From Seleniivibrio woodruffii (GTDB lineage: Bacteria > Chrysiogenota > Deferribacteres > Deferribacterales > Geovibrionaceae), in contig NZ_SMGG01000006.1 in the NCBI RefSeq assembly GCF_004339245.1, positions 124,001-188,000 on the forward strand: a stretch of DNA of 64,000 nucleotides, written 5' to 3'. A program made the translations under genes and the position numbers. The notes beneath the pieces are model-generated. The model was not told where the DNA came from. It searched no databases and worked only from the letters and a program-made list of their open reading frames with translations. How positions within the stretch are numbered: the first letter of the stretch is position 1; each line of letters starts with the position of its first letter. This document shows positions 1 to 64,000 of this stretch, piece by piece.

Positions 1-1168
1 CTTTAAGGGCGTTTTCAGTCTCTTCCAGAGCGTTCAGCACAGCCGACTCATATGCCGCCAGATACTGCTTTCTGGTTTCGTCCTGAACCTTTATGTTGTT
101 CTTTATTGCGCCGAAATCGAACAGTTTCCATGTCAGACTCGGGCCAATTGATGCGCTGGCACTCTCCTGCTTGAAGAGACTGCCGAAATCGGACGAGGAA
201 AGCCCCAATGTACCCGAAAGGGTCAGTTTGGGATATCTGTCCGCCTCCGCAACTCCCACTCTGGCCGTCTGAGCCGCCAGTTCCCTTTCCGCCTGACGGA
301 TGTCCGGTCTGCGGCGGAGCATGTCCGCAGGGATCCCCGCTGCGGCTGAAACCGGCACAACAGGAACCACACCGCTCTGGCCGAGCATACTGTCCAGACT
401 GCCCGGCGTCTGACCCGTCAGCACAGCAAGTCTGTTCATATACTGGGCTATGGAAAGCCGCTGATCGTGAAGGTTCGTTTTCGCATATTCAAGGGTATAC
501 TGAGCCGTGCGCACATCGGTTTCGTCCCCGGTACCCGCCCGATATTTCTTTTTCGCAATCTCATAAAGTTCAGTCTTTATGGCGATATCCTTTTCATAGT
601 AGCTCAGGTTGCTCTGTGCGGCACGCAGAGAGATATAATTTTTCGCCGTTTCCGCAGTCAGAGAGACCAGAACGTCGTGCAGAGCCTCCTTTGAAGCCTC
701 CGCATCGGCCGAGGCAGCCTCGATGCCCTTTCTCACTCCGCCGAACAGGTCAATCTCCCACGAGGCATCAAACCCTGCTGAATAGCTGTCCTGAGTCTGA
801 TCAACGGAAGTGTCGCCATAGTAGGTTCCCTTTGCTGATGCCGATGCCGAAAGGCTCGGTTTGCCCTCGGCCTCGGTCATTCCCAGTTTTGCACGGGATG
901 CCGCAAGGGATGCGTAGGCCTTCTTAAGGTCGAGGTTGCCGTCAACGGTCATACCCACAAGTCTGTTCAGTGTGTCGTCGTTAAAGACCTTCCACCACTC
1001 TTTGATTATCTGCGGGTTGTCCGCCTCCGCTTTAACAGGGTTGTTCAGCGCAGTGTGCCAGCCGGCAGGAAGCTTGGCTTCCGGCCTGACATAATCACGC
1101 CCCACGGATGCACACCCGAAAACAGAAAGAACAACAGACAGATACAAAAAAATCTTTGTCAGTTTCAT
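1..1168 (-). CDS. RND efflux outer-membrane lipoprotein, NodT/OprM family (3' end outside window)
   Basis: This is the outer-membrane channel of a tripartite efflux pump, or a close relative. It would carry substrates delivered by an inner-membrane RND pump and a periplasmic adaptor across the outer membrane. The start is ATG at 1168. The first residues form a lipoprotein signal ending in VFGC, so the mature protein should be lipidated. About 389 residues are visible, with two OEP-type halves rich in Ala, Glu and Leu as expected for the long alpha-helical barrel, and the family block RRPDIRQAERELAAQTA near residue 290. The C-terminus runs off the left edge of the window, so pump and adaptor genes, if linked, lie outside. 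NodT-type assignment is firm; the substrate is unknown. Confidence 0.9.
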   Translation of the reverse strand, partial: MKLTKIFLYLSVVLSVFGCASVGRDYVRPEAKLPAGWHTALNNPVKAEADNPQIIKEWWKVFNDDTLNRLVGMTVDGNLDLKKAYASLAASRAKLGMTEAEGKPSLSASASAKGTYYGDTSVDQTQDSYSAGFDASWEIDLFGGVRKGIEAASADAEASKEALHDVLVSLTAETAKNYISLRAAQSNLSYYEKDIAIKTELYEIAKKKYRAGTGDETDVRTAQYTLEYAKTNLHDQRLSIAQYMNRLAVLTGQTPGSLDSMLGQSGVVPVVPVSAAAGIPADMLRRRPDIRQAERELAAQTARVGVAEADRYPKLTLSGTLGLSSSDFGSLFKQESASASIGPSLTWKLFDFGAIKNNIKVQDETRKQYLAAYESAVLNALEETENALK

Positions 1169-1518
1169 TGATTTAAGTCCCAATAATTTATCATTTGTTA
1201 GGTCTATGACAGTATATAGTACATTTTGTTTCGTTTGAACTGTGTTTTTCCTGTGGAATCAGCGAATAGGCAAATTGTAATAAAGCATCCGCCCGTAATT
1301 TTTGTAAAAAATTCTCAAAAACAGTTTCTATTAACTTTATTTTGTGGTACTTTACCTGCTTATAAACACCGTTTGTTTCCAGTGCTCAAAATCGCTGAAA
1401 CCCTCCACAGGCAGGGTGTTCAGATTTTGAGAAGTCGTTTTATTTTAACTCAACAGAACAGACCCTGACAGGCAGAGGCTTTCACGCTTGTGAAGGCAAA
1501 GTTATATATGAGGTAGTT
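1169..1518. other. Intergenic region between divergent efflux and etf genes
   Basis: This is 350 bases of divergent promoter space with no convincing gene. An 80-codon open frame on the plus strand (1226-1468) has no family resemblance and no good ribosome site, so it is not called. Just before etfB lies an imperfect inverted repeat, CTTTCAC / GTGAAGG separated by four bases (about 1480-1497), a possible operator. Confidence 0.5.
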
Positions 1519-2331
1519 ATGCAAGTCATAGCATGTATCAAACAAGTACCTGACACTACGCAGGTTCAGATCGACCCGAAGACGAACACTCTGGTGAGGG
1601 ACGGTATACCCTTTATCGTCAACCCCTACGACACCCATGCACTGGAGGAATGTCTGAGACTCAAGGACAGATACGGATTTAAAGTCACCGCTGTTTCCAT
1701 GGGACCGCCCAATGCGGAAGCGGCTCTGCGCAAAGCTCTGTCTTTGGGTGCGGACAGAGCGGTTCTTCTTTCGGACAGGGTTTTCGGAGGTGCGGACACG
1801 CTGGCAACCAGCAACGTTCTCACTGCCGCAATCCGCAAACTGGCCGAAGAGGAGGATGTTGCCATTGTTTTCTGCGGAAAGCAGACCATCGACGGCGACA
1901 CGGCGCAGGTGGGTCCCGGAATCGCAACCCGTATGGAGCTGGAACAGCTCACACTTGTTGACAGGATTCTGGAGCTTGACACAGATTCGAAAAAACTGGT
2001 TGTCCGCAGAAAGCTTGAAGGCAGATACGAGACCGTGCAGACGGTTCTGCCCGCCATGATAACTGTTGTGCGGGAGATAAACCGCCCCAGATATCCCACA
2101 GTTCCCATGCGTCTGCGCTCCAAAAATGCTCAGGTTGAGGTATGGAATAACGAAGTGCTTCAGCTGGATGTCAACAAAATAGGTCTGAAAGGCTCACCTA
2201 CATGGGTAAGCAAGATATTTTCGCCCCAGCGTGACAAAGGCGAAATGATCGGCGCAGGCATCAGCGATCCCAAAGACGTGGCTTCGCTGCTTCTGGACAA
2301 AATGATTGCCAAAGATATTATTACGGTCTGA
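1519..2331 (+). CDS. etfB: Electron transfer flavoprotein beta subunit
   Basis: EtfB pairs with EtfA to form an FAD/AMP or two-FAD electron carrier that takes electrons from acyl-CoA dehydrogenases or similar flavoenzymes. The 270-residue protein has the typical N-terminus MQVIACIKQVPDT, the block GADRAVLLSD near residue 77, and the conserved GKQTIDGDTAQVGPGIA segment near residue 120, which forms part of the nucleotide site. Start ATG at 1519 is preceded by the ribosome site GAGGTAG. The next gene, an EtfA with a built-in ferredoxin domain, starts 18 bases after the stop, and the Fe-S oxidoreductase overlaps that, so all three form one operon. This is the anaerobe-type Etf group rather than the mitochondrial-like housekeeping type (inference from the context). 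Confidence 0.95.
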   Translation: MQVIACIKQVPDTTQVQIDPKTNTLVRDGIPFIVNPYDTHALEECLRLKDRYGFKVTAVSMGPPNAEAALRKALSLGADRAVLLSDRVFGGADTLATSNVLTAAIRKLAEEEDVAIVFCGKQTIDGDTAQVGPGIATRMELEQLTLVDRILELDTDSKKLVVRRKLEGRYETVQTVLPAMITVVREINRPRYPTVPMRLRSKNAQVEVWNNEVLQLDVNKIGLKGSPTWVSKIFSPQRDKGEMIGAGISDPKDVASLLLDKMIAKDIITV

Positions 2332-2349
2332 TAAGAGGGATTAACCAAA

Positions 2350-3678
2350 ATGGCTGAAAAGATTAAAAAACCGAGAGGAAAGGCGAGGCTTAAGCCCGAC
2401 ACCTGCATATCCTGCGGTGCAAGGTGCGAAAGCGCCTGCCCCGTTGACGCCATCAGCATGGACGGCGAAGGCTCACCGTTAATAAATGACGAGAAATGTA
2501 TCGGCTGCGACAAATGTGTTAAGGTCTGTCCCGCCGAAGCACTCTATATCTTCCTGACCGACGAGCAGAAAACACAGCTTGAGGCATGGGAAAAACAGAA
2601 GGCCAGAGGCTCGGCGGAAGAGGAGCTTTCCGATGAGGACAGAGCACTCAAAGACTATCTGGCTAAGTTCAGAGATGTCTGGGTGTTCATCGAGCAGACG
2701 GAAGGTGTCGCCGCTGAGGTTTCATGGGAGCTTCTGGGCGAGGGAAGAAAACTGGCCGACAAGCTCGGCGTTGAACTCTGCGCAGTGGTTATGGGCGACG
2801 GTGTCGATCACATAGCCGACGAAGCAGGCCGATACGGCGCGGAAAAGATATATCTGGCAGATATGCCGGTGTTTAAGAACTACAGAACCCAGAGCTACCA
2901 CAAAGCTATGTGCTGGCTCATAGAAAAATACAAACCCGAAGTTATCCTGATGGGTGCAACCGGAATGGGGCGTGACCTCGCCGGAGCAGTGGCCACTGAG
3001 GTTGCAACGGGACTCACCGCAGACTGCACAGGGCTTGACATCGACGACAAGCGCAACCTGATGCAGACCCGCCCCGCTTTCGGCGGAAACATCATGGCAA
3101 CCATCATGTGCGACAAATACCGTCCCCAGATGGCAACCGTCCGCCCCAGAGTCATGGGCATGCCCAAAAAAGCTGACACTTCCAAAGCGGTTATCATCAA
3201 AGAACAGCCCCCCGTTGCCGAGGAGGACATCCTCAGCAAGGTTTTAAGCATCATTTCCGATAAAAAGGCCGACGACGTGGACATCTCAGGTTCTGAGATT
3301 CTGGTTTCCGGCGGCAGAGGGATGATGGCTCCCCAGAACTTCAAGATACTTCAGGAGCTTGCAGACGAACTGGGCGGAACCGTTTCCGCTTCACGCTCGG
3401 CTGTGGACGCAGGCTGGATGGCACATTCCAGACAGGTGGGTCAGACAGGCAAGACCGTCCGCCCCAAAATATACGTTGCCTGCGGAATCTCCGGCGCAAT
3501 TCAGCACCTTGTGGGAATGCAGGATTCCGATGTCATCATCGCCATTAACAAGGACAAGGATGCGCCCATTTTTGAAGTGGCCACCTACGGAATCGTGGGC
3601 GACCTTTTCGAGATAGTTCCCGCTCTCACAGAGGAGATCAGAAGAAGAAGGGCTGAAAAAGGTGGAAGAAATGGTTAA
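2350..3678 (+). CDS. etfA: Electron transfer flavoprotein alpha subunit with N-terminal 2[4Fe-4S] ferredoxin domain
   Basis: At 442 residues this is about 110 longer than a plain EtfA. The extra N-terminus is a bacterial ferredoxin domain with two complete four-cysteine motifs: Cys 19, 22, 26, 30 and Cys 50, 53, 56, 60. A linker rich in Glu and Lys follows, then the EtfA nucleotide domain and the C-terminal FAD domain with the signature SRSAVDAGW and GQTGKTVRP near residues 345-370. The fused ferredoxin should let the Etf pass electrons through Fe-S clusters to a partner, most likely the membrane oxidoreductase encoded next, whose start overlaps this stop by 8 bases. EtfA-ferredoxin fusions are known in anaerobes. 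Bifurcation is possible, but the sequence alone does not settle it. Confidence 0.95.
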   Translation: MAEKIKKPRGKARLKPDTCISCGARCESACPVDAISMDGEGSPLINDEKCIGCDKCVKVCPAEALYIFLTDEQKTQLEAWEKQKARGSAEEELSDEDRALKDYLAKFRDVWVFIEQTEGVAAEVSWELLGEGRKLADKLGVELCAVVMGDGVDHIADEAGRYGAEKIYLADMPVFKNYRTQSYHKAMCWLIEKYKPEVILMGATGMGRDLAGAVATEVATGLTADCTGLDIDDKRNLMQTRPAFGGNIMATIMCDKYRPQMATVRPRVMGMPKKADTSKAVIIKEQPPVAEEDILSKVLSIISDKKADDVDISGSEILVSGGRGMMAPQNFKILQELADELGGTVSASRSAVDAGWMAHSRQVGQTGKTVRPKIYVACGISGAIQHLVGMQDSDVIIAINKDKDAPIFEVATYGIVGDLFEIVPALTEEIRRRRAEKGGRNG

Positions 3679-5599
3679 TATCCCTTTTACTATATTGTTT
3701 GCAGTTTCAATGCTGGCGTTTGCCTTCAGCGTTTACAAAAAAGTTGCGCTGATAAGACAGGGCAGACCCACCGAAAGAACCGACAGAGGCGGACTGAGAA
3801 CAGCCGCAATGCTTATAAACGCAGTATTTCAGAAGAGCGTTATCAGGGGCAGCTTCGGCTTTAACCACGCTCTGCTTTTCTGGTCGTTCCTTGTGCTTCT
3901 GGTTGCCAACGGCGAGTTTATCGTCAACGGCGTATTCCCCAGAGTTTCACTGGACAGACTGCCCGAAGCCTTTCACCACTGGCTCCTTCTGGCGTTCGAC
4001 ATTGTTTCTGTGCTCGTGCTCATAGCCGTTGTTGCGGCCATTCTGCGCAAGCTGTTCCACCCGCTCTATAAAGAATCACGCACCGCCGAGGCGTTCATAA
4101 TCCTCGGGGTTATCGGTGCTCTTATGCTCGCATACATGGGTATAGTGGCCTTTCAGGTCATGATAGGCTGGGTTCCCTGGCAGTATGCCCCCTTCTCGGC
4201 TCTTTTCTCCGTGGTTTATGCAGGCCGCACGACACCTGTCGAGGTGCATCAGCTCGCCGTTTTCTTCTGGTGGGCGCATGCGGTACTTCTGCTGGGCTTC
4301 ATAAACTTCCTGCCCTACAGCAAGCACATGCACATACTCACGGCTATTCCCAACGTTTACTTCAAACTGCTGGACAAACCCGCAGTTCCTCAGCGTGAGA
4401 ACTTTGAGGAAGTGACCAATCTGGGCGCTGAATCATTCAAAGACCTTACATGGAAAGACCTTCTGGACAGCCTTACCTGCACCGAGTGCGGAAGATGTCA
4501 GGTGAACTGCCCCGCAACACTCACGGGCAAACCCCTGAACCCCAGAACGCTCATCCATAAGATAAAAGAAAATATGAACGAAAACGAGGCGGCTCTGGTG
4601 GGCGAAGGGGAACATCAGATATCCAAGGACGCAGTATGGTCATGCGTGACCTGCGGAGCCTGCATGGAGGTCTGCCCAGTTTTCATCGAGCATGCACCCA
4701 AGATAGTCAAAATGCGCAGAAACATGGTGCAGATGAACTCCGATTTCCCCGAAGAACTGCTGAACCTGTTCGAAAACATGGAACAGAGAAGCAACCCCTG
4801 GGGTATCGCTCCTTCCGAGCGCACGAAGGTTTTCACCAGCATAAAGGCTCAGGACTTCAACCCCGAAGAGACGGAATATCTCTTCTTTGTGGGCTGTGCG
4901 GGAGCGTTCGACTCACGCAGCAAACAGATATCCCTCGCCGTTGCCATGCTTATGGACGAGGCGAAGGTCACATGGGGAACTCTGGGCAAGGACGAACTCT
5001 GCTGCGGCGACAGCGTGCGCAGACTGGGCAACGAATACCTTTTTGAGCAGATGGCTCTTAAAAACGTTGAGATGTTCAAGGCCAGAGGGGTCAAAAAGAT
5101 CGTGACACAGTGCCCCCACTGCTTCACAACCCTTAAGAACGACTACAAACAGTACGGACTTGAAATAGAGGTTATCCACCACACAGAACTGCTGGACACA
5201 CTTGTGCGTGACGGAAAACTGAAGGTCAACGACAACCACAAGAAAACCGTAATAACCTACCACGACTCATGCTATCTGGGCAGACACAACGGAATCTACG
5301 AACAGCCCAGAAACATCATAAAGGCCATCACGGGCAAAGAACCTGTGGAGATGGAACGCTCCAAAGACACGGCATTCTGCTGCGGAGCGGGCGGCGGCCG
5401 TATGTGGATGGAGGAGAATCTGGGTACACGCATCAACGTGAACAGAGCTCAGCAGGCCATCGACACCAACGCAGGCACACTCTGCACCGCATGCCCCTAC
5501 TGCATGACGATGATGTCCGACGGAATGAAGGATCTGAACACCAAGAGCATATATGTTAAAGATATAGCGGAAGTGCTGGCGGAATCGGTACTTCTGTAG
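3671..5599 (+). CDS. Membrane Fe-S oxidoreductase, Etf:menaquinone oxidoreductase (EMO) type
   Basis: The product is predicted to move electrons from the Etf encoded upstream into the membrane quinone pool, or in reverse. Its N-terminal 220 residues hold about five to six membrane segments like NarI or HdrE, with several His that could bind b-haem. Two ferredoxin motifs follow (CTECGRCQVNC near residue 272, CVTCGACMEVC near residue 325), then two CCG domains with CCGDSVRR, CPHC, CCGAGGGR and CPYC, which bind a noncubane Fe-S cluster in HdrB-like proteins. I chose ATG 3671 because AGGTGG lies 5 bases upstream; a GTG at 3662 is also open. The 642-aa length and order match EMO proteins of Geobacter and Syntrophus relatives. 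A terminator follows directly. Confidence 0.88.
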   Translation: MVNIPFTILFAVSMLAFAFSVYKKVALIRQGRPTERTDRGGLRTAAMLINAVFQKSVIRGSFGFNHALLFWSFLVLLVANGEFIVNGVFPRVSLDRLPEAFHHWLLLAFDIVSVLVLIAVVAAILRKLFHPLYKESRTAEAFIILGVIGALMLAYMGIVAFQVMIGWVPWQYAPFSALFSVVYAGRTTPVEVHQLAVFFWWAHAVLLLGFINFLPYSKHMHILTAIPNVYFKLLDKPAVPQRENFEEVTNLGAESFKDLTWKDLLDSLTCTECGRCQVNCPATLTGKPLNPRTLIHKIKENMNENEAALVGEGEHQISKDAVWSCVTCGACMEVCPVFIEHAPKIVKMRRNMVQMNSDFPEELLNLFENMEQRSNPWGIAPSERTKVFTSIKAQDFNPEETEYLFFVGCAGAFDSRSKQISLAVAMLMDEAKVTWGTLGKDELCCGDSVRRLGNEYLFEQMALKNVEMFKARGVKKIVTQCPHCFTTLKNDYKQYGLEIEVIHHTELLDTLVRDGKLKVNDNHKKTVITYHDSCYLGRHNGIYEQPRNIIKAITGKEPVEMERSKDTAFCCGAGGGRMWMEENLGTRINVNRAQQAIDTNAGTLCTACPYCMTMMSDGMKDLNTKSIYVKDIAEVLAESVLL

Positions 5600-5610
5600 G
5601 AAAAAATAAA

Positions 5611-5635
5611 GGGCACTTTCGGGTGCCCTTTTTTT
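5611..5635 (+). terminator. Rho-independent terminator of the etf operon
   Basis: GGGCAC and GTGCCC form a hairpin with a six-base loop (5611-5628), followed by a run of seven T. It starts 12 bases after the stop of the Fe-S oxidoreductase. Confidence 0.9.
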
Positions 5636-5666
5636 ATGTCATCATTCTGAATGGAATGAAGAATCT

Positions 5667-5945
5667 CTAGCCCTCACAGCCGCATCCGCAGCCGCAGCCG
5701 CCTTTGGCCGCTTTCTGTTTCAGCAGTATTTTGACCTCATGAACTGACGGCAGAGGTTTGCCCTCGTGAACCACAACCTCATCGACCACCACTCCGGGAG
5801 TGGTTTTGATATAGTTTGATATCTCTATCATATCGTTCACATATTCAACTTCGGCATGTATCCCCAGTTCATCAACGGCCTGAAGAACCGTCTGGTGCAT
5901 CTTTTCGCAGTTTGAACATCCGGGGCCTAATACTTTTATTTTCAT
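5667..5945 (-). CDS. Small thioredoxin-fold redox protein with Cys-Gly tail
   Basis: This 92-residue protein belongs to the 'redox-active disulfide protein 2' or glutaredoxin-like family. The N-terminus KVLGPGCSNCEKM carries a CxxC active site at residues 10-13, and TTPGVVVDE contains the cis-Pro typical of the fold. It probably acts in the cytosol as a small dithiol carrier, a metal or selenium/arsenic handling factor or a permease partner; the family role is not settled. ATG 5945 is preferred over an upstream alternative because GAGGTG lies just before it. The tail is odd: after KAAKG come alternating Gly and Cys residues (four Cys in the last ten), a likely metal or Fe-S binding extension not required by the fold. 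Confidence 0.85.
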   Translation of the reverse strand: MKIKVLGPGCSNCEKMHQTVLQAVDELGIHAEVEYVNDMIEISNYIKTTPGVVVDEVVVHEGKPLPSVHEVKILLKQKAAKGGCGCGCGCEG

Positions 5946-5997
5946 GAAACACCTCACAGGGTTTAACATAAACCTTTATCCGAAAAAAGAAAGACGG

Positions 5998-6213
5998 AAA
6001 TAACAGAAGAATCTCTGCTTCCTCAGGTTATTGACAAAGTCTAAGCGTTATGAGATTGCCACGTCACTTTATTCGGCAACCATATTAAATGTGGACTCAT
6101 ACAGCCTGCGGCTGGCGTTCCTCGCAATGACGTAAATATTTGTCACTGCGAGCGTAGCGCGGCAGTCTCATCAAAGTGATGTGCCTGAAACTTTAGAATC
6201 TCTGATTCCTCAG
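5998..6213. repeat. Composite intergenic repeat flanked by 19-bp direct copies
   Basis: The segment begins and ends with near-identical 19-mers reading AGAATCTCTG-(CT or AT)-TCCTCAG (6008-6026 and 6195-6213, 18 of 19 identical). Inside are TGAGATTGCC and GGCAGTCTCA as opposed ends, plus CGCAATGAC and CACTGCGAGCG blocks. These belong to the dispersed repeat family seen in most other long gaps of this window. The right copy runs into the stop codon of the cache/CheW gene. Confidence 0.7.
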
Positions 6214-8837
6214 ATCATCTCTTTCAGTTTGCCTATTATCCCCTCCGGCCTCAGCACCATCAGCATCTCACCGTTTGGCTGTCCGGGGTCGGGCTTGACG
6301 ATGCACTCCGTATATTTGCTGTTGTCAAGGATATGGTCGGAACACTCTACCCTGTCCAGAGGTATCTGCGGAATTTCGCCCAGAGCATCGGCTATCAGGC
6401 CGAAAAGCTGATCGCCCCTGAACCTGAGCACAATTATCTGACTGTCGTTGTCCACCTCTTTTTCGGGAAGACCAAGAATACTGCGGATATCCACCACCAG
6501 AAGCGGCAGGTCTTTGTATATCCGTCTGCCTTTCACAAACCTGTGGCTGCCGGGCACTGTGGTAAGCCCTTCGGGATTTATGGCCTCCACAACGTTTTCG
6601 GTCTTTATCCCAAGCCATTTGGTTCCGATAAAGAACGTTGCGACCTCAATGCAGTCTTTGCTGTCAGCCGTACCTTTTACCCGCACGCTGTCGCTTCTAC
6701 GGCGCACAGGATGTGCGGATTCGGTATTAACCTTTGCCAGCGGTGTGAACATGAGCGCAATTACATCGTTTATGTAGCCGTCTCCCTGCTTATATTCCCT
6801 GTAGCCGCTGCTGGCATGACCGCCCACGGCATAGTAATATCCGTTGTGTTCCACAACCTTCGAAGTTCCCTGTCCGTTCTTCATATTAAAGAACTCCCTG
6901 TCGATGCTCAGGGTATCGCCGGCTTTCATCTCCGGATCGGTGGAGCTTATCACAACCCCTTTCCTGTCGGCGAATACACCGAACACGCCCTCTTCGACCT
7001 CGCCCCGCTCGTTTCTGGGCAGAGCATCCTGAAGCATGGCCAAAAACTGCGGCTCACTGTCGAAAACCACACCTATTCCGCCAATAACGCTTTTGCCCTG
7101 CCTGAAAGATGTGATGGAGGCTCCGTAGATATAAGTGTGTCTGTTGTCGTAAAGCTCGCTCGGCTCAAACTTCGAAACGCAGTACTGACTGCTCTCCTTA
7201 AGAGCCAGCGTCCCCCGAACATACTCTTTGCTGAGAACGGTACCCACCATATGCTCCTCGGTGGGGTTTGAAACGGCGATGATGCGCCCGAAGGAATCGT
7301 ATACGAAAAGGTTGGTGTATACGGTGTAAAGTCCGTTTATGTACTGGAGGATTCCGGTTATCTTTTCCCTGTCCTCCTCCTCTATCTTCTGCTTGTCCAG
7401 AATCCGCTTGAAAGCGGATGTCAGCGCCCACCAGCGGCAGTCGTTCGCCCGCTCGTAGAGGTTTCTGTCCATGATGTCCACAGCCAGAGCCGCCCAGAAC
7501 CAGACGTTGCTGAGAATTGAATCTATGACCGTCCTGTGCAGGTTGCCGATGGACTGCTCAAATATCTTTTTTGTCTTTGCGCCCGTGCCGGAGATGCTCC
7601 AGAGGAGCACTTTAGATGCGGGGTCGCTCTCCTTAACGTTGCCGTTCCAGACCGTTCGCTCAAGGTCGCTCTGTATCTTTTCAGCCTGAACGGGGATGCT
7701 CCTCAGTTCGCCCGAAAAGAGTCTGGGGTCGCTCATGACCGCTTCCAGAATTTTTTCGTTAATGCTCTTTTTGGCCGCACTCTCCTCGGATATCTCGAAT
7801 GCACTCTCAATGGGTATCATGACGTGGCCATACCAGCCGAGGCCGAAGAACCCCTGATAGCCCTTTGTGGGTGAGGTTTTTGCGATGTATTTCTTTCCGG
7901 CGAATTTTATCATGCCGTAGTCTTTGTTCAGCACCATATCCATCTTAGCGCCGATGGGAACGTGGTGTCTGTCGGAACTGGCGATGACCATGCCGTCGGC
8001 ATCCAGAATCAGCTTCACAGACCAGTCGTCTTTTGAGGTCATGTTGCGGAAGATACCCTCCATCTCGTTCGTAAAACGGAAACAGAGGCAGAGCACGCCC
8101 AGAACGTCCTCCTTCTCCTCGTTGCTTCTGGTCACCCTGTAGGCATAGATAAGGGATCTTTCATTCTGCGGCAGGAGGTCGCAATATCTGTAGACCTCCA
8201 GATACTCACCCTCAACGTTCACGGCATCTTTTATAAGGGGATCGGCGGTTTTTGTAACCCTTCCGGACTGATCCAGCTGAACCAGAACGCTGCCTTCGGT
8301 GTCCAGAAGGATGATGTTGTAGTAAACAGAATATTTTGCGACGTATTCCCTGAACCGCTCAATGAGAGCCAGCTTCATCTCCTCACGAAGCTGAGTGCGG
8401 TTCAGCGTGTCGCAGACCTCGCCGCCCTGTCCGCTTTTGCAGAGTTCGTCCAGTTCGGCGTTTTTTATTATAAAATCACGGATGTCGTCGTCCGTTGCAA
8501 GAAAGCCTATGTCGGCTGTCCTTTCGAACAGGTTGCGGATAAGGATATCCACAGCCACCTGCGCCTTTGCGCCTATCTCCTGAACGGTTTTGCGGATGTT
8601 CTCCAGCGCAAGCTGACAGAGGAGCTTGTTCGTCAGGTCGAGAAATCCCTTACGGGTTCCGGTCATATCGGTTCCCGTTCCCACCATCTGCCCCAGAATG
8701 GTCAGCAGATCCCACTGGGCGCCAAGCCGCAGCAGTTCCTCTCTGTATTCGTCCACACTGTCCATGTGGTTGATTACACCTAAAAGCGATTTCGGTATCT
8801 CAATATCTTTATAAGTGACCATTTCTTCGGCAGACAT
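6210..8837 (-). CDS. Soluble cache-domain sensor fused to a C-terminal CheW domain
   Basis: This 875-residue protein has no clear membrane segment. The N-terminal 110 residues are helical. Two stretches (about 150-360 and 500-690) resemble cache/PAS-like ligand sensors, with blocks such as GWYGHVMIPIESAFE and VIGGIGVVFDSEPQFL. The last 140 residues match CheW: IEVATFFIGTKWLGI, then LPLLVVDIR and QIIVLRFRGDQLFGLIAD. CheW normally couples receptors to CheA, so this could feed a ligand or metabolic signal into a chemosensory array without being a membrane receptor; there is no MCP signalling hairpin. ATG 8837 follows GGGGGTGAC. A sigma-54-type promoter sits at the right distance upstream. No che genes are adjacent. 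Domain calls are by eye; the CheW end is secure. Confidence 0.82.
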   Translation of the reverse strand: MSAEEMVTYKDIEIPKSLLGVINHMDSVDEYREELLRLGAQWDLLTILGQMVGTGTDMTGTRKGFLDLTNKLLCQLALENIRKTVQEIGAKAQVAVDILIRNLFERTADIGFLATDDDIRDFIIKNAELDELCKSGQGGEVCDTLNRTQLREEMKLALIERFREYVAKYSVYYNIILLDTEGSVLVQLDQSGRVTKTADPLIKDAVNVEGEYLEVYRYCDLLPQNERSLIYAYRVTRSNEEKEDVLGVLCLCFRFTNEMEGIFRNMTSKDDWSVKLILDADGMVIASSDRHHVPIGAKMDMVLNKDYGMIKFAGKKYIAKTSPTKGYQGFFGLGWYGHVMIPIESAFEISEESAAKKSINEKILEAVMSDPRLFSGELRSIPVQAEKIQSDLERTVWNGNVKESDPASKVLLWSISGTGAKTKKIFEQSIGNLHRTVIDSILSNVWFWAALAVDIMDRNLYERANDCRWWALTSAFKRILDKQKIEEEDREKITGILQYINGLYTVYTNLFVYDSFGRIIAVSNPTEEHMVGTVLSKEYVRGTLALKESSQYCVSKFEPSELYDNRHTYIYGASITSFRQGKSVIGGIGVVFDSEPQFLAMLQDALPRNERGEVEEGVFGVFADRKGVVISSTDPEMKAGDTLSIDREFFNMKNGQGTSKVVEHNGYYYAVGGHASSGYREYKQGDGYINDVIALMFTPLAKVNTESAHPVRRRSDSVRVKGTADSKDCIEVATFFIGTKWLGIKTENVVEAINPEGLTTVPGSHRFVKGRRIYKDLPLLVVDIRSILGLPEKEVDNDSQIIVLRFRGDQLFGLIADALGEIPQIPLDRVECSDHILDNSKYTECIVKPDPGQPNGEMLMVLRPEGIIGKLKEMI

Positions 8838-9191
8838 ACTGTCACCCCCATCAGGTTAAATTTAGCTAAAACCGTGCCACATCATAAAAACAAATAGCAT
8901 CATTAGATTATCTGAAACTTGTTAAACAAATTTAAATGGTCTGTAAGTAAAAATTAAAGATAGCTTAAATTGAAACTGCACGAAGGCGGGATTTTTTATA
9001 CTGAAAACAGATTTTTCGCCAAAATAAAAAAGAGTTAGGAAATGGTGTTATTTTTCACAAAATTTCGGTGTTTAGTCCCATAGCGAAATTTGAATATTTT
9101 GTGTAATTGGAATTTTCAATAACAGAAAAGCGCAACGAATGAATAATGAATTTAAAAACGGTCAAAAAAGAATCGACCGACTAAAAAATAA
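8838..9191. other. AT-rich intergenic region
   Basis: These 354 bases hold the sigma-54 promoter at 8864-8879 and otherwise AT-rich sequence with no open frame of interest. A weak inverted repeat CGGTC/GACCG (9159-9179) with T-rich flank on the minus strand may end the metallopeptidase operon. The stretch between about 8900 and 9150 could carry an upstream activator site; no clear palindrome was found. Confidence 0.5.
8864..8879 (-). promoter_or_regulatory. Sigma-54 (RpoN) promoter for the cache/CheW gene
   Basis: Read on the minus strand the site is TGGCACGGTTTTAGCT. It matches the -24/-12 consensus TGGCACRNNNNTTGCW at all but one position, with exact spacing of the invariant GG and GC. Transcription would start near 8854, leaving a 17-base leader that contains the ribosome site GGGGGTGAC and then ATG 8837. 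Confidence 0.75.
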
Positions 9192-10223
9192 TCACCTGCG
9201 GGATGCAAGAATCACATTTCTGATGAAGGTAAGTTTCTCGTAAACCTCATTAGACAACACGAACGGGTAGGCATCCGCCTTTCCGACACTGCGGTTGAGG
9301 GAGTTCATAATTATAGTGAGTTCGACCCACTTTCCGATGACATCCCTGAAATTACCATTTTCAATATCAACATTAACAACACCGAAAGAAACGGCTGTTT
9401 CCAGTGTGTCCATCATGTGCAGATAGTGCGCCCACGTCTCCGCCCAGTCTTCCAGAGGGTGCATGGACGAATATGCGCTGATGTGGTGTTCAACCCAGTC
9501 CTCTGCGGGTCCGTTGGCGTAATACTCTTTAAGTGCGGCATCGTAGTCTCTTCTGTGGTCGCCGAAAAGCACATCGAAAGGTCTCTCCCACTTTGTCCCC
9601 TGAATAAGGGTCATCCAGAAATAGTGCCCCAGTTCATGGCGGAAATGCCCCAGAGTTGTACGGTATCTCTCGTTCATCTCCTCCTGCATGGAGGCTCGGT
9701 ATTCCGGATCCGCCTCGGCGGCGTTCACCGTTATAACCCCGCTGCTGTGCCCTGTGTACACTATCTCCTCGAAAACGTTCGGGTTTGACCGCCTGTCCTC
9801 CAGAAAATCGAAACACAGCCCCGAAACAGGGTTCTCCGTCCTTGTCTGATAGGGCAGTCTGTTGCGGTGCATATTAAAGACCATGCGTCTTTTAGCCTCT
9901 TCCAGAGTGCGCCATCTTTTCACATTTCTGGGTATGGACTGATCAGGAATAATTCGTGTCAGGCGGCAGGATACACACTGCTCCTCGGGGTCGTTCTCAC
10001 GCACAAGGATATTGCACCCCAGAGTGTCGGGGGAACGATGTTTGCAGAATCTGTAATGGCGGGTGTTCATGCCCATTGTGGCCGAAAGGAGACCGTTGCC
10101 CTTTGTTTTCAGGGTAAACATCTCCGAACCCACAATGTCTATTCCGACCAGTTTTCCGCAGTTGAAACAGATGGTGTTCTCAAAAAAGATCTCCGCTCCG
10201 CAGGAGCAGTAAAAACGTTTCAT
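9192..10223 (-). CDS. Zinc-ribbon putative metallopeptidase (DUF2248-like)
   Basis: The 343-residue protein begins with a zinc ribbon (Cys 6, 8, 19, 22) and has a second Cys set (60, 70, 83, 86). The catalytic signature HELGH lies at residues 196-200, inside FRHELGHYFW; a downstream DWAETWAHYLH segment supplies a likely third metal ligand. This fits the zincin-like 'putative zinc-binding metallopeptidase' family that often accompanies alpha-E and circularly permuted ATP-grasp proteins. The start ATG overlaps the stop of the alpha-E gene by one base (TGATG), so translation is probably coupled. It is the last gene of a three-gene leftward operon. Inference: it cleaves or trims the peptide-like product made by the ATP-grasp partner; no substrate is known. 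Confidence 0.82.
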   Translation of the reverse strand: MKRFYCSCGAEIFFENTICFNCGKLVGIDIVGSEMFTLKTKGNGLLSATMGMNTRHYRFCKHRSPDTLGCNILVRENDPEEQCVSCRLTRIIPDQSIPRNVKRWRTLEEAKRRMVFNMHRNRLPYQTRTENPVSGLCFDFLEDRRSNPNVFEEIVYTGHSSGVITVNAAEADPEYRASMQEEMNERYRTTLGHFRHELGHYFWMTLIQGTKWERPFDVLFGDHRRDYDAALKEYYANGPAEDWVEHHISAYSSMHPLEDWAETWAHYLHMMDTLETAVSFGVVNVDIENGNFRDVIGKWVELTIIMNSLNRSVGKADAYPFVLSNEVYEKLTFIRNVILASRR

Positions 10224-11149
10224 CAGTTTATTGCCGCGTTAAACCATGTATCTGAAATTGCGTTGTCGATATCATAAAGGGCTATCTGTACCTTATCCAT
10301 AAAATCGTGCAGGTGCGCTATGTCTCCCTGTTTCGCTGTGAAGCTGTTCAGAAGTGTTATCACCGCCTGGGCTTTTTCCGCTACGGGAGCGCAGTTCGGA
10401 AGGCGGTTTGCGAGGATGGAGATGCTCTCTGCGCAGTATGCCACTGCTCTGGGGAACATAGCATCTTTGAGAAGAAAGTCAATAACGTCCTTGCTGGCCA
10501 CCTGTCTGCGGACTGCCTGACGGTACATCTGATAAGCGTTCATCGCTTTCAGCAGGTTCATCCAGACTATCCCTTCAGTTCCTTTCAGCTTGTTTCCGCT
10601 TAGGATAAGTGAGCCGGCATCAAGAATACGGGTGGTGGTGTCCGCACGCTCCAGCAGTCTGCCCATCTGGAGAAAGGTATATGTGTGGTTTCGGGAGAGT
10701 CCGCTGGTGAGCATCCCCTCCAGCCTCTGTCCGCCCCTGATTATCTGGGTGAGAAGCTGATAGCGTCTGCTTCTGGTGGACACATAATCCTTCTCTTTTT
10801 TCGCCAGCAGATACAGTTCGTTCACAACCTCCCAGGCTTCCGTGGGCAGAATGTCCCTTGCGGTTCTGGTGTTCTCTCTGGCAAATGCCAGAGAACAGTA
10901 AAGGGAGAAGGGGTTGCGTTCGTCGCTTATCAGATAGCTCATTACGCTGTTTTCCGATCTGTCCTCATAAAGCTCGGCAAAAGATTCCTCGGCATCCATG
11001 ATGGTTATCATGTTGTACCAAACGATATCCGTGCCTTTTGGCATATCCAGCATCAGGTTGGCGTAAACGTTTGCCAGTTTCGCCATATCCTCTGCCCTTT
11101 CCATATATCTTGCGAGCCAGTAGACTCTGTTTGCAACTCTTGACAGCAT
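10223..11149 (-). CDS. Alpha-E domain protein (DUF403)
   Basis: This 308-residue helical protein starts MLSRVANRVYWLARYMERAEDMAKL, the hallmark of DUF403/alpha-E proteins. It carries conserved blocks NPFSLYCSLAFARENTRT near residue 83 and FLQMGRLLERADTTTRIL near residue 160. Alpha-E proteins have no assigned activity. They almost always sit beside circularly permuted ATP-grasp proteins and are thought to be subunits of a peptide-bond forming or peptide-modifying system (published comparative genomics of ATP-grasp amidoligases). Here the gene begins two bases after the ATP-grasp stop and ends in a one-base overlap with the metallopeptidase, so the three are translated as a unit. Confidence 0.93.
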   Translation of the reverse strand: MLSRVANRVYWLARYMERAEDMAKLANVYANLMLDMPKGTDIVWYNMITIMDAEESFAELYEDRSENSVMSYLISDERNPFSLYCSLAFARENTRTARDILPTEAWEVVNELYLLAKKEKDYVSTRSRRYQLLTQIIRGGQRLEGMLTSGLSRNHTYTFLQMGRLLERADTTTRILDAGSLILSGNKLKGTEGIVWMNLLKAMNAYQMYRQAVRRQVASKDVIDFLLKDAMFPRAVAYCAESISILANRLPNCAPVAEKAQAVITLLNSFTAKQGDIAHLHDFMDKVQIALYDIDNAISDTWFNAAIN

Positions 11150-11150
11150 C

Positions 11151-12605
11151 TTACACCTCCTCCGGATCGATTATCCAAGTGTCCTTACTGCCGCCGCCCT
11201 GTGATGAGTTAACCACCAGAGAGCCTTCACGCAGGGCAACACGGGTCAGCCCGCCCGCCGTGCAGTATGAGCTTTCGCCCTGAAGGATGAAGGGGCGCAG
11301 ATCCACATGGCGTCCGGCAAGGTTGCCGTCGTCGGTGAGGGTCGGTGTCACCGAAAGCGCCAGAGTGGGCTGTGCTATATAATTTCTGGGATTTTCCAGT
11401 ATAAGTTCCCTGAACTGTTCTATCTGTTCCTGTTTTGCATGGGGGCCTACGAGCATTCCGTAGCCGCCGGATTCGTTGGCGGGTTTCACCACCAGCTTTT
11501 CCAGATTCGCCAGAACGTATTCCCGCTGGTCGGCCTCACGGCACAGATAGGTCTCAACGTTCGGTATCAAAGGTTTTTCACCCAGATAAAACTCTATCAT
11601 CGCAGGCACATAGGCATAGACAACCTTGTCGTCGGCAACCCCCGTTCCCGGTGCGTTGGCTATCCCTACGTTGCCCTTTTTCCATGCACGCATAAGCCCC
11701 GGAACGCCCAGTGCCGAATCAGGCCTGAACACCTCTGGGTCGATGAAATCATCGTCTATCCTGCGGTATATGACATCCACCTTCGTCAGCCCCTCTATGG
11801 TCTTCATGTAAACCATGTCGTCGGAATCCACGAACAGGTCTGCACCCTCAACAAGCTCCGCACCCATCTGCTGGGCGAGGAAAGCATGCTCGAAGTAGGC
11901 CGAGTTGAACACTCCAGGAGTGAGAACAACTATCTCCGGTTCCTTGTCGCATTTGGGGGCTATTGAGGTCAGCATGTCGAACAGCTTCGCAGGGTAGTCG
12001 TCCACGGGTATGATGTTGATATCCTTGAACAGTTCCGGAAATACCCGCTTGGTTATCTTGCGGTTCTCCAGCATGTAGGAAACGCCGGAGGGTACACGCA
12101 GGTTGTCCTCCAGAACATACAGCGTTCCGTCGCCGTCACGCACTATGTCGCTTCCGCAGATGTTCGCCCATGCTCCGTGGGCAGGGGTCATGCCGATGCA
12201 CTCCTTACGGAAGTTTTTGGATGTGGTAATGACATCCGCAGGTACGATTCCGCTCTTTATTATGTCCTGATTGTTGTAAAGATCGTTTATGAACAGGTTC
12301 AGAACCTTAAGCCTCTGCTTAAGCCCCTCTTCCGCCCTTTTCCATTCCATTCCGCAGATAACTCTGGGGATAATGTCGAACGGCCACGCACGGTCGATGT
12401 TCGTTCCGTCGCTGTAGACTGTGAACGTTATCCCAAGCTCGACTATTGCGGCATCGGCGGTCTTTTTTCTCCGGTAGATATCCTGCGTTGAAAGCGTTTG
12501 CAGGTGGCGGAAGACATCGCGGCTCGCCTCTCTGGGTTTACCCTTCGATTCGAAAAGCTCGTCGTAAAATCTCCCGGGGTCGTAATCGTTCCAATTAATG
12601 GACAT
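11151..12605 (-). CDS. Circularly permuted ATP-grasp protein (DUF404/DUF407)
   Basis: The 484-residue protein opens the leftward operon. It shows the circularly permuted ATP-grasp blocks: GMEWKRAEEGLKQRLKVLNLFINDLY near residue 84, NLRVPSGVSYMLENR near 168, VVLTPGVFNSAYFEH near 225 and the nucleotide-binding VVKPANESGGYGM near 370. ATP-grasp enzymes join a carboxylate to an amine using ATP, so an amide or peptide ligase activity is expected, but the substrates of this clade are unknown. Start ATG 12605 is preceded by GGAGGC. The cassette lacks the transglutaminase and NTN-hydrolase genes that join it in other genomes. Confidence 0.93.
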   Translation of the reverse strand: MSINWNDYDPGRFYDELFESKGKPREASRDVFRHLQTLSTQDIYRRKKTADAAIVELGITFTVYSDGTNIDRAWPFDIIPRVICGMEWKRAEEGLKQRLKVLNLFINDLYNNQDIIKSGIVPADVITTSKNFRKECIGMTPAHGAWANICGSDIVRDGDGTLYVLEDNLRVPSGVSYMLENRKITKRVFPELFKDINIIPVDDYPAKLFDMLTSIAPKCDKEPEIVVLTPGVFNSAYFEHAFLAQQMGAELVEGADLFVDSDDMVYMKTIEGLTKVDVIYRRIDDDFIDPEVFRPDSALGVPGLMRAWKKGNVGIANAPGTGVADDKVVYAYVPAMIEFYLGEKPLIPNVETYLCREADQREYVLANLEKLVVKPANESGGYGMLVGPHAKQEQIEQFRELILENPRNYIAQPTLALSVTPTLTDDGNLAGRHVDLRPFILQGESSYCTAGGLTRVALREGSLVVNSSQGGGSKDTWIIDPEEV

Positions 12606-12754
12606 ATCGTGCCTCCAGACATTTACAGAGATATTCTTTTAATCTCAGTGAAAATTTATGTCAACTGACTGTGTTTCTGAATTATTGTACACCAGCCGGA
12701 TTAAACTTGTTGAGTTAAATGCATAATGTGCTAATTTAATTTTTTGGAGGAAGT

Positions 12755-13609
12755 ATGGCACAGTCAAAATCCTACCGTCTGCTGGACAGCGGACAGGGCA
12801 GAAAACTTGAGGACGTCGGCGGTTTCATCATCGACAGACCCTGCGGTCAGGCAGTCTGGGAAAAAACCCTTAAAGACGGCAGATGGCAGGAGGTTCACGC
12901 CATATTCTCCAGAGAGGGCGGCAGCAGCTGGTCATACAGAAAAAACATGCCCGCTGAATGGATAATCGACCTTGACGGGCTTAAATTCCACATCTCACCC
13001 ACCGATTTCGGACATCTGGGCGTGTTCCCCGAACACCGCTACTCTTGGGGCTGGGTGCGTGAACGCATAGTAAATGCCAACCGCCCCCTGAAAGTCCTGA
13101 ACCTCTTCTCCTATTCCGGTGCGGCAACAATAGCTGCCGCAAAAGAGGGGGCGGAGGTGACCCATGTTGACGCATCACAGAAGATAAACGATCTGGCCAA
13201 GCGCAACCTGAAACTGAACGGACTTGAAAGCTCAAAAGTGCGCTTTATCACTGACGACGTAATCAAATATCTCAGACGTGAAGAGAAGCGTGGAACGAAA
13301 TACGACGGGGTGATACTCGACCCGCCCAGCTTCGGCAGGGGAAGCAGGGGCGAGGTGTTCAAGATCGACACCCACCTTCCTGAAATTCTGAAACTCATAA
13401 AAAAAATACTGCATCAGAACGCATCCTTTGTGGTTCTGACATGCCATACACCCGGCTATACACCAATGACGCTGAAAAATCTGCTGGTGCAGATGATGGC
13501 GGGAACAAAAGGCGAAATTGAGACATCGGAGCTGACTCTCGACAGGGGAGAAACCGAAATTCCGGTTCCCGCTGGATTCTTCGCCGCATGGAAGAGACAG
13601 GGACTTTGA
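12755..13609 (+). CDS. SAM-dependent methyltransferase, RlmI-like without PUA domain
   Basis: This 284-residue class I methyltransferase carries the SAM-binding motif I, VLNLFSYSGAATIAAA, near residue 118, the acidic motif HVDAS, and the catalytic NPPY-like motif LDPPSFGRG near residue 188. These are typical of COG1092 rRNA m5C methyltransferases such as RlmI. It is about 110 residues shorter because the N-terminal PUA domain is absent, so the target cannot be assumed. ATG 12755 has the ribosome site TTGGAGGAAG. The stop overlaps the next gene's ATG by one base (TGATG), pairing it with a pseudouridine synthase; both probably modify RNA. Confidence 0.87.
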   Translation: MAQSKSYRLLDSGQGRKLEDVGGFIIDRPCGQAVWEKTLKDGRWQEVHAIFSREGGSSWSYRKNMPAEWIIDLDGLKFHISPTDFGHLGVFPEHRYSWGWVRERIVNANRPLKVLNLFSYSGAATIAAAKEGAEVTHVDASQKINDLAKRNLKLNGLESSKVRFITDDVIKYLRREEKRGTKYDGVILDPPSFGRGSRGEVFKIDTHLPEILKLIKKILHQNASFVVLTCHTPGYTPMTLKNLLVQMMAGTKGEIETSELTLDRGETEIPVPAGFFAAWKRQGL

Positions 13610-14274
13610 TGGAAATACTCTTTGCCGACAACCATGTGATAGCCGCAACAAAACCCGCAGGCATACCCACACAGCCATCTGACGGTCACAGGGACAGCTT
13701 TGAGGAAAGTGTCAAACTGTGGCTGAAAGAGCGTGACGGCAAGACGGGCAACGTCTTCCTCCATGCCCTGCACAGGCTGGACACGCCGGTCAGCGGTGCG
13801 GTTCTGTTCGCAAAGACCGACAAGGCACTCTCCAGACTAAATGCGTCCATGCGTGACAAAAAGCATAAAAAGGTCTATATGGCCGTTGTTGAAGGTGTTT
13901 TTAAGAATACTTCGGGCACTCTGAAGCATTACCACTCACATATGAGGTTCATGGCGAAAGTTACCGACAAGCCACACGAAGGCTCGAAAGAGGCTGTTTT
14001 AACCTATGAAGTGAAGGCTGTGGACGGCGGCAGGTCTCTTGTGGAAATTACGCTGGATACCGGAAGGTATCATCAGATACGAAGTCAGTTCGCCCATATC
14101 GGGCATCCCATATTCGGCGATGAGAAATACGGAAGCAAAAACAGGATGGACAGCGGAGCAATCGCCCTGCACCATTACAGAATGGGGTTCGTGCATCCGG
14201 TTTCAAAGGAATTTGTCACCGTGGTGTCCCCTTTGCCGGACGTTTTCCCTTTCAGCCGTTTTTCTGATCTTTAA
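13609..14274 (+). CDS. RluA-family pseudouridine synthase
   Basis: This 221-residue enzyme converts uridine to pseudouridine in rRNA or tRNA. It has the family motif HRLDTPVSG near residue 56 with the catalytic Asp, and the Y-H-Q-I-R-Q-type motif YHQIRSQFAHIGHPIFGD near residue 150. There is no S4 RNA-binding domain. An upstream ATG (13588) is open, but ATG 13609 forms a TGATG junction with the methyltransferase stop and starts directly on the conserved MEILFADNHVIAATKPAG, so it is preferred. The 3' end overlaps the convergent DUF3795 gene by 23 bases. The exact RNA site cannot be read from sequence. Confidence 0.9.
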   Translation: MEILFADNHVIAATKPAGIPTQPSDGHRDSFEESVKLWLKERDGKTGNVFLHALHRLDTPVSGAVLFAKTDKALSRLNASMRDKKHKKVYMAVVEGVFKNTSGTLKHYHSHMRFMAKVTDKPHEGSKEAVLTYEVKAVDGGRSLVEITLDTGRYHQIRSQFAHIGHPIFGDEKYGSKNRMDSGAIALHHYRMGFVHPVSKEFVTVVSPLPDVFPFSRFSDL

Positions 14275-14770
14275 GATGCTCTTTTATCTCGTCCATGTGC
14301 TCAGCAACGTATGCGTTTGCGGGTTCGTGTCCGCATTTGCGGCATTTCAGGTCATAAGCCGAGTTCGGGTATCCGCAGGCGGGGCAGGCATATCTCTGGC
14401 GCATCTCTGCCACCCAAGCATGAACACCGACCTCTGAAATCCGTTTAAAATCCTTCCGGATGTCTTTTCTGTCCGGTTTTGCCTTCTGAAAGGTCACAAG
14501 AAGCTCGCAGGTTGAGTTCTCATCGCACTCGCCGCAGCTCTGATATCCTTTTTCAGACGCGCATTTAATCAGCCCGCAGTCGCCGCAGTATGACGAAACC
14601 CTGCCGGAACGGCATCCGTCACACTTAAGATTTTCAACGGCAGTGCCGTAGGTTTCCGCAAGCTGCGCCAGCGTTTTTATATCGTTGCGCTGAGTGGCTA
14701 TATACAGCGCACATCCGCCGCAGTAAAGTCCGCAAACCGCCGCAAGTACAGGCGTTCCTTTGTCACTCAT
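14252..14770 (-). CDS. Cys-rich DUF3795-type protein with zinc ribbons
   Basis: This 172-residue cytosolic protein has 18 or more Cys. The N-terminal block CGLYCGGCALY is the DUF3795 hallmark, followed by CDGCRSG, YCGDCGLIKC and SCGECDENSTC. A separate C-terminal zinc ribbon reads CPACGYPNS then CRKCGHE. Members are widespread in anaerobes and have no known function; metal binding is the safe statement. Its ATG overlaps the stop of the small gene upstream by four bases, and its tail overlaps the pseudouridine synthase gene on the other strand. Confidence 0.8.
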   Translation of the reverse strand: MSDKGTPVLAAVCGLYCGGCALYIATQRNDIKTLAQLAETYGTAVENLKCDGCRSGRVSSYCGDCGLIKCASEKGYQSCGECDENSTCELLVTFQKAKPDRKDIRKDFKRISEVGVHAWVAEMRQRYACPACGYPNSAYDLKCRKCGHEPANAYVAEHMDEIKEHLKDQKNG

Positions 14771-14934
14771 TTCCGTTTCCCCTTATCAAGTTCTGCAAGA
14801 TGCTTTTCAAGCCTTTCGACTACCTCTTTATGCAAACAAACCTGTCCTTCAAGAATACATTTTTCGCTTCTGCCGATAATCAGCAGGAGCTTTTCCGCAT
14901 CTGTCAATTCTTCAAGTTCTTCCCTGGTTAGCAT
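14767..14934 (-). CDS. Small acidic helical protein of unknown function
   Basis: This 55-residue protein beginning MLTREELEELTDAEKLLL is rich in Glu, Lys and Leu and should be helical. I recognise no family. ATG 14934 is chosen because GAGGCG precedes it and because an ATTATA (TATAAT on this strand) -10 box lies only 20 bases further up, so a longer form would start inside the promoter. The stop overlaps the DUF3795 start by four bases, giving a two-gene operon. Confidence 0.6.
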   Translation of the reverse strand: MLTREELEELTDAEKLLLIIGRSEKCILEGQVCLHKEVVERLEKHLAELDKGKRK

Positions 14935-14953
14935 ATACCGCCTCACTCTCCAT

Positions 14954-14959
14954 ATTATA
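14954..14959 (-). promoter_or_regulatory. -10 box for the DUF3795 operon
   Basis: TATAAT on the minus strand, 20 bases before the small gene's ATG, preceded by TG. No good -35 element was found at the usual spacing. Confidence 0.45.
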
Positions 14960-15000
14960 CAGCAAATTATGCACACGGACAGAATTAATCAGCGTAATTA

Positions 15001-15738
15001 TTACACAGCAAACTGTTTCATAGACCTGCGCAGGCGTTGGTAATCTGGAATATACCTTCCCACAAGAGCCCAGAATTGCGCTCCGTGGTTATGATGGGCA
15101 AGGTGGGCAAGTTCGTGAACTACAACGTATTCGATGCATTCAGGAGGAAGCTTCGCCAGATAGATATTGAACGACAGACCGCCCTTCGACGAACAGCTGC
15201 CCCAGCGGCTTCTTGCCTTGCGAAACGTTACGCTTTTCTGTTTTAAACCCATGGCAGCAGACCATTTTTCCACCAGAGGCGGCACAATTTTCTTCGCCTC
15301 CTTCCGATAGAATCCGTCCAGCTTTTCAAGCAGTATCTCATCACGCATCATCTGCGGGTTATACTCAAAGACACATTTTCCGGCCTGAAATCCGATTTTT
15401 ACGGAGCCTATTCCCATTTTTTCATTGAAGATCCACTGATTTTCATACTGCACCCCCAGATAATGCATATTCTGAAGGGGGTCAAAAACGGCATTCGTCC
15501 GTTTTTCAGCCAATTTTGCCTGAATCCAGCCGGATTTTGACAGAATTATGCCCCTTGCCTCATTAATGGACATTCGTGCAGAACGAAGCATGACTTTTCC
15601 GTCATTATTTATACGGATATATACACGCTTCAGGCCGTGTTTTATCTCGTGGGTAAAGAGAATTTCCCCGTGGGGAGTGTTTACGGAAAGCTCTTTGAAC
15701 TCAGCGGCTGTTGTTGATGATCTTGGCAAGAGTCTCAC
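15001..15738 (-). CDS. YgjP-like (DUF45) zinc metalloprotease
   Basis: This 245-residue M48-related hydrolase has the zinc motif HELAHLAHHNH near residue 210 and the preceding family block SRWGSCSSKGGLSFN near residue 175. DUF45 proteins are cytosolic; one E. coli member is linked to UTP or nucleotide processing, but most are uncharacterised. The only workable start is GTG 15738, with AAGGA five bases upstream; it lies inside the hydrogenase protease gene, giving a 38-base overlap. It may simply ride on the hydrogenase operon rather than belong to it functionally. Confidence 0.82.
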   Translation of the reverse strand: MRLLPRSSTTAAEFKELSVNTPHGEILFTHEIKHGLKRVYIRINNDGKVMLRSARMSINEARGIILSKSGWIQAKLAEKRTNAVFDPLQNMHYLGVQYENQWIFNEKMGIGSVKIGFQAGKCVFEYNPQMMRDEILLEKLDGFYRKEAKKIVPPLVEKWSAAMGLKQKSVTFRKARSRWGSCSSKGGLSFNIYLAKLPPECIEYVVVHELAHLAHHNHGAQFWALVGRYIPDYQRLRRSMKQFAV

Positions 15739-16165
15739 AGGATTCCTTAACGGATTCGTCCATTTTTTTCATAAAATCAACGCTTGCGGGCTGTATTCCG
15801 CAGATAACTATCTCTGCGCCCGTTTCCTCACGGATAAGCTTTGTGATGAGCGGCAGAGGTACTTTATGGGTGCTCATGGCTTTTATGGACAGAGTATCTT
15901 CATATACTATCTGAACGGTTCCCGCCGGAAGCCCCATGTCCGCCGCATCGAAAAAAACGGCCTTTACGGGTTTCACTTCCAGTGCTTTGTCGTATGCGTT
16001 TTCTGGTTTTTCGCCAGCATCGAATTTTTCTATTCTGTCCCGACCTTCAATCAGCGTCACTATATACGAGCCGGCAAAATCGTCACCTCTGAGGCTGTTG
16101 CCCAGACCGACATAGAGGGTGAGACCTTTTGCGGAAGGGAGTATCTCCCTGATGGTATCAGACAA
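15701..16165 (-). CDS. [NiFe]-hydrogenase maturation protease
   Basis: The product trims the C-terminus of the hydrogenase large subunit after Ni insertion. It has the family start YVGLGNSLRGDDFAG with a Ni-binding Asp, the FFDAADMG segment with a second Asp/Glu position, and a conserved His in STHKVPLP. I choose TTG 16165 (154 residues) rather than an ATG at 16210: GGAGG lies six bases before the TTG, and the protein then overlaps HydA by only eight bases. HydA ends with the expected cleavable tail, so enzyme and substrate are encoded back to back. Confidence 0.88.
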   Translation of the reverse strand: MSDTIREILPSAKGLTLYVGLGNSLRGDDFAGSYIVTLIEGRDRIEKFDAGEKPENAYDKALEVKPVKAVFFDAADMGLPAGTVQIVYEDTLSIKAMSTHKVPLPLITKLIREETGAEIVICGIQPASVDFMKKMDESVKESCETLAKIINNSR

Positions 16166-17474
16166 AATCCACCTCCAGAACGTGTGTTGAGCAGGAGATG
16201 CAGGGGTCATATGCCCGCACCATCATCTCGAAAAGAAGGGTCGCCTCCTCCTGAGTTTTGTCGCAGACCATAGAAGCCAGCTGACGCATATCAAGCTCTA
16301 TGTTCGCAAGATTCTGCCCCGTGGGGATAACACAATCGGCGGAGAGTATCGTTCCCCTCTCGTCCACCTCGTAGCAGTGGTACAGAAGTCCTCTGGGAAC
16401 TTCAACAGCCCCGACGCCACGTCCGGCCTTAACCTTGATGACCTCGTTCTCATTCAGCCCCACAATCACCGCTTCTGACTTGTCCGTTCCTTTTTCAAGG
16501 AGCCTGTCGATGATATGGATTGAATCCTCAACAAAGTGGAAGCACTCGACGATCTGCGCCGCAGTGTTCAGATAGGGATTTGAGCATACAGGCTTCATTT
16601 TAAGCTCGTCTGCGGCATATTTTGCCAGCGGATGGAGCTTTTCATAGTTAATGTTGAATCTTGCCAGTGCGCCCACCATATAGGAGTCGCCCGTCAGCCT
16701 TGCGTGTTTGGCTGTGGAGTGGGGCACAAGATATTCATTGGTGATGGACTTATATTCGGATTTATCTTTCAGAACGCCCCTGCTTGAGGACACTTTTCCG
16801 CTTAAAAGGGCGTATTCGCTGTCGTTTTTCAGTGCAACGTACTCGGTTTCACGGTGAAATTCGGGAAAAACAAAGGTTTTTGCCAGTTCCAGCGTGGGCA
16901 GAAGATCCTGCTTCATGGCGGAAAACTGTTTACGCATCTCAAGCAGATCTGCCTCAGACGGTATCTTTGTGAACCCGCCGACGGTGGACGATATGGGATG
17001 GACGTGCCTACCCACAAGCACCGCACAGGCATCGTTACAGCATTTTTTCATCCTCAACGCTCTGCGGACTGCATCGCCGTGGGTTGCTGTGAGTGCCAGA
17101 GCACTCTTTTTCCCGAGCATATCGGGTGCGGCAAGCATGTATATATGAAGAATGTGACTGTCGAGATTTTCAAGATGGAGCAGGAGTTTGCGAAGCTGAA
17201 GAGTCTGCTCGGAGGGTGTGAACCCTATGGCATCCTCGGCCGCCTGAATACTGGCCAGACTGTGACCGCACGAGCATATTCCGCAGATCCGGCAGGTTAT
17301 GTGCTGGAGTTCGAAAATACTTCTGCCCCGCACCATGGCCTCGAAAAAGCGTGGAGCTTCAACTATCTGCAGTTCACACTTATTCAGTACCCCGTTCTTC
17401 ATATCCACAACGATGTGGCCGTGCCCTTCCACACGGGTGAGAAACTCAACGTTCACAGAGAGGTTCTTACTCAT
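16158..17474 (-). CDS. hydA: Group 3b [NiFe]-hydrogenase large (alpha) subunit
   Basis: This 438-residue subunit carries the Ni-Fe(CN)2CO active site that makes or oxidises H2. All four Ni ligands are present: the N-terminal motif RICGICSCGH near residue 60 and the C-terminal DPCISCSTH at the end. Seven residues (VLEVDFV) follow the last His and should be removed by the adjacent protease. The gene order HydB-HydG-HydD-HydA matches the NAD(P)-linked sulfhydrogenases of Pyrococcus and many anaerobic bacteria. No signal peptide is present, so the enzyme is cytosolic, probably coupling H2 to NADP(H) or reducing polysulfide. Its start overlaps the HydD stop by eight bases. Confidence 0.94.
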   Translation of the reverse strand: MSKNLSVNVEFLTRVEGHGHIVVDMKNGVLNKCELQIVEAPRFFEAMVRGRSIFELQHITCRICGICSCGHSLASIQAAEDAIGFTPSEQTLQLRKLLLHLENLDSHILHIYMLAAPDMLGKKSALALTATHGDAVRRALRMKKCCNDACAVLVGRHVHPISSTVGGFTKIPSEADLLEMRKQFSAMKQDLLPTLELAKTFVFPEFHRETEYVALKNDSEYALLSGKVSSSRGVLKDKSEYKSITNEYLVPHSTAKHARLTGDSYMVGALARFNINYEKLHPLAKYAADELKMKPVCSNPYLNTAAQIVECFHFVEDSIHIIDRLLEKGTDKSEAVIVGLNENEVIKVKAGRGVGAVEVPRGLLYHCYEVDERGTILSADCVIPTGQNLANIELDMRQLASMVCDKTQEEATLLFEMMVRAYDPCISCSTHVLEVDFV

Positions 17475-18216
17475 CGGCGGCTCCTGCGGCGGCGTTGTAC
17501 ATATCTATGGATTTCAGCAGTGCGTCAGGGTCGAGGTCATATTTTTTCATAACGTCCCTCGCACCGTGTATGTTCGGGTTGCTGAGCAGTCCTCTGCATC
17601 CGTAGCATCTGTTTCCGTTGTTCAGACACCAGCTGTTGCAGCCCGCCCTTGTGATCGGCCCCATGCAGTTTATGCCCTTTTCATACATGCATTCGTTCTC
17701 GTTGAAACGGCACTCAACGCACACAGCATGGTCAGGAATGATGTATTCCAGCCCTGCCAGTGCACTTTTCAGCACCTTGAGAAACTCCGGCGGATATATG
17801 GGACAGCCAGGCACTATATAGTCCACCTCAACGATGTCCCCGACAGCCCTTGTGGGCATGGACGGATAATCTTTGAACCTGTCGCCGTAAACTATTCTGC
17901 CGTTCTCCTCCATGGGAGTCTTGTTCTTTATTCCGTTTATGCCGCCGTTGACTGCGCATGCGCCGTATGACATCAGCATTTTTGATCTGCGGCGGATCTC
18001 TCTGACCTTCTCCTCCGCCTCTTCGTTGGTGACACTGCCCTCTATGATGGCCAGATCGTATTCACCGTCCCATTTTTCGCTCATTATCTCACGAAACTCA
18101 ACCACCTCTATGTGGCCGAGCAGATCCAGAAGCTCCTCGCCGAGGTTTGCAACCTGAAGCTGACAGCCCTCGCAACAGGCCAGATCAAAAAACGCAACTT
18201 TGGGGGTCTGTTTCAT
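17467..18216 (-). CDS. hydD: Group 3b [NiFe]-hydrogenase small (delta) subunit
   Basis: The 249-residue small subunit carries the Fe-S clusters that wire the active site to the flavin module. The proximal-cluster start LACCEGCQLQ (residues 12-21) is followed by YGACAVNGG and VPGCPIYPP, giving the four proximal ligands. C-terminal Cys groups (CVECRFNENEC, NCMGPITRAGC, CLNNGNRCYGC) supply two further clusters. It lacks a twin-arginine signal, consistent with a cytosolic group 3 enzyme. The reading frame overlaps both HydG (four bases) and HydA (eight bases). Confidence 0.94.
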   Translation of the reverse strand: MKQTPKVAFFDLACCEGCQLQVANLGEELLDLLGHIEVVEFREIMSEKWDGEYDLAIIEGSVTNEEAEEKVREIRRRSKMLMSYGACAVNGGINGIKNKTPMEENGRIVYGDRFKDYPSMPTRAVGDIVEVDYIVPGCPIYPPEFLKVLKSALAGLEYIIPDHAVCVECRFNENECMYEKGINCMGPITRAGCNSWCLNNGNRCYGCRGLLSNPNIHGARDVMKKYDLDPDALLKSIDMYNAAAGAADE

Positions 18217-19046
18217 ATGGCCCCCTCAAGGTCTTTCACCTTGTCATAAGGGAACACGGGACCGTCCATACAGCAGTAATACTGGTGTATCTGACAGTGA
18301 CCGCATCTGCCCATTCCGCATTTCATATGCCGTTCCAGAGAAACATATATCCTGTTGTCCGGCATACCTTTTTTCAGCAGTTCCTGAATGACGTATATAT
18401 ACATTTCCGGAGGACCGCACACCACCGCAAAAGTATTGTCAGGGTTAAAATTAACCCCCGGAATAAGTGTCGTTATAAGTCCTATATTACCCTTCCAATC
18501 GGGGTCGGCCTTGTCCACCGTGCAGCAGAAATTCACGTCCATCCGCTCCGCCCAGTCGGCAACCTCGTTTCCGAAAAGCATGTTCTGAGGGGATTTGCAT
18601 CCCAGCAGAATATCGACCTTGCCGAAATCCCGCCGCTCGTCCAGAACGTAGTTTATAACGGAACGCATGGGGGCTATGCCAAGCCCGCCCGCAATGAATA
18701 TCGTATCCCGCCCCTTAAGCAGGTTAACGGGGAATCCGACACCAAACGGCCCTCTTATGCCCACTTCGTCGCCCACTTTCAGGTTGTGCAGAACCGAGGT
18801 CATACGCCCCACCTTGCGGATGCAAAGCTCGAAAGTGTCCTGATTTGTGGGAGAGGAGCACACTGATATGGGTGCTTCGCCCGCTCCGAATATGGAAACC
18901 TCAACAAACTGACCGGGGTCGTGGTCGAGGCTCTCGCCATTTTTCAGGCGTATTTCGTAAAGCTTTTCGGTGGCGGTCATAGGGGTTATCTTAACCACCT
19001 CCGCCTTGTTTATCTCGTAACCCGATTTTTTCAAGGGTATTCTCAT
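18213..19046 (-). CDS. hydG: Hydrogenase FAD/NAD(P)-binding (gamma) subunit
   Basis: This 277-residue protein is a ferredoxin-NADP reductase-type module. The FAD region has VSIFGAGEAPISVCSSP near residue 48, and the NAD(P) region has IFIAGGLGIAPMRSVI near residue 112 and VCGPPEMY near residue 202. A C-terminal [2Fe-2S] site is formed by CGMGRCGHC plus a later Cys. It would exchange electrons between NAD(P)H and the Fe-S chain of the hydrogenase. It overlaps HydB and HydD by four bases each. Note that this sulfhydrogenase HydG is unrelated to the radical-SAM HydG of [FeFe]-hydrogenase assembly. Confidence 0.93.
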   Translation of the reverse strand: MRIPLKKSGYEINKAEVVKITPMTATEKLYEIRLKNGESLDHDPGQFVEVSIFGAGEAPISVCSSPTNQDTFELCIRKVGRMTSVLHNLKVGDEVGIRGPFGVGFPVNLLKGRDTIFIAGGLGIAPMRSVINYVLDERRDFGKVDILLGCKSPQNMLFGNEVADWAERMDVNFCCTVDKADPDWKGNIGLITTLIPGVNFNPDNTFAVVCGPPEMYIYVIQELLKKGMPDNRIYVSLERHMKCGMGRCGHCQIHQYYCCMDGPVFPYDKVKDLEGAI

Positions 19047-20083
19047 ATCTCACCCCACGATTTTTTCAGGTTGGAGATTGTCTCTTTAAGGTTTATGGAT
19101 GCCATGCACTGGCGGCTGCATCTGCCGCAGCCTGTGCAGAAGAATTTTCCGTATCGCTGTACCGGATATTTGAATTTCCGGAAGAATCTGTGCCTTGTGC
19201 GCTGCGCACGCTTGGCACGGAAGTTTTCGCCCCCCGCTATGATGGCGAAGGTCTCGTTCTGGCAGGAATCCCACACCCGAACCCTGCGCCCCTTGGAAAG
19301 GTTAAGTTCCGGCTCATCCTTAACATCGAAGCAGTAGCAGGTGGGGCACACGTTGGTGCAGTTGCCGCAGGATAGGCATTTTTCCGCCGTTCTGTCCCAG
19401 ACATGGCTGTCAAATCCCCACTCAAAAATGGACGGAATCTCCGCCAGACTCACATCGGTCTCGTTTTTGAACAGCTTTTTCTTGTCGGAGCGTATCTTTT
19501 TAAGGATCTTCTCAGCTTCTGCGTCGGCCAGACTGAAACCGTCGAAAAGTCCTATCATCCCTTTGCCGGCAAAGGTGTTTATGCTGAAATAGTAATAATC
19601 GCCGATGTCGGTCATGAACAGGTCATAGCCTCCGGTGGGCATGTGGGTCTGCATCAGCCCGCAGGATGCGTACTGGTCGCATTTGCGCAGGCACTCATAG
19701 CCAATCAGCAGAATTTTATCGTGCCGTGCCTGATAGTGGTAGTCCTTAGGTCTGTCCATGAAAACGTGATTCAGACACTGGATTCCGGCTATGTCGCAGG
19801 AGTGGACGCCGATTATCACCATCGGTTCCATCTCAACGAATGCCTGCATGTCCTGACCGTTTGTGGTGTCGTATTCCAGAAGGGTCTCGTGCTGCGGCAG
19901 AAAATATTTTTTAGGCGGCAGAATGGTAGGGATATGGTTCAGACAGATATCTTCGGCTTCTGTGATATAGTTGAACGCAAAACTTTTTTCACCCCTGCGC
20001 ACAGGGGCGGCCACCTTATATGAACTCATCAGGCTTTCAACAAAGCCGTTAAAGTGCTCTTTTTTCAACAGAACGTCTTTCAT
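19043..20083 (-). CDS. hydB: Hydrogenase 4Fe-4S dicluster (beta) subunit
   Basis: The 346-residue first gene of the hydrogenase operon has two ferredoxin motifs, CLSCGNCTNVCPTC near residue 233 and CTGCGRCSRQC near residue 315, and an N-terminal domain shared with anaerobic sulfite reductase subunit A. It joins the flavin subunit to the small subunit's clusters. ATG 20083 is used because GAGG lies about nine bases upstream; a TTG at 20098 is also in frame but lacks a ribosome site. A -10 box TATAAT is 31 bases above the start, after the metY terminator, so the operon has its own promoter. Confidence 0.92.
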   Translation of the reverse strand: MKDVLLKKEHFNGFVESLMSSYKVAAPVRRGEKSFAFNYITEAEDICLNHIPTILPPKKYFLPQHETLLEYDTTNGQDMQAFVEMEPMVIIGVHSCDIAGIQCLNHVFMDRPKDYHYQARHDKILLIGYECLRKCDQYASCGLMQTHMPTGGYDLFMTDIGDYYYFSINTFAGKGMIGLFDGFSLADAEAEKILKKIRSDKKKLFKNETDVSLAEIPSIFEWGFDSHVWDRTAEKCLSCGNCTNVCPTCYCFDVKDEPELNLSKGRRVRVWDSCQNETFAIIAGGENFRAKRAQRTRHRFFRKFKYPVQRYGKFFCTGCGRCSRQCMASINLKETISNLKKSWGEI

Positions 20084-20113
20084 TAAAATCAGCCTCAAAC
20101 AATGTTACACCAC

Positions 20114-20119
20114 ATTATA
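20114..20119 (-). promoter_or_regulatory. -10 box of the hydrogenase operon promoter
   Basis: TATAAT on the minus strand, preceded by GTG, 31 bases before the hydB start and downstream of the metY terminator. The -35 region (TTTCCT at 17-base spacing) is a poor match, suggesting an activator or a weak promoter. Confidence 0.5.
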
Positions 20120-20180
20120 CACCAGCGTGACATTAAAGGAAACCGCTGAAATGACCATTTTTCTTAATTATCAGAACACA

Positions 20181-20218
20181 AAAAAAGAGCCGAAACGGGG
20201 ATGAGTCCGCCTCAGCTC
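20181..20218 (-). terminator. Terminator downstream of metY
   Basis: On the minus strand GAGC-t-GA-gg-CGG pairs with CCG-tt-TC-g-GCTC around an eight-base loop, followed by a run of seven T. It separates the metY transcript from the hydrogenase operon. Confidence 0.85.
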
Positions 20219-20357
20219 TTTTTTGCTTTTATAAGGAGGTTGTCGTATCCGGCTGCGGCTTCTTCCCTCTTTTCCTGTGCCGTTCTCCCCTTCGGCCGCC
20301 GCCTGCGATACTCTTTAACCCCGCCGCATCTCTGCGTCAGGGGGCTATTCTTGCTTA
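20219..20357 (-). ncRNA. Structured 3' region between metY and its terminator (candidate small RNA or 3' UTR element)
   Basis: On the minus strand this 139-base GC-rich stretch folds by eye into two modules. The first is CCCC...CGCA-GAGA-TGCG...GGGG with a GNRA loop (20319-20343). The second has outer arms GTATC/GATAC (20245-20249 and 20307-20311) enclosing GCGGC/GCCGC and an inner GCCG/CGGC hairpin, with a purine-rich single strand. It is followed by the strong terminator. It matches no riboswitch, SRP, 6S, tmRNA or RNase P core that I know. It could be a processed 3' UTR RNA. Confidence 0.4.
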
Positions 20358-21641
20358 TCAGGCGTTAAGCGCCTGTTCGAGATCAGCTATTATGTCGTTC
20401 ACATCCTCAAGACCTATGGACAGACGGATGAAATCGTCCGTAACACCGGTTGTCAGCCTCTGCTCGGGTGTGAGCTGGCTGTGGGTGGTGCTTGCGGGGT
20501 GGATTATCAGTGAGCGTGCGTCGCCGATGTTCGCAAGGTTCGAGAAGAGCTTAACGTTGTTTATCAGTTTGCCGCCCGCTTCCAGACCGCCCTTAACTCC
20601 GAAACCGATGATGGCTCCGAATCCTCTGGGCAGATATTCCTTTGCTCTGGCGTTGTCCTTGTGGCTTGCAAGTCCGGGGTAGTTAACCCATGCCACTTTG
20701 GGGTGGCTTTCAAGATACTGAGCTACTTTCAGTGCATTTTCGCTGTGCTTCTGAATGCGGAGTGTAAGGGTTTCAAGCCCCAGAATGATCTGGTGAGAGT
20801 TAAAGGGGCTGATGCAAGAACCGAGGTCACGAAGAAGCTGAACACGGGCTTTGATTGCATAGGCTATGCCCTTTACCACTGCTCCGTCGTGGTTTCCGAA
20901 CGCCGCCCAGTAGCTGAGTCCATGGTAGCTGGGGTCGGGATCGGTCAGTTCGGGGAACTTGCCGTTTGCCCAGTTGAAATCGCCCTTCTCAACGATTGCG
21001 CCGCCGATGGAGGTTCCGTTTCCGCTGATGAACTTTGTGAGCGAGAACACGATGATGTCCGCTCCGTGGCCGAACGCATCGAACAGATAGGGAGCAACTG
21101 TGTTGTCCACTATCAGAGGAACGTTGATGCTGTGCGCCAGTTCCGCAATTTTGTCTATGTTGTCAACATTGTTTTTGGGGTTGCCGATTGATTCTGTGTA
21201 GAAGGCTCTGGTGTTCTCGTCCGCCGCTTTGATGAAGTTTTCAGGATCGGATGAATCCACGAAGCGCACTTCGATTCCCAGTCTTTTCAGGGTGTATTTA
21301 AAGAGATTATATGTTCCGCCGTAAAGGTTTGTCGTACTTACAATGTTCTGTCCGGCCTGTGCAATGTTCAGGATTGAGTAGGTTATCGCCGCCTGACCGG
21401 AGGAGAGAACCAGTGCCGCTGTTCCGCCTGTGAGAGCGGCCAGACGTGCCTCAAGCACTGCTGTTGTGGGGTTTGTTATTCTGGTGTAAATGTTTCCGAA
21501 CTCTTTCAGTCCGAAAAGGTTTGCGGCGTGTTCGTTGGATTTGAACACATAGCTTGTGGTCTGGTAGAGGGGAACCGCTCTGGAACCATCCTCGCCGGGG
21601 GTGTATCCGAAATGAAGAAGCTGCGTATCGATCTGGCTCAT
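20358..21641 (-). CDS. metY: O-acetylhomoserine sulfhydrylase
   Basis: This 427-residue PLP enzyme makes homocysteine (or cysteine) from O-acetylhomoserine (or O-acetylserine) and sulfide. It has the Cys/Met metabolism PLP family order: YTRITNPT near residue 52, SSGQAAI near 79, the VDNTVAPY segment, and the Schiff-base lysine in [12 protein letters not shown] near residue 205. Length fits the MetY/CysD group (about 425-430) rather than MetB (about 380). A TATAAT box and a palindrome sit just upstream, between it and the Rrf2 gene, so it can be transcribed alone and is probably controlled by that regulator. Confidence 0.94.
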
Positions 21642-21665
21642 ATAAAACTCCTTAAAAAATCATAG

Positions 21666-21683
21666 ATCATATGATAAATTATA
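21666..21683 (-). promoter_or_regulatory. metY -10 box with adjoining palindromic operator
   Basis: TATAAT (21678-21683, minus strand) is followed two bases later by the perfect palindrome ATCATATGAT (21666-21675), which would cover the transcription start. It shares the half-site TTATCAT with the palindrome at the rrf2 promoter, suggesting the same regulator binds both. Confidence 0.6.
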
Positions 21684-21693
21684 TAAAAAATTT

Positions 21694-22116
21694 TTAAATG
21701 ACGTAGTTCAGTCCGTTTCCGCCATTTCTGCAGGATTCTGCAAGTTCCGCCAGTGTTGTGTTGTGGAGGTAGTCATATATTACTGCACGGAGGCCGTGCA
21801 TGTATTCCTTGAGCATGCACTCGCCAGCGGAGACCTTTTCACAGTCTATCATAATGAGTTCGCCGTCGATGGCTTTGAAGATATCATAAACCCTTATTTC
21901 TGCAGGAAGTGACTTCAGAGAGAAACCTCCGTCGACGCCCCTTTTGGATTCCACTATCTCAGCACTTTTAAGGTCGTTGAGTATCAGCTCCAGAAAGCGC
22001 ACGGGTATTCCGTGGATTTCCGCTATTTTGGCGGCTCGCACAGGTCCTTTGCCGTAGCTGCCTGCCAGTTCAACCGATGCTATAAGTGCGTAGTAGCATT
22101 TTGCCGTAATCTTCAT
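21694..22116 (-). CDS. Rrf2-family transcriptional regulator
   Basis: This 140-residue DNA-binding protein begins MKITAKCYYALIASVELA, with the winged-helix recognition region IHGIPVRFLELILNDLKSAEIVESKRGVDGGFSL typical of Rrf2 proteins. Cysteines follow at positions near 93, 101 and 127, but the spacing does not match the IscR Fe-S triad. It sits directly upstream of metY, and identical half-site palindromes overlap both promoters. The simplest reading is a CymR-like repressor of sulfur assimilation that also represses itself. The effector is unknown. Confidence 0.88.
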   Translation of the reverse strand: MKITAKCYYALIASVELAGSYGKGPVRAAKIAEIHGIPVRFLELILNDLKSAEIVESKRGVDGGFSLKSLPAEIRVYDIFKAIDGELIMIDCEKVSAGECMLKEYMHGLRAVIYDYLHNTTLAELAESCRNGGNGLNYVI

Positions 22117-22125
22117 TCATCACCT

Positions 22126-22161
22126 TTATCATGATAATAGTGATGTTTTATCCGATGTCAA
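22126..22161 (-). promoter_or_regulatory. rrf2 promoter with autoregulatory operator
   Basis: On the minus strand a perfect -35 TTGACA (22156-22161) lies 16 bases from -10 TATTAT (22134-22139). The perfect 12-bp palindrome TTATCATGATAA (22126-22137) overlaps the -10 box and the likely start point, followed by AAGGTGATG as ribosome site. Confidence 0.75.
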
Positions 22162-22184
22162 GGGTGAATTTTGAGATAATGATA

Positions 22185-22388
22185 TTATTTTTTCAGAGCG
22201 TTTTCTGTGTTTGAGGGTTCCGAAGCTGATGCTGAGTTCATAAGTGACTTTGCTATATCGCTTATCTGAACGGCATCTGAGTGTTTTGCGGCGGATTTGT
22301 TGTTGAGACCGACGGACAGAGCGGCATTGTAAAAGGTTTTTTTATATACGGCAGTGTCTGTAAGGCTGACTGCGGTTATCCCCTTCAC
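22185..22388 (-). CDS. Small protein of unknown function
   Basis: A possible 67-residue product starting at GTG 22388, with GAGAGGG about seven bases upstream. It is Ser/Ala/Asn/Lys-rich, soluble, with no signal peptide or Cys, and no family is recognised. The end, SEPSNTENALKK, looks disordered. It lies upstream of the rrf2 promoter in the same direction. Composition looks protein-like, but comparative support would be needed before trusting it. Confidence 0.4.
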   Translation of the reverse strand: MKGITAVSLTDTAVYKKTFYNAALSVGLNNKSAAKHSDAVQISDIAKSLMNSASASEPSNTENALKK

Positions 22389-22796
22389 TTTTCGCCCTCT
22401 CAATGGAACTTATGCCTATAATATCGGCATTTTGAGGGTTTTGATTACATAAATATGGATTTCGGGCTGTGTCCGTGGCAGTCGCATGCAGTTGTAAGGC
22501 AGGAATGTTTATTTCAGCCGACGAAATATGATGGGATTGCCGCACCTGCTTACGCAGGTTCGCAATGACGCTTTTCCCACATCACAGTAAAGACCAAACG
22601 TCATCCTGAGGCAAAGCCGAAGGATCTCGTATTGAGACTCTTCACTACGTTCAGAGTGACTAAAACAGAAACCTATTTCTGTTTAGATGCTAGCAGAACA
22701 AGGATGATGCGATGAGAGGGCTGCGAGCATACTCAAATGTATGTGAGCAGTTCCGAAGAGCATCAGACGCCGTAATGCGACGCATATAAACAGAAA
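22389..22796. other. Intergenic region with dispersed repeats and the 123-bp element
   Basis: No gene is seen. From about 22527 to 22661 there are blocks of the dispersed family (GGATTGCCGCACC, TTCGCAATGACG, CGTCATCCTGAGG, TTCAGAGTGAC). From 22675 to 22797 lies copy A of the covarying hairpin element, which ends exactly at the rsmI-like stop codon. A nine-base hairpin AAACAGAAA / TTTCTGTTT (22663-22684) overlaps its left arm. Confidence 0.6.
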
Positions 22797-22797
22797 T
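22675..22797. repeat. Covarying hairpin repeat, copy A (123 bp)
   Basis: Outer arms ATTTCTGTTTA (22675-22685) and TAAACAGAAAT (22787-22797) are perfect inverted repeats. Inside come TAGCAGAACAAGG (22691-22703), nested stems GATGC/GCATC and GGCTGC/GCAG-tt-CC, then GAG-CATAC, a six-base loop, GTATG-TGA, and TAATGCGA (22773-22780) near the right end. Copy B at 28813-28936 has the same order, spacing and single-stranded blocks with different but still paired stems. Confidence 0.75.
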
Positions 22798-23468
22798 CAG
22801 CGGGAAGTTCCGGCAATAACAAGCACAAACGGCTTCTTAACCTTCTCCGGAATTGCCGCCGCAATCTCCTTTGCCGTACCTCTGTAGGTTATTTCATCGG
22901 GCATACCCAGATTGAACGACATGCTCATGGGGCGGCTGATGAATGAAACCTCTTCGATAAGCTGATTTGCGTGGTAGGGTCTTTCGAAAACCACAACCGT
23001 GTCTTTGTTGTTCATCACCCTGTCCATGAATTTCTTACGCAGAACAACGTCCTTGGGCGGGAAGCCTGCGAAGTAGAATCTTTCCGAGAAGTATCCGGAA
23101 ACGGACAGAGCCGCTGTTATTGATGAAGGGCCTGGAACGGAGATAACATTGAAACCCGCTTCCCATGCCTTGTTTACAAAATCATATCCGGGATCGGCAA
23201 CACAGGGCGTACCGGAATCGCTCATCAGCAGCACGTTTTCGTGCCCCATGGCTATTTCCAGCAGAAAATCCTTGTCCCTGTCCAGAGAGTGTTCGTTCAG
23301 AAGCATCTGCTCCCTGTCACGAAAACCTGACGCCGCGAGCATTCTGCCCAGATTTTTTTTATCCTCGCCTATGACGAGGGTACATTTTTCAACCACTTCG
23401 AAAAGGTACGCAGGCGAACCTGAGTAGTCGCCGCTGATGCTGGTTCCAGCTATGTAAAGTGTTTTCAT
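22797..23468 (-). CDS. RsmI-like tetrapyrrole-methylase-fold SAM methyltransferase
   Basis: This 223-residue enzyme has the RsmI order of motifs: an N-terminal YIAGTSISGD, GEDKKNLGRML near residue 34, NEH, MSDSGTPCVADPG near residue 81, and PGPSSITAALSVSG near 110 followed by FAGFPPK. RsmI 2'-O-methylates C1402 of 16S rRNA. The protein is about 60 residues shorter than standard RsmI and lacks the C-terminal extension, so it may be a divergent RsmI or a relative with another RNA target. ATG 23468 overlaps the serS stop by four bases. The stop codon coincides with the right arm of the hairpin repeat. Confidence 0.8.
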   Translation of the reverse strand: MKTLYIAGTSISGDYSGSPAYLFEVVEKCTLVIGEDKKNLGRMLAASGFRDREQMLLNEHSLDRDKDFLLEIAMGHENVLLMSDSGTPCVADPGYDFVNKAWEAGFNVISVPGPSSITAALSVSGYFSERFYFAGFPPKDVVLRKKFMDRVMNNKDTVVVFERPYHANQLIEEVSFISRPMSMSFNLGMPDEITYRGTAKEIAAAIPEKVKKPFVLVIAGTSR

Positions 23469-24736
23469 GCTTTTATCACTTCCAGACCATTCAGATAGGG
23501 TCTGAGGACTTCGGGAACTGTAATGGAACCGTCCTCGTTCTGATAGTTTTCGAGTACGGCGACAAGGGTTCTGCCCACTGCGAGGCCTGAACCGTTTATT
23601 GTATGGGCAAATTCAACCTTTTTGCCGTCCTTTCTGCGCAGGCGTATGGACGCACGGCGTGCCTGATAGTCGGTGAAGGTTGAACAGGATGATATCTCTC
23701 TGTAGGTGCTGACCGAAGGCAGCCATACCTCTATGTCGAAGGTTTTTGCGGATGAAAATCCTATGTCGCCGGAACAGAGCGTCATGACCCTGTAGGGGAG
23801 TTTCAGCAGGCGCAGGATGTTCTCTGCGGAATCGAGCAGTTCAGCCAGTTCAGCTTCGGAATCCTCCGGAGCGGTTATCTTCACCAGTTCCACCTTGTTG
23901 AACTGGTGCTGACGGATAAGCCCTCTGACATCCTTTCCGTGTGAACCTGCTTCCCTGCGGAAGCATGCGGAATAGGAGCAGTGGCGGATGGGCAGTTCGT
24001 TTTCGGAGAGAATTTCGCCGGAATACAGGTTTGTGACGGAAACTTCTGCCGTGGGAATGAGATACAAACCGTCACGCTCGCATTTGAAAAGCTCCTCTTC
24101 AAACTTCGGCAGCTGACCTGTGCCCCTCATTGAATCGGCGTTCACCAGATAGGGTGCGAGCACCTCTCTGTAGCCCCTCTCTGTGTGGGTGTCCAGCATG
24201 AAGTTGATGAGCGCTCTTTCCAGTTTTGCGCCCATGCCCATGTATGCGGTGAATCTTGATTTAGCTATCTTGGTTCCACGCTCGAAATCCAGCATTTTCA
24301 GGTTTTCGGCTATGTCCCAGTGTGCTTTGGGCTCAAAGGATAACTGCCTGGGTTCGCCCCATGTCCTGAAAATAACGTTCTCGGTTTCGTCTTTGCCAAC
24401 AGGCACTTCATCTTTAACGAGGTTGGGAAGGTTGAGGAGCATCTCCTCCATCTTCGCCTGAATTTCACCCAGTGTCCTGTCGTTTGCGTCTATTTCGTCA
24501 CCCGCAAGGCGCATCTTCTCCTGAATGGCGGATATGTCGCCGCCCTCCTTTCTGATTCTGCCTATCTCCTTGCTCACGGTGTTGCGTTCGTTCTTCAGTT
24601 CGTCGTTCTTTGCCTGAAGTTTTTTGCGTTCCGAATCCAGCGCCAAAAGAGCATCGAAATCGAACTGCGCCCCCCTGTCCGCCGTTTTTTTGCGGGCTGT
24701 TTCCAGATTCGCTATGATATATTTAACGTCAAGCAT
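23465..24736 (-). CDS. serS: Seryl-tRNA synthetase
   Basis: This 423-residue class II synthetase charges tRNA-Ser. The N-terminal 110 residues form the long coiled-coil arm that reads the tRNA (KLQAKNDELKNERNTVSKEI). Class II motifs follow: the motif 2 region FRREAGSHGKDVRGLIRQHQF near residue 262 and motif 3 GSGLAVGRTLVAVLENYQ near residue 384. The gene abuts the BamD-like lipoprotein gene upstream and overlaps the RsmI-like gene downstream by four bases, within a housekeeping operon running leftwards from ribF. Confidence 0.97.
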   Translation of the reverse strand: MLDVKYIIANLETARKKTADRGAQFDFDALLALDSERKKLQAKNDELKNERNTVSKEIGRIRKEGGDISAIQEKMRLAGDEIDANDRTLGEIQAKMEEMLLNLPNLVKDEVPVGKDETENVIFRTWGEPRQLSFEPKAHWDIAENLKMLDFERGTKIAKSRFTAYMGMGAKLERALINFMLDTHTERGYREVLAPYLVNADSMRGTGQLPKFEEELFKCERDGLYLIPTAEVSVTNLYSGEILSENELPIRHCSYSACFRREAGSHGKDVRGLIRQHQFNKVELVKITAPEDSEAELAELLDSAENILRLLKLPYRVMTLCSGDIGFSSAKTFDIEVWLPSVSTYREISSCSTFTDYQARRASIRLRRKDGKKVEFAHTINGSGLAVGRTLVAVLENYQNEDGSITVPEVLRPYLNGLEVIKA

Positions 24737-25510
24737 CTACTTCGCTCCTTTCTTGTCCAGCCTCTTCTGCACCCTGTCAAGCAGTGCCACAAGCTGTTTC
24801 GCCACATCTTTGGCATATTTTGTTTCGGGATTTTCTTTCATCAGCTGGTTAAAATATCTGAGGGCATCGTTCTCTTTTCCCTCAATGTCCGCATAGTATT
24901 TTCCGTAGTCATACAGTGCGTCTTCGTATGATTCTGTGTCCTTATATCTCTCGATGATGAAATCCAGTCGCTTAAGCCCCGCCTGAGGTTCTTTAATGCG
25001 GATGTAGAACTCGGCCACCATAAGCTCCCTTTTTGCGAGCATGTTGCGCAGTTCCACTATTTTTTTGGTCAGATCATGTTCTTTCGCAAAGGCAGGATCC
25101 TTCTCACGCAGGGTTGTAAAGCTTCTGAGAGCACCTTCCGCCGCTCCCATATCCCTGTCCACCTTATCCATCAGAGCATAGTGGGACAGTCCCATTCTGA
25201 GCATGGCCAGATTGGCATCTTCCGACGAGCCGTATATATCAAGATATTGCTGATACGCAGGAATAGCTTCCGGATATTTTTTACTGAGGAAATATGAGTC
25301 GGCAAGGAAAAGCTGAGCTTTCGATGCTATATCGGGTGTCTGCGCCTCCATTATGGAGTTTTCAAACAGCGGGATAGCTTCGTCATAGTTCTTTTTCTGG
25401 AAGAGCGCCAGACCCTTCTGCATGCTCTCTTCGGCGTTAAGCCTTACTTCGGGCTTAGCGCATGAGACGATTGAGGCCGCAGCCAGCAGTATCACTAAAA
25501 GTTTTTTCAT
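24737..25510 (-). CDS. BamD-like TPR outer-membrane lipoprotein
   Basis: The 257-residue product starts MKKLLVILLAAASIVSC, a lipoprotein signal with Cys at position 17. The mature part is a chain of tetratricopeptide helices (for example NYDEAIPLFENSI and KYPEAIPAYQQYLDIYGSSEDANLAML), in the manner of BamD or YbgF/CpoB proteins. A role in outer-membrane protein assembly or envelope scaffolding is likely but not proven. ATG 25510 lies five bases after the rimO stop; an ATG at 25522 would overlap rimO. Confidence 0.78.
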   Translation of the reverse strand: MKKLLVILLAAASIVSCAKPEVRLNAEESMQKGLALFQKKNYDEAIPLFENSIMEAQTPDIASKAQLFLADSYFLSKKYPEAIPAYQQYLDIYGSSEDANLAMLRMGLSHYALMDKVDRDMGAAEGALRSFTTLREKDPAFAKEHDLTKKIVELRNMLAKRELMVAEFYIRIKEPQAGLKRLDFIIERYKDTESYEDALYDYGKYYADIEGKENDALRYFNQLMKENPETKYAKDVAKQLVALLDRVQKRLDKKGAK

Positions 25511-25515
25511 CCGTA

Positions 25516-26829
25516 TCACCATGTATTATCAGTTATTTCACAATATATATCGGGATATGCTATCTTCTTTATTCTGCATCTGTAGGGGCCGTAGCCTCTG
25601 TCGGCCAGACCGCCTATTATGAACGCTTTTCCATCAATTTCCGGAGCCTGAAAGGTCGCTCTGCCCTGCAGGATGAACTCCGACTCCTCGCTCTCGCCTT
25701 CGACGTAGCAGATTATGTCGTTTTTCTTCAGCGATTTCAAGCGGGTATTGGTGTTCTCCTTCTGGAGTTTCTGCAATACCTTTATGCGCCTGTTGACCTC
25801 ACGCTTGCCCACGGGCTGCCCCATGGTGTATGCGGCTGTTCCCTTCTCCCTGTAATAGGGGAAGAAGCCCGCAAAGTCGGGTCTGTGTTTTTTCAGAAAA
25901 GCGATAAGCTCGTCAAAGTCAGCCTCGGTCTCACCGGGAAAGCCCACGATCATCGTTGTGCGCAGGAAGCTCTCGGGGTCTTTTTTGCGGATGGCAGTGA
26001 AGACCTCGTCGATAATCTCAGGCGTTGATCTGCGTTTCATAGCTTTCAGCATTTTTGCTGAATAATGCTGAACGGGTATATCAAAATAGCTGAGTATCTT
26101 TTTTGACGAACAGATGGTGTCTATCAGTTCATCATCCACGCCGTCGGGATTCATGTACATAATCCTGACAGTGAAATCGCCCTCAATGTTCTCTATTTTT
26201 TTAAGAAGAGGGACTATCTCTTTGCGGCCGTAGATGTCTGTGCCGTATTTTGTGTTGTCCTGAGATATGATGATTATCTCTTTAACACCCTGAGCGACGA
26301 GGTTTTCGGCCTCGGCAATGATATCTTCGGAAGGGCGGCTGACAAGCTGTCCTCTGATGCCGGGGATTGCGCAGTATGAGCACTTGTTGTTGCATCCTTC
26401 GGATATCTTGAGATATGCGAAATAGGGCGTGTTTGCGATGAGCCTTGATGTGCCGTAGTTTTTAGGGCGCTCGCCTGTTCCGTTCAGAAAGCCGATGACC
26501 TTGTCCAGCTCACCTACTCCGGTGAAATAGTCTATCTCCGGCATCTCCTTCAGAAGCTCCAGCTTATAGCGTTCGCTCATGCACCCTGTAACGATGAGCT
26601 TCGCATCCTTCTGCTTGCGCCTGCTCATCTCCAGAATGTTTTCAATTGCCTCCGCCACAGCAGGTTCGATGAACCCGCAGGTGTTGACCACTATTGCGTC
26701 TGAATCCTCCGGAACATGGGTTATTTCGTAACCTTCGTCCTTTATGGAACCCATCAGGTATTCAAGATCCACCTGATTTTTTGAACAGCCGAGGCTGATG
26801 AATGATATTTTCTTATTTTTGTCCTTCAA
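25516..26829 (-). CDS. rimO: Ribosomal protein S12 (Asp) methylthiotransferase
   Basis: This 437-residue radical-SAM enzyme adds a methylthio group to an Asp of ribosomal protein S12. The UPF0004 domain has ISLGCSKNQVDLEYLMG and two further cluster Cys (VNTCGF, VTGCMSERY). The radical SAM motif is CNNKCSYC near residue 147, and a C-terminal TRAM domain ends the protein. SKNQVDLE marks RimO rather than MiaB. The only sensible start is TTG 26829, with AAGGTG just upstream inside ribF; the genes overlap by 17 bases. Confidence 0.95.
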   Translation of the reverse strand: MKDKNKKISFISLGCSKNQVDLEYLMGSIKDEGYEITHVPEDSDAIVVNTCGFIEPAVAEAIENILEMSRRKQKDAKLIVTGCMSERYKLELLKEMPEIDYFTGVGELDKVIGFLNGTGERPKNYGTSRLIANTPYFAYLKISEGCNNKCSYCAIPGIRGQLVSRPSEDIIAEAENLVAQGVKEIIIISQDNTKYGTDIYGRKEIVPLLKKIENIEGDFTVRIMYMNPDGVDDELIDTICSSKKILSYFDIPVQHYSAKMLKAMKRRSTPEIIDEVFTAIRKKDPESFLRTTMIVGFPGETEADFDELIAFLKKHRPDFAGFFPYYREKGTAAYTMGQPVGKREVNRRIKVLQKLQKENTNTRLKSLKKNDIICYVEGESEESEFILQGRATFQAPEIDGKAFIIGGLADRGYGPYRCRIKKIAYPDIYCEITDNTW

Positions 26830-27736
26830 AAAACACCTTTATGTTATCACAGTCGGTCTTTATCTGAGCCTTCAGCTCGTCCACCGACCCGAATTTTCTG
26901 TCGCTGCGCATGAACTGAACCAGTTCAGCTTCAATATATTTTCCGTAAAGGTTGCCGCTGAACCCGAAAAGATTCACCTCAACCCGTTTTTTAAGTCCCG
27001 AACCCACTGTCGGGCGTTCGCCGATATAGAGTGCGCCTTCGTATGACGCATTGTCAACGTGAACTCTGGCGGCGTATATTCCGTTCATGGGGATAAGTTC
27101 GTTCTCAGGTTCGATGTTGGCCGTGGGAAAGCCTATTCCGGTGGCTATTCCGTCCCCTTTGACAACTTTTCCGCCTATGCGGTAGCATCTGCCCAGAAGC
27201 GTTGCCGCACTGCGCACATCGCCCTCCAGAAGGTATCTTCTGATGTTTGTGCTGGATGCAGTTATGCCGTTCACGACGACCTTCGGAACCTGAATTGCGG
27301 TGTAGCCCAGTCTGGAGCTCATCTGCACCAGAAAATCGAACGAACCCGCCCGGCCTCTGCCGAAGCGGTAGTCATAGCCGACCACTATAAAGCTGGCACG
27401 CATCTTTTTTACCAGAAACTCGCTGACGAATATCTCAGGGTTTATTCCCGCAAGATGCTCGTCAAACTTTATCAGAAAAAGCACGTCGGCTCCGAGCTCT
27501 TCAAACTCCCGGATCTTCATATCCAGAGTGGAGAGCAGGCTGACATCCGCACCGAAAAACTTCAGGGGATGGGGTTCGAAGGTTACAAAACCGCTGCGCA
27601 GACCTTTCTCTCTGGCCAGCCGCACCGAGCGGCTTATCAGCTCTCTGTGCCCCGCATGTACACCGTCGAAGTTGCCGAGGCTCACAACCATATTCCTGTC
27701 TGACTGAAAGGAAGATATATCCCTTATTATTTCCAT
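26813..27736 (-). CDS. ribF: Bifunctional riboflavin kinase/FAD synthetase
   Basis: This 307-residue enzyme makes FMN and FAD. The N-terminal nucleotidyltransferase half has LGNFDGVHAGHREL with the HxGH site near residue 28 and TSSTNIRRYL-type sequence near residue 163. The C-terminal kinase half has GDGIATGIGFPTANIEP near residue 202. It opens the leftward run ribF-rimO-bamD-like-serS-rsmI-like. FAD supply suits a cell rich in flavoenzymes, but the gene is housekeeping. Confidence 0.96.
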   Translation of the reverse strand: MEIIRDISSFQSDRNMVVSLGNFDGVHAGHRELISRSVRLAREKGLRSGFVTFEPHPLKFFGADVSLLSTLDMKIREFEELGADVLFLIKFDEHLAGINPEIFVSEFLVKKMRASFIVVGYDYRFGRGRAGSFDFLVQMSSRLGYTAIQVPKVVVNGITASSTNIRRYLLEGDVRSAATLLGRCYRIGGKVVKGDGIATGIGFPTANIEPENELIPMNGIYAARVHVDNASYEGALYIGERPTVGSGLKKRVEVNLFGFSGNLYGKYIEAELVQFMRSDRKFGSVDELKAQIKTDCDNIKVFFEGQK

Positions 27737-27821
27737 TTATGTAATATGCCAGACACGGTAATTAAATCAATCGGAATTTAATTAATTTCATAATATCAGA
27801 TGATTTAGATTAAAAAGGCGT

Positions 27822-27845
27822 AAAAAAAGCGGCTTCGGGAGCCGC
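27822..27845 (-). terminator. Terminator of the CsgG-like gene
   Basis: GCGGC / GCCGC with a seven-base loop (27829-27845), followed on the minus strand by seven T, immediately after the stop of the secreted protein gene. Confidence 0.85.
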
Positions 27846-27853
27846 CTTTTGGT

Positions 27854-28666
27854 CTATTCGTCCGCTTTAGGCGTGTTTTCCGTGTTCTCTGCGGGCAATG
27901 GAACTGGTCTTGCCGCTATTCTGTCTGCGGCAAAGGATTCCGTCATGTGGTTTGCGATGCTGAAGATAACGTCTCTGATCACCGAATCGAGCACGAGGGA
28001 CTTGGAGATGCTCCATCCGCCGCCGCCAACCGCTCCGTTGACACCGCCTGCGCCGAATCCCCATGATGATTTAGAACTGTCGGCCTGAAATGATTTCGAA
28101 TCCACCACTTCCGCCGTCATAGGGTTCAGTATGCTGAGATCGAACGCCATCTGCGCCTGCTCCTTGGTCTTGCTGACCAGAGCTATCACAGGAATATATC
28201 CGCCAGCCAGTGCACCGCCTGAGCGTGTTACGTCTATTGAGGTTATTGAGCCGTCAACAAACAGGTCTATCTTGGGGATCTTGATCTCCTGACCTGTGAC
28301 AGACGCTATCTTTTTCAGTTTTTCAATCTGCTCAGTGTCCACAATATTGAAGCATTTTGTCTCTTTCAGAGCGTTTGAGAGCATGTTGCGGACACCGCCG
28401 CCAACGTTCTGCACGCCGCCGGAACCGGAGAACACTTTCGCAAGTTCACTTATTCCGCCCTTCATGTTAGCTCCGGCATTTGTGCCGTTCTGACAGGAGG
28501 CCGCTGTGCATGAGATGTCGTTGATAACAACGTTCAGCATCGGGTGCTGTGCGTCTGCGGGGGCGCACTTGGGTACGGGAACCTCTATCTTAGTTACGAC
28601 CGTGTCTGCTGCAAACACCGGAACAGCTATAAGAAAACAGGATAAAACAATAATCAGTTTATTCAT
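27854..28666 (-). CDS. Secreted CsgG-like protein
   Basis: This 270-residue protein starts MNKLIIVLSCFLIAVPVFA and is exported by Sec. The mature part shows the CsgG/FlgO-type pattern: NMLSNALKETKCFNIVDTEQIEKL near residue 105, then FVDGSITSIDVTRSGGALAG, and a repeat-like GFGAGGVNGAVGGGGWS stretch. There is no lipobox, unlike CsgG itself. Cys pairs (SCTAASC) may form disulfides. ATG 28666 is preferred because GAGG lies six bases upstream. The gene stands alone with its own terminator. Function in the envelope is likely; pore formation is speculative. Confidence 0.6.
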   Translation of the reverse strand: MNKLIIVLSCFLIAVPVFAADTVVTKIEVPVPKCAPADAQHPMLNVVINDISCTAASCQNGTNAGANMKGGISELAKVFSGSGGVQNVGGGVRNMLSNALKETKCFNIVDTEQIEKLKKIASVTGQEIKIPKIDLFVDGSITSIDVTRSGGALAGGYIPVIALVSKTKEQAQMAFDLSILNPMTAEVVDSKSFQADSSKSSWGFGAGGVNGAVGGGGWSISKSLVLDSVIRDVIFSIANHMTESFAADRIAARPVPLPAENTENTPKADE

Positions 28667-28812
28667 AAAAACCTCATTTCGGGTCATTAGCTGATTATTA
28701 GCATATCGGCGGACAGGTGTAAATTTGATTTAACTGCGGCAGGTAATTGTGACAAGTTGAGGGAAGATGGGATTCTTCGTTTCGCTCACTATCATAGAGT
28801 GACAGGAACTTC

Positions 28813-28936
28813 TTTACCTTTTAGAACCGAGCAGTTCAAGGCGGAGGATAAAAAATATTTTGAGCGTACAAATAAGTACGTGATAAATATTTTTTACTCC
28901 GACAACGAAGAAATGCGAAGTGTTATAAAAGGTAAA
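28813..28936. repeat. Covarying hairpin repeat, copy B (124 bp)
   Basis: Outer arms TTTACCTTTTA (28813-28823) and TAAAAGGTAAA (28926-28936) are perfect inverted repeats. Inside are GAGCAGTTCAAGG (28829-28841), an 11-bp stem AAAAAATATTT/AAATATTTTTT, then GAG-CGTAC, a six-base loop, GTACG-TGA, and AAATGCGAAG (28911-28920). It lies between the CsgG-like gene and the ilvC terminator. Confidence 0.75.
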
Positions 28937-28958
28937 AAAAGGGGAGCCGAAGCTCCCC
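28934..28958 (-). terminator. Terminator of the ilv operon
   Basis: GGGGAGC-CGAA-GCTCCCC (28941-28958) followed on the minus strand by seven T; it begins seven bases after the ilvC stop. Confidence 0.9.
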
Positions 28959-28964
28959 TTTTTC

Positions 28965-30061
<1,097 letters not shown>

Positions 30062-30118
30062 AAAATCTTATTGAACAGCCCAACACCCAAGCAGTTTAAA
30101 GGATGCCGAAGCCAAAAA

Positions 30119-30616
30119 TCACTTCATCTCGCTGGTCATCTTGCTGCCGCGTCCGATGGCTATTGCTCCGGTGCGGACAACTTCGATGATGCCGTAGGGT
30201 TCCATCACGCTCAGAAAAGCCAGAATCTTGTCGTTTGCGCCTGTAAGCTCAATAACGACTGATTCATTGGTGATGTCAACCGTTTTGCCCCGGAAGGTGT
30301 TCACGATGTTGAACACGTCGGGTCTTGTTCTCTGGGTGGCATGCACTTTAACGAGAACCATCTCCCTTTCGATGTGCTCCATCTCTGAAACGTTTCTGAC
30401 ACGGATAACGTTCACCAGCTTTCTCAGCTGTTTTATGATCTGCTCCACCACTCTGTCGTCGCCAAAGGTGACTATGGTCATGATGGAGATGGATTCGTCC
30501 ATGGTTCTGTTAACGGACAGGGACTCAATGTTGTATCCTCTGCCGCTGAAAAGCCCCGAAATACGGGAAAGAACGCCGAATTTGTTCTCAACAAGAACTG
30601 AAATAGTATGTCTCAT
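30119..30616 (-). CDS. ilvN: Acetolactate synthase small subunit
   Basis: This 165-residue regulatory subunit begins MRHTISVLVENKFGVLSRISGLFSGRGYNIESL, the ACT domain that binds valine for feedback inhibition; the C-terminal half ends TGAIAIGRG as in the IlvN/IlvH family. It lies 12 bases after ilvB and pairs with that catalytic subunit. Confidence 0.96.
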   Translation of the reverse strand: MRHTISVLVENKFGVLSRISGLFSGRGYNIESLSVNRTMDESISIMTIVTFGDDRVVEQIIKQLRKLVNVIRVRNVSEMEHIEREMVLVKVHATQRTRPDVFNIVNTFRGKTVDITNESVVIELTGANDKILAFLSVMEPYGIIEVVRTGAIAIGRGSKMTSEMK

Positions 30617-30628
30617 CGTATCCCTCCC

Positions 30629-32323
30629 TTACTTCTTCATCAACAGCATTTCGCTTACGGACGCACCGGCGGGTATCATGGGGAACACGTTCTCGTTCCT
30701 GTCCACGGTGAAATCCATAAAGACGGGTCTGTCTTTAACTTTGAGGGATTCTCTGATTGCCGCTTCGACATCCTCTTTTCTGTCGATGCGCATGCCCACT
30801 GCGCCGAAAGCTTCGGCCAGTTTAACGAAGTCGGGCTGACATTCGAGGTTGCAGTGGCTGAATCTGTCGTTGAAGAACATGTTCTGCCACTGGCGGATCA
30901 TGCCGAGGTATCTGTTGTTCAGGATGGCAACTTTGACCGCTACCTTGTTCTGAACTGCTGTGGTCAGCTCCTGAATGTTCATCAGGATTGAGCCGTCGCC
31001 TGCGATGTCGAAAACCTCTTTGTCGGGGCAGCCAAGCTTTGCGCCGATTGCGGCGGGGAAGCCGTAGCCCATTGTGCCAAGACCGCCGGAGGAGATGAAC
31101 TGATGGGGACGCTTGAACTTGTAGAACTGTCCCGCCCACATCTGGTTCTGACCGACCTCTGTACAGATGATGGCATCGCCTTCGGTAACTTTATAAATTG
31201 ATTCAACGACATACTGGGGCTTGATGACATCCGCCGTGCGGTCGTAGTCGAAGGGGTGTTCCTTGTCCCATGCACGGATGACCTCACGCCATTCTTTTCT
31301 GGCGGCAAGGTTCTTGTCCCAGTTGAATTTGTCTATTTCGCCCAGAGCCTGTTTCAGAACGGCCTTGCAGTCGCCCACGATGGGCACTTCGATCTGCACG
31401 TTCTTACTGATGCTCGCAGGGTCAACGTCGATATGAGCTATTTTCGCATTGGGCGCAAAACCGTCCAGACGGCCTGTTGAGCGGTCGGAGAAGCGTGTGC
31501 CTATTGCGAGGATGAAGTCGGGGTCGGAAACAGCCATGTTGGATGCATAGTTTCCGTGCATTCCCAGCCAGCCGATGAAGTTGTCATGGGTTCCGGGGAA
31601 ACCGCCCAGACCGAGGAAAGAGGACACAACGGGAACGTTAGTGATCTCGCTGAACTTGACCAGTTCCTCGCTGGCTTCGGAGAGAACCACGCCGCCGCCC
31701 ATGTAGATAACGGGTTTTTTGGCTGATTCCAGCATTCTAAGCATCTTTTTGATCTGGCCGAGGTGACCTTTTACCGTGGGGTTGTAACCTGTCAGACTGA
31801 CCTTTTCAGGCCATTCGAACTTGGTTTTTGCCGCCATGATATCTTTAGGCAGGTCGATTACAACGGGACCGGGTCTGCCCGTTCTTGCTATGTGAAAGGC
31901 TTCCTTTATGACCCCTGCCGTCTCGTTGACGTCAGTCAGCATGTAGCTGTGTTTAACGATGGGTCTTGTTATGCCTATGATATCCGCTTCCTGAAATGCA
32001 TCACCGCCGATGAGGCTTGTTGCCACCTGACCTGTGAACACTACCATGGGGATGGAGTCCATATGAGCGTTAGCGATACCTGTTACGAGGTTCGTTGCGC
32101 CGGGACCTGATGTTCCGAAGCAAACGCCGACCTTGCCTGTTGCTCTGGCATAGCCTTCCGCTGCGTGGATGCCGCCCTGTTCGCGTCTGGGGAGAATGTG
32201 GGTGATGTCTGAATCATAAATGGTGTCGTAGACGCCGAGCAGAACGCCGCCCGGATAACCGAAGATGAGATCGACACCTTCTCTCTTCAGTGATTCGATG
32301 AGAATCTGAGCACCTGTCATCAT
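30629..32323 (-). CDS. ilvB: Acetolactate synthase large subunit
   Basis: This 564-residue thiamine-diphosphate enzyme condenses two pyruvates, or pyruvate with 2-oxobutyrate. It has FGYPGGVLLGVYD near the start, the cofactor-activating Glu in HAAEGYARATGKVG, the central FAD domain, and the ThDP motif GDGSILMNIQELTTAVQNKVAVKVAILNN near residue 440. ATG 32323 is chosen because GGAG lies seven bases upstream and the conserved TGAQILIESL starts right after; an upstream in-frame codon would extend into the leader. A second ATG follows immediately. Confidence 0.96.
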   Translation of the reverse strand: MMTGAQILIESLKREGVDLIFGYPGGVLLGVYDTIYDSDITHILPRREQGGIHAAEGYARATGKVGVCFGTSGPGATNLVTGIANAHMDSIPMVVFTGQVATSLIGGDAFQEADIIGITRPIVKHSYMLTDVNETAGVIKEAFHIARTGRPGPVVIDLPKDIMAAKTKFEWPEKVSLTGYNPTVKGHLGQIKKMLRMLESAKKPVIYMGGGVVLSEASEELVKFSEITNVPVVSSFLGLGGFPGTHDNFIGWLGMHGNYASNMAVSDPDFILAIGTRFSDRSTGRLDGFAPNAKIAHIDVDPASISKNVQIEVPIVGDCKAVLKQALGEIDKFNWDKNLAARKEWREVIRAWDKEHPFDYDRTADVIKPQYVVESIYKVTEGDAIICTEVGQNQMWAGQFYKFKRPHQFISSGGLGTMGYGFPAAIGAKLGCPDKEVFDIAGDGSILMNIQELTTAVQNKVAVKVAILNNRYLGMIRQWQNMFFNDRFSHCNLECQPDFVKLAEAFGAVGMRIDRKEDVEAAIRESLKVKDRPVFMDFTVDRNENVFPMIPAGASVSEMLLMKK

Positions 32324-32484
32324 AATGTAACTCCGTAGAAGATATTTGACTGCCGACTTGTGCAAACAGAGGGTCAAATCCCCCTGCCCACCTACTCCGG
32401 TACGGCAGCCTTTTTATATCCAAAAGAAACGCCTTCCCCTTCGTCACGGACGTCGGAATCGGCACCGGAATTGTGCTCCGGCAT
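32324..32484 (-). promoter_or_regulatory. ilvB 5' leader with inverted repeats and a 30-codon ORF
   Basis: On the minus strand a small open frame runs from ATG 32484 to TAG at 32392. It encodes an acidic 30-residue peptide beginning MPEHNSGADSDV and has no Leu/Ile/Val run, so it is not a classic attenuation peptide. Just upstream is CCGG/CCGG around nine bases (32465-32481), and CGGCAG/CTGCCG (32403-32408 and 32350-32355) enclose the segment before ilvB. No T-box or known riboswitch core was found. Confidence 0.35.
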
Positions 32485-32878
32485 ATTTCTTTTAAATGTC
32501 GCTGTAAAGGAAAAGATAATGTAAATCCGAAACTTCGCTGTCATCCTGAGCTTATGCGAAGGATCTTTTAATGAGATTCTTCGGCTGATGCCTCAGAATG
32601 ACGGGAGCTCCAGGCCTCCTTTGGGAACTTCGCTGTCATCCTGAGCATATGCGAAGGATCTTCTAATGAGATTCTTCGGCTGAAGCCTCAGAATGACGGC
32701 TAGCTTATTGTCATCCAAAGAAAGGGGATTTTCTTATCTTCCCTATAAATTGTGTAACATCGGTAAAAACAATAACCGAAGAATGAGATTGCTTCAGGCT
32801 GGAGCCTTCGCAAAGACAAAACCACATCACAGCGAGGAAGCCCCCGGGCTGACGCAGCAGTCTCATACGGTATCGTTT
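32485..32878. other. ilvD-ilvB gap filled by dispersed repeats
   Basis: No gene is present. A 74-bp unit occurs twice (32531-32604 and 32626-32699), and a third repeat with opposed ends ATGAGATTGCT (32783-32793) and AGCAGTCTCAT (32856-32866) lies nearer ilvD. The gap suggests ilvBNC has its own promoter, probably between 32500 and 32530, though no clear -35/-10 pair was found. Confidence 0.55.
32531..32699. repeat. Tandem 74-bp repeat, period 95 bp
   Basis: Two copies, 32531-32604 and 32626-32699, are identical in length and differ at three positions. Each begins AACTTCGCTGTCATCCTGAG and ends CCTCAGAATGACGG, with the opposed blocks GTCATCCTGAG and CTCAGAATGAC. They belong to the dispersed family. 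Confidence 0.85.
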
Positions 32879-34549
32879 TTACAGGTCTTCGACCCTGCAG
32901 ATTGCTCCCTGAGCCGCATTGGAAACCCTTGAAGCGTATTTTGCAAGATAGCCTTTGGTTATCTTAGGTGCGGGTTTGACCCACGCAGCCCTGCGCTTTT
33001 CAAGCTCCTCAGCGGGAACATCAAGATTAATCGTACGGCCGGGAATGTCAATAACTATTTTGTCGCCGTCACAGATGAGGCCGATATCGCCGCCCTCCGC
33101 CGCTTCGGGGGATATGTGACCTATGCAGGGGCCTCTTGTGCCGCCGGAAAAACGTCCGTCGGTGATGAGAGCAACCTTGTTCAGTCCCTGTCCCATTATC
33201 TCCGCTGTGGGAGCCAGCATCTCACGCATGCCGGGGCCGCCTTTGGGGCCTTCATAGCGGATGACGACCACCTGTCCGTTAACGATCTGACGGTTTTTGA
33301 TGGCGTCCATAGCCGCTTCCTCGCTGTCGAAGCATACGGCTGTGCCTGTGAACTGAAGCATGTCGGCGTTTACAGCGGATTGTTTAACAACCGCTCCGCC
33401 CTGAGCTATGTTTCCACGCAGAACGGCGATGCCGCCCTCTTTGTGGTAGGGGTTGTCGAGAGGTCTGACTATGTCGTCGTCATATACGATAGCTGAGTTC
33501 GCTATCTCTTTGATTGTTCTTCCGCACACCGTTGGGTTGTCAAACAGCCTGTCACGCAGTCTGTACTGGAATGCGGGGATACCGCCCGCAGCGTCAACGT
33601 CCTCCATAAAGAACTCACCGCCGGGGTTTATGCTTGTGATGTGGGGAGTATTTTTGCTGTATTCGTCAAACAGATCAAGGGTGAAGGGAACCTTCGCCTC
33701 ATATGCAATGGCGGGAAGATGCAGAGCGGTGTTTGTTGAGCCGCCGAGCGCCATGTCCAGCATCACTGCGTTTCTGAATGCGTTCTCGTTAAGGATGTCA
33801 CGGGCTTTGATGTCCTTTTCCACCAGTTCGCAGATGGCAACGCCGGAATCGAAAGCTATGCGGCGTTTTTTACCTGAACCGGCAAGCGCCATTCCGCATC
33901 CGGGAAGGGACATTCCCATGGCTTCCGTAAGGCAGGCCATGGTGTTCGCCGTGAACAGACCCTGACATGCGCCCTGTCCGGGGCATGCGCACTGTTCGAT
34001 GTTCTTCATTTCGTCTTCGCTTATCTCGCCCGTGCGGCATTTTGCCATGTTCTCAAAGGTGTCTTTGATGAACGAGCGTTTCTGCATGCGGTAGCTTCCC
34101 GTGGCCATGGGGCCGGCGGTAACCACTATTGAGGGGATGTTCAGGCGTGCAGCCGCCATGAGCATTCCGGGGGTTATCTTGTCGCAGTTGGTGAGAAACA
34201 CCACACCGTCAAGTGCGTGGGCTTCCACAACGCATTCTATCATATCGGCGATGGCATCTCTGGAGGGCAGGGAATAGTGCATGCCTATGTGTCCCATTGC
34301 TATCCCGTCGCAGATGCCGGGCACGCAGAAGATGGACGAGTGTCCGCCGCCTGTGTGAACGCCTTTTTCAATGTATCTTTCAAGGTCTCTCATGCCCACG
34401 TGTCCGGGGATGAGATCGGTGAAACTGGAACAGATACCTATGTGCGCTCTGCCCATGCTGCTTTCAGGCATACCCGTGCCGTACATCAGTGCTCTGGCGG
34501 GTGCCCTGTCTATGCCGACTTTTGTTCTGTCGCTACGCATACCTTTCAC
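32879..34549 (-). CDS. ilvD: Dihydroxy-acid dehydratase
   Basis: This 556-residue Fe-S enzyme removes water from dihydroxyacids to give the keto acids of valine and isoleucine. Conserved parts include [27 protein letters not shown] near residue 25, [10 protein letters not shown] with a cluster Cys near 119, [16 protein letters not shown] with another near 190, and [11 protein letters not shown] near the C-terminus. It leads the ilvD-B-N-C set and is preceded by GAGGTG. Its promoter region is shared with the rightward membrane-protein gene. Confidence 0.97.
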
Positions 34550-34564
34550 CTCGGTTCTGAATAC

Positions 34565-34588
34565 GCCGCTGAAAAAGTTCAGGGCGGC
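34565..34588. promoter_or_regulatory. Hairpin in the ilvD 5' leader
   Basis: GCCG-CTGAA and TTCAG-gg-CGGC pair around a four-base loop, 16 bases above the ilvD start. No T-run follows on either strand, so it is not an obvious terminator; it may be an operator or a translational control hairpin. Confidence 0.3.
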
Positions 34589-34672
34589 TTAAAAAATTTA
34601 AGTCATATAATCTAGCATACAGCAAACCGTATATCAAATACTAATTTCCTCTTTTTTTGCTTTTTAATAATA

Positions 34673-34701
34673 TTGTCACGGCTGTTAGTGCATGCTATAA
34701 A
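34673..34701 (+). promoter_or_regulatory. Sigma-70 promoter of the membrane-protein cluster
   Basis: TTGTCA (34673-34678) and TATAAA (34696-34701) are separated by exactly 17 bases. Transcription would start near 34708, 14 bases before ATG 34722, whose ribosome site is GGGGGAA. Confidence 0.75.
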
Positions 34702-34721
34702 GAGATATCAACGGGGGAAAT

Positions 34722-35168
34722 ATGACATTTGAAAATTATTTTGATATGGCAGTAAAAACATTCAGATCCATGGCGGTGGGAATTTTCCTTTATCCGCTGT
34801 TTGTTGCGCTTACAGAATCATTTGATTTAAATCTCCACTACTTCCTTGCCAGACCCACTGTGGAAACAATGGGCATCGTTTTCATCGTCATTTCAGTGGT
34901 ATTTTTCCCGCTGTCAAACGCTCTTCTGCCCCTTTTAAGCAGAAAATGCGGACACTCCTGCGACCTCGGAAAAAAACTTATGATCGCTTCCGTCATAACG
35001 GCGGGAATGGCTGAAACCATAGCCCTGTTCGGACTCGTCATATATATAGTGTCTGCCGACGTCCGCTTTTTCTATCTGTTCTTTGTGCTCAGTCTGGTAC
35101 ATCTTTTCATGCACAGACCCAAGATGGAGTTCTGGCAGAGACACCTCGACATCATGAGCAGAGATTAA
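34722..35168 (+). CDS. Four-helix membrane protein of unknown function
   Basis: This 148-residue protein has four hydrophobic segments at about 18-32, 49-72, 87-107 and 111-128. The second and third are joined by a short charged loop RKCGHSCDLGKK with two Cys. The arrangement resembles a small ATP synthase c-like hairpin pair, but no signature is present and I do not recognise the family. It starts a rightward cluster with a good sigma-70 promoter, followed 38 bases later by another membrane protein. Confidence 0.7.
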   Translation: MTFENYFDMAVKTFRSMAVGIFLYPLFVALTESFDLNLHYFLARPTVETMGIVFIVISVVFFPLSNALLPLLSRKCGHSCDLGKKLMIASVITAGMAETIALFGLVIYIVSADVRFFYLFFVLSLVHLFMHRPKMEFWQRHLDIMSRD

Positions 35169-35206
35169 CTTCTTTTAAAATTTGTCTTTTTTTGTTAAAA
35201 TACAGT

Positions 35207-36475
35207 ATGGCATATAGAAGCTACATTAAAAAAGTCCCCGGATTCACTTTTCTGGGACCAACTCTTATATTTGCCGGAATGCTGACCGCTTCGGACACGG
35301 GACTGACCTATGCCCTGAATCCGGACATGGTGCTTGACGGCTTAAGCAGAAACCTTGCCGTGTTCTATTTCATAGTCACGGCCTTTTTCAGCTTCCTTCT
35401 GATGCATGCCGGATATCTTCTTTACAGCGGAATGGTTTACAGCAGATACTATGCCAGTATCGTCTTATATTCGTGCCTGACTGCGCTCATGGCCAGAGTA
35501 TTTCTGCTGGGTTTTCAGCCCGCTCCCTGGAAAATATTCATCGAGGGTGCGTTCCTCATTGCCGCCCTCTTATACATAGGCCAGAGACAGTTCAGACTCC
35601 GCTTCGACTACAAGCGGAGCGTTGTCGGGGTCACCGTCTTTTTCATATGGGTGATGACCTTCATGACCGCAGGATATTTCTATAAGCGTGTGAAGGACAT
35701 GAACAGCACTCCGCCCATAAATACCGTCACACTTGAGGCGGCTCCCGTCAGCACAGAGGTGACACCGCTCCCCTTCGGCTACGGGCTTAAAATTCCCCCG
35801 AACTTCCATCTCTCGTCCATAGAGAACGATTCCGGAACCCTGTATGTAACTTTCCATAATCCTGATTACGGATACATCATATTAAGCAACTTCTCATCAA
35901 TGACCCCCGTTTTCAAGCGCATGCGAGTGCTTGGCTACAAAAACGAAATGGATTTCATAAGCCGGTTTTTCACAGAATCGGTGGGGCTTCTCCAGCTTTA
36001 TGTCCGCAGAAACATGACCAGCCTGCACGTTCGGGAGTTTGACAAGGTTGAGGTGGGCGATATGTCCATTTTTATGGAAAAGTCCAACGGCGACAACTCA
36101 ATAGCTCACATCTTCAAAGGAAGCGAGCTGCTGGGCGAGGTGAGCATCCTGTCCATCTCCATGAACGACACGGGAATGTATAACGAGATTTTTTCAACAA
36201 TAATAAGCGACGAACCGGAAAAAGATGCCCACAAACTGTTCGAAAACGGACTGAAACTTCAGCAGGAAGGCAAAATAGAGGAAGCAAAACGCCTCTTTGC
36301 ATGGGCAATGGTAATAAATCCGGACGATCCGGAGTACAGATACGTTCTGGCAGAGACCTTCGCCATGACGGGCTATGTTTCAAGCGCAAAGAAACAGCTT
36401 GAGGCATGCCTTAAACTGTCCAGAGGACACCAGCGGGCACTCAAGCTTGCGGGCGCTCTCAGCAAACTCAAATAG
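35207..36475 (+). CDS. Membrane protein with C-terminal TPR, unknown function
   Basis: The 422-residue protein has five or six membrane segments in its first 170 residues, a Pro/Thr-rich linker, a soluble beta-rich middle (about 190-330), and a C-terminal TPR-like helical pair (AHKLFENGLKLQQEGKIEEAKR; PEYRYVLAETFAMTGYVSSAKKQLEACLKL). The topology suggests a membrane-anchored scaffold. ATG 35207 is preferred to TTG 35192, although neither has a strong ribosome site. The FapA-type gene follows after 11 bases, so the two are likely co-transcribed. No family is recognised. Confidence 0.7.
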   Translation: MAYRSYIKKVPGFTFLGPTLIFAGMLTASDTGLTYALNPDMVLDGLSRNLAVFYFIVTAFFSFLLMHAGYLLYSGMVYSRYYASIVLYSCLTALMARVFLLGFQPAPWKIFIEGAFLIAALLYIGQRQFRLRFDYKRSVVGVTVFFIWVMTFMTAGYFYKRVKDMNSTPPINTVTLEAAPVSTEVTPLPFGYGLKIPPNFHLSSIENDSGTLYVTFHNPDYGYIILSNFSSMTPVFKRMRVLGYKNEMDFISRFFTESVGLLQLYVRRNMTSLHVREFDKVEVGDMSIFMEKSNGDNSIAHIFKGSELLGEVSILSISMNDTGMYNEIFSTIISDEPEKDAHKLFENGLKLQQEGKIEEAKRLFAWAMVINPDDPEYRYVLAETFAMTGYVSSAKKQLEACLKLSRGHQRALKLAGALSKLK

Positions 36476-36486
36476 AGGGCAACATC

Positions 36487-38058
36487 ATGCCTGTAACAAC
36501 CCTCAAAACCCTGACTCCCCACAACGAACATGAACTTAGAAAACTTCTGGAGCATGTATACGGAATTGAGCCTAACTGGATCAGAATACAGCTTGATGAG
36601 GAGCATCTGGCCACAATCGAGATCGAAACCGAAATGGACATCGACTCACGCATCGCAGTGGTCATAAACGACGGCGGAATGAAGGCCGAGTTTTCGCTCT
36701 TTCCCGCCATAAACAAAGGCAAGACACTGGACAACGACGCCATCGAAAACTATCTGATAAAAGAGAAAAGACTCTATAAGGAACTTCTGAACTGGGACAG
36801 CATTAAACACGCAATCCAGTACTATCTGGCAGGGTTCATCGTTGAAAAGGTTCTGGCCGCAGAGGGCATGCCCGCCGAAAACGGTCAGGATGCATGGATG
36901 AAGCTCCACTTCGATCTGGACGACAGACGCCCGAGAGAGCTTGAGGACGGCAGCGTTGACTTTAAGGATATTAACCACATTGTCACCGTTGAGGAGAATC
37001 AGCTTCTAATCTCTTTCCATCCTGAAACAGCCGGAAGAGAGGGGACGAAGGTCACGGGAGAAAAAATTCCGGCGGTGAAGGGTAAAAAACTCGTAATCCA
37101 CAAAGGCCGAGGCGTCTATTTTGATGAAGAGCGTCAGGGATATGCCGCAAAGGACGGCGGATATGTGATATTCGAGAGCAACAGACTGAGCGTTAACCCT
37201 ATCTACTCGGTCTACGGCGACGTGGACTACTCGGTGGGCAATATAAAATTTGACGGAACCGTATCCGTCTCAGGCGACGTTTTAAGCGGTTTCAGCATTG
37301 AAGCCAAAAATATCATCGTCTGGGGAATAGTGCGGGACGCTATGCTCATCGCAAAGGACGACATAACTGTGAAAACAGGTATAAAATCCACCGGCAAGTG
37401 CGTTCTGAAAGCCGGAAGACACGTCACCGCAGGTTTTATCGAAAACTCAGTTGTCGAAGCCGGACAGACCATAAATATCAAAAGCTACTGCCTTAACTCA
37501 AAACTCTACAGCGAGGGCGAAATAATCGCCACATCCGGCGACGGAATTGTCAGCGGCGGTGAGATAAGGGCTTTTGCCGGAATACATGTAAGAAAACTGG
37601 GACTTGATCAGGGGCCGCAGTTCAAAGTATGTGTCGGTGTCAAGCACAACCTTGAGGACAAGCTGGAAGGTTCCATGGCCGAAAAGGACAAACTGGAACA
37701 GACCATAAAGGCCGCAGACGAAAAGATACGCAAGCTGGCAAAAATGAATCCGGATATCACAAAGAATCCGAAGCTGAAAGCAATAATCGCATCCAGAAGT
37801 CTTCTGGTCAAAAAGTTTCAGACCATGGACGAAAGGGTGGATCAGATTATAAAATCCTCCATGCACCCTATGCCGTTCATCCGTGTGGACGACACGGTGC
37901 ACGACGGGGTGATCCTTGTTTTCTACGGCACTGAGAAGAACATAACCCAGTCCGAAGGAAAGGGTAAATTTGTTTTCGACAAGGCATCCGGAAAAATAAA
38001 CAAGCTGAAGGCGGACGCTCCGCTTGAAAATCTGGTTTCAGAAGTTAAGCTGAATTAA
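36487..38058 (+). CDS. FapA family (DUF342) polymer-like protein
   Basis: This 523-residue cytosolic protein fits DUF342/FapA. After an N-terminal domain (1-180) there is the parallel beta-helix region (about 190-380) with repeated short turns such as VSVSGDVLSGFSIEAKNIIVWGIVRDA and GGEIRAFAGIHVRKLG, then a coiled-coil (EKDKLEQTIKAADEKIRKLAKM) before a C-terminal beta piece. FapA-type proteins occur in many anaerobes and link to cell polarity, type IV pili or flagellar regulation in some; no single role is settled. The flippase gene starts at the base after its stop. Confidence 0.85.
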   Translation: MPVTTLKTLTPHNEHELRKLLEHVYGIEPNWIRIQLDEEHLATIEIETEMDIDSRIAVVINDGGMKAEFSLFPAINKGKTLDNDAIENYLIKEKRLYKELLNWDSIKHAIQYYLAGFIVEKVLAAEGMPAENGQDAWMKLHFDLDDRRPRELEDGSVDFKDINHIVTVEENQLLISFHPETAGREGTKVTGEKIPAVKGKKLVIHKGRGVYFDEERQGYAAKDGGYVIFESNRLSVNPIYSVYGDVDYSVGNIKFDGTVSVSGDVLSGFSIEAKNIIVWGIVRDAMLIAKDDITVKTGIKSTGKCVLKAGRHVTAGFIENSVVEAGQTINIKSYCLNSKLYSEGEIIATSGDGIVSGGEIRAFAGIHVRKLGLDQGPQFKVCVGVKHNLEDKLEGSMAEKDKLEQTIKAADEKIRKLAKMNPDITKNPKLKAIIASRSLLVKKFQTMDERVDQIIKSSMHPMPFIRVDDTVHDGVILVFYGTEKNITQSEGKGKFVFDKASGKINKLKADAPLENLVSEVKLN

Positions 38059-39357
38059 GTGAAAAGATACATCGATAGACTTAAAAGCAGACTGCAGGGC
38101 GACGGAGCGGCGGGGGTTTTCCGCAATATGCTCATTCTGGCCACGGGAACCACAGCATCCAAGGCTATCGGGTTTCTGGCATCGCTTGTGGTCACAAGGC
38201 TGTTCACCCCAGAGGACTTCGGCGCAATGTCGCTCTTCATAGCCTTCACATCGCTGATTGCTCCCCTTGCAACTCTCTGTTATTCATACGCAATCCCCCT
38301 GCCCAAAAGCCGCTGTCTGGCGGCGAACATCATTGTTATGAATTTTGCAATAACTGCGTTCATGACCATGGTAACGGGTCTTGTTTTCATATTCGCAGGA
38401 GATATAATCTTTAAAGCCGCCAACGCCGACGGTCTTCAGCCTTATATCTGGCTGATACTGATGACGCAGTTCTTCGGCGGGATATACGAGACTCTGAGCA
38501 GTTTCGCCACCCGTGAGCGTGCTTTCAAACCCATCGCCAAAACAAAGATGATCCAGTCGTTCTTCGGTGCGTTGGCAAAGATAGTCTCCGGATTCTCCCA
38601 TTTCGGGGTTACGGGACTTCTGATAGGTCAGGCATATTCTCAGGCGGGCGGAAGTTTTATATATTTCAAAGCCTTCCGGGAATCGCTTTCTAAATCAATC
38701 CGCAGCATAAACCTTAAAAGGGTGCTGAAAACCGCCCTGCTCTACCGTGATTTCCCCATGTACCGTCTGCCTTCGCAGTTTCTTCTGACCTTTTCCATCC
38801 AGATCCCCCTGCTTATGACGGGCAAACTGTTCGGAATGGGCACTGTGGGTCAGCTTGGCCTTGCAACATCCGTTCTGTCGCTTCCGGTGATACTCTTCGG
38901 GGTGTCCGCCGGACAGGCATATTACGCCGAAGCCGCAAGGATAGGCGCCCACAACCCAAAGGAGCTTTACAGCCTTTCGAAAAAAGTAGCCGGAAAACTT
39001 TTTCTGGTGAGCCTGCTCCCCTTCGCCGTGCTCCAGCTGGCGGGTGAACCGCTCTTTGTTCTGGTGTTCGGCAAGGCATGGCACCAGTCGGGAACTTTTG
39101 CCTCAATGCTCTCCGTTTCACTCCTCGCCCAGTTCGTTGTTGTGCCCATTGTCAACGTACTGACAGTTCTGGGCAAACAGAAGATGTTCCTCATGTTCAA
39201 CATAATGCGCACGCTGACCATTGTGGGGCTTTTCTCCGCCTGCGGATATCTGAAACTCACAGCCAACGAATCCATTCTGGCTTACAGCATCCTGCTGGCG
39301 GCAAACTATGGGGTAATGTCGCTGGTTATTTTCAGAATAATAAGGAGCAGGTTTTAA
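38059..39357 (+). CDS. Polysaccharide flippase, Wzx/MATE-like
   Basis: This 432-residue membrane protein has about 12 hydrophobic segments and the oligosaccharide-flippase start NMLILATGTTASKAIGFLASLVVTRLFTPEDFGAMSLF. It would move lipid-linked sugar units for O-antigen, capsule or other glycans to the periplasmic side. It starts with GTG directly after the stop of the FapA gene and ends one base before the RseC-like start. No glycosyltransferase operon is adjacent, so the glycan is unknown. Confidence 0.88.
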   Translation: MKRYIDRLKSRLQGDGAAGVFRNMLILATGTTASKAIGFLASLVVTRLFTPEDFGAMSLFIAFTSLIAPLATLCYSYAIPLPKSRCLAANIIVMNFAITAFMTMVTGLVFIFAGDIIFKAANADGLQPYIWLILMTQFFGGIYETLSSFATRERAFKPIAKTKMIQSFFGALAKIVSGFSHFGVTGLLIGQAYSQAGGSFIYFKAFRESLSKSIRSINLKRVLKTALLYRDFPMYRLPSQFLLTFSIQIPLLMTGKLFGMGTVGQLGLATSVLSLPVILFGVSAGQAYYAEAARIGAHNPKELYSLSKKVAGKLFLVSLLPFAVLQLAGEPLFVLVFGKAWHQSGTFASMLSVSLLAQFVVVPIVNVLTVLGKQKMFLMFNIMRTLTIVGLFSACGYLKLTANESILAYSILLAANYGVMSLVIFRIIRSRF

Positions 39358-39358
39358 G

Positions 39359-39766
39359 ATGGGCCAGATGCTGAAACACACGGGAGTGGTTATTCATGTT
39401 GACGAGCAGAAAAACGCCACCGTGGAGGTTATGCGAGAACACGCCTGCACAGGCTGCGGAGAGAAATCCGCCTGCACCATGTCCGACGGAAACAACGTCC
39501 GGATAACATTCAAAAACGCCCGTGACCTTTCGAAGGGCGACCACGTGGAAATAGCCATCGATACCGGAAATTTCATGCGCTCACTGCTGACAGTATACGC
39601 CGCCCCGCTGGCTCTGATGCTCATTGCCGGGGTCACTGCGGATTCGGTTCAGAACAATCAGCTTATAACAGCCGCCGCAACCCTTACCGCTCCGGCCGTA
39701 TATTTTCTACTTCTGCGCCTGCGAAACAGAGGCAGAGCCGTTCAGACCTACCGGAAGATAAACTAA
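39359..39766 (+). CDS. RseC/MucC-like membrane redox protein
   Basis: The 135-residue protein has an N-terminal soluble domain with the RseC cysteine set HACTGCGEKSAC (Cys 30, 33, 39), then two membrane helices (about 76-96 and 102-122). RseC proteins act with the Rnf complex in reducing SoxR, or in sigma-E control, in other bacteria. Here the partner is unknown, though redox sensing next to an electron-transfer region is plausible. ATG 39359 or 39368 could serve. The stop overlaps the convergent transglutaminase-like gene by four bases. Confidence 0.85.
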   Translation: MGQMLKHTGVVIHVDEQKNATVEVMREHACTGCGEKSACTMSDGNNVRITFKNARDLSKGDHVEIAIDTGNFMRSLLTVYAAPLALMLIAGVTADSVQNNQLITAAATLTAPAVYFLLLRLRNRGRAVQTYRKIN

Positions 39767-40776
39767 TAAGCCTTCACAACCTCTTTCCTGGCATGCAGAT
39801 TTTTCGGCATTTCCGAGCCGATGTCAGCGGCATTGCCCCTGTATGACGGGTCGAGCATTATGCATGACATATTGTCGTAGCGGTACTGCCTGACATTGGG
39901 CATCCGCACCGAATCAACCCGCATGGAGACCACTACAGGCTCGCTGCCGGAAACCATCAGCACTGCATTATCCCTTGAAAAAAGGCATTCTTTGCTGAAA
40001 TTCATTACGCCCTTTGCGGAGCAGTCCGGATAATAGTTGGCCTGTTTTTTGTCTCTGTACCTTTCATATTCGAATCTGGACGGAAAAACAGTGATATCAA
40101 ACGGCGATGAGCCGTCCGCCTCTATCTGAACGTGATCCAGCTTTTTCAGTTCCATCATAAAGGCTTTGTTGCCGCCCGTCTGTGTGGTCTGGTTAAATAC
40201 GTTTATGAGCGTCGGCTGAAACACCTGTCCGCCGTTCAGCCCGCAGGCCATGACGTACATGTGCTCCGGAACCACCACCAGATAGGGTCGAAGCCCTATG
40301 GTGTTCAGCATGGAAGCCAGCAGAATGGACAGATCCTCGCAGTCGCCCCCCTTCGCAAGGGTTTCATAGGGAGCAAGGATGTTCTCAACCCCGTCAGGTT
40401 CACCCACATATGGAACCTTCCCCCTGATATGCTCGAATATATTCTGCACCTGACAGTACACGTCGCCGTAGCACCCTGCGGTTATGCTTGCGGTGAGTTC
40501 CGCCAGTGCAGGGTCGTTATGCAGAACCTTTGAGCTGTATCTGTAAAATGGTGACTGTTCCGCCAGAGGGTTAAGCACCGAGCCGATGGTAACTTTCTCA
40601 GCTTCCTTTTCCGGCAGGGGTTCCGTCTGAGCGGTAATCTGTACGGGTTCCTCCACAGGCTGAACCATCTGCGTTTTCGGAGAGGCCTGAACTGACAGCC
40701 GCAGAATGTCATCAAAAAAGTAGACCCCCGCACCGATAAGCAGAACAATCAGAAGTGCAAATATTCTGAATTTCAT
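39763..40776 (-). CDS. Membrane-anchored transglutaminase-like protein
   Basis: The 337-residue product has one N-terminal hydrophobic helix (residues 4-22), so it is exported and anchored. The transglutaminase-like core is at about 95-190: YCQVQNIFEHIRGKVPYVGE, the catalytic Cys in LAKGGDCEDLSILLASML, the His in VPEHMYVMACG, and a later Asp. Such cysteine-fold proteins cut or cross-link peptides in the envelope, or cleave protein tails. ATG 40776 starts at MKFRIF; an upstream frame would cover the cytochrome's terminator. The exact substrate is not known. Confidence 0.78.
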   Translation of the reverse strand: MKFRIFALLIVLLIGAGVYFFDDILRLSVQASPKTQMVQPVEEPVQITAQTEPLPEKEAEKVTIGSVLNPLAEQSPFYRYSSKVLHNDPALAELTASITAGCYGDVYCQVQNIFEHIRGKVPYVGEPDGVENILAPYETLAKGGDCEDLSILLASMLNTIGLRPYLVVVPEHMYVMACGLNGGQVFQPTLINVFNQTTQTGGNKAFMMELKKLDHVQIEADGSSPFDITVFPSRFEYERYRDKKQANYYPDCSAKGVMNFSKECLFSRDNAVLMVSGSEPVVVSMRVDSVRMPNVRQYRYDNMSCIMLDPSYRGNAADIGSEMPKNLHARKEVVKAY

Positions 40777-40812
40777 AAGGGAGTATAACAGGAGATTTTG
40801 AAGATGAAAAAG

Positions 40813-40837
40813 AAAAAAAGCGGGGCAAACACCCCGC
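40813..40837 (-). terminator. Terminator of the cytochrome gene
   Basis: GCGGGG / CCCCGC around a six-base loop (40820-40837) followed on the minus strand by seven T. Confidence 0.9.
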
Positions 40838-40842
40838 ACGGA

Positions 40843-41505
40843 TTATTTGGTTATCTTCTGTTTCCAGACGTAGCCCCACTGGTGGCATTTCGCACAGTAA
40901 TCTCTGAAATCACCGTGCATACTGTGACACTTGGTACATGTGAGCGTAGGAAAATGATTTGTATGAGGATTAGCCTTGTATCCGCTGTTTTTGGTCTTTT
41001 CCTTCATCTCTGTAAAAGAACCGTGACATTTGATGCATTTGTCGCCCATTGTGTCCGCTTCATCATCGTCATATGCCTGATGGCAATCACGGCATGTCAG
41101 CCCTGCATTTTTATGTGAGTTGCCCAGCGATCCCTTCTTATAGAGACTTTGAAACTTCTCCGAACCGTATTCGGCTGAAATATAAAGCTCCTTCGTACCG
41201 CTTATTCTGATGTTGCTGTCCTTGTCGGCTGTATGGCAGGACTTGCAGGTATCCGCATCCTGATTGTCCGCCAGATGCTGTGCATGCACTTTGATGCTAA
41301 GTGCCCGGGATTTCTGTCCGTGGCATGTGAAACAGTCATCAAATTTCATCTTTTTAGCATGATCTTTCGGGAGAATATTTGCAGGACTTTCGTGACATTC
41401 AGCGCACTTGAAAGAGATTTTAGCCGCCGATGCCGAAAAAGGCGCAAGGATAGCCGCAAATATAATAATAAGAATGTATCCGTAAATTTTTTTCATTGTT
41501 TTCAC
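40843..41505 (-). CDS. Periplasmic heptahaem cytochrome c
   Basis: The 220-residue protein has a Sec signal (first 25 residues, ending in FSASA) and seven CxxCH haem sites: CAECH, CFTCH, CKSCH, CRDCH, CIKCH, CTKCH and CAKCH. Several extra His (DHAK, HAQH, NSH, NTNH) can serve as distal ligands. The first four sites resemble the tetrahaem domain of flavocytochrome c fumarate reductase. It lies downstream of an outer-membrane protein and the flavoprotein, so it most likely supplies electrons to the flavin subunit in the periplasm. Confidence 0.92.
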   Translation of the reverse strand: MKTMKKIYGYILIIIFAAILAPFSASAAKISFKCAECHESPANILPKDHAKKMKFDDCFTCHGQKSRALSIKVHAQHLADNQDADTCKSCHTADKDSNIRISGTKELYISAEYGSEKFQSLYKKGSLGNSHKNAGLTCRDCHQAYDDDEADTMGDKCIKCHGSFTEMKEKTKNSGYKANPHTNHFPTLTCTKCHSMHGDFRDYCAKCHQWGYVWKQKITK

Positions 41506-41511
41506 CTTATT

Positions 41512-41540
41512 AAAAAGGCGGGCGCAGGAAAACGCCCGCC
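41512..41540 (-). terminator. Terminator-like hairpin between OMP and cytochrome genes
   Basis: GGCGGGCG / CGCCCGCC around eight bases (41517-41540), followed on the minus strand by five T and an A/T tract. It could end transcription after the OMP or lower the amount of cytochrome transcript relative to the flavoprotein. Confidence 0.75.
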
Positions 41541-41564
41541 GCCTACAGGAACCTTCAATTGCTA

Positions 41565-42449
41565 TCAGAAGGCGTATACGAATTTGAACCAGTATTTATC
41601 GCCTTCAGGTCTGTTCTCGACCATCGTCTCTTTCTGATACTTCACATGGAAGCTCATGTTTTTGTAGTCGTATTTAATTGTCGGACCGACGGCAAGAACC
41701 TGTCCGTCGTTGTTTTCGACTGTCTTGCCGTATTGTTTGTCATCGGTCACCTGTTTGTAGTAGTAACCGCCGAGACCTACCGTCCACGGACCGATATGTT
41801 TTCCGGTGAAATAGTCGAAGTGGAATTCCTGACCTGATCTGTAATCCGTGTCATTGTTCTCCGTGTTTATGTCGTACATGAACTTTGAAGACACTTCATA
41901 ACCGCTGTCGGAAACGTATGATATGCCGTATGCAGGTTCGAACGTATAATAGTTCCTGCCGATGTTGGCTATGTCATTTTTATCATACGCACCTGTGGGA
42001 GTGATGATATCCAGCGCAACAGCCTGATGCAGGTTTTTTGAATGCCATGAGAGGTTCACGCCGAAGTCGATATCGCCCACTCCGAAAGCATTGTCGCTTC
42101 CGCCCGGTGTTTTGGCATCCATATAGACCACGGGAATAAGTGTCTGAACGCCGATATTACCGCCGAAAAGCTGTTTTTTGGTCACATAGACAAACCTGTG
42201 CACATCGGCAACCACTTTCAGTTTGAAATCCACAGGCAGCTTATCCCCGTCTTTATCACGCAGACTGTCCGCAGTGTAATAGTTAAGGTAGTTCAGGTAA
42301 TAGAATCCTGACGGGGGGATAGCTCCCGCCATTGTATCTTCGGCACCGTTGGGATACGCACCGCCTCCGCCTTCAGTGGCATGCGCCGCCATAGCTGAGA
42401 ACGCAAATACCGACGCAAGAAGAGCTGTTATAAGTTTTCTGCATTTCAT
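41565..42449 (-). CDS. Outer-membrane transporter, phenol MetA / SphA type (PF13557-like)
   Basis: This 294-residue protein has a cleavable signal (to about residue 25) and a beta-barrel style C-terminus ending in Phe (WFKFVYAF). The N-terminal block GAYPNGAEDTMAGAIPPSGFYYLNYLNYY is the characteristic start of the SphA family, often found in gene clusters for breakdown of phenolics and other hydrophobic compounds. The body has repeated aromatic beta strands. It lies between the flavoprotein and the cytochrome and would admit a substrate through the outer membrane. It is 11 bases from the flavoprotein stop. Confidence 0.88.
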   Translation of the reverse strand: MKCRKLITALLASVFAFSAMAAHATEGGGGAYPNGAEDTMAGAIPPSGFYYLNYLNYYTADSLRDKDGDKLPVDFKLKVVADVHRFVYVTKKQLFGGNIGVQTLIPVVYMDAKTPGGSDNAFGVGDIDFGVNLSWHSKNLHQAVALDIITPTGAYDKNDIANIGRNYYTFEPAYGISYVSDSGYEVSSKFMYDINTENNDTDYRSGQEFHFDYFTGKHIGPWTVGLGGYYYKQVTDDKQYGKTVENNDGQVLAVGPTIKYDYKNMSFHVKYQKETMVENRPEGDKYWFKFVYAF

Positions 42450-42460
42450 ATCAGCACTCC

Positions 42461-43981
42461 TTATTTAACTGTTTTAATGTATTTCGCAGCGTCGGCACCT
42501 GCAATCCTGCCGGATGTTGCAGCAAATGAGAAAGCAGAACCGGATGCCCACAGGGTGTATGTGTCACCGTAAAGCCCGCCCACGTCGCATCCTGCAACAT
42601 AAAGACCGTTGATGGGTTCGTCTTTGTCATTGATGGCCTGCATTTTCTCGTTAACACGGGCTCCGCCCAGAGATACGAAGAAATAGGGGTAAACTTTTAT
42701 AGCATAGAAGTTTCCTGTTTTAACGGGAGTCATCTTTCTGGTGTCTCTGTCAAACTCAGGGTCAACGTTATTAACTATATAGGAGTTATAGTTTTTCACT
42801 GTTGTAGCAAGTGTTTTGGGGTCAACACCCATCTGTTTTGCCAGATCTTCGATGCTGGAAGCTATGGCAACGTCTTTATTGCCTTTCGCTTTCTCGCCCT
42901 TCATCTCGTCCACAAGGTTGGGAAGTTTTGTGCCGAGGGGGATAAGAACGCCGAGTCCATTGTCGATACCCTGTTCGGCTATGTATTTAACTGTGGCATC
43001 ATCAAACACAGTCCAGATTGCGTGGTCTCTTTCACGTTCGATGGCGTTGCCTGCCATTGCGAAGCTGTAAACAACGTCTTCATCAACGAAGCGTTTGCCA
43101 TACTTGTTTACCCAGAGAGAGGGCTGCCATGTCATAGCGAACATGGGGCCAAGGGGTCTTTTTGTTCCGGGGTGGAGCATAAGTCCCCAGCCTTCGCTGT
43201 CTGCGCCTGCCGCAAGAGCCATGTTGATGCCGTCGCCTGTCTTATCAAGGGGAGCAGTGGCGAACACTGAATCAGCATTGAATCTTGTATGTTTAGCAAT
43301 CATCTCTTTGCTGTTGGGGAAACCGCCTGTAGCAAGGATCACTGCTTTGGCGTAGACAAGAACTCTGTCGCCTTTATCGTTTGTACCTTCAACACCGGAA
43401 ACTTTTCCGTCCTTCATGATGAGGTTTTTTCCGGGAGTTGAGTAGAGAATTTTAACGCCGAGTTCGTTGGCTTTGCCCACCATTGTAGCAATGAGTGATG
43501 CGCCGTGGTGGATGCCGTTCTTATCTTTCACAAGGTGCCATACGGGAGCTTCGGTGGGGGATATTTTGATAGGATCAAATTCCACACCCTGCTCTTTCAG
43601 CCAGTTGATTGTGTTTTTCCCTTCGTTAAGATAGAGGTGAACCAGTTTGGAATCTGCCCTGTAGTGGTTGAACTCCATGGAGTGTTTGAATGCCTCCATA
43701 GGTGTAAGGGTTACAGATTTTTTGCGGAGTTCGTCAGTCTCCACAGCAAAAAGACCTTCGGCAAGGTTTGAACTGCCGCCCGCCATGTCCTGTTTCTCTA
43801 GAACAATGACCTTCGCACCGGAGTACGCTGCCGAAACCGCAGCGGAAAGACCGGATGAACCGGCACCCACAACCACCACGTCGGCTTCATAAACTTTGTC
43901 TTTGGCGTATGCCGTGGCGGCTGCCAAAGCGGAAACGGCAACTGCCGTTAACAGAATAAATTGCTTAATAAATCTCTGCAT
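42461..43981 (-). CDS. Periplasmic FAD reductase, flavocytochrome c flavin subunit
   Basis: This 506-residue protein starts with a Sec signal (to about residue 26), then the FAD motif VVVVGAGSSGLSAAVSAAYSGAKVIVLEK, GGSSN near residue 69 and the C-terminal DGLYVAGCDVGG-like ending. It belongs to the fumarate-reductase-like family in which flavin and haem subunits are separate proteins. The substrate block reads MLHPGTKRPLG and the C-terminal block SLGGARVN, both unlike the canonical fumarate HPT and T-x-GG-x forms, so another unsaturated acid (such as an acrylate or aromatic acrylate) is likely. A strong ribosome site, GGAGG, precedes ATG 43981. Confidence 0.88.
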   Translation of the reverse strand: MQRFIKQFILLTAVAVSALAAATAYAKDKVYEADVVVVGAGSSGLSAAVSAAYSGAKVIVLEKQDMAGGSSNLAEGLFAVETDELRKKSVTLTPMEAFKHSMEFNHYRADSKLVHLYLNEGKNTINWLKEQGVEFDPIKISPTEAPVWHLVKDKNGIHHGASLIATMVGKANELGVKILYSTPGKNLIMKDGKVSGVEGTNDKGDRVLVYAKAVILATGGFPNSKEMIAKHTRFNADSVFATAPLDKTGDGINMALAAGADSEGWGLMLHPGTKRPLGPMFAMTWQPSLWVNKYGKRFVDEDVVYSFAMAGNAIERERDHAIWTVFDDATVKYIAEQGIDNGLGVLIPLGTKLPNLVDEMKGEKAKGNKDVAIASSIEDLAKQMGVDPKTLATTVKNYNSYIVNNVDPEFDRDTRKMTPVKTGNFYAIKVYPYFFVSLGGARVNEKMQAINDKDEPINGLYVAGCDVGGLYGDTYTLWASGSAFSFAATSGRIAGADAAKYIKTVK

Positions 43982-44129
43982 TGCAATCCTCCTTTAAGAT
44001 TACACGGGTTCGTGACCCATACCCGCATAATATTTGAGGATCGTTATGCAATCTATCAGGCTGATTACCTTTTATACCGGAAGATTTCACTTAACGGATG
44101 TCTGACTTCCCTGATACATAAAAGAGTGT

Positions 44130-44163
44130 ATAACCTATGGTCTTACGGTAGATTTCCCTATGT
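44130..44163 (-). promoter_or_regulatory. Candidate response-regulator sites upstream of the flavoprotein operon
   Basis: On the minus strand ACATAGGGAAAT (44152-44163) and ACCATAGGTTAT (44130-44141) share a 12-base pattern. The same pattern, ACCATAGGGAATT, lies upstream of the kinase gene (46424-46436), with a further ATAGGGGAAT copy there. The spacing of 22 bases (two helical turns) puts both copies on one face. Confidence 0.45.
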
Positions 44164-44165
44164 TC

Positions 44166-44834
44166 TCAGGAGATGATATCCTGATAATGCGCCCACTTGA
44201 TGGCGAACTGTGTGAGTTCTGCGGAACTTTTCAGCCCCAGCTTGTGTTTCATGCTCTCCCTGAATGCATCAATGGTCTTCACGCTCAGGTTCAGATTTTC
44301 GGCTATCTGCTTCGACGCAAATCCGTTGCCTATGAGCTGAAACACCTGAAACTCTCTGTCGCTCAACGTTTCAACCACATCTCTGTCATGGCAGTTCTTC
44401 AGATTCATTGCCTTGTTCAGAACATGCTCAGTCATCCTGTCGCTGAAATATATCTTGCCTTTGATTATCTTTCTCATGGCATCGATTATTGCCGTGGGCT
44501 TCTCGCTTTTCATGATATATCCCGACGCTCCCGCGCGGACGCATCTTTCGGCAAAAACAAGCTCCTCCCGCATGGAGAGAACCAGAATGTGGACGTTCGG
44601 ATAGCGGGCCTTTATGCTCTTTATGAGATCAAGTCCATCGGATGATGCCAGCGAAAGATCCACGATAGCTATATCCGGTTCAATATTGAACAGCATGTTC
44701 AGCGCAACCGGAGCATCATCCGCAGATCCGCATATTTCCATATCCTCTTCCTGATTTATGAGTTTTGCAAGCCCTTCTCTCACAATGGCATGATCATCAA
44801 CCAGAAAGACCTTGTACTTTTTTTCACTGCTCAT
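44166..44834 (-). CDS. NarL/LuxR-type response regulator
   Basis: This 222-residue DNA-binding regulator has a receiver domain with the acidic pair VDDH, the phosphorylated Asp in IAIVDLSLASSDG near residue 55 and Lys in MKSEKP. The C-terminal LuxR helix-turn-helix reads LSDREFQVFQLIGNGFASKQIAENLNLSVKTIDAFRESMKHKLGL. ATG 44834 has GAGGA upstream and overlaps the kinase stop by 11 bases, so kinase and regulator are a pair. The flavoprotein operon lies directly downstream in the same direction. Confidence 0.94.
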   Translation of the reverse strand: MSSEKKYKVFLVDDHAIVREGLAKLINQEEDMEICGSADDAPVALNMLFNIEPDIAIVDLSLASSDGLDLIKSIKARYPNVHILVLSMREELVFAERCVRAGASGYIMKSEKPTAIIDAMRKIIKGKIYFSDRMTEHVLNKAMNLKNCHDRDVVETLSDREFQVFQLIGNGFASKQIAENLNLSVKTIDAFRESMKHKLGLKSSAELTQFAIKWAHYQDIIS

Positions 44835-46272
44835 CAGATTCCTCACCATGCGGCACCTTCATGGTGGCTATCACCGAAGTCCCGCCGCTTATATTGTTTA
44901 TGATATCTATATCCGCCCCGATTATGGACGCCCGGTATTTCATTATACGAAGACCCTGCCCGTTCAGACTTTTCCTGCAGTCCGCCATTCCGACTCCGTT
45001 GTCGCTGATTTCGAGCCTGAGCTGATCAAAATTTTTGGTTATAAAGATGTTTATCTGCGAACAGCCGCTGTGCTTCACAGCATTCGTCATTGCCTCATGG
45101 GCGATGAAATAGAGGTGGTTGCAAACTTCATAATCCGCAATTATGACCGGTTTTCTGCATACATAGCCGCACTTTATTCCGTAGATTTTCTCAACGCCCG
45201 ATGCCATGTTCTCCAGTGCGGACATCAGTCCCTGTTCATCCTCACTCACAGGGCATAAACCGTTTATCACGCTGCGCATCATGTTCAGAGCTTTCTTGGT
45301 GTATTCCACTATATCCGATGCAGATGAAGATTCTGAGGGCAGTTTATGCTTCAGCTCCTGCTGAAGCGCAGTGGCAAGAAACGAAATCCCCGTGAGCACC
45401 TGTCCAAGCCCATCGTGCAGATCGTTGCCTATCTTCTTGCGTTCATTGCTCAGCATCTCCAGAATCTGCCGTTCAAGCATCTTCTGTTCGGTGATATCTC
45501 TGATGACCTGCACCAGCCCTACGAAATCACCCTTCTCACTGAGCACAGGGTGGGTGAGAATATGGAACACCATCCCAGCCGCGCGCACTTCGCCCGACTG
45601 AGGCTCTTTTGACATCATGGGATGCCCCACAGGACAGCCCCTGCAGAAGCCCTTTTCTTTATGGCATATTTCGTAGCAGTATTTTCCGGCTATATTTTCA
45701 ACAGGTATCCCCGAAAGCTTTGAAGCCACCCTGTTGGCCCATATCACTCTCATATCGGTATCGTAATATATTATGCAGTCGGACATAACGTCCAGAATCA
45801 GTGCCTTTTCCTGCTCAGATTTCTTGAGTGCTTCATCAGCGTTCACCCTGTCCGTGATGTTGAGAATTATTCCCCTCGCCTGTGCAAAATTTCCGTCGGC
45901 ATCATAAACCGCCCTTCCGTAAAGCAGAACCGTTATAACGTCCCCGTTCTTCTTCTTCATCTTCCATGTGATGTTTTTGACAATTCCCGTTCTCTTAAAA
46001 ACGGGAAAAATGGATTCGTGGATATCGACACCCTCTGCCAGCAGATCGTGAAAGCGCATGGAGAGAAACTCCTCTCGGGAGTAACCGAGAAACTCCTCAA
46101 ATCCCTTGTTAACACCTATCATTCTGCTGTCGGGATCAAGTACTATCTCCCCCAGTGGCACGTCATCCAACATCAGCATCTTTCTCCGTTCATCGTTCAG
46201 CAGCTCATTGTATGCCGCTTTGACCATGGATATCTCCTGCCTTAATCCCTCAATAATCTCCGCATCGGTCAT
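44824..46272 (-). CDS. PAS-PAS sensor histidine kinase, NarX/DesK class
   Basis: This 482-residue kinase is soluble: no membrane segment is visible. The first PAS domain (about 40-160) is followed by a second (about 165-265) that contains Cys-rich KYCYEICHKEKGFCRGCPV, a common anaerobe PAS feature that may bind a metal, haem or sense redox. The HisKA_3 helix has the phosphorylated His in GNDLHDGLGQVL near residue 290, and the ATPase domain has HEAMTNAVKHSG and DNGVGM. It overlaps the response regulator by 11 bases. The probable signal is intracellular redox or a respiratory substrate. Confidence 0.93.
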   Translation of the reverse strand: MTDAEIIEGLRQEISMVKAAYNELLNDERRKMLMLDDVPLGEIVLDPDSRMIGVNKGFEEFLGYSREEFLSMRFHDLLAEGVDIHESIFPVFKRTGIVKNITWKMKKKNGDVITVLLYGRAVYDADGNFAQARGIILNITDRVNADEALKKSEQEKALILDVMSDCIIYYDTDMRVIWANRVASKLSGIPVENIAGKYCYEICHKEKGFCRGCPVGHPMMSKEPQSGEVRAAGMVFHILTHPVLSEKGDFVGLVQVIRDITEQKMLERQILEMLSNERKKIGNDLHDGLGQVLTGISFLATALQQELKHKLPSESSSASDIVEYTKKALNMMRSVINGLCPVSEDEQGLMSALENMASGVEKIYGIKCGYVCRKPVIIADYEVCNHLYFIAHEAMTNAVKHSGCSQINIFITKNFDQLRLEISDNGVGMADCRKSLNGQGLRIMKYRASIIGADIDIINNISGGTSVIATMKVPHGEESDEQ

Positions 46273-46423
46273 GGTGTATCTCCTATAGAACGGTAATAAA
46301 AACTAAAAAATCATGTTTATTTCCACTATAGTATACTTTAGGAGGGATTATTTTCAATAGCGCCGCCGATTGGCGCAAAAACGATGAAACCCATTTTAAT
46401 GTTCATTACCAATCATTAAAAAA

Positions 46424-46460
46424 ACCATAGGGAATTAATCGCCGAACAATAGGGGAATTT
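46424..46460. promoter_or_regulatory. Repeat of the CATAGGGAAT-type motif upstream of the kinase
   Basis: ACCATAGGGAATT (46424-46436) and ACAATAGGGGAATTT (46446-46460) lie between the MFS and kinase genes. They match the pair upstream of the flavoprotein operon. Orientation is opposite relative to the kinase transcript. Confidence 0.4.
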
Positions 46461-46462
46461 AC

Positions 46463-47623
46463 CTATTCGACAGAGCTATAACGGCAATCCTCACCAAGAC
46501 CGCCAAGACAGAAAAGAGCGGACGATGCCGCACCGAGAAGCCCGGAAACCAGAAATACTGAAGAGACTCCCCAGAGAGTGTAACAGAGTGAGCTGACAAG
46601 CGGTCCGGCGGCAAACCCTGCATTCATGCTTGCATTGAACCTGCCGAGGGTAACGCCGAGAACGGCACGTTCCGTTCTGCTGATAAGCAGAACCGAGCAG
46701 GCAGGCTGTGACACTGCGCTGAAGAAACCTCCCGCAAGGGAGAGTACAAACAAGCCCTGATATGAAGGGACAAGCGGAAAAAGCATCAGAATGAACGAAC
46801 TTGCGGCTCCTCCCACAATAACCAGCGTCTCCTTGCGGAAGCTGTCCGCCATAGAACCCGTGAACGGCAGCATAAAGGCCGTCACTGCGGAAGCCGCACA
46901 GAGTATGGCTCCCGTCTGGGACACGGATGCACCTATGCCGCTCAGATACACAGGCAGAAACGCCGCCGCAGACGCTATCCCCCACCCCCGGCAGAAAATG
47001 TATGCCAAGAGGACAGAATGTCTGCGGCCGCTTTTTTGAGGTGTCTGCTTGAAACAGAATTTTGGAACTGAACTATGAAGCCCTGAAAAGAGGAAAAAGA
47101 GGAAAAGTGCTGTCAGACAGCAAAAGGAAACCAATATGTAAACACCGCTCATGCCCCAGTGCTCGGCTATCAGCCCTCCGGCAAGAGGAGCTGTTGCAAG
47201 AGCAGCGTAAAATGCAAGATCGAAACGTCCGAAGAGTTTACCGTCTGTATTCTCCCCGATACCGTTGAGAAGATACACCATCACAGGGCGGAACATGCCG
47301 CAGGCTGCCCCCTGAAGTATGCGCATGACCACAATGAGGTTTCTGTCCTGAACAAAAACATAAGAAACTGCTATCAGAGCATAAACAGCCAGCGCAAAAA
47401 ACATTATGAAGTCAGCTCGGAATCTGTCCGCCAGCTTGCCTATGAGTGGACCGGTACCTATCTTTGAGAGGGAATACAGAGTGAACGCCAACCCGAGAAT
47501 CATTCCTCCAGCCCCTTTTTCCTGAAAATAGATCGAAAAGAGACTGTCTCCGGCTGCAAAACCGAAAGTAATCAGGAAATTAACGGCAAAAAGATAAATA
47601 AAACCGTCACCATGTCTTTTCAT
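46463..47623 (-). CDS. Major facilitator superfamily transporter
   Basis: This 386-residue protein has 12 predicted membrane helices and MFS loop motifs such as GPLIGKLADRFRAD near residue 58 (the motif A region) and GSMADSFRKETLV near residue 255. The family resembles drug or metabolite efflux carriers. ATG 47623 has CGGAG nine bases upstream. A long GC-rich leader with two perfect hairpins precedes it. The substrate cannot be read from sequence. Confidence 0.88.
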   Translation of the reverse strand: MKRHGDGFIYLFAVNFLITFGFAAGDSLFSIYFQEKGAGGMILGLAFTLYSLSKIGTGPLIGKLADRFRADFIMFFALAVYALIAVSYVFVQDRNLIVVMRILQGAACGMFRPVMVYLLNGIGENTDGKLFGRFDLAFYAALATAPLAGGLIAEHWGMSGVYILVSFCCLTALFLFFLFSGLHSSVPKFCFKQTPQKSGRRHSVLLAYIFCRGWGIASAAAFLPVYLSGIGASVSQTGAILCAASAVTAFMLPFTGSMADSFRKETLVIVGGAASSFILMLFPLVPSYQGLFVLSLAGGFFSAVSQPACSVLLISRTERAVLGVTLGRFNASMNAGFAAGPLVSSLCYTLWGVSSVFLVSGLLGAASSALFCLGGLGEDCRYSSVE

Positions 47624-47650
47624 GCGTCATTCTCCGTCCGGACAAGAGCA

Positions 47651-47703
47651 GGGGCGGTATGCCGCCCCGTGATCTATGGAGGCCAGCTCCTCCCCCGGAG
47701 CTG
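47651..47703 (-). promoter_or_regulatory. Two-hairpin leader upstream of the MFS gene
   Basis: Two perfect seven-base hairpins, GGGGCGG/CCGCCCC with a four-base loop (47651-47668) and CAGCTCC/GGAGCTG with a six-base loop (47684-47703), sit 15 bases apart in the MFS leader. No T-run follows. No known riboswitch core fits. Confidence 0.4.
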
Positions 47704-47899
47704 ATGAGATAACTGTTTTAACAGCTGCGACTTTACCACAGGCATATAAACCTGAAAATCAGGCGCATTACCGTTTGGGTTCAGAAAAATATCTTAACGG
47801 CTCATAGGTATTTTTACTCTTCTGCTGAAAATTGCAGTTGATACATTTATTTCAGAATTACAAATTACATGGTAACATTAGAGTCATAAGGGGTGCGGA

Positions 47900-49219
47900 A
47901 TGACAAAATTCGAGAGATTTCTTCAGTTTTTCAACATAGACAGCGATCCTTCGTTTTTTGAAGAGATTTATGCCCAGTCCGAGATGACAAAAAGCTACAC
48001 GGTTCTTCTGCTGTTGGCAAACTTCATAGCCCTTTTCGGACTTATCACCAACAGCGTTGCGGTGATAATCGGTGCAATGCTTATCTCCCCTCTTATGGGG
48101 CCGATAATCAGCTTCGGATTCGCATACATAACATCGGAAACAAAACTCATAAGACAGTCGCTGACAACCATAGGCAAAAGCCTTGTGTATGTCATACTCT
48201 CCGCCGCTGTGCTCTCTTTCATATCACCCCTGAACGAGTTGAACGAACAGATTCTGGCCAGAACAAAACCTAACCTCTATGACCTCTTCATAGCGGTTTT
48301 CTCCGGTCTGGCTGTCTCGGTCAGCTACCTGTCGAAGCGTGCCAACGCAGTTTCCATACTCACCGGGGTTGCCATAGCAACTTCCATCATTCCCCCTTTA
48401 AGCGTTGTGGGTTTCGGCATAGGCACGGGCAACTGGGCGGTTTCCGTGGGTTCGTTCCTGCTGTTTGCAACCAACTTTGCGGCAATAGTCGCCACAACGG
48501 CACTCAGCGGCATCCTGTTCGGAAACCAGTATTTTCAGCACCTCAAGGACTTCAACTACATAAAGAAACGTCTCACAATGATAGTCGCACTCATCCTGCT
48601 CATCTGCCTTCCTCTCTCCTTCACACTTAAGCAGTCGGTGGAGAACCTGAAAATCCGCAGAATAGTTAATCAGGCAGTGGGCAACATAAAAAATGCCACG
48701 GTGTTCAACGTCAGCTACAGTATGAACAAGGATACGCTGAACCTCAACCTTGCTCTGGCCGCCAGCAAGCCTCTGACACATGACGAAACCCTTGTGCTGA
48801 AAGCAGAGATTGAAAACAGACTGGGCAAAAAGAGCGACATCCACATCACTCAGGTGGCTCTGAAAGAGGATCTGGTTAGCAACACCCGCACTGTGGTAAA
48901 GGCTCAGCCGGAACCTGTTGAGCTGAATATAGCCGAGGTTTCGGATAAGTTCAGGGAAAAAACAAGGGATATCAGGGCTGAGATAGCCAAACTGCTGGCT
49001 CCCGCCGAGATAACCGACTATGCGGTACTGCTCAGCTCCGACAACACTGCAACCCTCAGGCTGAAGGTTATCAGAGAGACACCTGTTTCAGCGGAAGAGA
49101 TGAATATGCTGACGAAGTTTGTTTCGGCAAATTTTAAATATAATATGAAAGTGAACGTGGAAACCGTAATTCCTGAAGCTGCTATCGCAGAGGAAGATGC
49201 AATAAAGCCTGAAAACTAG
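47900..49219 (+). CDS. DUF389 (TIGR00341-like) membrane protein
   Basis: This 439-residue protein has six or seven membrane helices in residues 35-240 with the DUF389 start FFEEIYAQSEMTKSYTVLLLLANFIALFGLITNSVAVIIGAMLISPLMGPI. The last 190 residues are soluble alpha/beta with repeated domain-like units. DUF389 proteins are widely conserved; the function is not established. It is preceded by AGGGGTGCGG. The stop overlaps the convergent next gene by four bases. Confidence 0.9.
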   Translation: MTKFERFLQFFNIDSDPSFFEEIYAQSEMTKSYTVLLLLANFIALFGLITNSVAVIIGAMLISPLMGPIISFGFAYITSETKLIRQSLTTIGKSLVYVILSAAVLSFISPLNELNEQILARTKPNLYDLFIAVFSGLAVSVSYLSKRANAVSILTGVAIATSIIPPLSVVGFGIGTGNWAVSVGSFLLFATNFAAIVATTALSGILFGNQYFQHLKDFNYIKKRLTMIVALILLICLPLSFTLKQSVENLKIRRIVNQAVGNIKNATVFNVSYSMNKDTLNLNLALAASKPLTHDETLVLKAEIENRLGKKSDIHITQVALKEDLVSNTRTVVKAQPEPVELNIAEVSDKFREKTRDIRAEIAKLLAPAEITDYAVLLSSDNTATLRLKVIRETPVSAEEMNMLTKFVSANFKYNMKVNVETVIPEAAIAEEDAIKPEN

Positions 49220-50505
49220 GCTTTTTCCGCCAGATTGTTGTAGTAGACCCGCATTTTATCGGTGAGGAACTCACAGGGATAATAGATTCCGGCGATGGCT
49301 CCGGTCTGGAAATCACCCTCATCGGTATGGAGTATCTGGTTTGCTGGAATGAATGTCTTGTGAAGCCCGGCATAGGCACATTCCTTGTCGCATATGAGCC
49401 TGACCGGCATTCCGTCACCCGTTATCCCCCACACAAGGGGTCTTTTGGGGCATGCCTGTCTCAGCTTAAACGCATATTCCAGAAGCTGCTGTTTCATCGC
49501 CGGCAGAAACAGTCTGCCCAGAAGCTTCACTATCTCTATGTCGGCATATCCTGAGTACGCCAGCTCATACATAACCTTGTGCACTTCAATGCTTCCGGTT
49601 GTGTATCTGTTCTTTTTGACTATATCAACAAACAGGTTCACCGTCATGAGTATCCGCATGAACGGGTTTCCGGAGTTGTCCTGAATGTTGAAGACGGCCG
49701 TTCCGTCTGCATCTCTGTAGCTGTATCTATGGAGTATCGCTTTATAAACCTGCGGGTCACGGCAAAGTTCGGCCGCAATCTGCGCCGACTGATGACATTT
49801 CAGCGCAGGTTCGGAATCTTCAAGGGCGTAGCCGGAAAAAATCCCTGAATACTGCATGAAGGTGGTGAAGGTCATATTATGCAGAAAATAATCCTTCTCG
49901 GCCAGATTCTCAGCCCTGCTCATATACATTGATGCTACAATCATCCCCAGAAAGGTCGTGTGCACTGTGTTTGAGAACATCTCCATGTGACTGTCCAGAT
50001 TTTTCACCATCCTGAGCATAACAGATATACCCTTTGCATTGTCCAGAAGCCTGTCCACAAAACCGCTGAAATTTCTGCTGATTCCGGTCTTTAAATCCAC
50101 ATACTCGTGAAAGCTTTTAAACTTCCCTCCGCTGCTCTTCACCCTCTCAAGGGAGCGTTCAATACGTGAGTTCACCCTGAGCCTGTAAAGCTCCAGAACA
50201 TCATCAGACGCCTGAACTGAAACGGAAGTGGTCATGAAACCTGGATTGACAACGTATCTCTCCAGAAGGGACTCGATGTATTTGTCGATGGGAATGTCTT
50301 TGTTTATAAGGATGTTGCCGCCCATATCCCTCAGCTCGGAGGCCATGGGCATTGAGTGGGTGAACATGCAGACGCCATTCAGCCTGAGATATTTAACGAA
50401 CTCCGGGGCTCCCTGTGCCATGAGCTTATCACGCAGGGTATTTTCGGATATGTCCAGATCTGCGGCCAGCATTTCAAATATGTTTGCGTGTACTATCGTC
50501 TGCAA
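49216..50505 (-). CDS. Unrecognised helical protein with a degenerate HD-like pattern
   Basis: This 429-residue cytosolic protein is mostly helical. Around residues 180-270 a pattern resembling a HD-GYP fold appears (SNTVHTTFLGMIVASMYM, LHNMTFTTFMQYSG, KCHQSAQIAAELC, ILHRYSYRDADGT), but the catalytic HD pair and GYP motif are absent. It might sense rather than hydrolyse cyclic di-GMP, or the resemblance may be chance. Start is TTG 50505, as GGGGTGG lies four bases before it. It stands alone, with its promoter between it and the terminator at 50592-50621. Confidence 0.6.
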   Translation of the reverse strand: MQTIVHANIFEMLAADLDISENTLRDKLMAQGAPEFVKYLRLNGVCMFTHSMPMASELRDMGGNILINKDIPIDKYIESLLERYVVNPGFMTTSVSVQASDDVLELYRLRVNSRIERSLERVKSSGGKFKSFHEYVDLKTGISRNFSGFVDRLLDNAKGISVMLRMVKNLDSHMEMFSNTVHTTFLGMIVASMYMSRAENLAEKDYFLHNMTFTTFMQYSGIFSGYALEDSEPALKCHQSAQIAAELCRDPQVYKAILHRYSYRDADGTAVFNIQDNSGNPFMRILMTVNLFVDIVKKNRYTTGSIEVHKVMYELAYSGYADIEIVKLLGRLFLPAMKQQLLEYAFKLRQACPKRPLVWGITGDGMPVRLICDKECAYAGLHKTFIPANQILHTDEGDFQTGAIAGIYYPCEFLTDKMRVYYNNLAEKA

Positions 50506-50591
50506 AAAACCACCCCTTTTTTTTGCTGATAGTTATACTATGTAAAATTTAATCAATTAGTCAATACATATTGGGTGGTTAAAAAATATGC

Positions 50592-50621
50592 AAAAGAGAA
50601 AGGGCGGTTGCCCGCCCTCTC
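50592..50621 (-). terminator. Terminator of the large lipoprotein gene
   Basis: GAGA-a-AGGGCGG and CCGCCCTCTC pair around a short loop (50596-50621), with T-rich sequence following on the minus strand. Confidence 0.85.
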
Positions 50622-50632
50622 AGAATCAGCCT

Positions 50633-52363
50633 TTAATAGGCCAGCTGCGCTGCTGACGGAGAATATTGCCTGCGGTATTTGTCTGTGTACATGAGTCTGA
50701 AAGAATATACACCGCCGGACTGGAAGAGTGACGCATTGAATGTGTATGAAGTGCTTGCAAACGGCAGATTCTCTTTTTCAAGAATGATTTCGCTTGCAGA
50801 TGTCTGAGGTGATCTTTCGACCATCAGGTTAACTTCACTGATATCTTCATCATTGGGAGCCGAATAGGTGGCCGTAACGGAACCGTCGTTGTTTTTAACA
50901 ACTGAAATGCTCACTGCCTTACTGACACATGTAGGCAGTGTCATGGTTTTCGTAACGGTTGAGCTGTCGGCCATGGCCAGAGAGTATGTAACGGTCTTGC
51001 CGCAGAGATTTCCACCGTTCAGGCTGACTGTTCCCGTTCTGGTGAACTGACTGCCGTTCCATGTCCAGACCTCTCCGTTTTCAAATACCTGAACGCTCTT
51101 GCACTCGGTGTCATATGGGTTGACAGCCAGAGCAGCCGTTCCGGTGAATCCGTTGGATGTTACGGTTCCGGATGTGATGTTGGTGGTTCCTTCGCAGGCG
51201 GAAATATATGCGTATCTTGAGCTCCAGCCTGCGTCAGTGTTTAAGGTTGCCCAGAAATCAGCTCTTTCCTGATTTCCTCTGATATACCACGTGCCGTTTA
51301 TCTTCTGCAGGATCATTCCGGCATCTCCCGCCTTCTGGTCGTCGTATGCCTCTTCATAAACAACCTGTCCGCCCAGCGTGGCTCTGACATGGTTGTTCAT
51401 AAGTATGCGGTACATCAGACTGCCCTGCTCTTTCAGAGTGTTATAGGCCGGATCGTCTGAGGTCATCTTGACTGCAAGGGCTTCCGCTTTCACCACGGAA
51501 ACAGTCACTCCGGCAGGGATCTCCTCTTCACCGGCCGTCATGTCGGCTATGAAATCCGTTGCGTTATAGCCGTAGTCCATGAAATTCTGGGAATATATCA
51601 TTCCTGTGAGAACAGAAATGTTGCCTGAGTAGAAACTGCTGACGATATTGTTCGCCATTGCTTCAATTGCTGCCTTCTCGTTCTCTGTTACGGGTATTTC
51701 TATGCCGCCTGCCTCAACGACAGCTATGACCTGATTCATGGCGGCTTCATATGCCTGTGCGTTTCCTGCGCTGTCCCAACTTATTGCCGCAGTGTACGCC
51801 TGCTGAAGTGTGGCATACTGAGTATTGCCGGTGTCGGTTACCTCCTCTTTAACAGAGATAACGTCGATGGCAAGTGTTGCCTCTTTAACTCCCTCAAGCA
51901 GATAGCTGATAATATTCGACGGGGTCACCGTACTGTCAACCGCCTCGACCATCGACTCAAGAACGTCGACATAGAGAGTGGTCAAAGGGTTTGTTGCACC
52001 CAGATCGGCCGTTGCGCCCGATACGTCTATGGACTCGAAGAAGTTTTTAAGCACGAGATCGCCATACACAGCCTTTATGAACACAGGATCTCCCTCCTGA
52101 TAAGCAACTGAGCAGGAATATTCATTTCCGTTGCCAGTGCTGGTCATCCGTACCTCTGTTCCGTCGGGCAGTGTAAGGGTCACTATTATGTCCGTTGCCG
52201 CTCTTACTACGGCAGATGATACTCCGCTCATTTCAATAGTGGTTTTGACAGTCACTTCGGATGTCGGAGCAGGGCTGTCGCTGCCGCCGCCTCCTCCGCC
52301 GCAGCCGTAAAGTGCTGTCAGAAACAGTGTAAGAAGGCCGAAAATTAAAATTTTCCTGAACAT
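50633..52363 (-). CDS. Large secreted lipoprotein of unknown function
   Basis: The 576-residue product has a lipoprotein signal MFRKILIFGLLTLFLTALYGC with the Cys followed by Gly residues and a Ser/Pro linker. The mature part begins with a beta-rich carboxypeptidase-regulatory or filamin-like domain (TVKTTIEMSGVSSAVVRAATDIIVTL) and ends with a fibronectin-like segment (VNLMVERSPQTSAS...). No enzyme motif is visible and I do not recognise the family. It may be a surface protein. The gene stands alone; GGAGG lies before ATG 52363. Confidence 0.72.
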   Translation of the reverse strand: MFRKILIFGLLTLFLTALYGCGGGGGGSDSPAPTSEVTVKTTIEMSGVSSAVVRAATDIIVTLTLPDGTEVRMTSTGNGNEYSCSVAYQEGDPVFIKAVYGDLVLKNFFESIDVSGATADLGATNPLTTLYVDVLESMVEAVDSTVTPSNIISYLLEGVKEATLAIDVISVKEEVTDTGNTQYATLQQAYTAAISWDSAGNAQAYEAAMNQVIAVVEAGGIEIPVTENEKAAIEAMANNIVSSFYSGNISVLTGMIYSQNFMDYGYNATDFIADMTAGEEEIPAGVTVSVVKAEALAVKMTSDDPAYNTLKEQGSLMYRILMNNHVRATLGGQVVYEEAYDDQKAGDAGMILQKINGTWYIRGNQERADFWATLNTDAGWSSRYAYISACEGTTNITSGTVTSNGFTGTAALAVNPYDTECKSVQVFENGEVWTWNGSQFTRTGTVSLNGGNLCGKTVTYSLAMADSSTVTKTMTLPTCVSKAVSISVVKNNDGSVTATYSAPNDEDISEVNLMVERSPQTSASEIILEKENLPFASTSYTFNASLFQSGGVYSFRLMYTDKYRRQYSPSAAQLAY

Positions 52364-52563
52364 ATGAACCTCCTTTTGGGTTTCACATATTATACCATTA
52401 TAAACATTAGCTCACAAACGAGATTCTCAGATTTTTACAATCATGGAAATATATTATTAAATTATAATTATTCTGATTAACCAATAAACGATTGAAAACA
52501 TTCTATTGTTTGTCATAAACGGGCAGATGTGATATCCTTTAAAAAACAGATGCGGATGTGAAA

Positions 52564-54087
52564 ATGCACAATGCAACCCCCGAACAGCTGCTCCACGTTG
52601 CCACCCAGTACCACAAAGAAGGCAAACTGGATGCGGCGGAAAAACTGTATAAAACCGTTATCGAGGTTAAACCCCACGATGCGCAGGCATGGTTTTATCT
52701 CGGAATGATAAAATATTCTCAAGGCACACATTTTGAGGCAATCGAACACCTGAGGCGTGCTCTTGAGCTTGACCCGAAAAATGCCGACTTCAGCAACAAT
52801 CTGGGCGAAATATACCGTCAGCACGGGATGCTGGACGAGGCGGAATATTTCATCCGCAATGCAATAGTCATAAACCCCAATCAGGCTGACGCCTATTCAA
52901 ACCTTGCACTCATCTGCAAAGCAAAGGGCGACTATGACTCCGCAAAGCTCTATTTCTCCCGATCCCTCGACCTGAACCCGAAAAATGCCAACACCATAAT
53001 AAACGTCGGAAACCTTTTCCTGACGATTAACGAATATGACGATGCCGCAGAATGCTTTCTGGCGGCTCTGGGATTAGCTCCCGAAAATCCTCATGCTCTT
53101 AGGGGATGCGCAATAGCACTCTATGAAAAAGGTGAATACAACGCCGCCGCCGCAATGCTGAGCAGACTGACAGCGGGCAAACCCGACTTTCACAGAGAAA
53201 AAGTGGATCTGGCGCTTATAACCCTCAGAAACAAAGACTTCAGAAAAGGTTTTCAACTTCTGGAATCCAGACTGAAACACCTGCCCCACATAATGCAGGG
53301 AGAAGAAAAGAACCTCTGGAGAGGCGCTGACCTGAAAGGCAAAACCATTTATATTTATGATGAAAAGGACGGTCTGGGCGGCTTCGGCGACACCCTGATG
53401 TTTGTCCGTTTTGTCCTTGATATGCAGAAATACAGCCCTGAGCGGGTAATTCTCCGTGTTCAGCCGGAACTGCACACGCTGATCAGTGCAAACATGCCCG
53501 ACTTTGTTACAGTGGTAACAGAAAATTTCGAAAAATTCGACTGTCACTCACCGCTTCTCAGCCTGCCTCTGGTGCAGAACGTAAGAGCCAAAACAATGCC
53601 CCGTGCCGCAGGATATCTTAAGGCAGATGCAGACAAAACTGCTCATCTTTTTGACAGGTCGGTGAAAAACGTGGGGATCGCTTTCGCCACGGATAAGTCA
53701 CACATAAAGCACGAAACCAGAACCATCCCCCAAGAGGCCTTCGATCCCCTGTTTGATAAAAGCATAAAACTCCACTACATCTCAAAACAGGAACCGGATG
53801 CACCGCTTCATCCCTCAATAAATGATCTCAGACCACATATAAACGATTTTGCCGACACTGCATCCGTCATAGCCAATCTTGATATGGTGATAACAGCCGA
53901 CACGTCCGTTGTACATCTGGCAGGAGCTATGGGCAAAGAAACGGCACTGCTTCTGAACAGGCTCCACGACTGGCGCTGGTTCAGCATCAAGAGCGGACAA
54001 AAGACAGTATGGTATGAAAGTGTTACCGGATATGTTAAAGAGGATTCGGCGGGCTGGGAAGAACTGGTCAGCTCTGTCCGTATATAA
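52564..54087 (+). CDS. TPR protein with C-terminal GT9-like glycosyltransferase domain
   Basis: This 507-residue cytosolic protein begins with about six TPR units (residues 5-225; for example AWFYLGMIKYSQGTHFEAIEHLRRALELDPKN). From about 255 a heptosyltransferase-like GT9 region starts with IYIYDEKDGLGGFGDTLMFVRFV and ends with the nucleotide-sugar motif ADTSVVHLAGAMGKETALLL. TPR-GT9 proteins may add sugars to proteins or envelope glycans. ATG 52564 is preferred to GTG 52558, since GGATGTG then acts as ribosome site. The acceptor is unknown. Confidence 0.82.
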   Translation: MHNATPEQLLHVATQYHKEGKLDAAEKLYKTVIEVKPHDAQAWFYLGMIKYSQGTHFEAIEHLRRALELDPKNADFSNNLGEIYRQHGMLDEAEYFIRNAIVINPNQADAYSNLALICKAKGDYDSAKLYFSRSLDLNPKNANTIINVGNLFLTINEYDDAAECFLAALGLAPENPHALRGCAIALYEKGEYNAAAAMLSRLTAGKPDFHREKVDLALITLRNKDFRKGFQLLESRLKHLPHIMQGEEKNLWRGADLKGKTIYIYDEKDGLGGFGDTLMFVRFVLDMQKYSPERVILRVQPELHTLISANMPDFVTVVTENFEKFDCHSPLLSLPLVQNVRAKTMPRAAGYLKADADKTAHLFDRSVKNVGIAFATDKSHIKHETRTIPQEAFDPLFDKSIKLHYISKQEPDAPLHPSINDLRPHINDFADTASVIANLDMVITADTSVVHLAGAMGKETALLLNRLHDWRWFSIKSGQKTVWYESVTGYVKEDSAGWEELVSSVRI

Positions 54088-54117
54088 AAAAAGGGCGGAG
54101 GTTTCAGGGCCTCCGCC
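54087..54117. terminator. Terminator hairpin, best read leftwards
   Basis: GGCGGAGG / CCTCCGCC around eight bases (54094-54117) is preceded on the plus strand by seven A, so the minus-strand transcript ends in a strong T-run. To the right it has only TTCTGC. It can serve the TPR gene weakly and a leftward transcript strongly. Confidence 0.8.
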
Positions 54118-54161
54118 TTCTGCTTTGCCCATAATCGGGCGAAATCTCCTGTGATCACAAG

Positions 54162-54319
54162 CACCCTAGCCGCTTAACAATCACATTTGCTTCCTCCCAT
54201 GTCTCTGATAATAAGACAGCAAATCACAACTTAAGGGTGTCTATAGGATGAAAAAGTCTTAGGCTGCAGGCTTACGCCTGTTTTTCTGTTTGGCTTCATA
54301 ATCGGACTTTTTCTATCCT
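54162..54319 (-). ncRNA. Candidate leftward non-coding RNA ending at the 54094-54117 terminator
   Basis: Two hairpins are visible: the 54245-54258/54305-54319 stem (AGGAT-GAAAAAGTC with its complement, one bulged base) and a rod with CACCCT/AGGGTG, TTAA/TTAA, GCAAAT/ATTTGC and GTC/GAC pairs (54162-54239). The strong leftward terminator 45 bases beyond has no gene to serve. No promoter was identified with confidence. It may be a degenerate repeat instead. Confidence 0.35.
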
Positions 54320-54522
54320 CTGGTGTTAAACATATTACAGTCCGTTATTGCCGCAATATGTAAATATCGTTTACATAATTTTCTGTCTTTGAGTTAAGGA
54401 ACTGGTTTAAAAGCATTTTTAATGTTAGGCAAATTTAACAGGCATTTAGTTTATTATTAATATAGCAGGAAATGTGAATATTCACTTTGCGGCTGTTCAC
54501 TTCGGCATTGCGAACCTCGTAA

Positions 54523-54648
54523 TAGGGAGTTTCATATTTCCCCCTTTAATAAAGGGGGATTAAGGGGGATTTACATTCCGGTTTTCTACTCTTGGAAGAC
54601 TGCTTCACTTCGTTCGCAGTGACGAATCTCATGGCGAGACTCTTCGGC
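54523..54648. repeat. 126-bp direct repeat, copy 1
   Basis: Begins TAGGGAGTTTCATATTTCCC and ends GAGACTCTTCGGC; copy 2 is at 54997-55122, same length, with about five mismatches. It carries the CCCCCTTTA/TAAAGGGGG palindrome and a TTCACTTCGTTCGCAGTGAC block of the dispersed family. Confidence 0.9.
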
Positions 54649-54996
54649 GATGCCTCAGAGTGACTTAAGCAGTCTACCACCCCTAGACTAACTAACCATC
54701 ACGCACACCAGACTTGGAAGCTCACTTCACCCTTGCAGGGTTCGTGAAGACGTTTAGTTTCTCGGTCATTCTATTCGACAATTAATTAGAAGTAGACTCA
54801 TACAGCCTTCGGCTAGTGAGTGAAACGAAGAATCTCTGCGTTTGAGATCCTTCGGCATACGCCTCAGGATGACAGGGATCTGATGTCTTTGTGACGGATG
54901 AAACGGACAAAATAGCATCAACTTCCACATCAGGAGTACTTAAGCGGCGGGATATCTGAACTTGGAAAACTCCGCTGCTTTTGGTAGATTCTGCAC

Positions 54997-55122
54997 TAGG
55001 GAGTTTCATATTTCCCCCTTTGATAAAGGGGGATTAAGGGGGATTTACATTCCGGCTTTCTACACTTGGAAGACTGCTTCACTTCGTTCGCAGTAACAAA
55101 TCTCATGGCGAGACTCTTCGGC
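54997..55122. repeat. 126-bp direct repeat, copy 2
   Basis: Second copy, 474 bases from the first. Differences from copy 1 include TGATAA for TAATAA and GTAACAAAT for GTGACGAAT. The flanking sequences differ. Confidence 0.9.
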
Positions 55123-55148
55123 ATACGCCTCAGGAGTGCTCATACGGC

Positions 55149-55173
55149 AAAAAAAGGGAGGCCGAAGCCCCCC
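55149..55173 (-). terminator. Terminator of the lysine operon
   Basis: GGGAGGC-CGAA-GCCCCCC (55156-55173; one mismatch) with seven T following on the minus strand, just past the dapB stop. Confidence 0.85.
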
Positions 55174-55179
55174 TTTTCA

Positions 55180-55980
55180 TTAAAGTCCTAATACATCAAA
55201 CATATTATAAAACCCGACAGGCTTACCCGCAAGCCACGCCGCAGCGGAAATCGCTCCGCTGGCGAATGTGTCTCTGGTGTGCGCCCTGTGAGTTATTTCG
55301 ATGCGTTCGCCCTGTCCGCAGAACATCACAGTATGCTCGCCGACAATATCGCCCGCACGCAGAGTCTGCATGCCGATCTCTCTGTCGGTTCTTGCGCCTA
55401 TGAGTCCGTGGCGGCTGTATGCGCCGTCCTTCTCAATATCACGGCCGAGGACGTTTGCGATAACCTCGCCCATCTTCATTGCCGTGCCGCTGGGTGCGTC
55501 TTTTTTAAGTCTGTGGTGGGCTTCCACTATCTCAATGTCGTATCTTTCGCCGATGGCCTTGGACACCATCTCCAGAACCTTGAACGTAAGGTTTACGCCG
55601 AGGCTCATGTTGGGCGAAAAGAGCACGGGGATCTTCTGCGCAAGCTCTTTGACCTTTTCGGTCTGAGCGGCGCTGAGTCCTGTGCTGCCTATCACCACAG
55701 GCTTTCCTATCTTCGCATAGGCATCCAGATTGTGCATTGTGGGCTCTGCGCCTGTGAAGTCGATGAAAACGTCACATCCGCCCAGCGCCTCCTGCATATC
55801 CGAAGTGATGGTCACGCCTATTTTGCCTATGCCGGCCACCTCGCCCGCATCGTGTCCCAGAAAGGAGGATGATGCGTGCTCCAGCGCACCCGAAACGGTG
55901 CATCTGTCGTCTTCGTTTATAAGAGCTATGATGCGGCGGCCCATTTTTCCAGCCGCACCTACCATTGCAACTTTGATCAT
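55180..55980 (-). CDS. dapB: 4-hydroxy-tetrahydrodipicolinate reductase
   Basis: This 266-residue enzyme reduces the dapA product with NAD(P)H. The nucleotide motif is VAMVGAAGKMGRRII at residues 3-18, with EHASSSFLGHDAGE and the substrate block EAHHRLKKDAPSGTA near residue 152. It is the last gene of the leftward lysA-dapF-dapA-dapB set, overlapping dapA by four bases. Diaminopimelate feeds both lysine and peptidoglycan. Confidence 0.97.
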   Translation of the reverse strand: MIKVAMVGAAGKMGRRIIALINEDDRCTVSGALEHASSSFLGHDAGEVAGIGKIGVTITSDMQEALGGCDVFIDFTGAEPTMHNLDAYAKIGKPVVIGSTGLSAAQTEKVKELAQKIPVLFSPNMSLGVNLTFKVLEMVSKAIGERYDIEIVEAHHRLKKDAPSGTAMKMGEVIANVLGRDIEKDGAYSRHGLIGARTDREIGMQTLRAGDIVGEHTVMFCGQGERIEITHRAHTRDTFASGAISAAAWLAGKPVGFYNMFDVLGL

Positions 55981-56849
55981 ATGATTCCGACCTGTTTCAT
56001 AACAGCTGTCAGTTTCGCCGTCCCTGCCTCTGTCATGGGGATGAGGGGCAGACGGATCTCGGGGCCGATGAGTCCCATCAGCTCAAGAGCCTTTTTAACG
56101 GGGATGGGGTTTGTTTCAAGGAACAGCGCATTGAACAGGGGAAGCAGTTTGAAATGCAGTTCCCTTGCGGTTTTCATGTCGCCTGCAACGTATGCATCGT
56201 AAAGTGCCGCCGCTTCTGCGGGGCAAACGTTCACTGATGCGGAGATAACGCCGCTTGCTCCGATGCACATAAGGGGGAAGTAAAGCGAGTCTTCGCCCGC
56301 CAGCAGACCGAAGCCTTTTTCTGCGCCGGAAAGGATTGCTCCCGCCTGATCCATAGAACCGCTGGCCTCTTTAATGGCTACGATGTTAGGGATCTTTGAA
56401 AGGCGGTTGACCGTATCGGGAAGCATGTTAACGGATGTTCTGCCGGGAACGTTATACATTACTATCGGGATGTCCACACGCTCAGCAACATGTTTAAAGT
56501 GCTGATAGAGACCTTCCTGAGTAGGTTTGTTGTAGTAAGGTGTGATGATGAGCGCACCGTCTGCACCGGCTTTTTTAGCATGTTCAGTGAGATACACTGT
56601 TTCATGTGTGGAATTTGAGCCGGAGCCTGCGATAACGGGCACACGTTTCTTTGTCTGGTCGATAACTATATCTATAACTCTGCAATGCTCGTCGTGGGTC
56701 AGGGTTGCGGATTCGCCTGTGGTTCCACAGGGAACGATACCGTCAGTTCCTTTTGCGATCTGGTATTCAACCAGATTCCTCAGAGCTTCCTCGTCAACTT
56801 TGTCATTTTTAAAAGGTGTGGCAATGGCAACAATACTGCCTTCAAACAT
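55977..56849 (-). CDS. dapA: 4-hydroxy-tetrahydrodipicolinate synthase
   Basis: This 290-residue (beta/alpha)8 aldolase joins pyruvate and aspartate semialdehyde. The TTGE motif is CGTTGESATL near residue 42, the catalytic Tyr is in MYNVPGRTSVNM near residue 132, and the Schiff-base Lys in IVAIKEASGSM near residue 160. GGAGG lies before ATG 56849. It shares four bases with dapB. Confidence 0.97.
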   Translation of the reverse strand: MFEGSIVAIATPFKNDKVDEEALRNLVEYQIAKGTDGIVPCGTTGESATLTHDEHCRVIDIVIDQTKKRVPVIAGSGSNSTHETVYLTEHAKKAGADGALIITPYYNKPTQEGLYQHFKHVAERVDIPIVMYNVPGRTSVNMLPDTVNRLSKIPNIVAIKEASGSMDQAGAILSGAEKGFGLLAGEDSLYFPLMCIGASGVISASVNVCPAEAAALYDAYVAGDMKTARELHFKLLPLFNALFLETNPIPVKKALELMGLIGPEIRLPLIPMTEAGTAKLTAVMKQVGII

Positions 56850-56880
56850 TGGATATCCTCCGGTTTATTCTATAAATAAT

Positions 56881-57699
56881 TTAATAGTTAACAGCTTCTT
56901 CGTTCAGCTCGCCGGTGTAGATGATTCTGGCTTCACCCTCCAGATACACCTTTCCGTCTTCCAGATATACCTTCAGCAGTTTCCCGCTGGTTGTCTTCAC
57001 GGTGACGGGGCTTTTCAGAAGTCCTTTAGAAACGGCGAACATGGCGCATGCGACAGAACCTGTTCCGCAAGCCATTGTTTCGCCTTCAACCCCTCTCTCA
57101 TAGGTTCTCACCCTGAGATATCCGTTCTCGTCGACACCGCAGAAGTTCACGTTCGTGCCTCTGGGTTTGTAGTATTCGTGGTAGCGCAGTGCGGGGCCGA
57201 ATTTTTTAAGGTCGGCGTTCTCCACATCATCGCTGAAGATGACGCAGTGGGGCACTCCCGTGTTCACACTGTTCACCTCTATCTTTTCACCCTCAACATC
57301 GAGGGTGTATGATTCCTTGTAGTCTTTAGGCTCGGTCATGCGCACTTTAACATCCGGCTCGTCTTTTATCTCGGCCTCTATTATGCCTGCCAGCGTTTCG
57401 AAAGACATTTTTTTGCCTGCGATACCGTTCAGATATGCAAAGCGGGCGGCACAGCGTGAACCGTTTCCGCACATCTCTGCCACAGAACCGTCGGAGTTAT
57501 AGAACTGCCATGAAAAATCCGTCCCCTGCTTCGGAGCCTCTATCAGAAAAAGTCCGTCCGCACCCACAGACACGCATCTGGCACACGTTTTTACAACGAA
57601 ATCAACAAGGTTGATGCCGTCCATCCTGCCGTCACGGTTGTCGATGATGATAAAGTCGTTTCCTGAACCGCTCATTTTGTAGAAGGGGATTTTTCTCAT
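56881..57699 (-). CDS. dapF: Diaminopimelate epimerase
   Basis: This 272-residue cofactor-free racemase interconverts LL- and meso-diaminopimelate with two catalytic Cys: one in EMCGNGSRC near residue 76 and the other in MACGTGSVA near residue 213. The start MRKIPFYKMSGSGNDFIIID is typical. It overlaps the lysA stop by four bases and is followed 31 bases later by dapA. Confidence 0.97.
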   Translation of the reverse strand: MRKIPFYKMSGSGNDFIIIDNRDGRMDGINLVDFVVKTCARCVSVGADGLFLIEAPKQGTDFSWQFYNSDGSVAEMCGNGSRCAARFAYLNGIAGKKMSFETLAGIIEAEIKDEPDVKVRMTEPKDYKESYTLDVEGEKIEVNSVNTGVPHCVIFSDDVENADLKKFGPALRYHEYYKPRGTNVNFCGVDENGYLRVRTYERGVEGETMACGTGSVACAMFAVSKGLLKSPVTVKTTSGKLLKVYLEDGKVYLEGEARIIYTGELNEEAVNY

Positions 57700-58964
57700 A
57701 TATTTTTACCTGTTCTAAGGAAAGCCGGAACTGATTCCGGTCCTGTTAAGTCTGCGTAAGTTTCTCTTCGCCTTATTATAAAGTAATTTCCGCCGGACAC
57801 AAGCACTTCCGCCGCTCTGGGGCGTGAGTTATAGTTGCTGGACATGCTCATTCCGTAAGCACCTGCGCTCATAACGGCATAAAGCCCGTCAACTGGTACG
57901 TCTGCGGCCTCTCTGTCACGAGCCAGAAAGTCTCCTGTCTCGCATATGGGCCCAACCACATCGCATTTTATCTTCGCATCCGTCTCACGAACGGGAAGGA
58001 TAGAGTGGTATGCGTCATAAAGTGACGGTCTGGCCAGATCGTTCATGGCGGCATCAACCACCTTGAAATGCTTGGCTTCTGTGTCCTTTGTGTAAAGCAC
58101 ACGGGTCACCAGCGCCCCTGCGTTGCCGGAAATGTTCCTGCCCGGCTCAAATATCAGGGTAACGTCCAGATCACGGACGGCCTCAAGAACCGCTGCGGCA
58201 TATTCGCTGTGGTTCGGCGGCGTTTCGCCGTTATATGTTATGCCGAGACCTCCGCCCATGTCCAGATATTTTATATCAATTCCGTCAGCCCGCAAGTCTT
58301 TAATAAGGCTTGCCATAATCTTTGCGGCCTCCCCAAAGGGGGAAACCTCGGTGAGCTGGGAGCCGATATGGCAGTGAACGCCTTCAACATCAAGCCATTC
58401 AAGGGTTGCGGCGTATCTGAACTGCTCTTTAACGGTGTCGGCGGAGATGCCGAATTTATTCTTTTTAAGTCCTGTGGAGATATAGGGGTGGGTCTTGGGG
58501 TCTACGTTCGGGTTGACACGGATGGCAACTCTCGCACGTTTTCCCGTGCTTCCGGCAACCTCGTTCAGAACGTCAAGTTCCTGAGCCGATTCCGCATTGA
58601 ACATCAGTATTCCGGCTTCCAGAGCCTCTTTTATCTCCTGACGGGTCTTGCCCACTCCCGCATAAACTATCTTTTCAGGGTCAATTCCTGCACGCAAAGC
58701 CCTGTAAAGCTCGCCGCCGGAAACTATGTCCGCACCTGCGCCAAGAGAGCCGAGAAGCCCCAGCACACCGATATTGGAACAGGACTTTACAGCGAAGCAG
58801 ATTATATTTTTCCTGCTCTGGAAAGCGTTTGCGAAGTTATTGTAGCTGTCTGTAAAAGATTTTGCGCTGTAGACGTAAAAAGGAGTGCCGATCTCTGATG
58901 CGATCTGCTCAAGGGCTGTTTCTTCGCAGTGCATCGTTCCGTTTTGATAAGAAAAATAATTCAT
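57696..58964 (-). CDS. lysA: Diaminopimelate decarboxylase
   Basis: This 422-residue PLP enzyme makes lysine from meso-diaminopimelate. The PLP Lys is in IICFAVKSCSN near residue 52, the phosphate-binding Gly-rich loop is LDMGGGLGITY near residue 225, and the second-subunit CETGDFLA motif lies near residue 344. ATG 58964 has GGGGAG upstream and the family start MNYFSYQNG; an upstream frame is ignored. It opens the operon. Confidence 0.96.
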   Translation of the reverse strand: MNYFSYQNGTMHCEETALEQIASEIGTPFYVYSAKSFTDSYNNFANAFQSRKNIICFAVKSCSNIGVLGLLGSLGAGADIVSGGELYRALRAGIDPEKIVYAGVGKTRQEIKEALEAGILMFNAESAQELDVLNEVAGSTGKRARVAIRVNPNVDPKTHPYISTGLKKNKFGISADTVKEQFRYAATLEWLDVEGVHCHIGSQLTEVSPFGEAAKIMASLIKDLRADGIDIKYLDMGGGLGITYNGETPPNHSEYAAAVLEAVRDLDVTLIFEPGRNISGNAGALVTRVLYTKDTEAKHFKVVDAAMNDLARPSLYDAYHSILPVRETDAKIKCDVVGPICETGDFLARDREAADVPVDGLYAVMSAGAYGMSMSSNYNSRPRAAEVLVSGGNYFIIRRRETYADLTGPESVPAFLRTGKNI

Positions 58965-59052
58965 TATAGCTCCCCGAAAATTATCACGCAAAGAGCCGAA
59001 TCTGCAAAAGTCTATAGAACGCTACCACCGCAAAACACTTTTGTCAAAGTGA

Positions 59053-60783
59053 TTAATCCCTTTCCGTGCCGAACTGGAGACGGCATAAGTTCGAATATAT
59101 ATCGCAGGTTTCAATAAGCTCCGAGTGCCTGCCAGTTGCCATGACACGGCCCTTGTCCAGAACCACTATCATGTCGGCATTTACAATGGTCGAAAGCCTG
59201 TGGGCAATAACGAAGCTGGTTCTGCCCTTCATAAGGTTTGAAAGTGCCTGCTGAACTATCCTTTCGGATTCCGTATCCAGAGCACTGGTGGCCTCGTCAA
59301 GGATGAGTATCGGAGGGTTCAGAAGCAGTGCACGGGCTATGGTGAGCCTCTGTTTCTGGCCGCCTGAGAGCCTGTCGCCCCTCTCGCCGATAACGGTGTC
59401 GAAGCCTTCGGTCAGCTCGTTTATAAATCCCGTGGCATATGCGCTGTCAGCGGCTTTCTTTATCTTTTCCATATCGGCGTCCTGAACGCCGTAGGCTATG
59501 TTGTTCTTAACGGATTCGTTGAACAGGAAAGGCTCCTGAGAAACTATGCCTATGTTTGTTCTGAGGGAGTTCAGGCTGAACTCACGGATGTCCGTTCCGC
59601 CGATGGTTATGCGGCCTCCGGTAACATCGTAAAATCTGGGGATCAGCGCCGCAATGGTACTTTTTCCCGCACCGCTGGAGCCCACCAGAGCAACTGTCAT
59701 TCCGGGCTTAACGTCCAGATTGACGCCGTTGAGAACTATGTCCTCTCCGGTTTGATACTTAAAGGTGACATCCTCGAAACGGATCTCCTTGCCCTCGGCT
59801 TTGCAGATCAGAGTGCCGTCGTTGTCCAGCATCTCGTTCTGCTCGTCCATCAGCTCAAAAATCCTGTCGGCGGACGCAAGAGCCGTCTGCACGGTGGTGT
59901 TGTCGGAGATTATCTTTTTAAAGGGTTCGAACATAAGTCCGAATGCCGTTACGAACGAAAAGAATGTTCCGGGTGTCGTGTTGCCCTTTATAACTTCATA
60001 TCCGCCGTAGAAAATTATTCCTGCGATGGCAAATCCTGCTATGGTCTCCATCAGAGGGGAGCTGAGGGCGGACACCGCAAGCTTTTTCAGCTTGAAGTGC
60101 ACCTCTCTGTCGTTGAGACGGGTGAATTTTTCAATCTCCCTGTCCTCGGACGCAAAGGCTTTGACAACCTTTACCCCTGTGAAGCTCTCCTGAAGAGCTG
60201 AGGAGACTATGCCCACCTGCTCCTGCTCCTTGCGGCTGTACTTTTTAATCATCTTTCCGGATTTTTTTATAAGTATCAGCATAAAAGGCAGGGCAATGAA
60301 TATCGTGGAACCGAGTTTGAAGTCCTGATAGAGCACTACGCCTATGAGGAAGAAGACAGAAAGTGAGTCACGGAATATCTTTACTGAAGCGGGGATGGCG
60401 TTCTGCATGTTGTTTGCATCACTGATAATTCTGGCCATCATTGTTCCGGTTTCGTTTGAATCGTAATAGCGCATGGGCAGATAGATCATCTTGGCATAAA
60501 GCTCTTCCCGCAGCTTTTTAATGGCCATCTGGGCGGCATACTGCATCTGATGAACCTGAACGTACCTTGCGCCCAGCCTTATGGTATATATCACCAGAAT
60601 GATCATAGGTATAAGCCGGAGCATATTCTCGTTTTTACCTATAAAGATATCATCCAGAACGTGTTTTACGATGTATGCGGTTGCGCCGTCCGTTGCGGAA
60701 ACGATAGCCGACGCTATCAGCGCAAAAATGATCTTGTTTCTGTTGGGTTTGAAATATTGGTATATGCGTTTCAGTCTGCTCAT
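59053..60783 (-). CDS. MsbA-like ABC exporter
   Basis: This 576-residue half-transporter has a six-helix membrane domain (about 15-305) and a nucleotide-binding domain with Walker A GSSGAGKST, signature LSGGQKQR and Walker B ILILDEATSALD. The family includes MsbA, which flips lipid A core to the periplasmic face, and multidrug exporters. The gene is isolated, without LPS genes next to it, so lipid A flipping is likely but not proven. ATG 60783 (MSRLKRIYQYF) is used instead of TTG 60819. Confidence 0.88.
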   Translation of the reverse strand: MSRLKRIYQYFKPNRNKIIFALIASAIVSATDGATAYIVKHVLDDIFIGKNENMLRLIPMIILVIYTIRLGARYVQVHQMQYAAQMAIKKLREELYAKMIYLPMRYYDSNETGTMMARIISDANNMQNAIPASVKIFRDSLSVFFLIGVVLYQDFKLGSTIFIALPFMLILIKKSGKMIKKYSRKEQEQVGIVSSALQESFTGVKVVKAFASEDREIEKFTRLNDREVHFKLKKLAVSALSSPLMETIAGFAIAGIIFYGGYEVIKGNTTPGTFFSFVTAFGLMFEPFKKIISDNTTVQTALASADRIFELMDEQNEMLDNDGTLICKAEGKEIRFEDVTFKYQTGEDIVLNGVNLDVKPGMTVALVGSSGAGKSTIAALIPRFYDVTGGRITIGGTDIREFSLNSLRTNIGIVSQEPFLFNESVKNNIAYGVQDADMEKIKKAADSAYATGFINELTEGFDTVIGERGDRLSGGQKQRLTIARALLLNPPILILDEATSALDTESERIVQQALSNLMKGRTSFVIAHRLSTIVNADMIVVLDKGRVMATGRHSELIETCDIYSNLCRLQFGTERD

Positions 60784-60852
60784 TGAATCATTGTTACAGC
60801 AGTGGTAAAGGTTTTTCAACCGATTTTAGATATTTTTGTAAAATTACACAAC

Positions 60853-61515
60853 CTAGCCGTATTTCTTCGCCGCTTCACGAAACCATTTAAGGGCGGCCTT
60901 GTTGTCCCTTTTGGTTCCCCTGCCACCGCTCAGCATGCATCCCAGATTATACATTGCCTCACCGTGTCCCTGCTCTGCGGCCTTTGTGTACCAGTAGACA
61001 GCATCCTCATCGCTCTGTATGGTTCCTCTGCCCCCGGCAAAAAGCAGACCCAGCCTGTTCTGTGCAGGAGGATAGCCCTGTTCCGCCGCCTTCTCAAAAT
61101 ATTCGAACGCCTTTTCGGGGTTCTTTTTGCCCACATGACCGTGGAGATGATACAGTCCGGCCTTATACTGCGCCTCGGGCATTCCCGTTGCCGCCGCCGC
61201 TTCAAACATGGCCAGCGCACCCTCCGGCCGCTTCTCCATATATACTCCCTGACGCATGTAGTTTCCCAGAGTCAGCATTGCATGGGGCGAGCCGAGTCTG
61301 GCACTGAGAAAATACAGGTGCAGAGCCGCCTTTACGTTCCTGCGGACACCCTGTCCGTTCTCATACATTGTGGCGAGGGTAAAGCATGCATTGGGATTGC
61401 CTGCATGTTTGCGGAGTATCTTTGCCGCCTTCAGGAAATGTCCGGAGGCGTAAAGCTCACCCGCATATTCCATTGTGGGTTTAAAGAAATTTCTGATTCT
61501 TCGAAACAGTCTCAT
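60853..61515 (-). CDS. Sel1-like repeat protein
   Basis: This 220-residue protein carries about five Sel1 repeats (PHAMLTLGNYMRQGVYMEKRPEGALAMFEAAAATG and similar) after a short N-terminus. Sel1 repeats mediate protein contacts. No signal peptide is seen, so it is cytosolic. ATG 61515 or 61533 is possible; both lie in the glycosylase gene's end. It is the last gene of a set with the glycosylase and ankyrin genes. Confidence 0.82.
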   Translation of the reverse strand: MRLFRRIRNFFKPTMEYAGELYASGHFLKAAKILRKHAGNPNACFTLATMYENGQGVRRNVKAALHLYFLSARLGSPHAMLTLGNYMRQGVYMEKRPEGALAMFEAAAATGMPEAQYKAGLYHLHGHVGKKNPEKAFEYFEKAAEQGYPPAQNRLGLLFAGGRGTIQSDEDAVYWYTKAAEQGHGEAMYNLGCMLSGGRGTKRDNKAALKWFREAAKKYG

Positions 61516-62134
61516 TGTATCCGCATACCTCATATGCGCCCTTAGGGGGCTTTGCGGTGCATCTGTCTCTGAACGCATGATCTATGAACCTGAAAGGCAG
61601 GTGCGCATCCCGTCCATCGGGTATGCCCAGCCGCACAGTCTGAATTATCTTTTCAGGCCTGTAGCCCTCGTCGATCACACGAAGATCAGTATCAGCCATC
61701 TGCTTTGCGTCATAGTCAGGAACATCCATCCCCAGACTGCGGCAGACCAGCGTCTGTCCTGATGCCAGCCTTTCGGGTTTTCTGAAACGACCGTCAGGCA
61801 TGGGGTTCAGCTTCAGCATCCGCTGAAGAGCCTTTTCGTCGGCACAGTCGGCGGAAGCGGACTTTATCAGCACTGCGTTCCCCTCTCCCTCTGCGGAGAA
61901 GTTAAGCGAGGGCTTCCCTCTGGCGTAGTACATGTATATCGTGCCGCCGTCCATGAAAAGTGCTTTGCGTTTTTCGGTGTATCCCAGTGAGGCATGACTG
62001 CCCTTGTCGGTGAGAAAATAGCATTCGGTCTCGATTATCCTCAGTTTCAGCCCGTCTCTGACCAGAAATTTCCCCAGAAGCTCAATGGCCACCAGCATTG
62101 CGTTGCGGTGAAAGAACTCCGGCGGAAGCATCAT
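61481..62134 (-). CDS. mpg: 3-methyladenine (alkyladenine) DNA glycosylase
   Basis: This 217-residue repair enzyme removes alkylated purines. The start FFHRNAMLVAIELLGKFLV, the catalytic Glu in IIETECYFLTDKGSHASLG, and IYMYYARGKPSLNFSAEGEGNAVLI match the Mpg/AAG family. It overlaps the ankyrin gene stop by four bases (ATGA) and the Sel1 gene downstream. Confidence 0.92.
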   Translation of the reverse strand: MMLPPEFFHRNAMLVAIELLGKFLVRDGLKLRIIETECYFLTDKGSHASLGYTEKRKALFMDGGTIYMYYARGKPSLNFSAEGEGNAVLIKSASADCADEKALQRMLKLNPMPDGRFRKPERLASGQTLVCRSLGMDVPDYDAKQMADTDLRVIDEGYRPEKIIQTVRLGIPDGRDAHLPFRFIDHAFRDRCTAKPPKGAYEVCGYNETVSKNQKFL

Positions 62135-63156
62135 CTCAGGTTGCTCCGCACAGGTTCGCCGTTCATAGGCATCGGCTGAGCCTGCATTGGCTGTGTCTGT
62201 GGTCTGCCTGCCTGCTGAGGCATCGGCTGTGTGCCGTCCGGAGGCAGAGGAGCGTTGGCCGGGGGAAGAGGGACTATGGGATTTCCGGCAGGGTCGACAC
62301 CCTCCGGCATCGGCTCGCCCACCACACCCTGATTCATATTGTCGCCCGCAAGTATCGCTGCCACCTCTTCGTGGCCGAAACGAAATGCATAGTCCTGTGC
62401 CGTCTGGCCGGAATTGTCTCTGGCGGTTTTGTCCGCACCAAGACTGAGCAGAGAGAGAACTATCTTTGAATAACCGTTGGCGGAGGCTTCCATGAGAGCC
62501 GTGCGCCCCAGTCTGTCTTTTGCGTTCACATTGGCCTTATTGCGCATCAGCAGGTCGGCCAGATCGTCGTGGCCGTACTTAGCCGCTATGATAAGCGGTG
62601 TCTGGCCTTCGTTATTGGGTTTGTTAGGGTTAGCACCCCTTTCCAGCAGTATCTCGGCAAGTTTGATCCTCTGCTGTCTTGCGGCATGTGCTGTGGGGGT
62701 CATTCCGTCGCTGTCGGCTATATTCGGGTTCGCTCCGCCCACCAGAAGGGTCTTCACCGCCGAATCCCTGCCCATGTAAACGGCGAGGTTAAGAGCTGTG
62801 AAACCCAGGCTGTCCTGCCTGTTCAGATCCTCTCCGCTGGTTATGAGCTTTCTGAGCTTCGATTCGTCAGCTTTCAGAACCGCATCCATAACCTGCGTCC
62901 GGCTCTCGGCCAGCCCCAGCGGCATAGGTTCGGAGTTCATGACATCAGGTGTCGGAGGCAGAATGTCCCCTGTATCCTGTACAGGCTCAGATTCGGCATC
63001 GGCCTCACCCTTCTTTTTTTCGGGGTTCCAGTCGGGATATATTGCTTTGATTATTTTATTTGTAACCAGAGGGCGTTCCAGCGTTGAATCGACTATCAGA
63101 AGAACTATCAAAACAGCAAGCAGAACTGCTGAGACGCTCAGAATTTTATTGTTCAT
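62131..63156 (-). CDS. Exported ankyrin-repeat protein
   Basis: This 341-residue protein has one N-terminal hydrophobic helix (residues 6-24) then a charged linker. Four or five ankyrin repeats follow (residues 100-250, e.g. NEGQTPLIIAAKYGHDDLADLLMRNKANVNAKD) and a Pro/Gln/Met-rich tail. It is probably a membrane-anchored periplasmic scaffold. ATG 63156 has GGAG five bases upstream; another ATG 36 bases earlier (63192) is less likely. Confidence 0.85.
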   Translation of the reverse strand: MNNKILSVSAVLLAVLIVLLIVDSTLERPLVTNKIIKAIYPDWNPEKKKGEADAESEPVQDTGDILPPTPDVMNSEPMPLGLAESRTQVMDAVLKADESKLRKLITSGEDLNRQDSLGFTALNLAVYMGRDSAVKTLLVGGANPNIADSDGMTPTAHAARQQRIKLAEILLERGANPNKPNNEGQTPLIIAAKYGHDDLADLLMRNKANVNAKDRLGRTALMEASANGYSKIVLSLLSLGADKTARDNSGQTAQDYAFRFGHEEVAAILAGDNMNQGVVGEPMPEGVDPAGNPIVPLPPANAPLPPDGTQPMPQQAGRPQTQPMQAQPMPMNGEPVRSNLR

Positions 63157-63221
63157 TGATGCTCCATGATTGTGATTATAATGATTAGACATTGATGAGG
63201 CAATAAAAATCAAAGTTATTC

Positions 63222-63362
63222 GGAGGGATTCTTCACCCTGCGGGTTCAGAATGACGGGAAAAAACCCTACAATGATGAAACCTTTCGGAGTGAAGCAAAG
63301 TTATATTGTCACTCTGAACGCAGTGAAGGGATGAGATTCTTCGCTTCGCTCAGAATGACAGG
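63222..63362. repeat. Dispersed repeat copies before the ankyrin gene
   Basis: Two family units: one with GGGATTCTTCACCCTGCGGG and TTCAGAATGACGG, the other with GTCACTCTGAACGCAGTGAA and GAGATTCTTCGCTTCGCTC then AGAATGACAGG. Opposed GTCACTCTGA / CTCAGAATGAC ends are typical of the family. Confidence 0.75.
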
Positions 63363-63395
63363 CACTTAAAAGTTGAGCTCGCCGGATGTATAAAC

Positions 63396-63422
63396 AAAAA
63401 GAAGCCCTGCCGAAGCAGGGCT
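63396..63422 (-). terminator. Terminator of the partial gene at the right edge
   Basis: AGCCCTGC-CGAA-GCAGGGCT (63403-63422) with TTC then five T on the minus strand, five bases after the stop. Confidence 0.85.
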
Positions 63423-63426
63423 CTTA

Positions 63427-64000
63427 TCAGAATTCTTTTGTGACGTACAGAACGCCTTTTGCGATATCCGAACATTCAGCCGAGGTCAGCTTTTCAGCCG
63501 CCACCGGGAAGTGGTATTCCCTGTGGTTCTCGGTTGCGGGGAGATAGGATTTTGCGGTTCTGATGTCAGTATGATATCTGGGGTTAACGGGGATAACACA
63601 TTCCTTCTCTGCGGGTTTCGCATAGGTGTATTCCGTCTTGTCCCACTTGTTTGTCTTAACTTTGGCTATATGGCCGTCAACCTCGCCCATTTCCATGTCC
63701 TGTGCGCCAAAGATGGGAGCCACGTCACATCTGAAAGTGTCGTATGCACAAGAGCATACCTCAGCCCCGATTATGTCGCCCAGCCAGGCCGCTGTCTGAA
63801 CGTGGGTCTTCTGTGAGCCTTTCGCCGCAACTATGCGGTTAACGCCGACGAGTCTTCCGTCCAGAGTTGTGAACGTGCCCACTGTCTCAAGGCTGTCTTT
63901 GACACCCAGAACAACGGGAGCATCCTTTTTGAACAGGTCAACTGCGATGTAAGTGCCGGCCTTGCTGAACGAAGCCTCAAGCTCCTGTGCGGCAGGGCAG
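63427..64000 (-). CDS. Unrecognised protein, 5' end outside window
   Basis: The reading frame is open to the right edge: at least 190 residues are visible, and the gene begins beyond 64000. An internal GTG at 63882 could be mistaken for a start, but the frame continues upstream with protein-like sequence (AAQELEASFSKAGTYIAVDLF). Cys are clustered in EVCSCAYDTFRCDV and appear again in KECVIPV and SAECSD. No family is recognised and no enzyme motif is seen. It could be a metal-binding or secreted protein. Confidence 0.7.
   Translation of the reverse strand, partial: CPAAQELEASFSKAGTYIAVDLFKKDAPVVLGVKDSLETVGTFTTLDGRLVGVNRIVAAKGSQKTHVQTAAWLGDIIGAEVCSCAYDTFRCDVAPIFGAQDMEMGEVDGHIAKVKTNKWDKTEYTYAKPAEKECVIPVNPRYHTDIRTAKSYLPATENHREYHFPVAAEKLTSAECSDIAKGVLYVTKEF

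Follow-up and report, generated by a model that had tools for sequence, protein, structure and literature searches.

The window analysed here, a stretch of 64,000 nucleotides from Seleniivibrio woodruffii, contains two short sequences, copy A and copy B, which share a layout but differ in their paired stems, and the question is what kind of element they represent. Both are 123-125 bp long, and each forms one rod-like imperfect hairpin. The initial annotation had described them as two copies of one folding element. Both lie where it placed them and fold as described, with z-scores against shuffles on the plus strand of -7.6 for copy A and -7.4 for copy B; none of 200 shuffles folded as well for either. 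A and B both contain the common sequence blocks, the GAG-stem-TGA centre and stems that differ yet stay complementary. The edges used below (22674-22797 and 28812-28936) are covariance-model edges. Two models were used: R1, built from Seleniivibrio sequences only, and R2, built without any enterobacterial sequence and containing no ERIC. The features of the two loci are:

22674-22797, plus strand: ERIC-like element copy A, core type A (R2 95.4 bits, E 1.2e-26; R1 110.8 bits)
22676-22686, plus strand: left outer arm of copy A, ATTTCTGTTTA (approximate; from the sequence and alignment columns 2-12)
22725-22746, plus strand: central hairpin of copy A, GAGCATAC..GTATGTGA, the equivalent of the ERIC centre
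22787-22797, plus strand: right outer arm of copy A, TAAACAGAAAT, overlapping the stop codon of the minus-strand ORF 22797-23468 by one base
22797-23468, minus strand: tetrapyrrole methylase ORF (PF00590, E 7e-17), its stop codon abutted by copy A
28812-28936, plus strand: ERIC-like element copy B, core type B (R2 100.9 bits, E 2.3e-28; R1 121.6 bits)
28813-28823, plus strand: left outer arm of copy B, TTTACCTTTTA (approximate; from the sequence)
28861-28882, plus strand: central hairpin of copy B, GAGCGTAC..GTACGTGA
28926-28936, plus strand: right outer arm of copy B, TAAAAGGTAAA (approximate; from the sequence)
28937-28964, minus strand: intrinsic-terminator-like hairpin with a T run, separating copy B from the end of the ketol-acid reductoisomerase ORF (from the sequence; placement class 30-55 bp)
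28965-29981, minus strand: ketol-acid reductoisomerase (ilvC) ORF (KARI_N E 2e-74, KARI_C E 1e-65)

A second dispersed repeat, unrelated to the element and of the type GTCATTCTGAG..GAAGGATCTC..TTCGCT..CAGAGTGAC, lies immediately left of copies A and B (22598-22660 and 28768-28808) and also left of many other element copies in the genus. Another short dispersed repeat of about 40 bp, near 30013-30056, has 85-95% identity to dozens of places in the sister genomes. The sequence AAACAGAAA left of copy A is probably the remnant of a tandem or decayed neighbour.

Distribution of the element

BLAST located 14 and 22 places in the own genome, and model R1 found 51 copies there, mostly intergenic and dispersed. 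The concern that only two copies exist, or that additional ones break the stems, is therefore removed. Three sister species hold 41-51 copies each and a fourth holds 2. Of three genomes from one other genus of the host family, two have 19 and 4 copies and one lacks the element; the model search gave no copies in the remaining two genera. A degenerate pattern applied to named genomes matched Seleniivibrio, Deferribacteraceae UBA6793, many gut Clostridia, Alicyclobacillus, an Alicyclobacillaceae isolate and Methylotenera, and these relatives outside Seleniivibrio reach 48 copies per genome. In the Methylotenera order the element is present in 34 of 120 genomes, with at most 24 copies each. The ERIC-like folded core is present in at least four bacterial phyla; the conserved part is the core, while the ends are not conserved. 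At some single sites (L266, L242, L119 and L233), three or four units follow one another in tandem at a period of about 120-125 bp. The pattern had no match among the IMG/VR viral sequences, giving no sign of viral carriage there, and no plasmid relatives of copy B were found.

Kinship with ERIC and other repeats

ERIC is a textbook enterobacterial repeat. It was considered here because a Methylotenera copy matched enterobacterial DNA across its centre. With a 44-bp ERIC centre as probe, E. coli copies turned up in 5375 of 5426 genomes. The GAG-stem-loop-stem-TGA centre noted in the initial annotation is the ERIC centre (GAGCTTAC..GTAAGTGA). When R2 was run over 254 kb, comprising 250 kb of E. 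coli K-12 and three enterobacterial plasmid loci, it returned exactly five matches, all of them ERIC copies (38.6 to 27.3 bits, E 1e-8 to 4e-5). The copy behind ybhI scored about 30 bits with R2 and 21-24 bits with R1. There is a CAAGG-like block 25-27 bp before the central hairpin and an ATGC-like block 27-30 bp after it in copies A and B, Clostridia, Alicyclobacillaceae, Methylotenera and ERIC, these distances being constant within three bases across all lineages. The family and ERIC (IRU, RU-1) are thus alike in length, rod-like palindrome, intergenic dispersion, the centre GAGnnTAC..GTAnnTGA with its G.T closing pair and tandem G-A, the equal spacing of the flanking blocks and, in several ERIC copies checked, antisense placement at gene 3' ends.

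There are also differences. ERIC is a 127-bp MITE with a function in Yersinia (PMC2229807, PMC10969869), and its ends are a conserved 7 bp with TA (PMC2229807). This terminal inverted repeat is absent in Seleniivibrio, where the outer arms differ by site and the core types are exchangeable, and its absence counts against identity with ERIC. Because a model free of ERIC recovers the ERIC copies and the blocks are collinear, but the 7-bp TA ends are missing, we call the elements ERIC-like, a distant branch and not strict ERIC. Copies A and B are very probably ERIC-like (IRU/RU-1) non-autonomous palindromic mobile repeats. The hosts differ as well: ERIC is placed in Enterobacteriaceae and Vibrionaceae (PMC2229807, PMC10969869, the latter a recent review), while the present family occurs in Deferribacterota, Clostridia, Alicyclobacillaceae and Betaproteobacteria. 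A description of ERIC outside Gammaproteobacteria was not found in the literature searched, which left out most subscription papers. Beyond the descriptions of ERIC found there are the outer stem bound to its site with exchanged cores inside, the tandem units sharing a stem and the 3' end abutting a stop codon of the opposite strand. A folded core in at least four phyla also provides a large set of relatives in which the ERIC transposase may be sought. In E. coli K-12, the ERIC copy behind ahpC (L384, 39510-39635) has the outer arms AATTTCC..GGAAATT, unlike the usual ERIC ends, and site-specific arms may occur within true ERIC too.

The initial annotation had matched the elements with no attC, REP or riboswitch core, and the tests made agree. 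The high-copy genomes have no Y1 transposase, no Rfam family exceeded its gathering score in the window, and a relaxed threshold gave only chance-level matches. The kinship with ERIC had been overlooked. Its opposition of a selected fold to an insertion repeat proved a false contrast, since a dispersed palindromic mobile repeat with a conserved fold is both at once. REP/BIME sequences are likewise small dispersed palindromes at gene ends, but their units measure 20-40 bp and are linked to RAYT transposases, whereas Y1_Tnp (PF01797) is found in none of the four high-copy genomes (G000, G009, G010 and G011). Integron attC sites belong to gene-cassette arrays, while the element copies are dispersed singly or in short tandems. 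A Klebsiella element (L381) was matched by both R1 and R2 and may resemble the centre of BoxC. BoxC of E. coli, at about 56 bp, is much shorter than the elements described here. The betaproteobacterial repeat element BRE is reportedly about 90 bp long, dispersed, tandem and intergenic, with variable copy number (PMC3110155); by description alone it is alike as a dispersed, tandem, intergenic repeat of Betaproteobacteria, but it differs in length. Geobacter multicopy sequences were discarded as an earlier description, as the papers that mention them give no matching sequence in their text.

Gene ends, site-bound arms and exchanged cores

Read in element orientation, 59 copies have a gene 3' end no more than 10 bp from their right end, and one has it that close to its left end. 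Gene calls at the Seleniivibrio and Clostridia loci are plain ORFs and could err in individual cases, but the asymmetry is firm. These right-hand cases comprise 12 of 30 copies in G000, 8 of 21 in other Seleniivibrio and 39 of 95 in Clostridia and other copies. Another 20 right-hand gene ends lie at 30-55 bp, including those of 8 of the 30 G000 copies, and where read in Seleniivibrio a terminator hairpin intervenes. Copy B is one of these: on the ilvC strand, the stop codon is followed by the terminator and then by copy B. The left flank is unconserved, and the left-hand gene mostly points away from the element. The antisense 3'-end position was also found for the ERIC copies behind ahpC, ybhI and speB; two other ERIC copies inspected have no gene end at the corresponding position. 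These observations suggest that members of the family generally lie antisense at stop codons. A replication-strand bias in the orientation of the elements was put down to gene orientation, given their antisense position behind genes. At gene 3' ends that have only a degraded element or none (L203, L275, L277 and L285) lies another repeat, 'AAAC..CAGGATG..GTTCGTGGAATGA..GAACGTGAGCG..CGGGATT'.

Core types A, B and C co-occur in one genome. Orthologous sites of sister species often hold different core types within a conserved outer stem. At the site of copy B, G000 has a type B core in the arms TTTACCTTTTA/TAAAAGGTAAA, and G011 has a type A core in TTTGCCTTTTA/TAAAAGGCAAA. In 15 orthologous-site pairs, which are drawn from fewer sites and hence not fully independent, core identity is 0.53 and arm identity 0.80, compared with an arm identity of 0.616 in 1612 non-orthologous pairs with equally different cores. 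Over all non-orthologous pairs, arm and core identity are uncorrelated (r = 0.01). Tandem units of unlike core type that abut exactly have arms in common. The outer stem of about 10 bp stays with the chromosomal site, and core types are exchanged inside it. The exchange would probably begin with insertion of a new unit beside the old one, duplicating the arms, and end with the later loss of one unit between arms. That core types change while the arms stay gives a testable clue to the way the hairpins move. Many sites are shared between species and give no sign of recent movement within the genus. Clean empty sites were not found among the orthologous sites, where L058 alone is informative: the sister species have a plain terminator there (GGCGGTC-loop-GACCGCC), and the G000 element has the arms TTGGTGGTTA/TAACCGCCAA, with the register to the gene end kept.

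The arms could therefore be read as the stem of a terminator, the hairpins being mainly bidirectional transcription terminators with the core inserted into, or evolved within, the terminator loop. This would agree with arms that belong to the site, with Clostridia arms that read AAAACGGCG..CGCCGTTTT and with the register match at L058. However, that match is seen at one site only. About a quarter of the G000 copies lie farther from the gene end, past a separate ordinary terminator where read, and several copies of the 30-55 bp class, such as copy B, have AT-rich arms. We consider this explanation unlikely.

For mobile ERIC-like repeats, a tentative extension, which we hold to be possible but doubtful, is that the core is a cassette, entering fixed palindromic sites and being exchanged there. 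The arms would then be the target and the core the mobile part, moved by a hairpin-recognising enzyme common to several phyla. The sites might perhaps be terminator or site-specific arms in Seleniivibrio and Clostridia, and MITE inverted repeats in Alicyclobacillaceae; we put this forward with the same reserve.

The selected fold and the probable movement of the element

In 30 of the own-genome copies, standard pairs fill 91.1% of cells, and both sides have changed in 23 of 35 pairs. Covariation scores 0.452, compared with 0.17 in shuffles and no more than 0.16 in slid controls, and this bears out the earlier claim of conserved pairing with changing sequence. An alignment of 65 sequences from four phyla, fitted to the model and so biased towards structure, gave 90.4% pairing, 30 of 35 pairs changed on both sides and a covariation score of 0.633. 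The rod-shaped hairpin of about 123 bp has an almost fixed core, AGCAG-tNC-AAGG ... GAG-NNTAC-loop-GTANN-TGA ... AACG/GACG ... AATGCG, and arms that are nearly perfect palindromes of free sequence. The GAG/TGA flanks, for which tandem G-A pairs had been anticipated, do align as tandem G-A mismatches beside the closing pair of the central stem, which is G.T in 99 of 105 Seleniivibrio and 90 of 104 other sequences. In the arms there are 72 G.T versus 19 A.C in Seleniivibrio and 45 versus 17 in other lineages. This excess indicates that the selected fold belongs to the element strand, as RNA or single-stranded DNA. The folded strand is antisense to the neighbouring gene.

Such a strand preference, with the wobbles and the tandem G-A motif on the element strand and conservation across phyla, would also be expected if the copies were dispersed genes for independently transcribed, trans-acting structured small RNAs. 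Folded single-stranded DNA explains the preference equally well, though, and no common promoter is visible beside an unconserved left flank whose gene mostly points away. In addition, no Rfam family matches, and mobile DNA better accounts for the precise abutting to stop codons, for the tandem units and for MITE copies that have target duplications, which makes small-RNA genes a very improbable explanation. The 'skipping-rope' RNA motif was dropped, with no Rfam match and no paper on the motif found. Maintenance of the pairing by template switching in quasi-palindromes, without selection on the fold, is also highly improbable: it could produce nearly perfect palindromic arms of free sequence, but it would erase the specific mismatches, bulges and almost invariant G.T kept by the core in several phyla, and at one arm position a T.G wobble is the commonest state (43 of 100).

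For a mobile repeat placed antisense at gene ends, the read-through RNA of the neighbouring gene would carry the complementary hairpin at its 3' end. By analogy with ERIC in Yersinia, where an effect on mRNA decay is described (PMC2229807), this hairpin may act passively on mRNA end formation or decay, and a mobile hairpin would be tolerated at gene ends.

Concerning the mover, a search for a mobile-element partner gene, as had been proposed, found only housekeeping families recurring beside the copies and no mobile-gene family, and a neighbouring partner was rejected. RVT_1 (PF00078) occurs only in G000 among the four high-copy genomes and is not shared. Neither a Y1 transposase nor a reverse transcriptase co-occurs with high copy number, and both were set aside as movers. 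In Seleniivibrio, no general target-site duplication and no terminal ends of the type found in Alicyclobacillaceae isolate I2511 were detected; an apparent target-site duplication or third arm copy was accounted for by tandem or decayed neighbours. Judging from the Alicyclobacillaceae relatives, the element would spread in trans as a DNA hairpin, by means of a transposase encoded elsewhere.

The core in I2511 is enclosed in a short element bounded by the inverted repeats GTGTGTGTCCGGAAAGGGG..CCCCTTTCCGGACAACCTCT, with 4-bp duplications such as ATAA, AATA, TATA and TATT, and the core-carrying copies are near-identical at most places read. Ends of this type occur about 75 times per genome, also on core-less elements of about 50 bp. 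The end AGAGGTTGTCCGGAAA is found at a contig break, terminating what appears to be a longer insertion sequence whose copies seem to interrupt contigs. An insertion sequence with the same terminal repeats is the likely mover in Alicyclobacillaceae. Core-less MITEs of this family (L347, L361 and L363) and core-carrying ones (L353, L365 and L369) have identical ends. In the core-carrying MITE the core is flanked on either side by the direct repeat GGGTC, which indicates that the difference between filled and core-less forms was made by deletion or insertion. In Alicyclobacillus herbarius (L348, L352, L360, L366 and L368), the same MITE ends carry another palindromic module, GGGCTATCGCCCGGCCTAAACGG..GGCGACCAGGCCC, either by itself or next to the ERIC-like core, and this MITE is a modular element.
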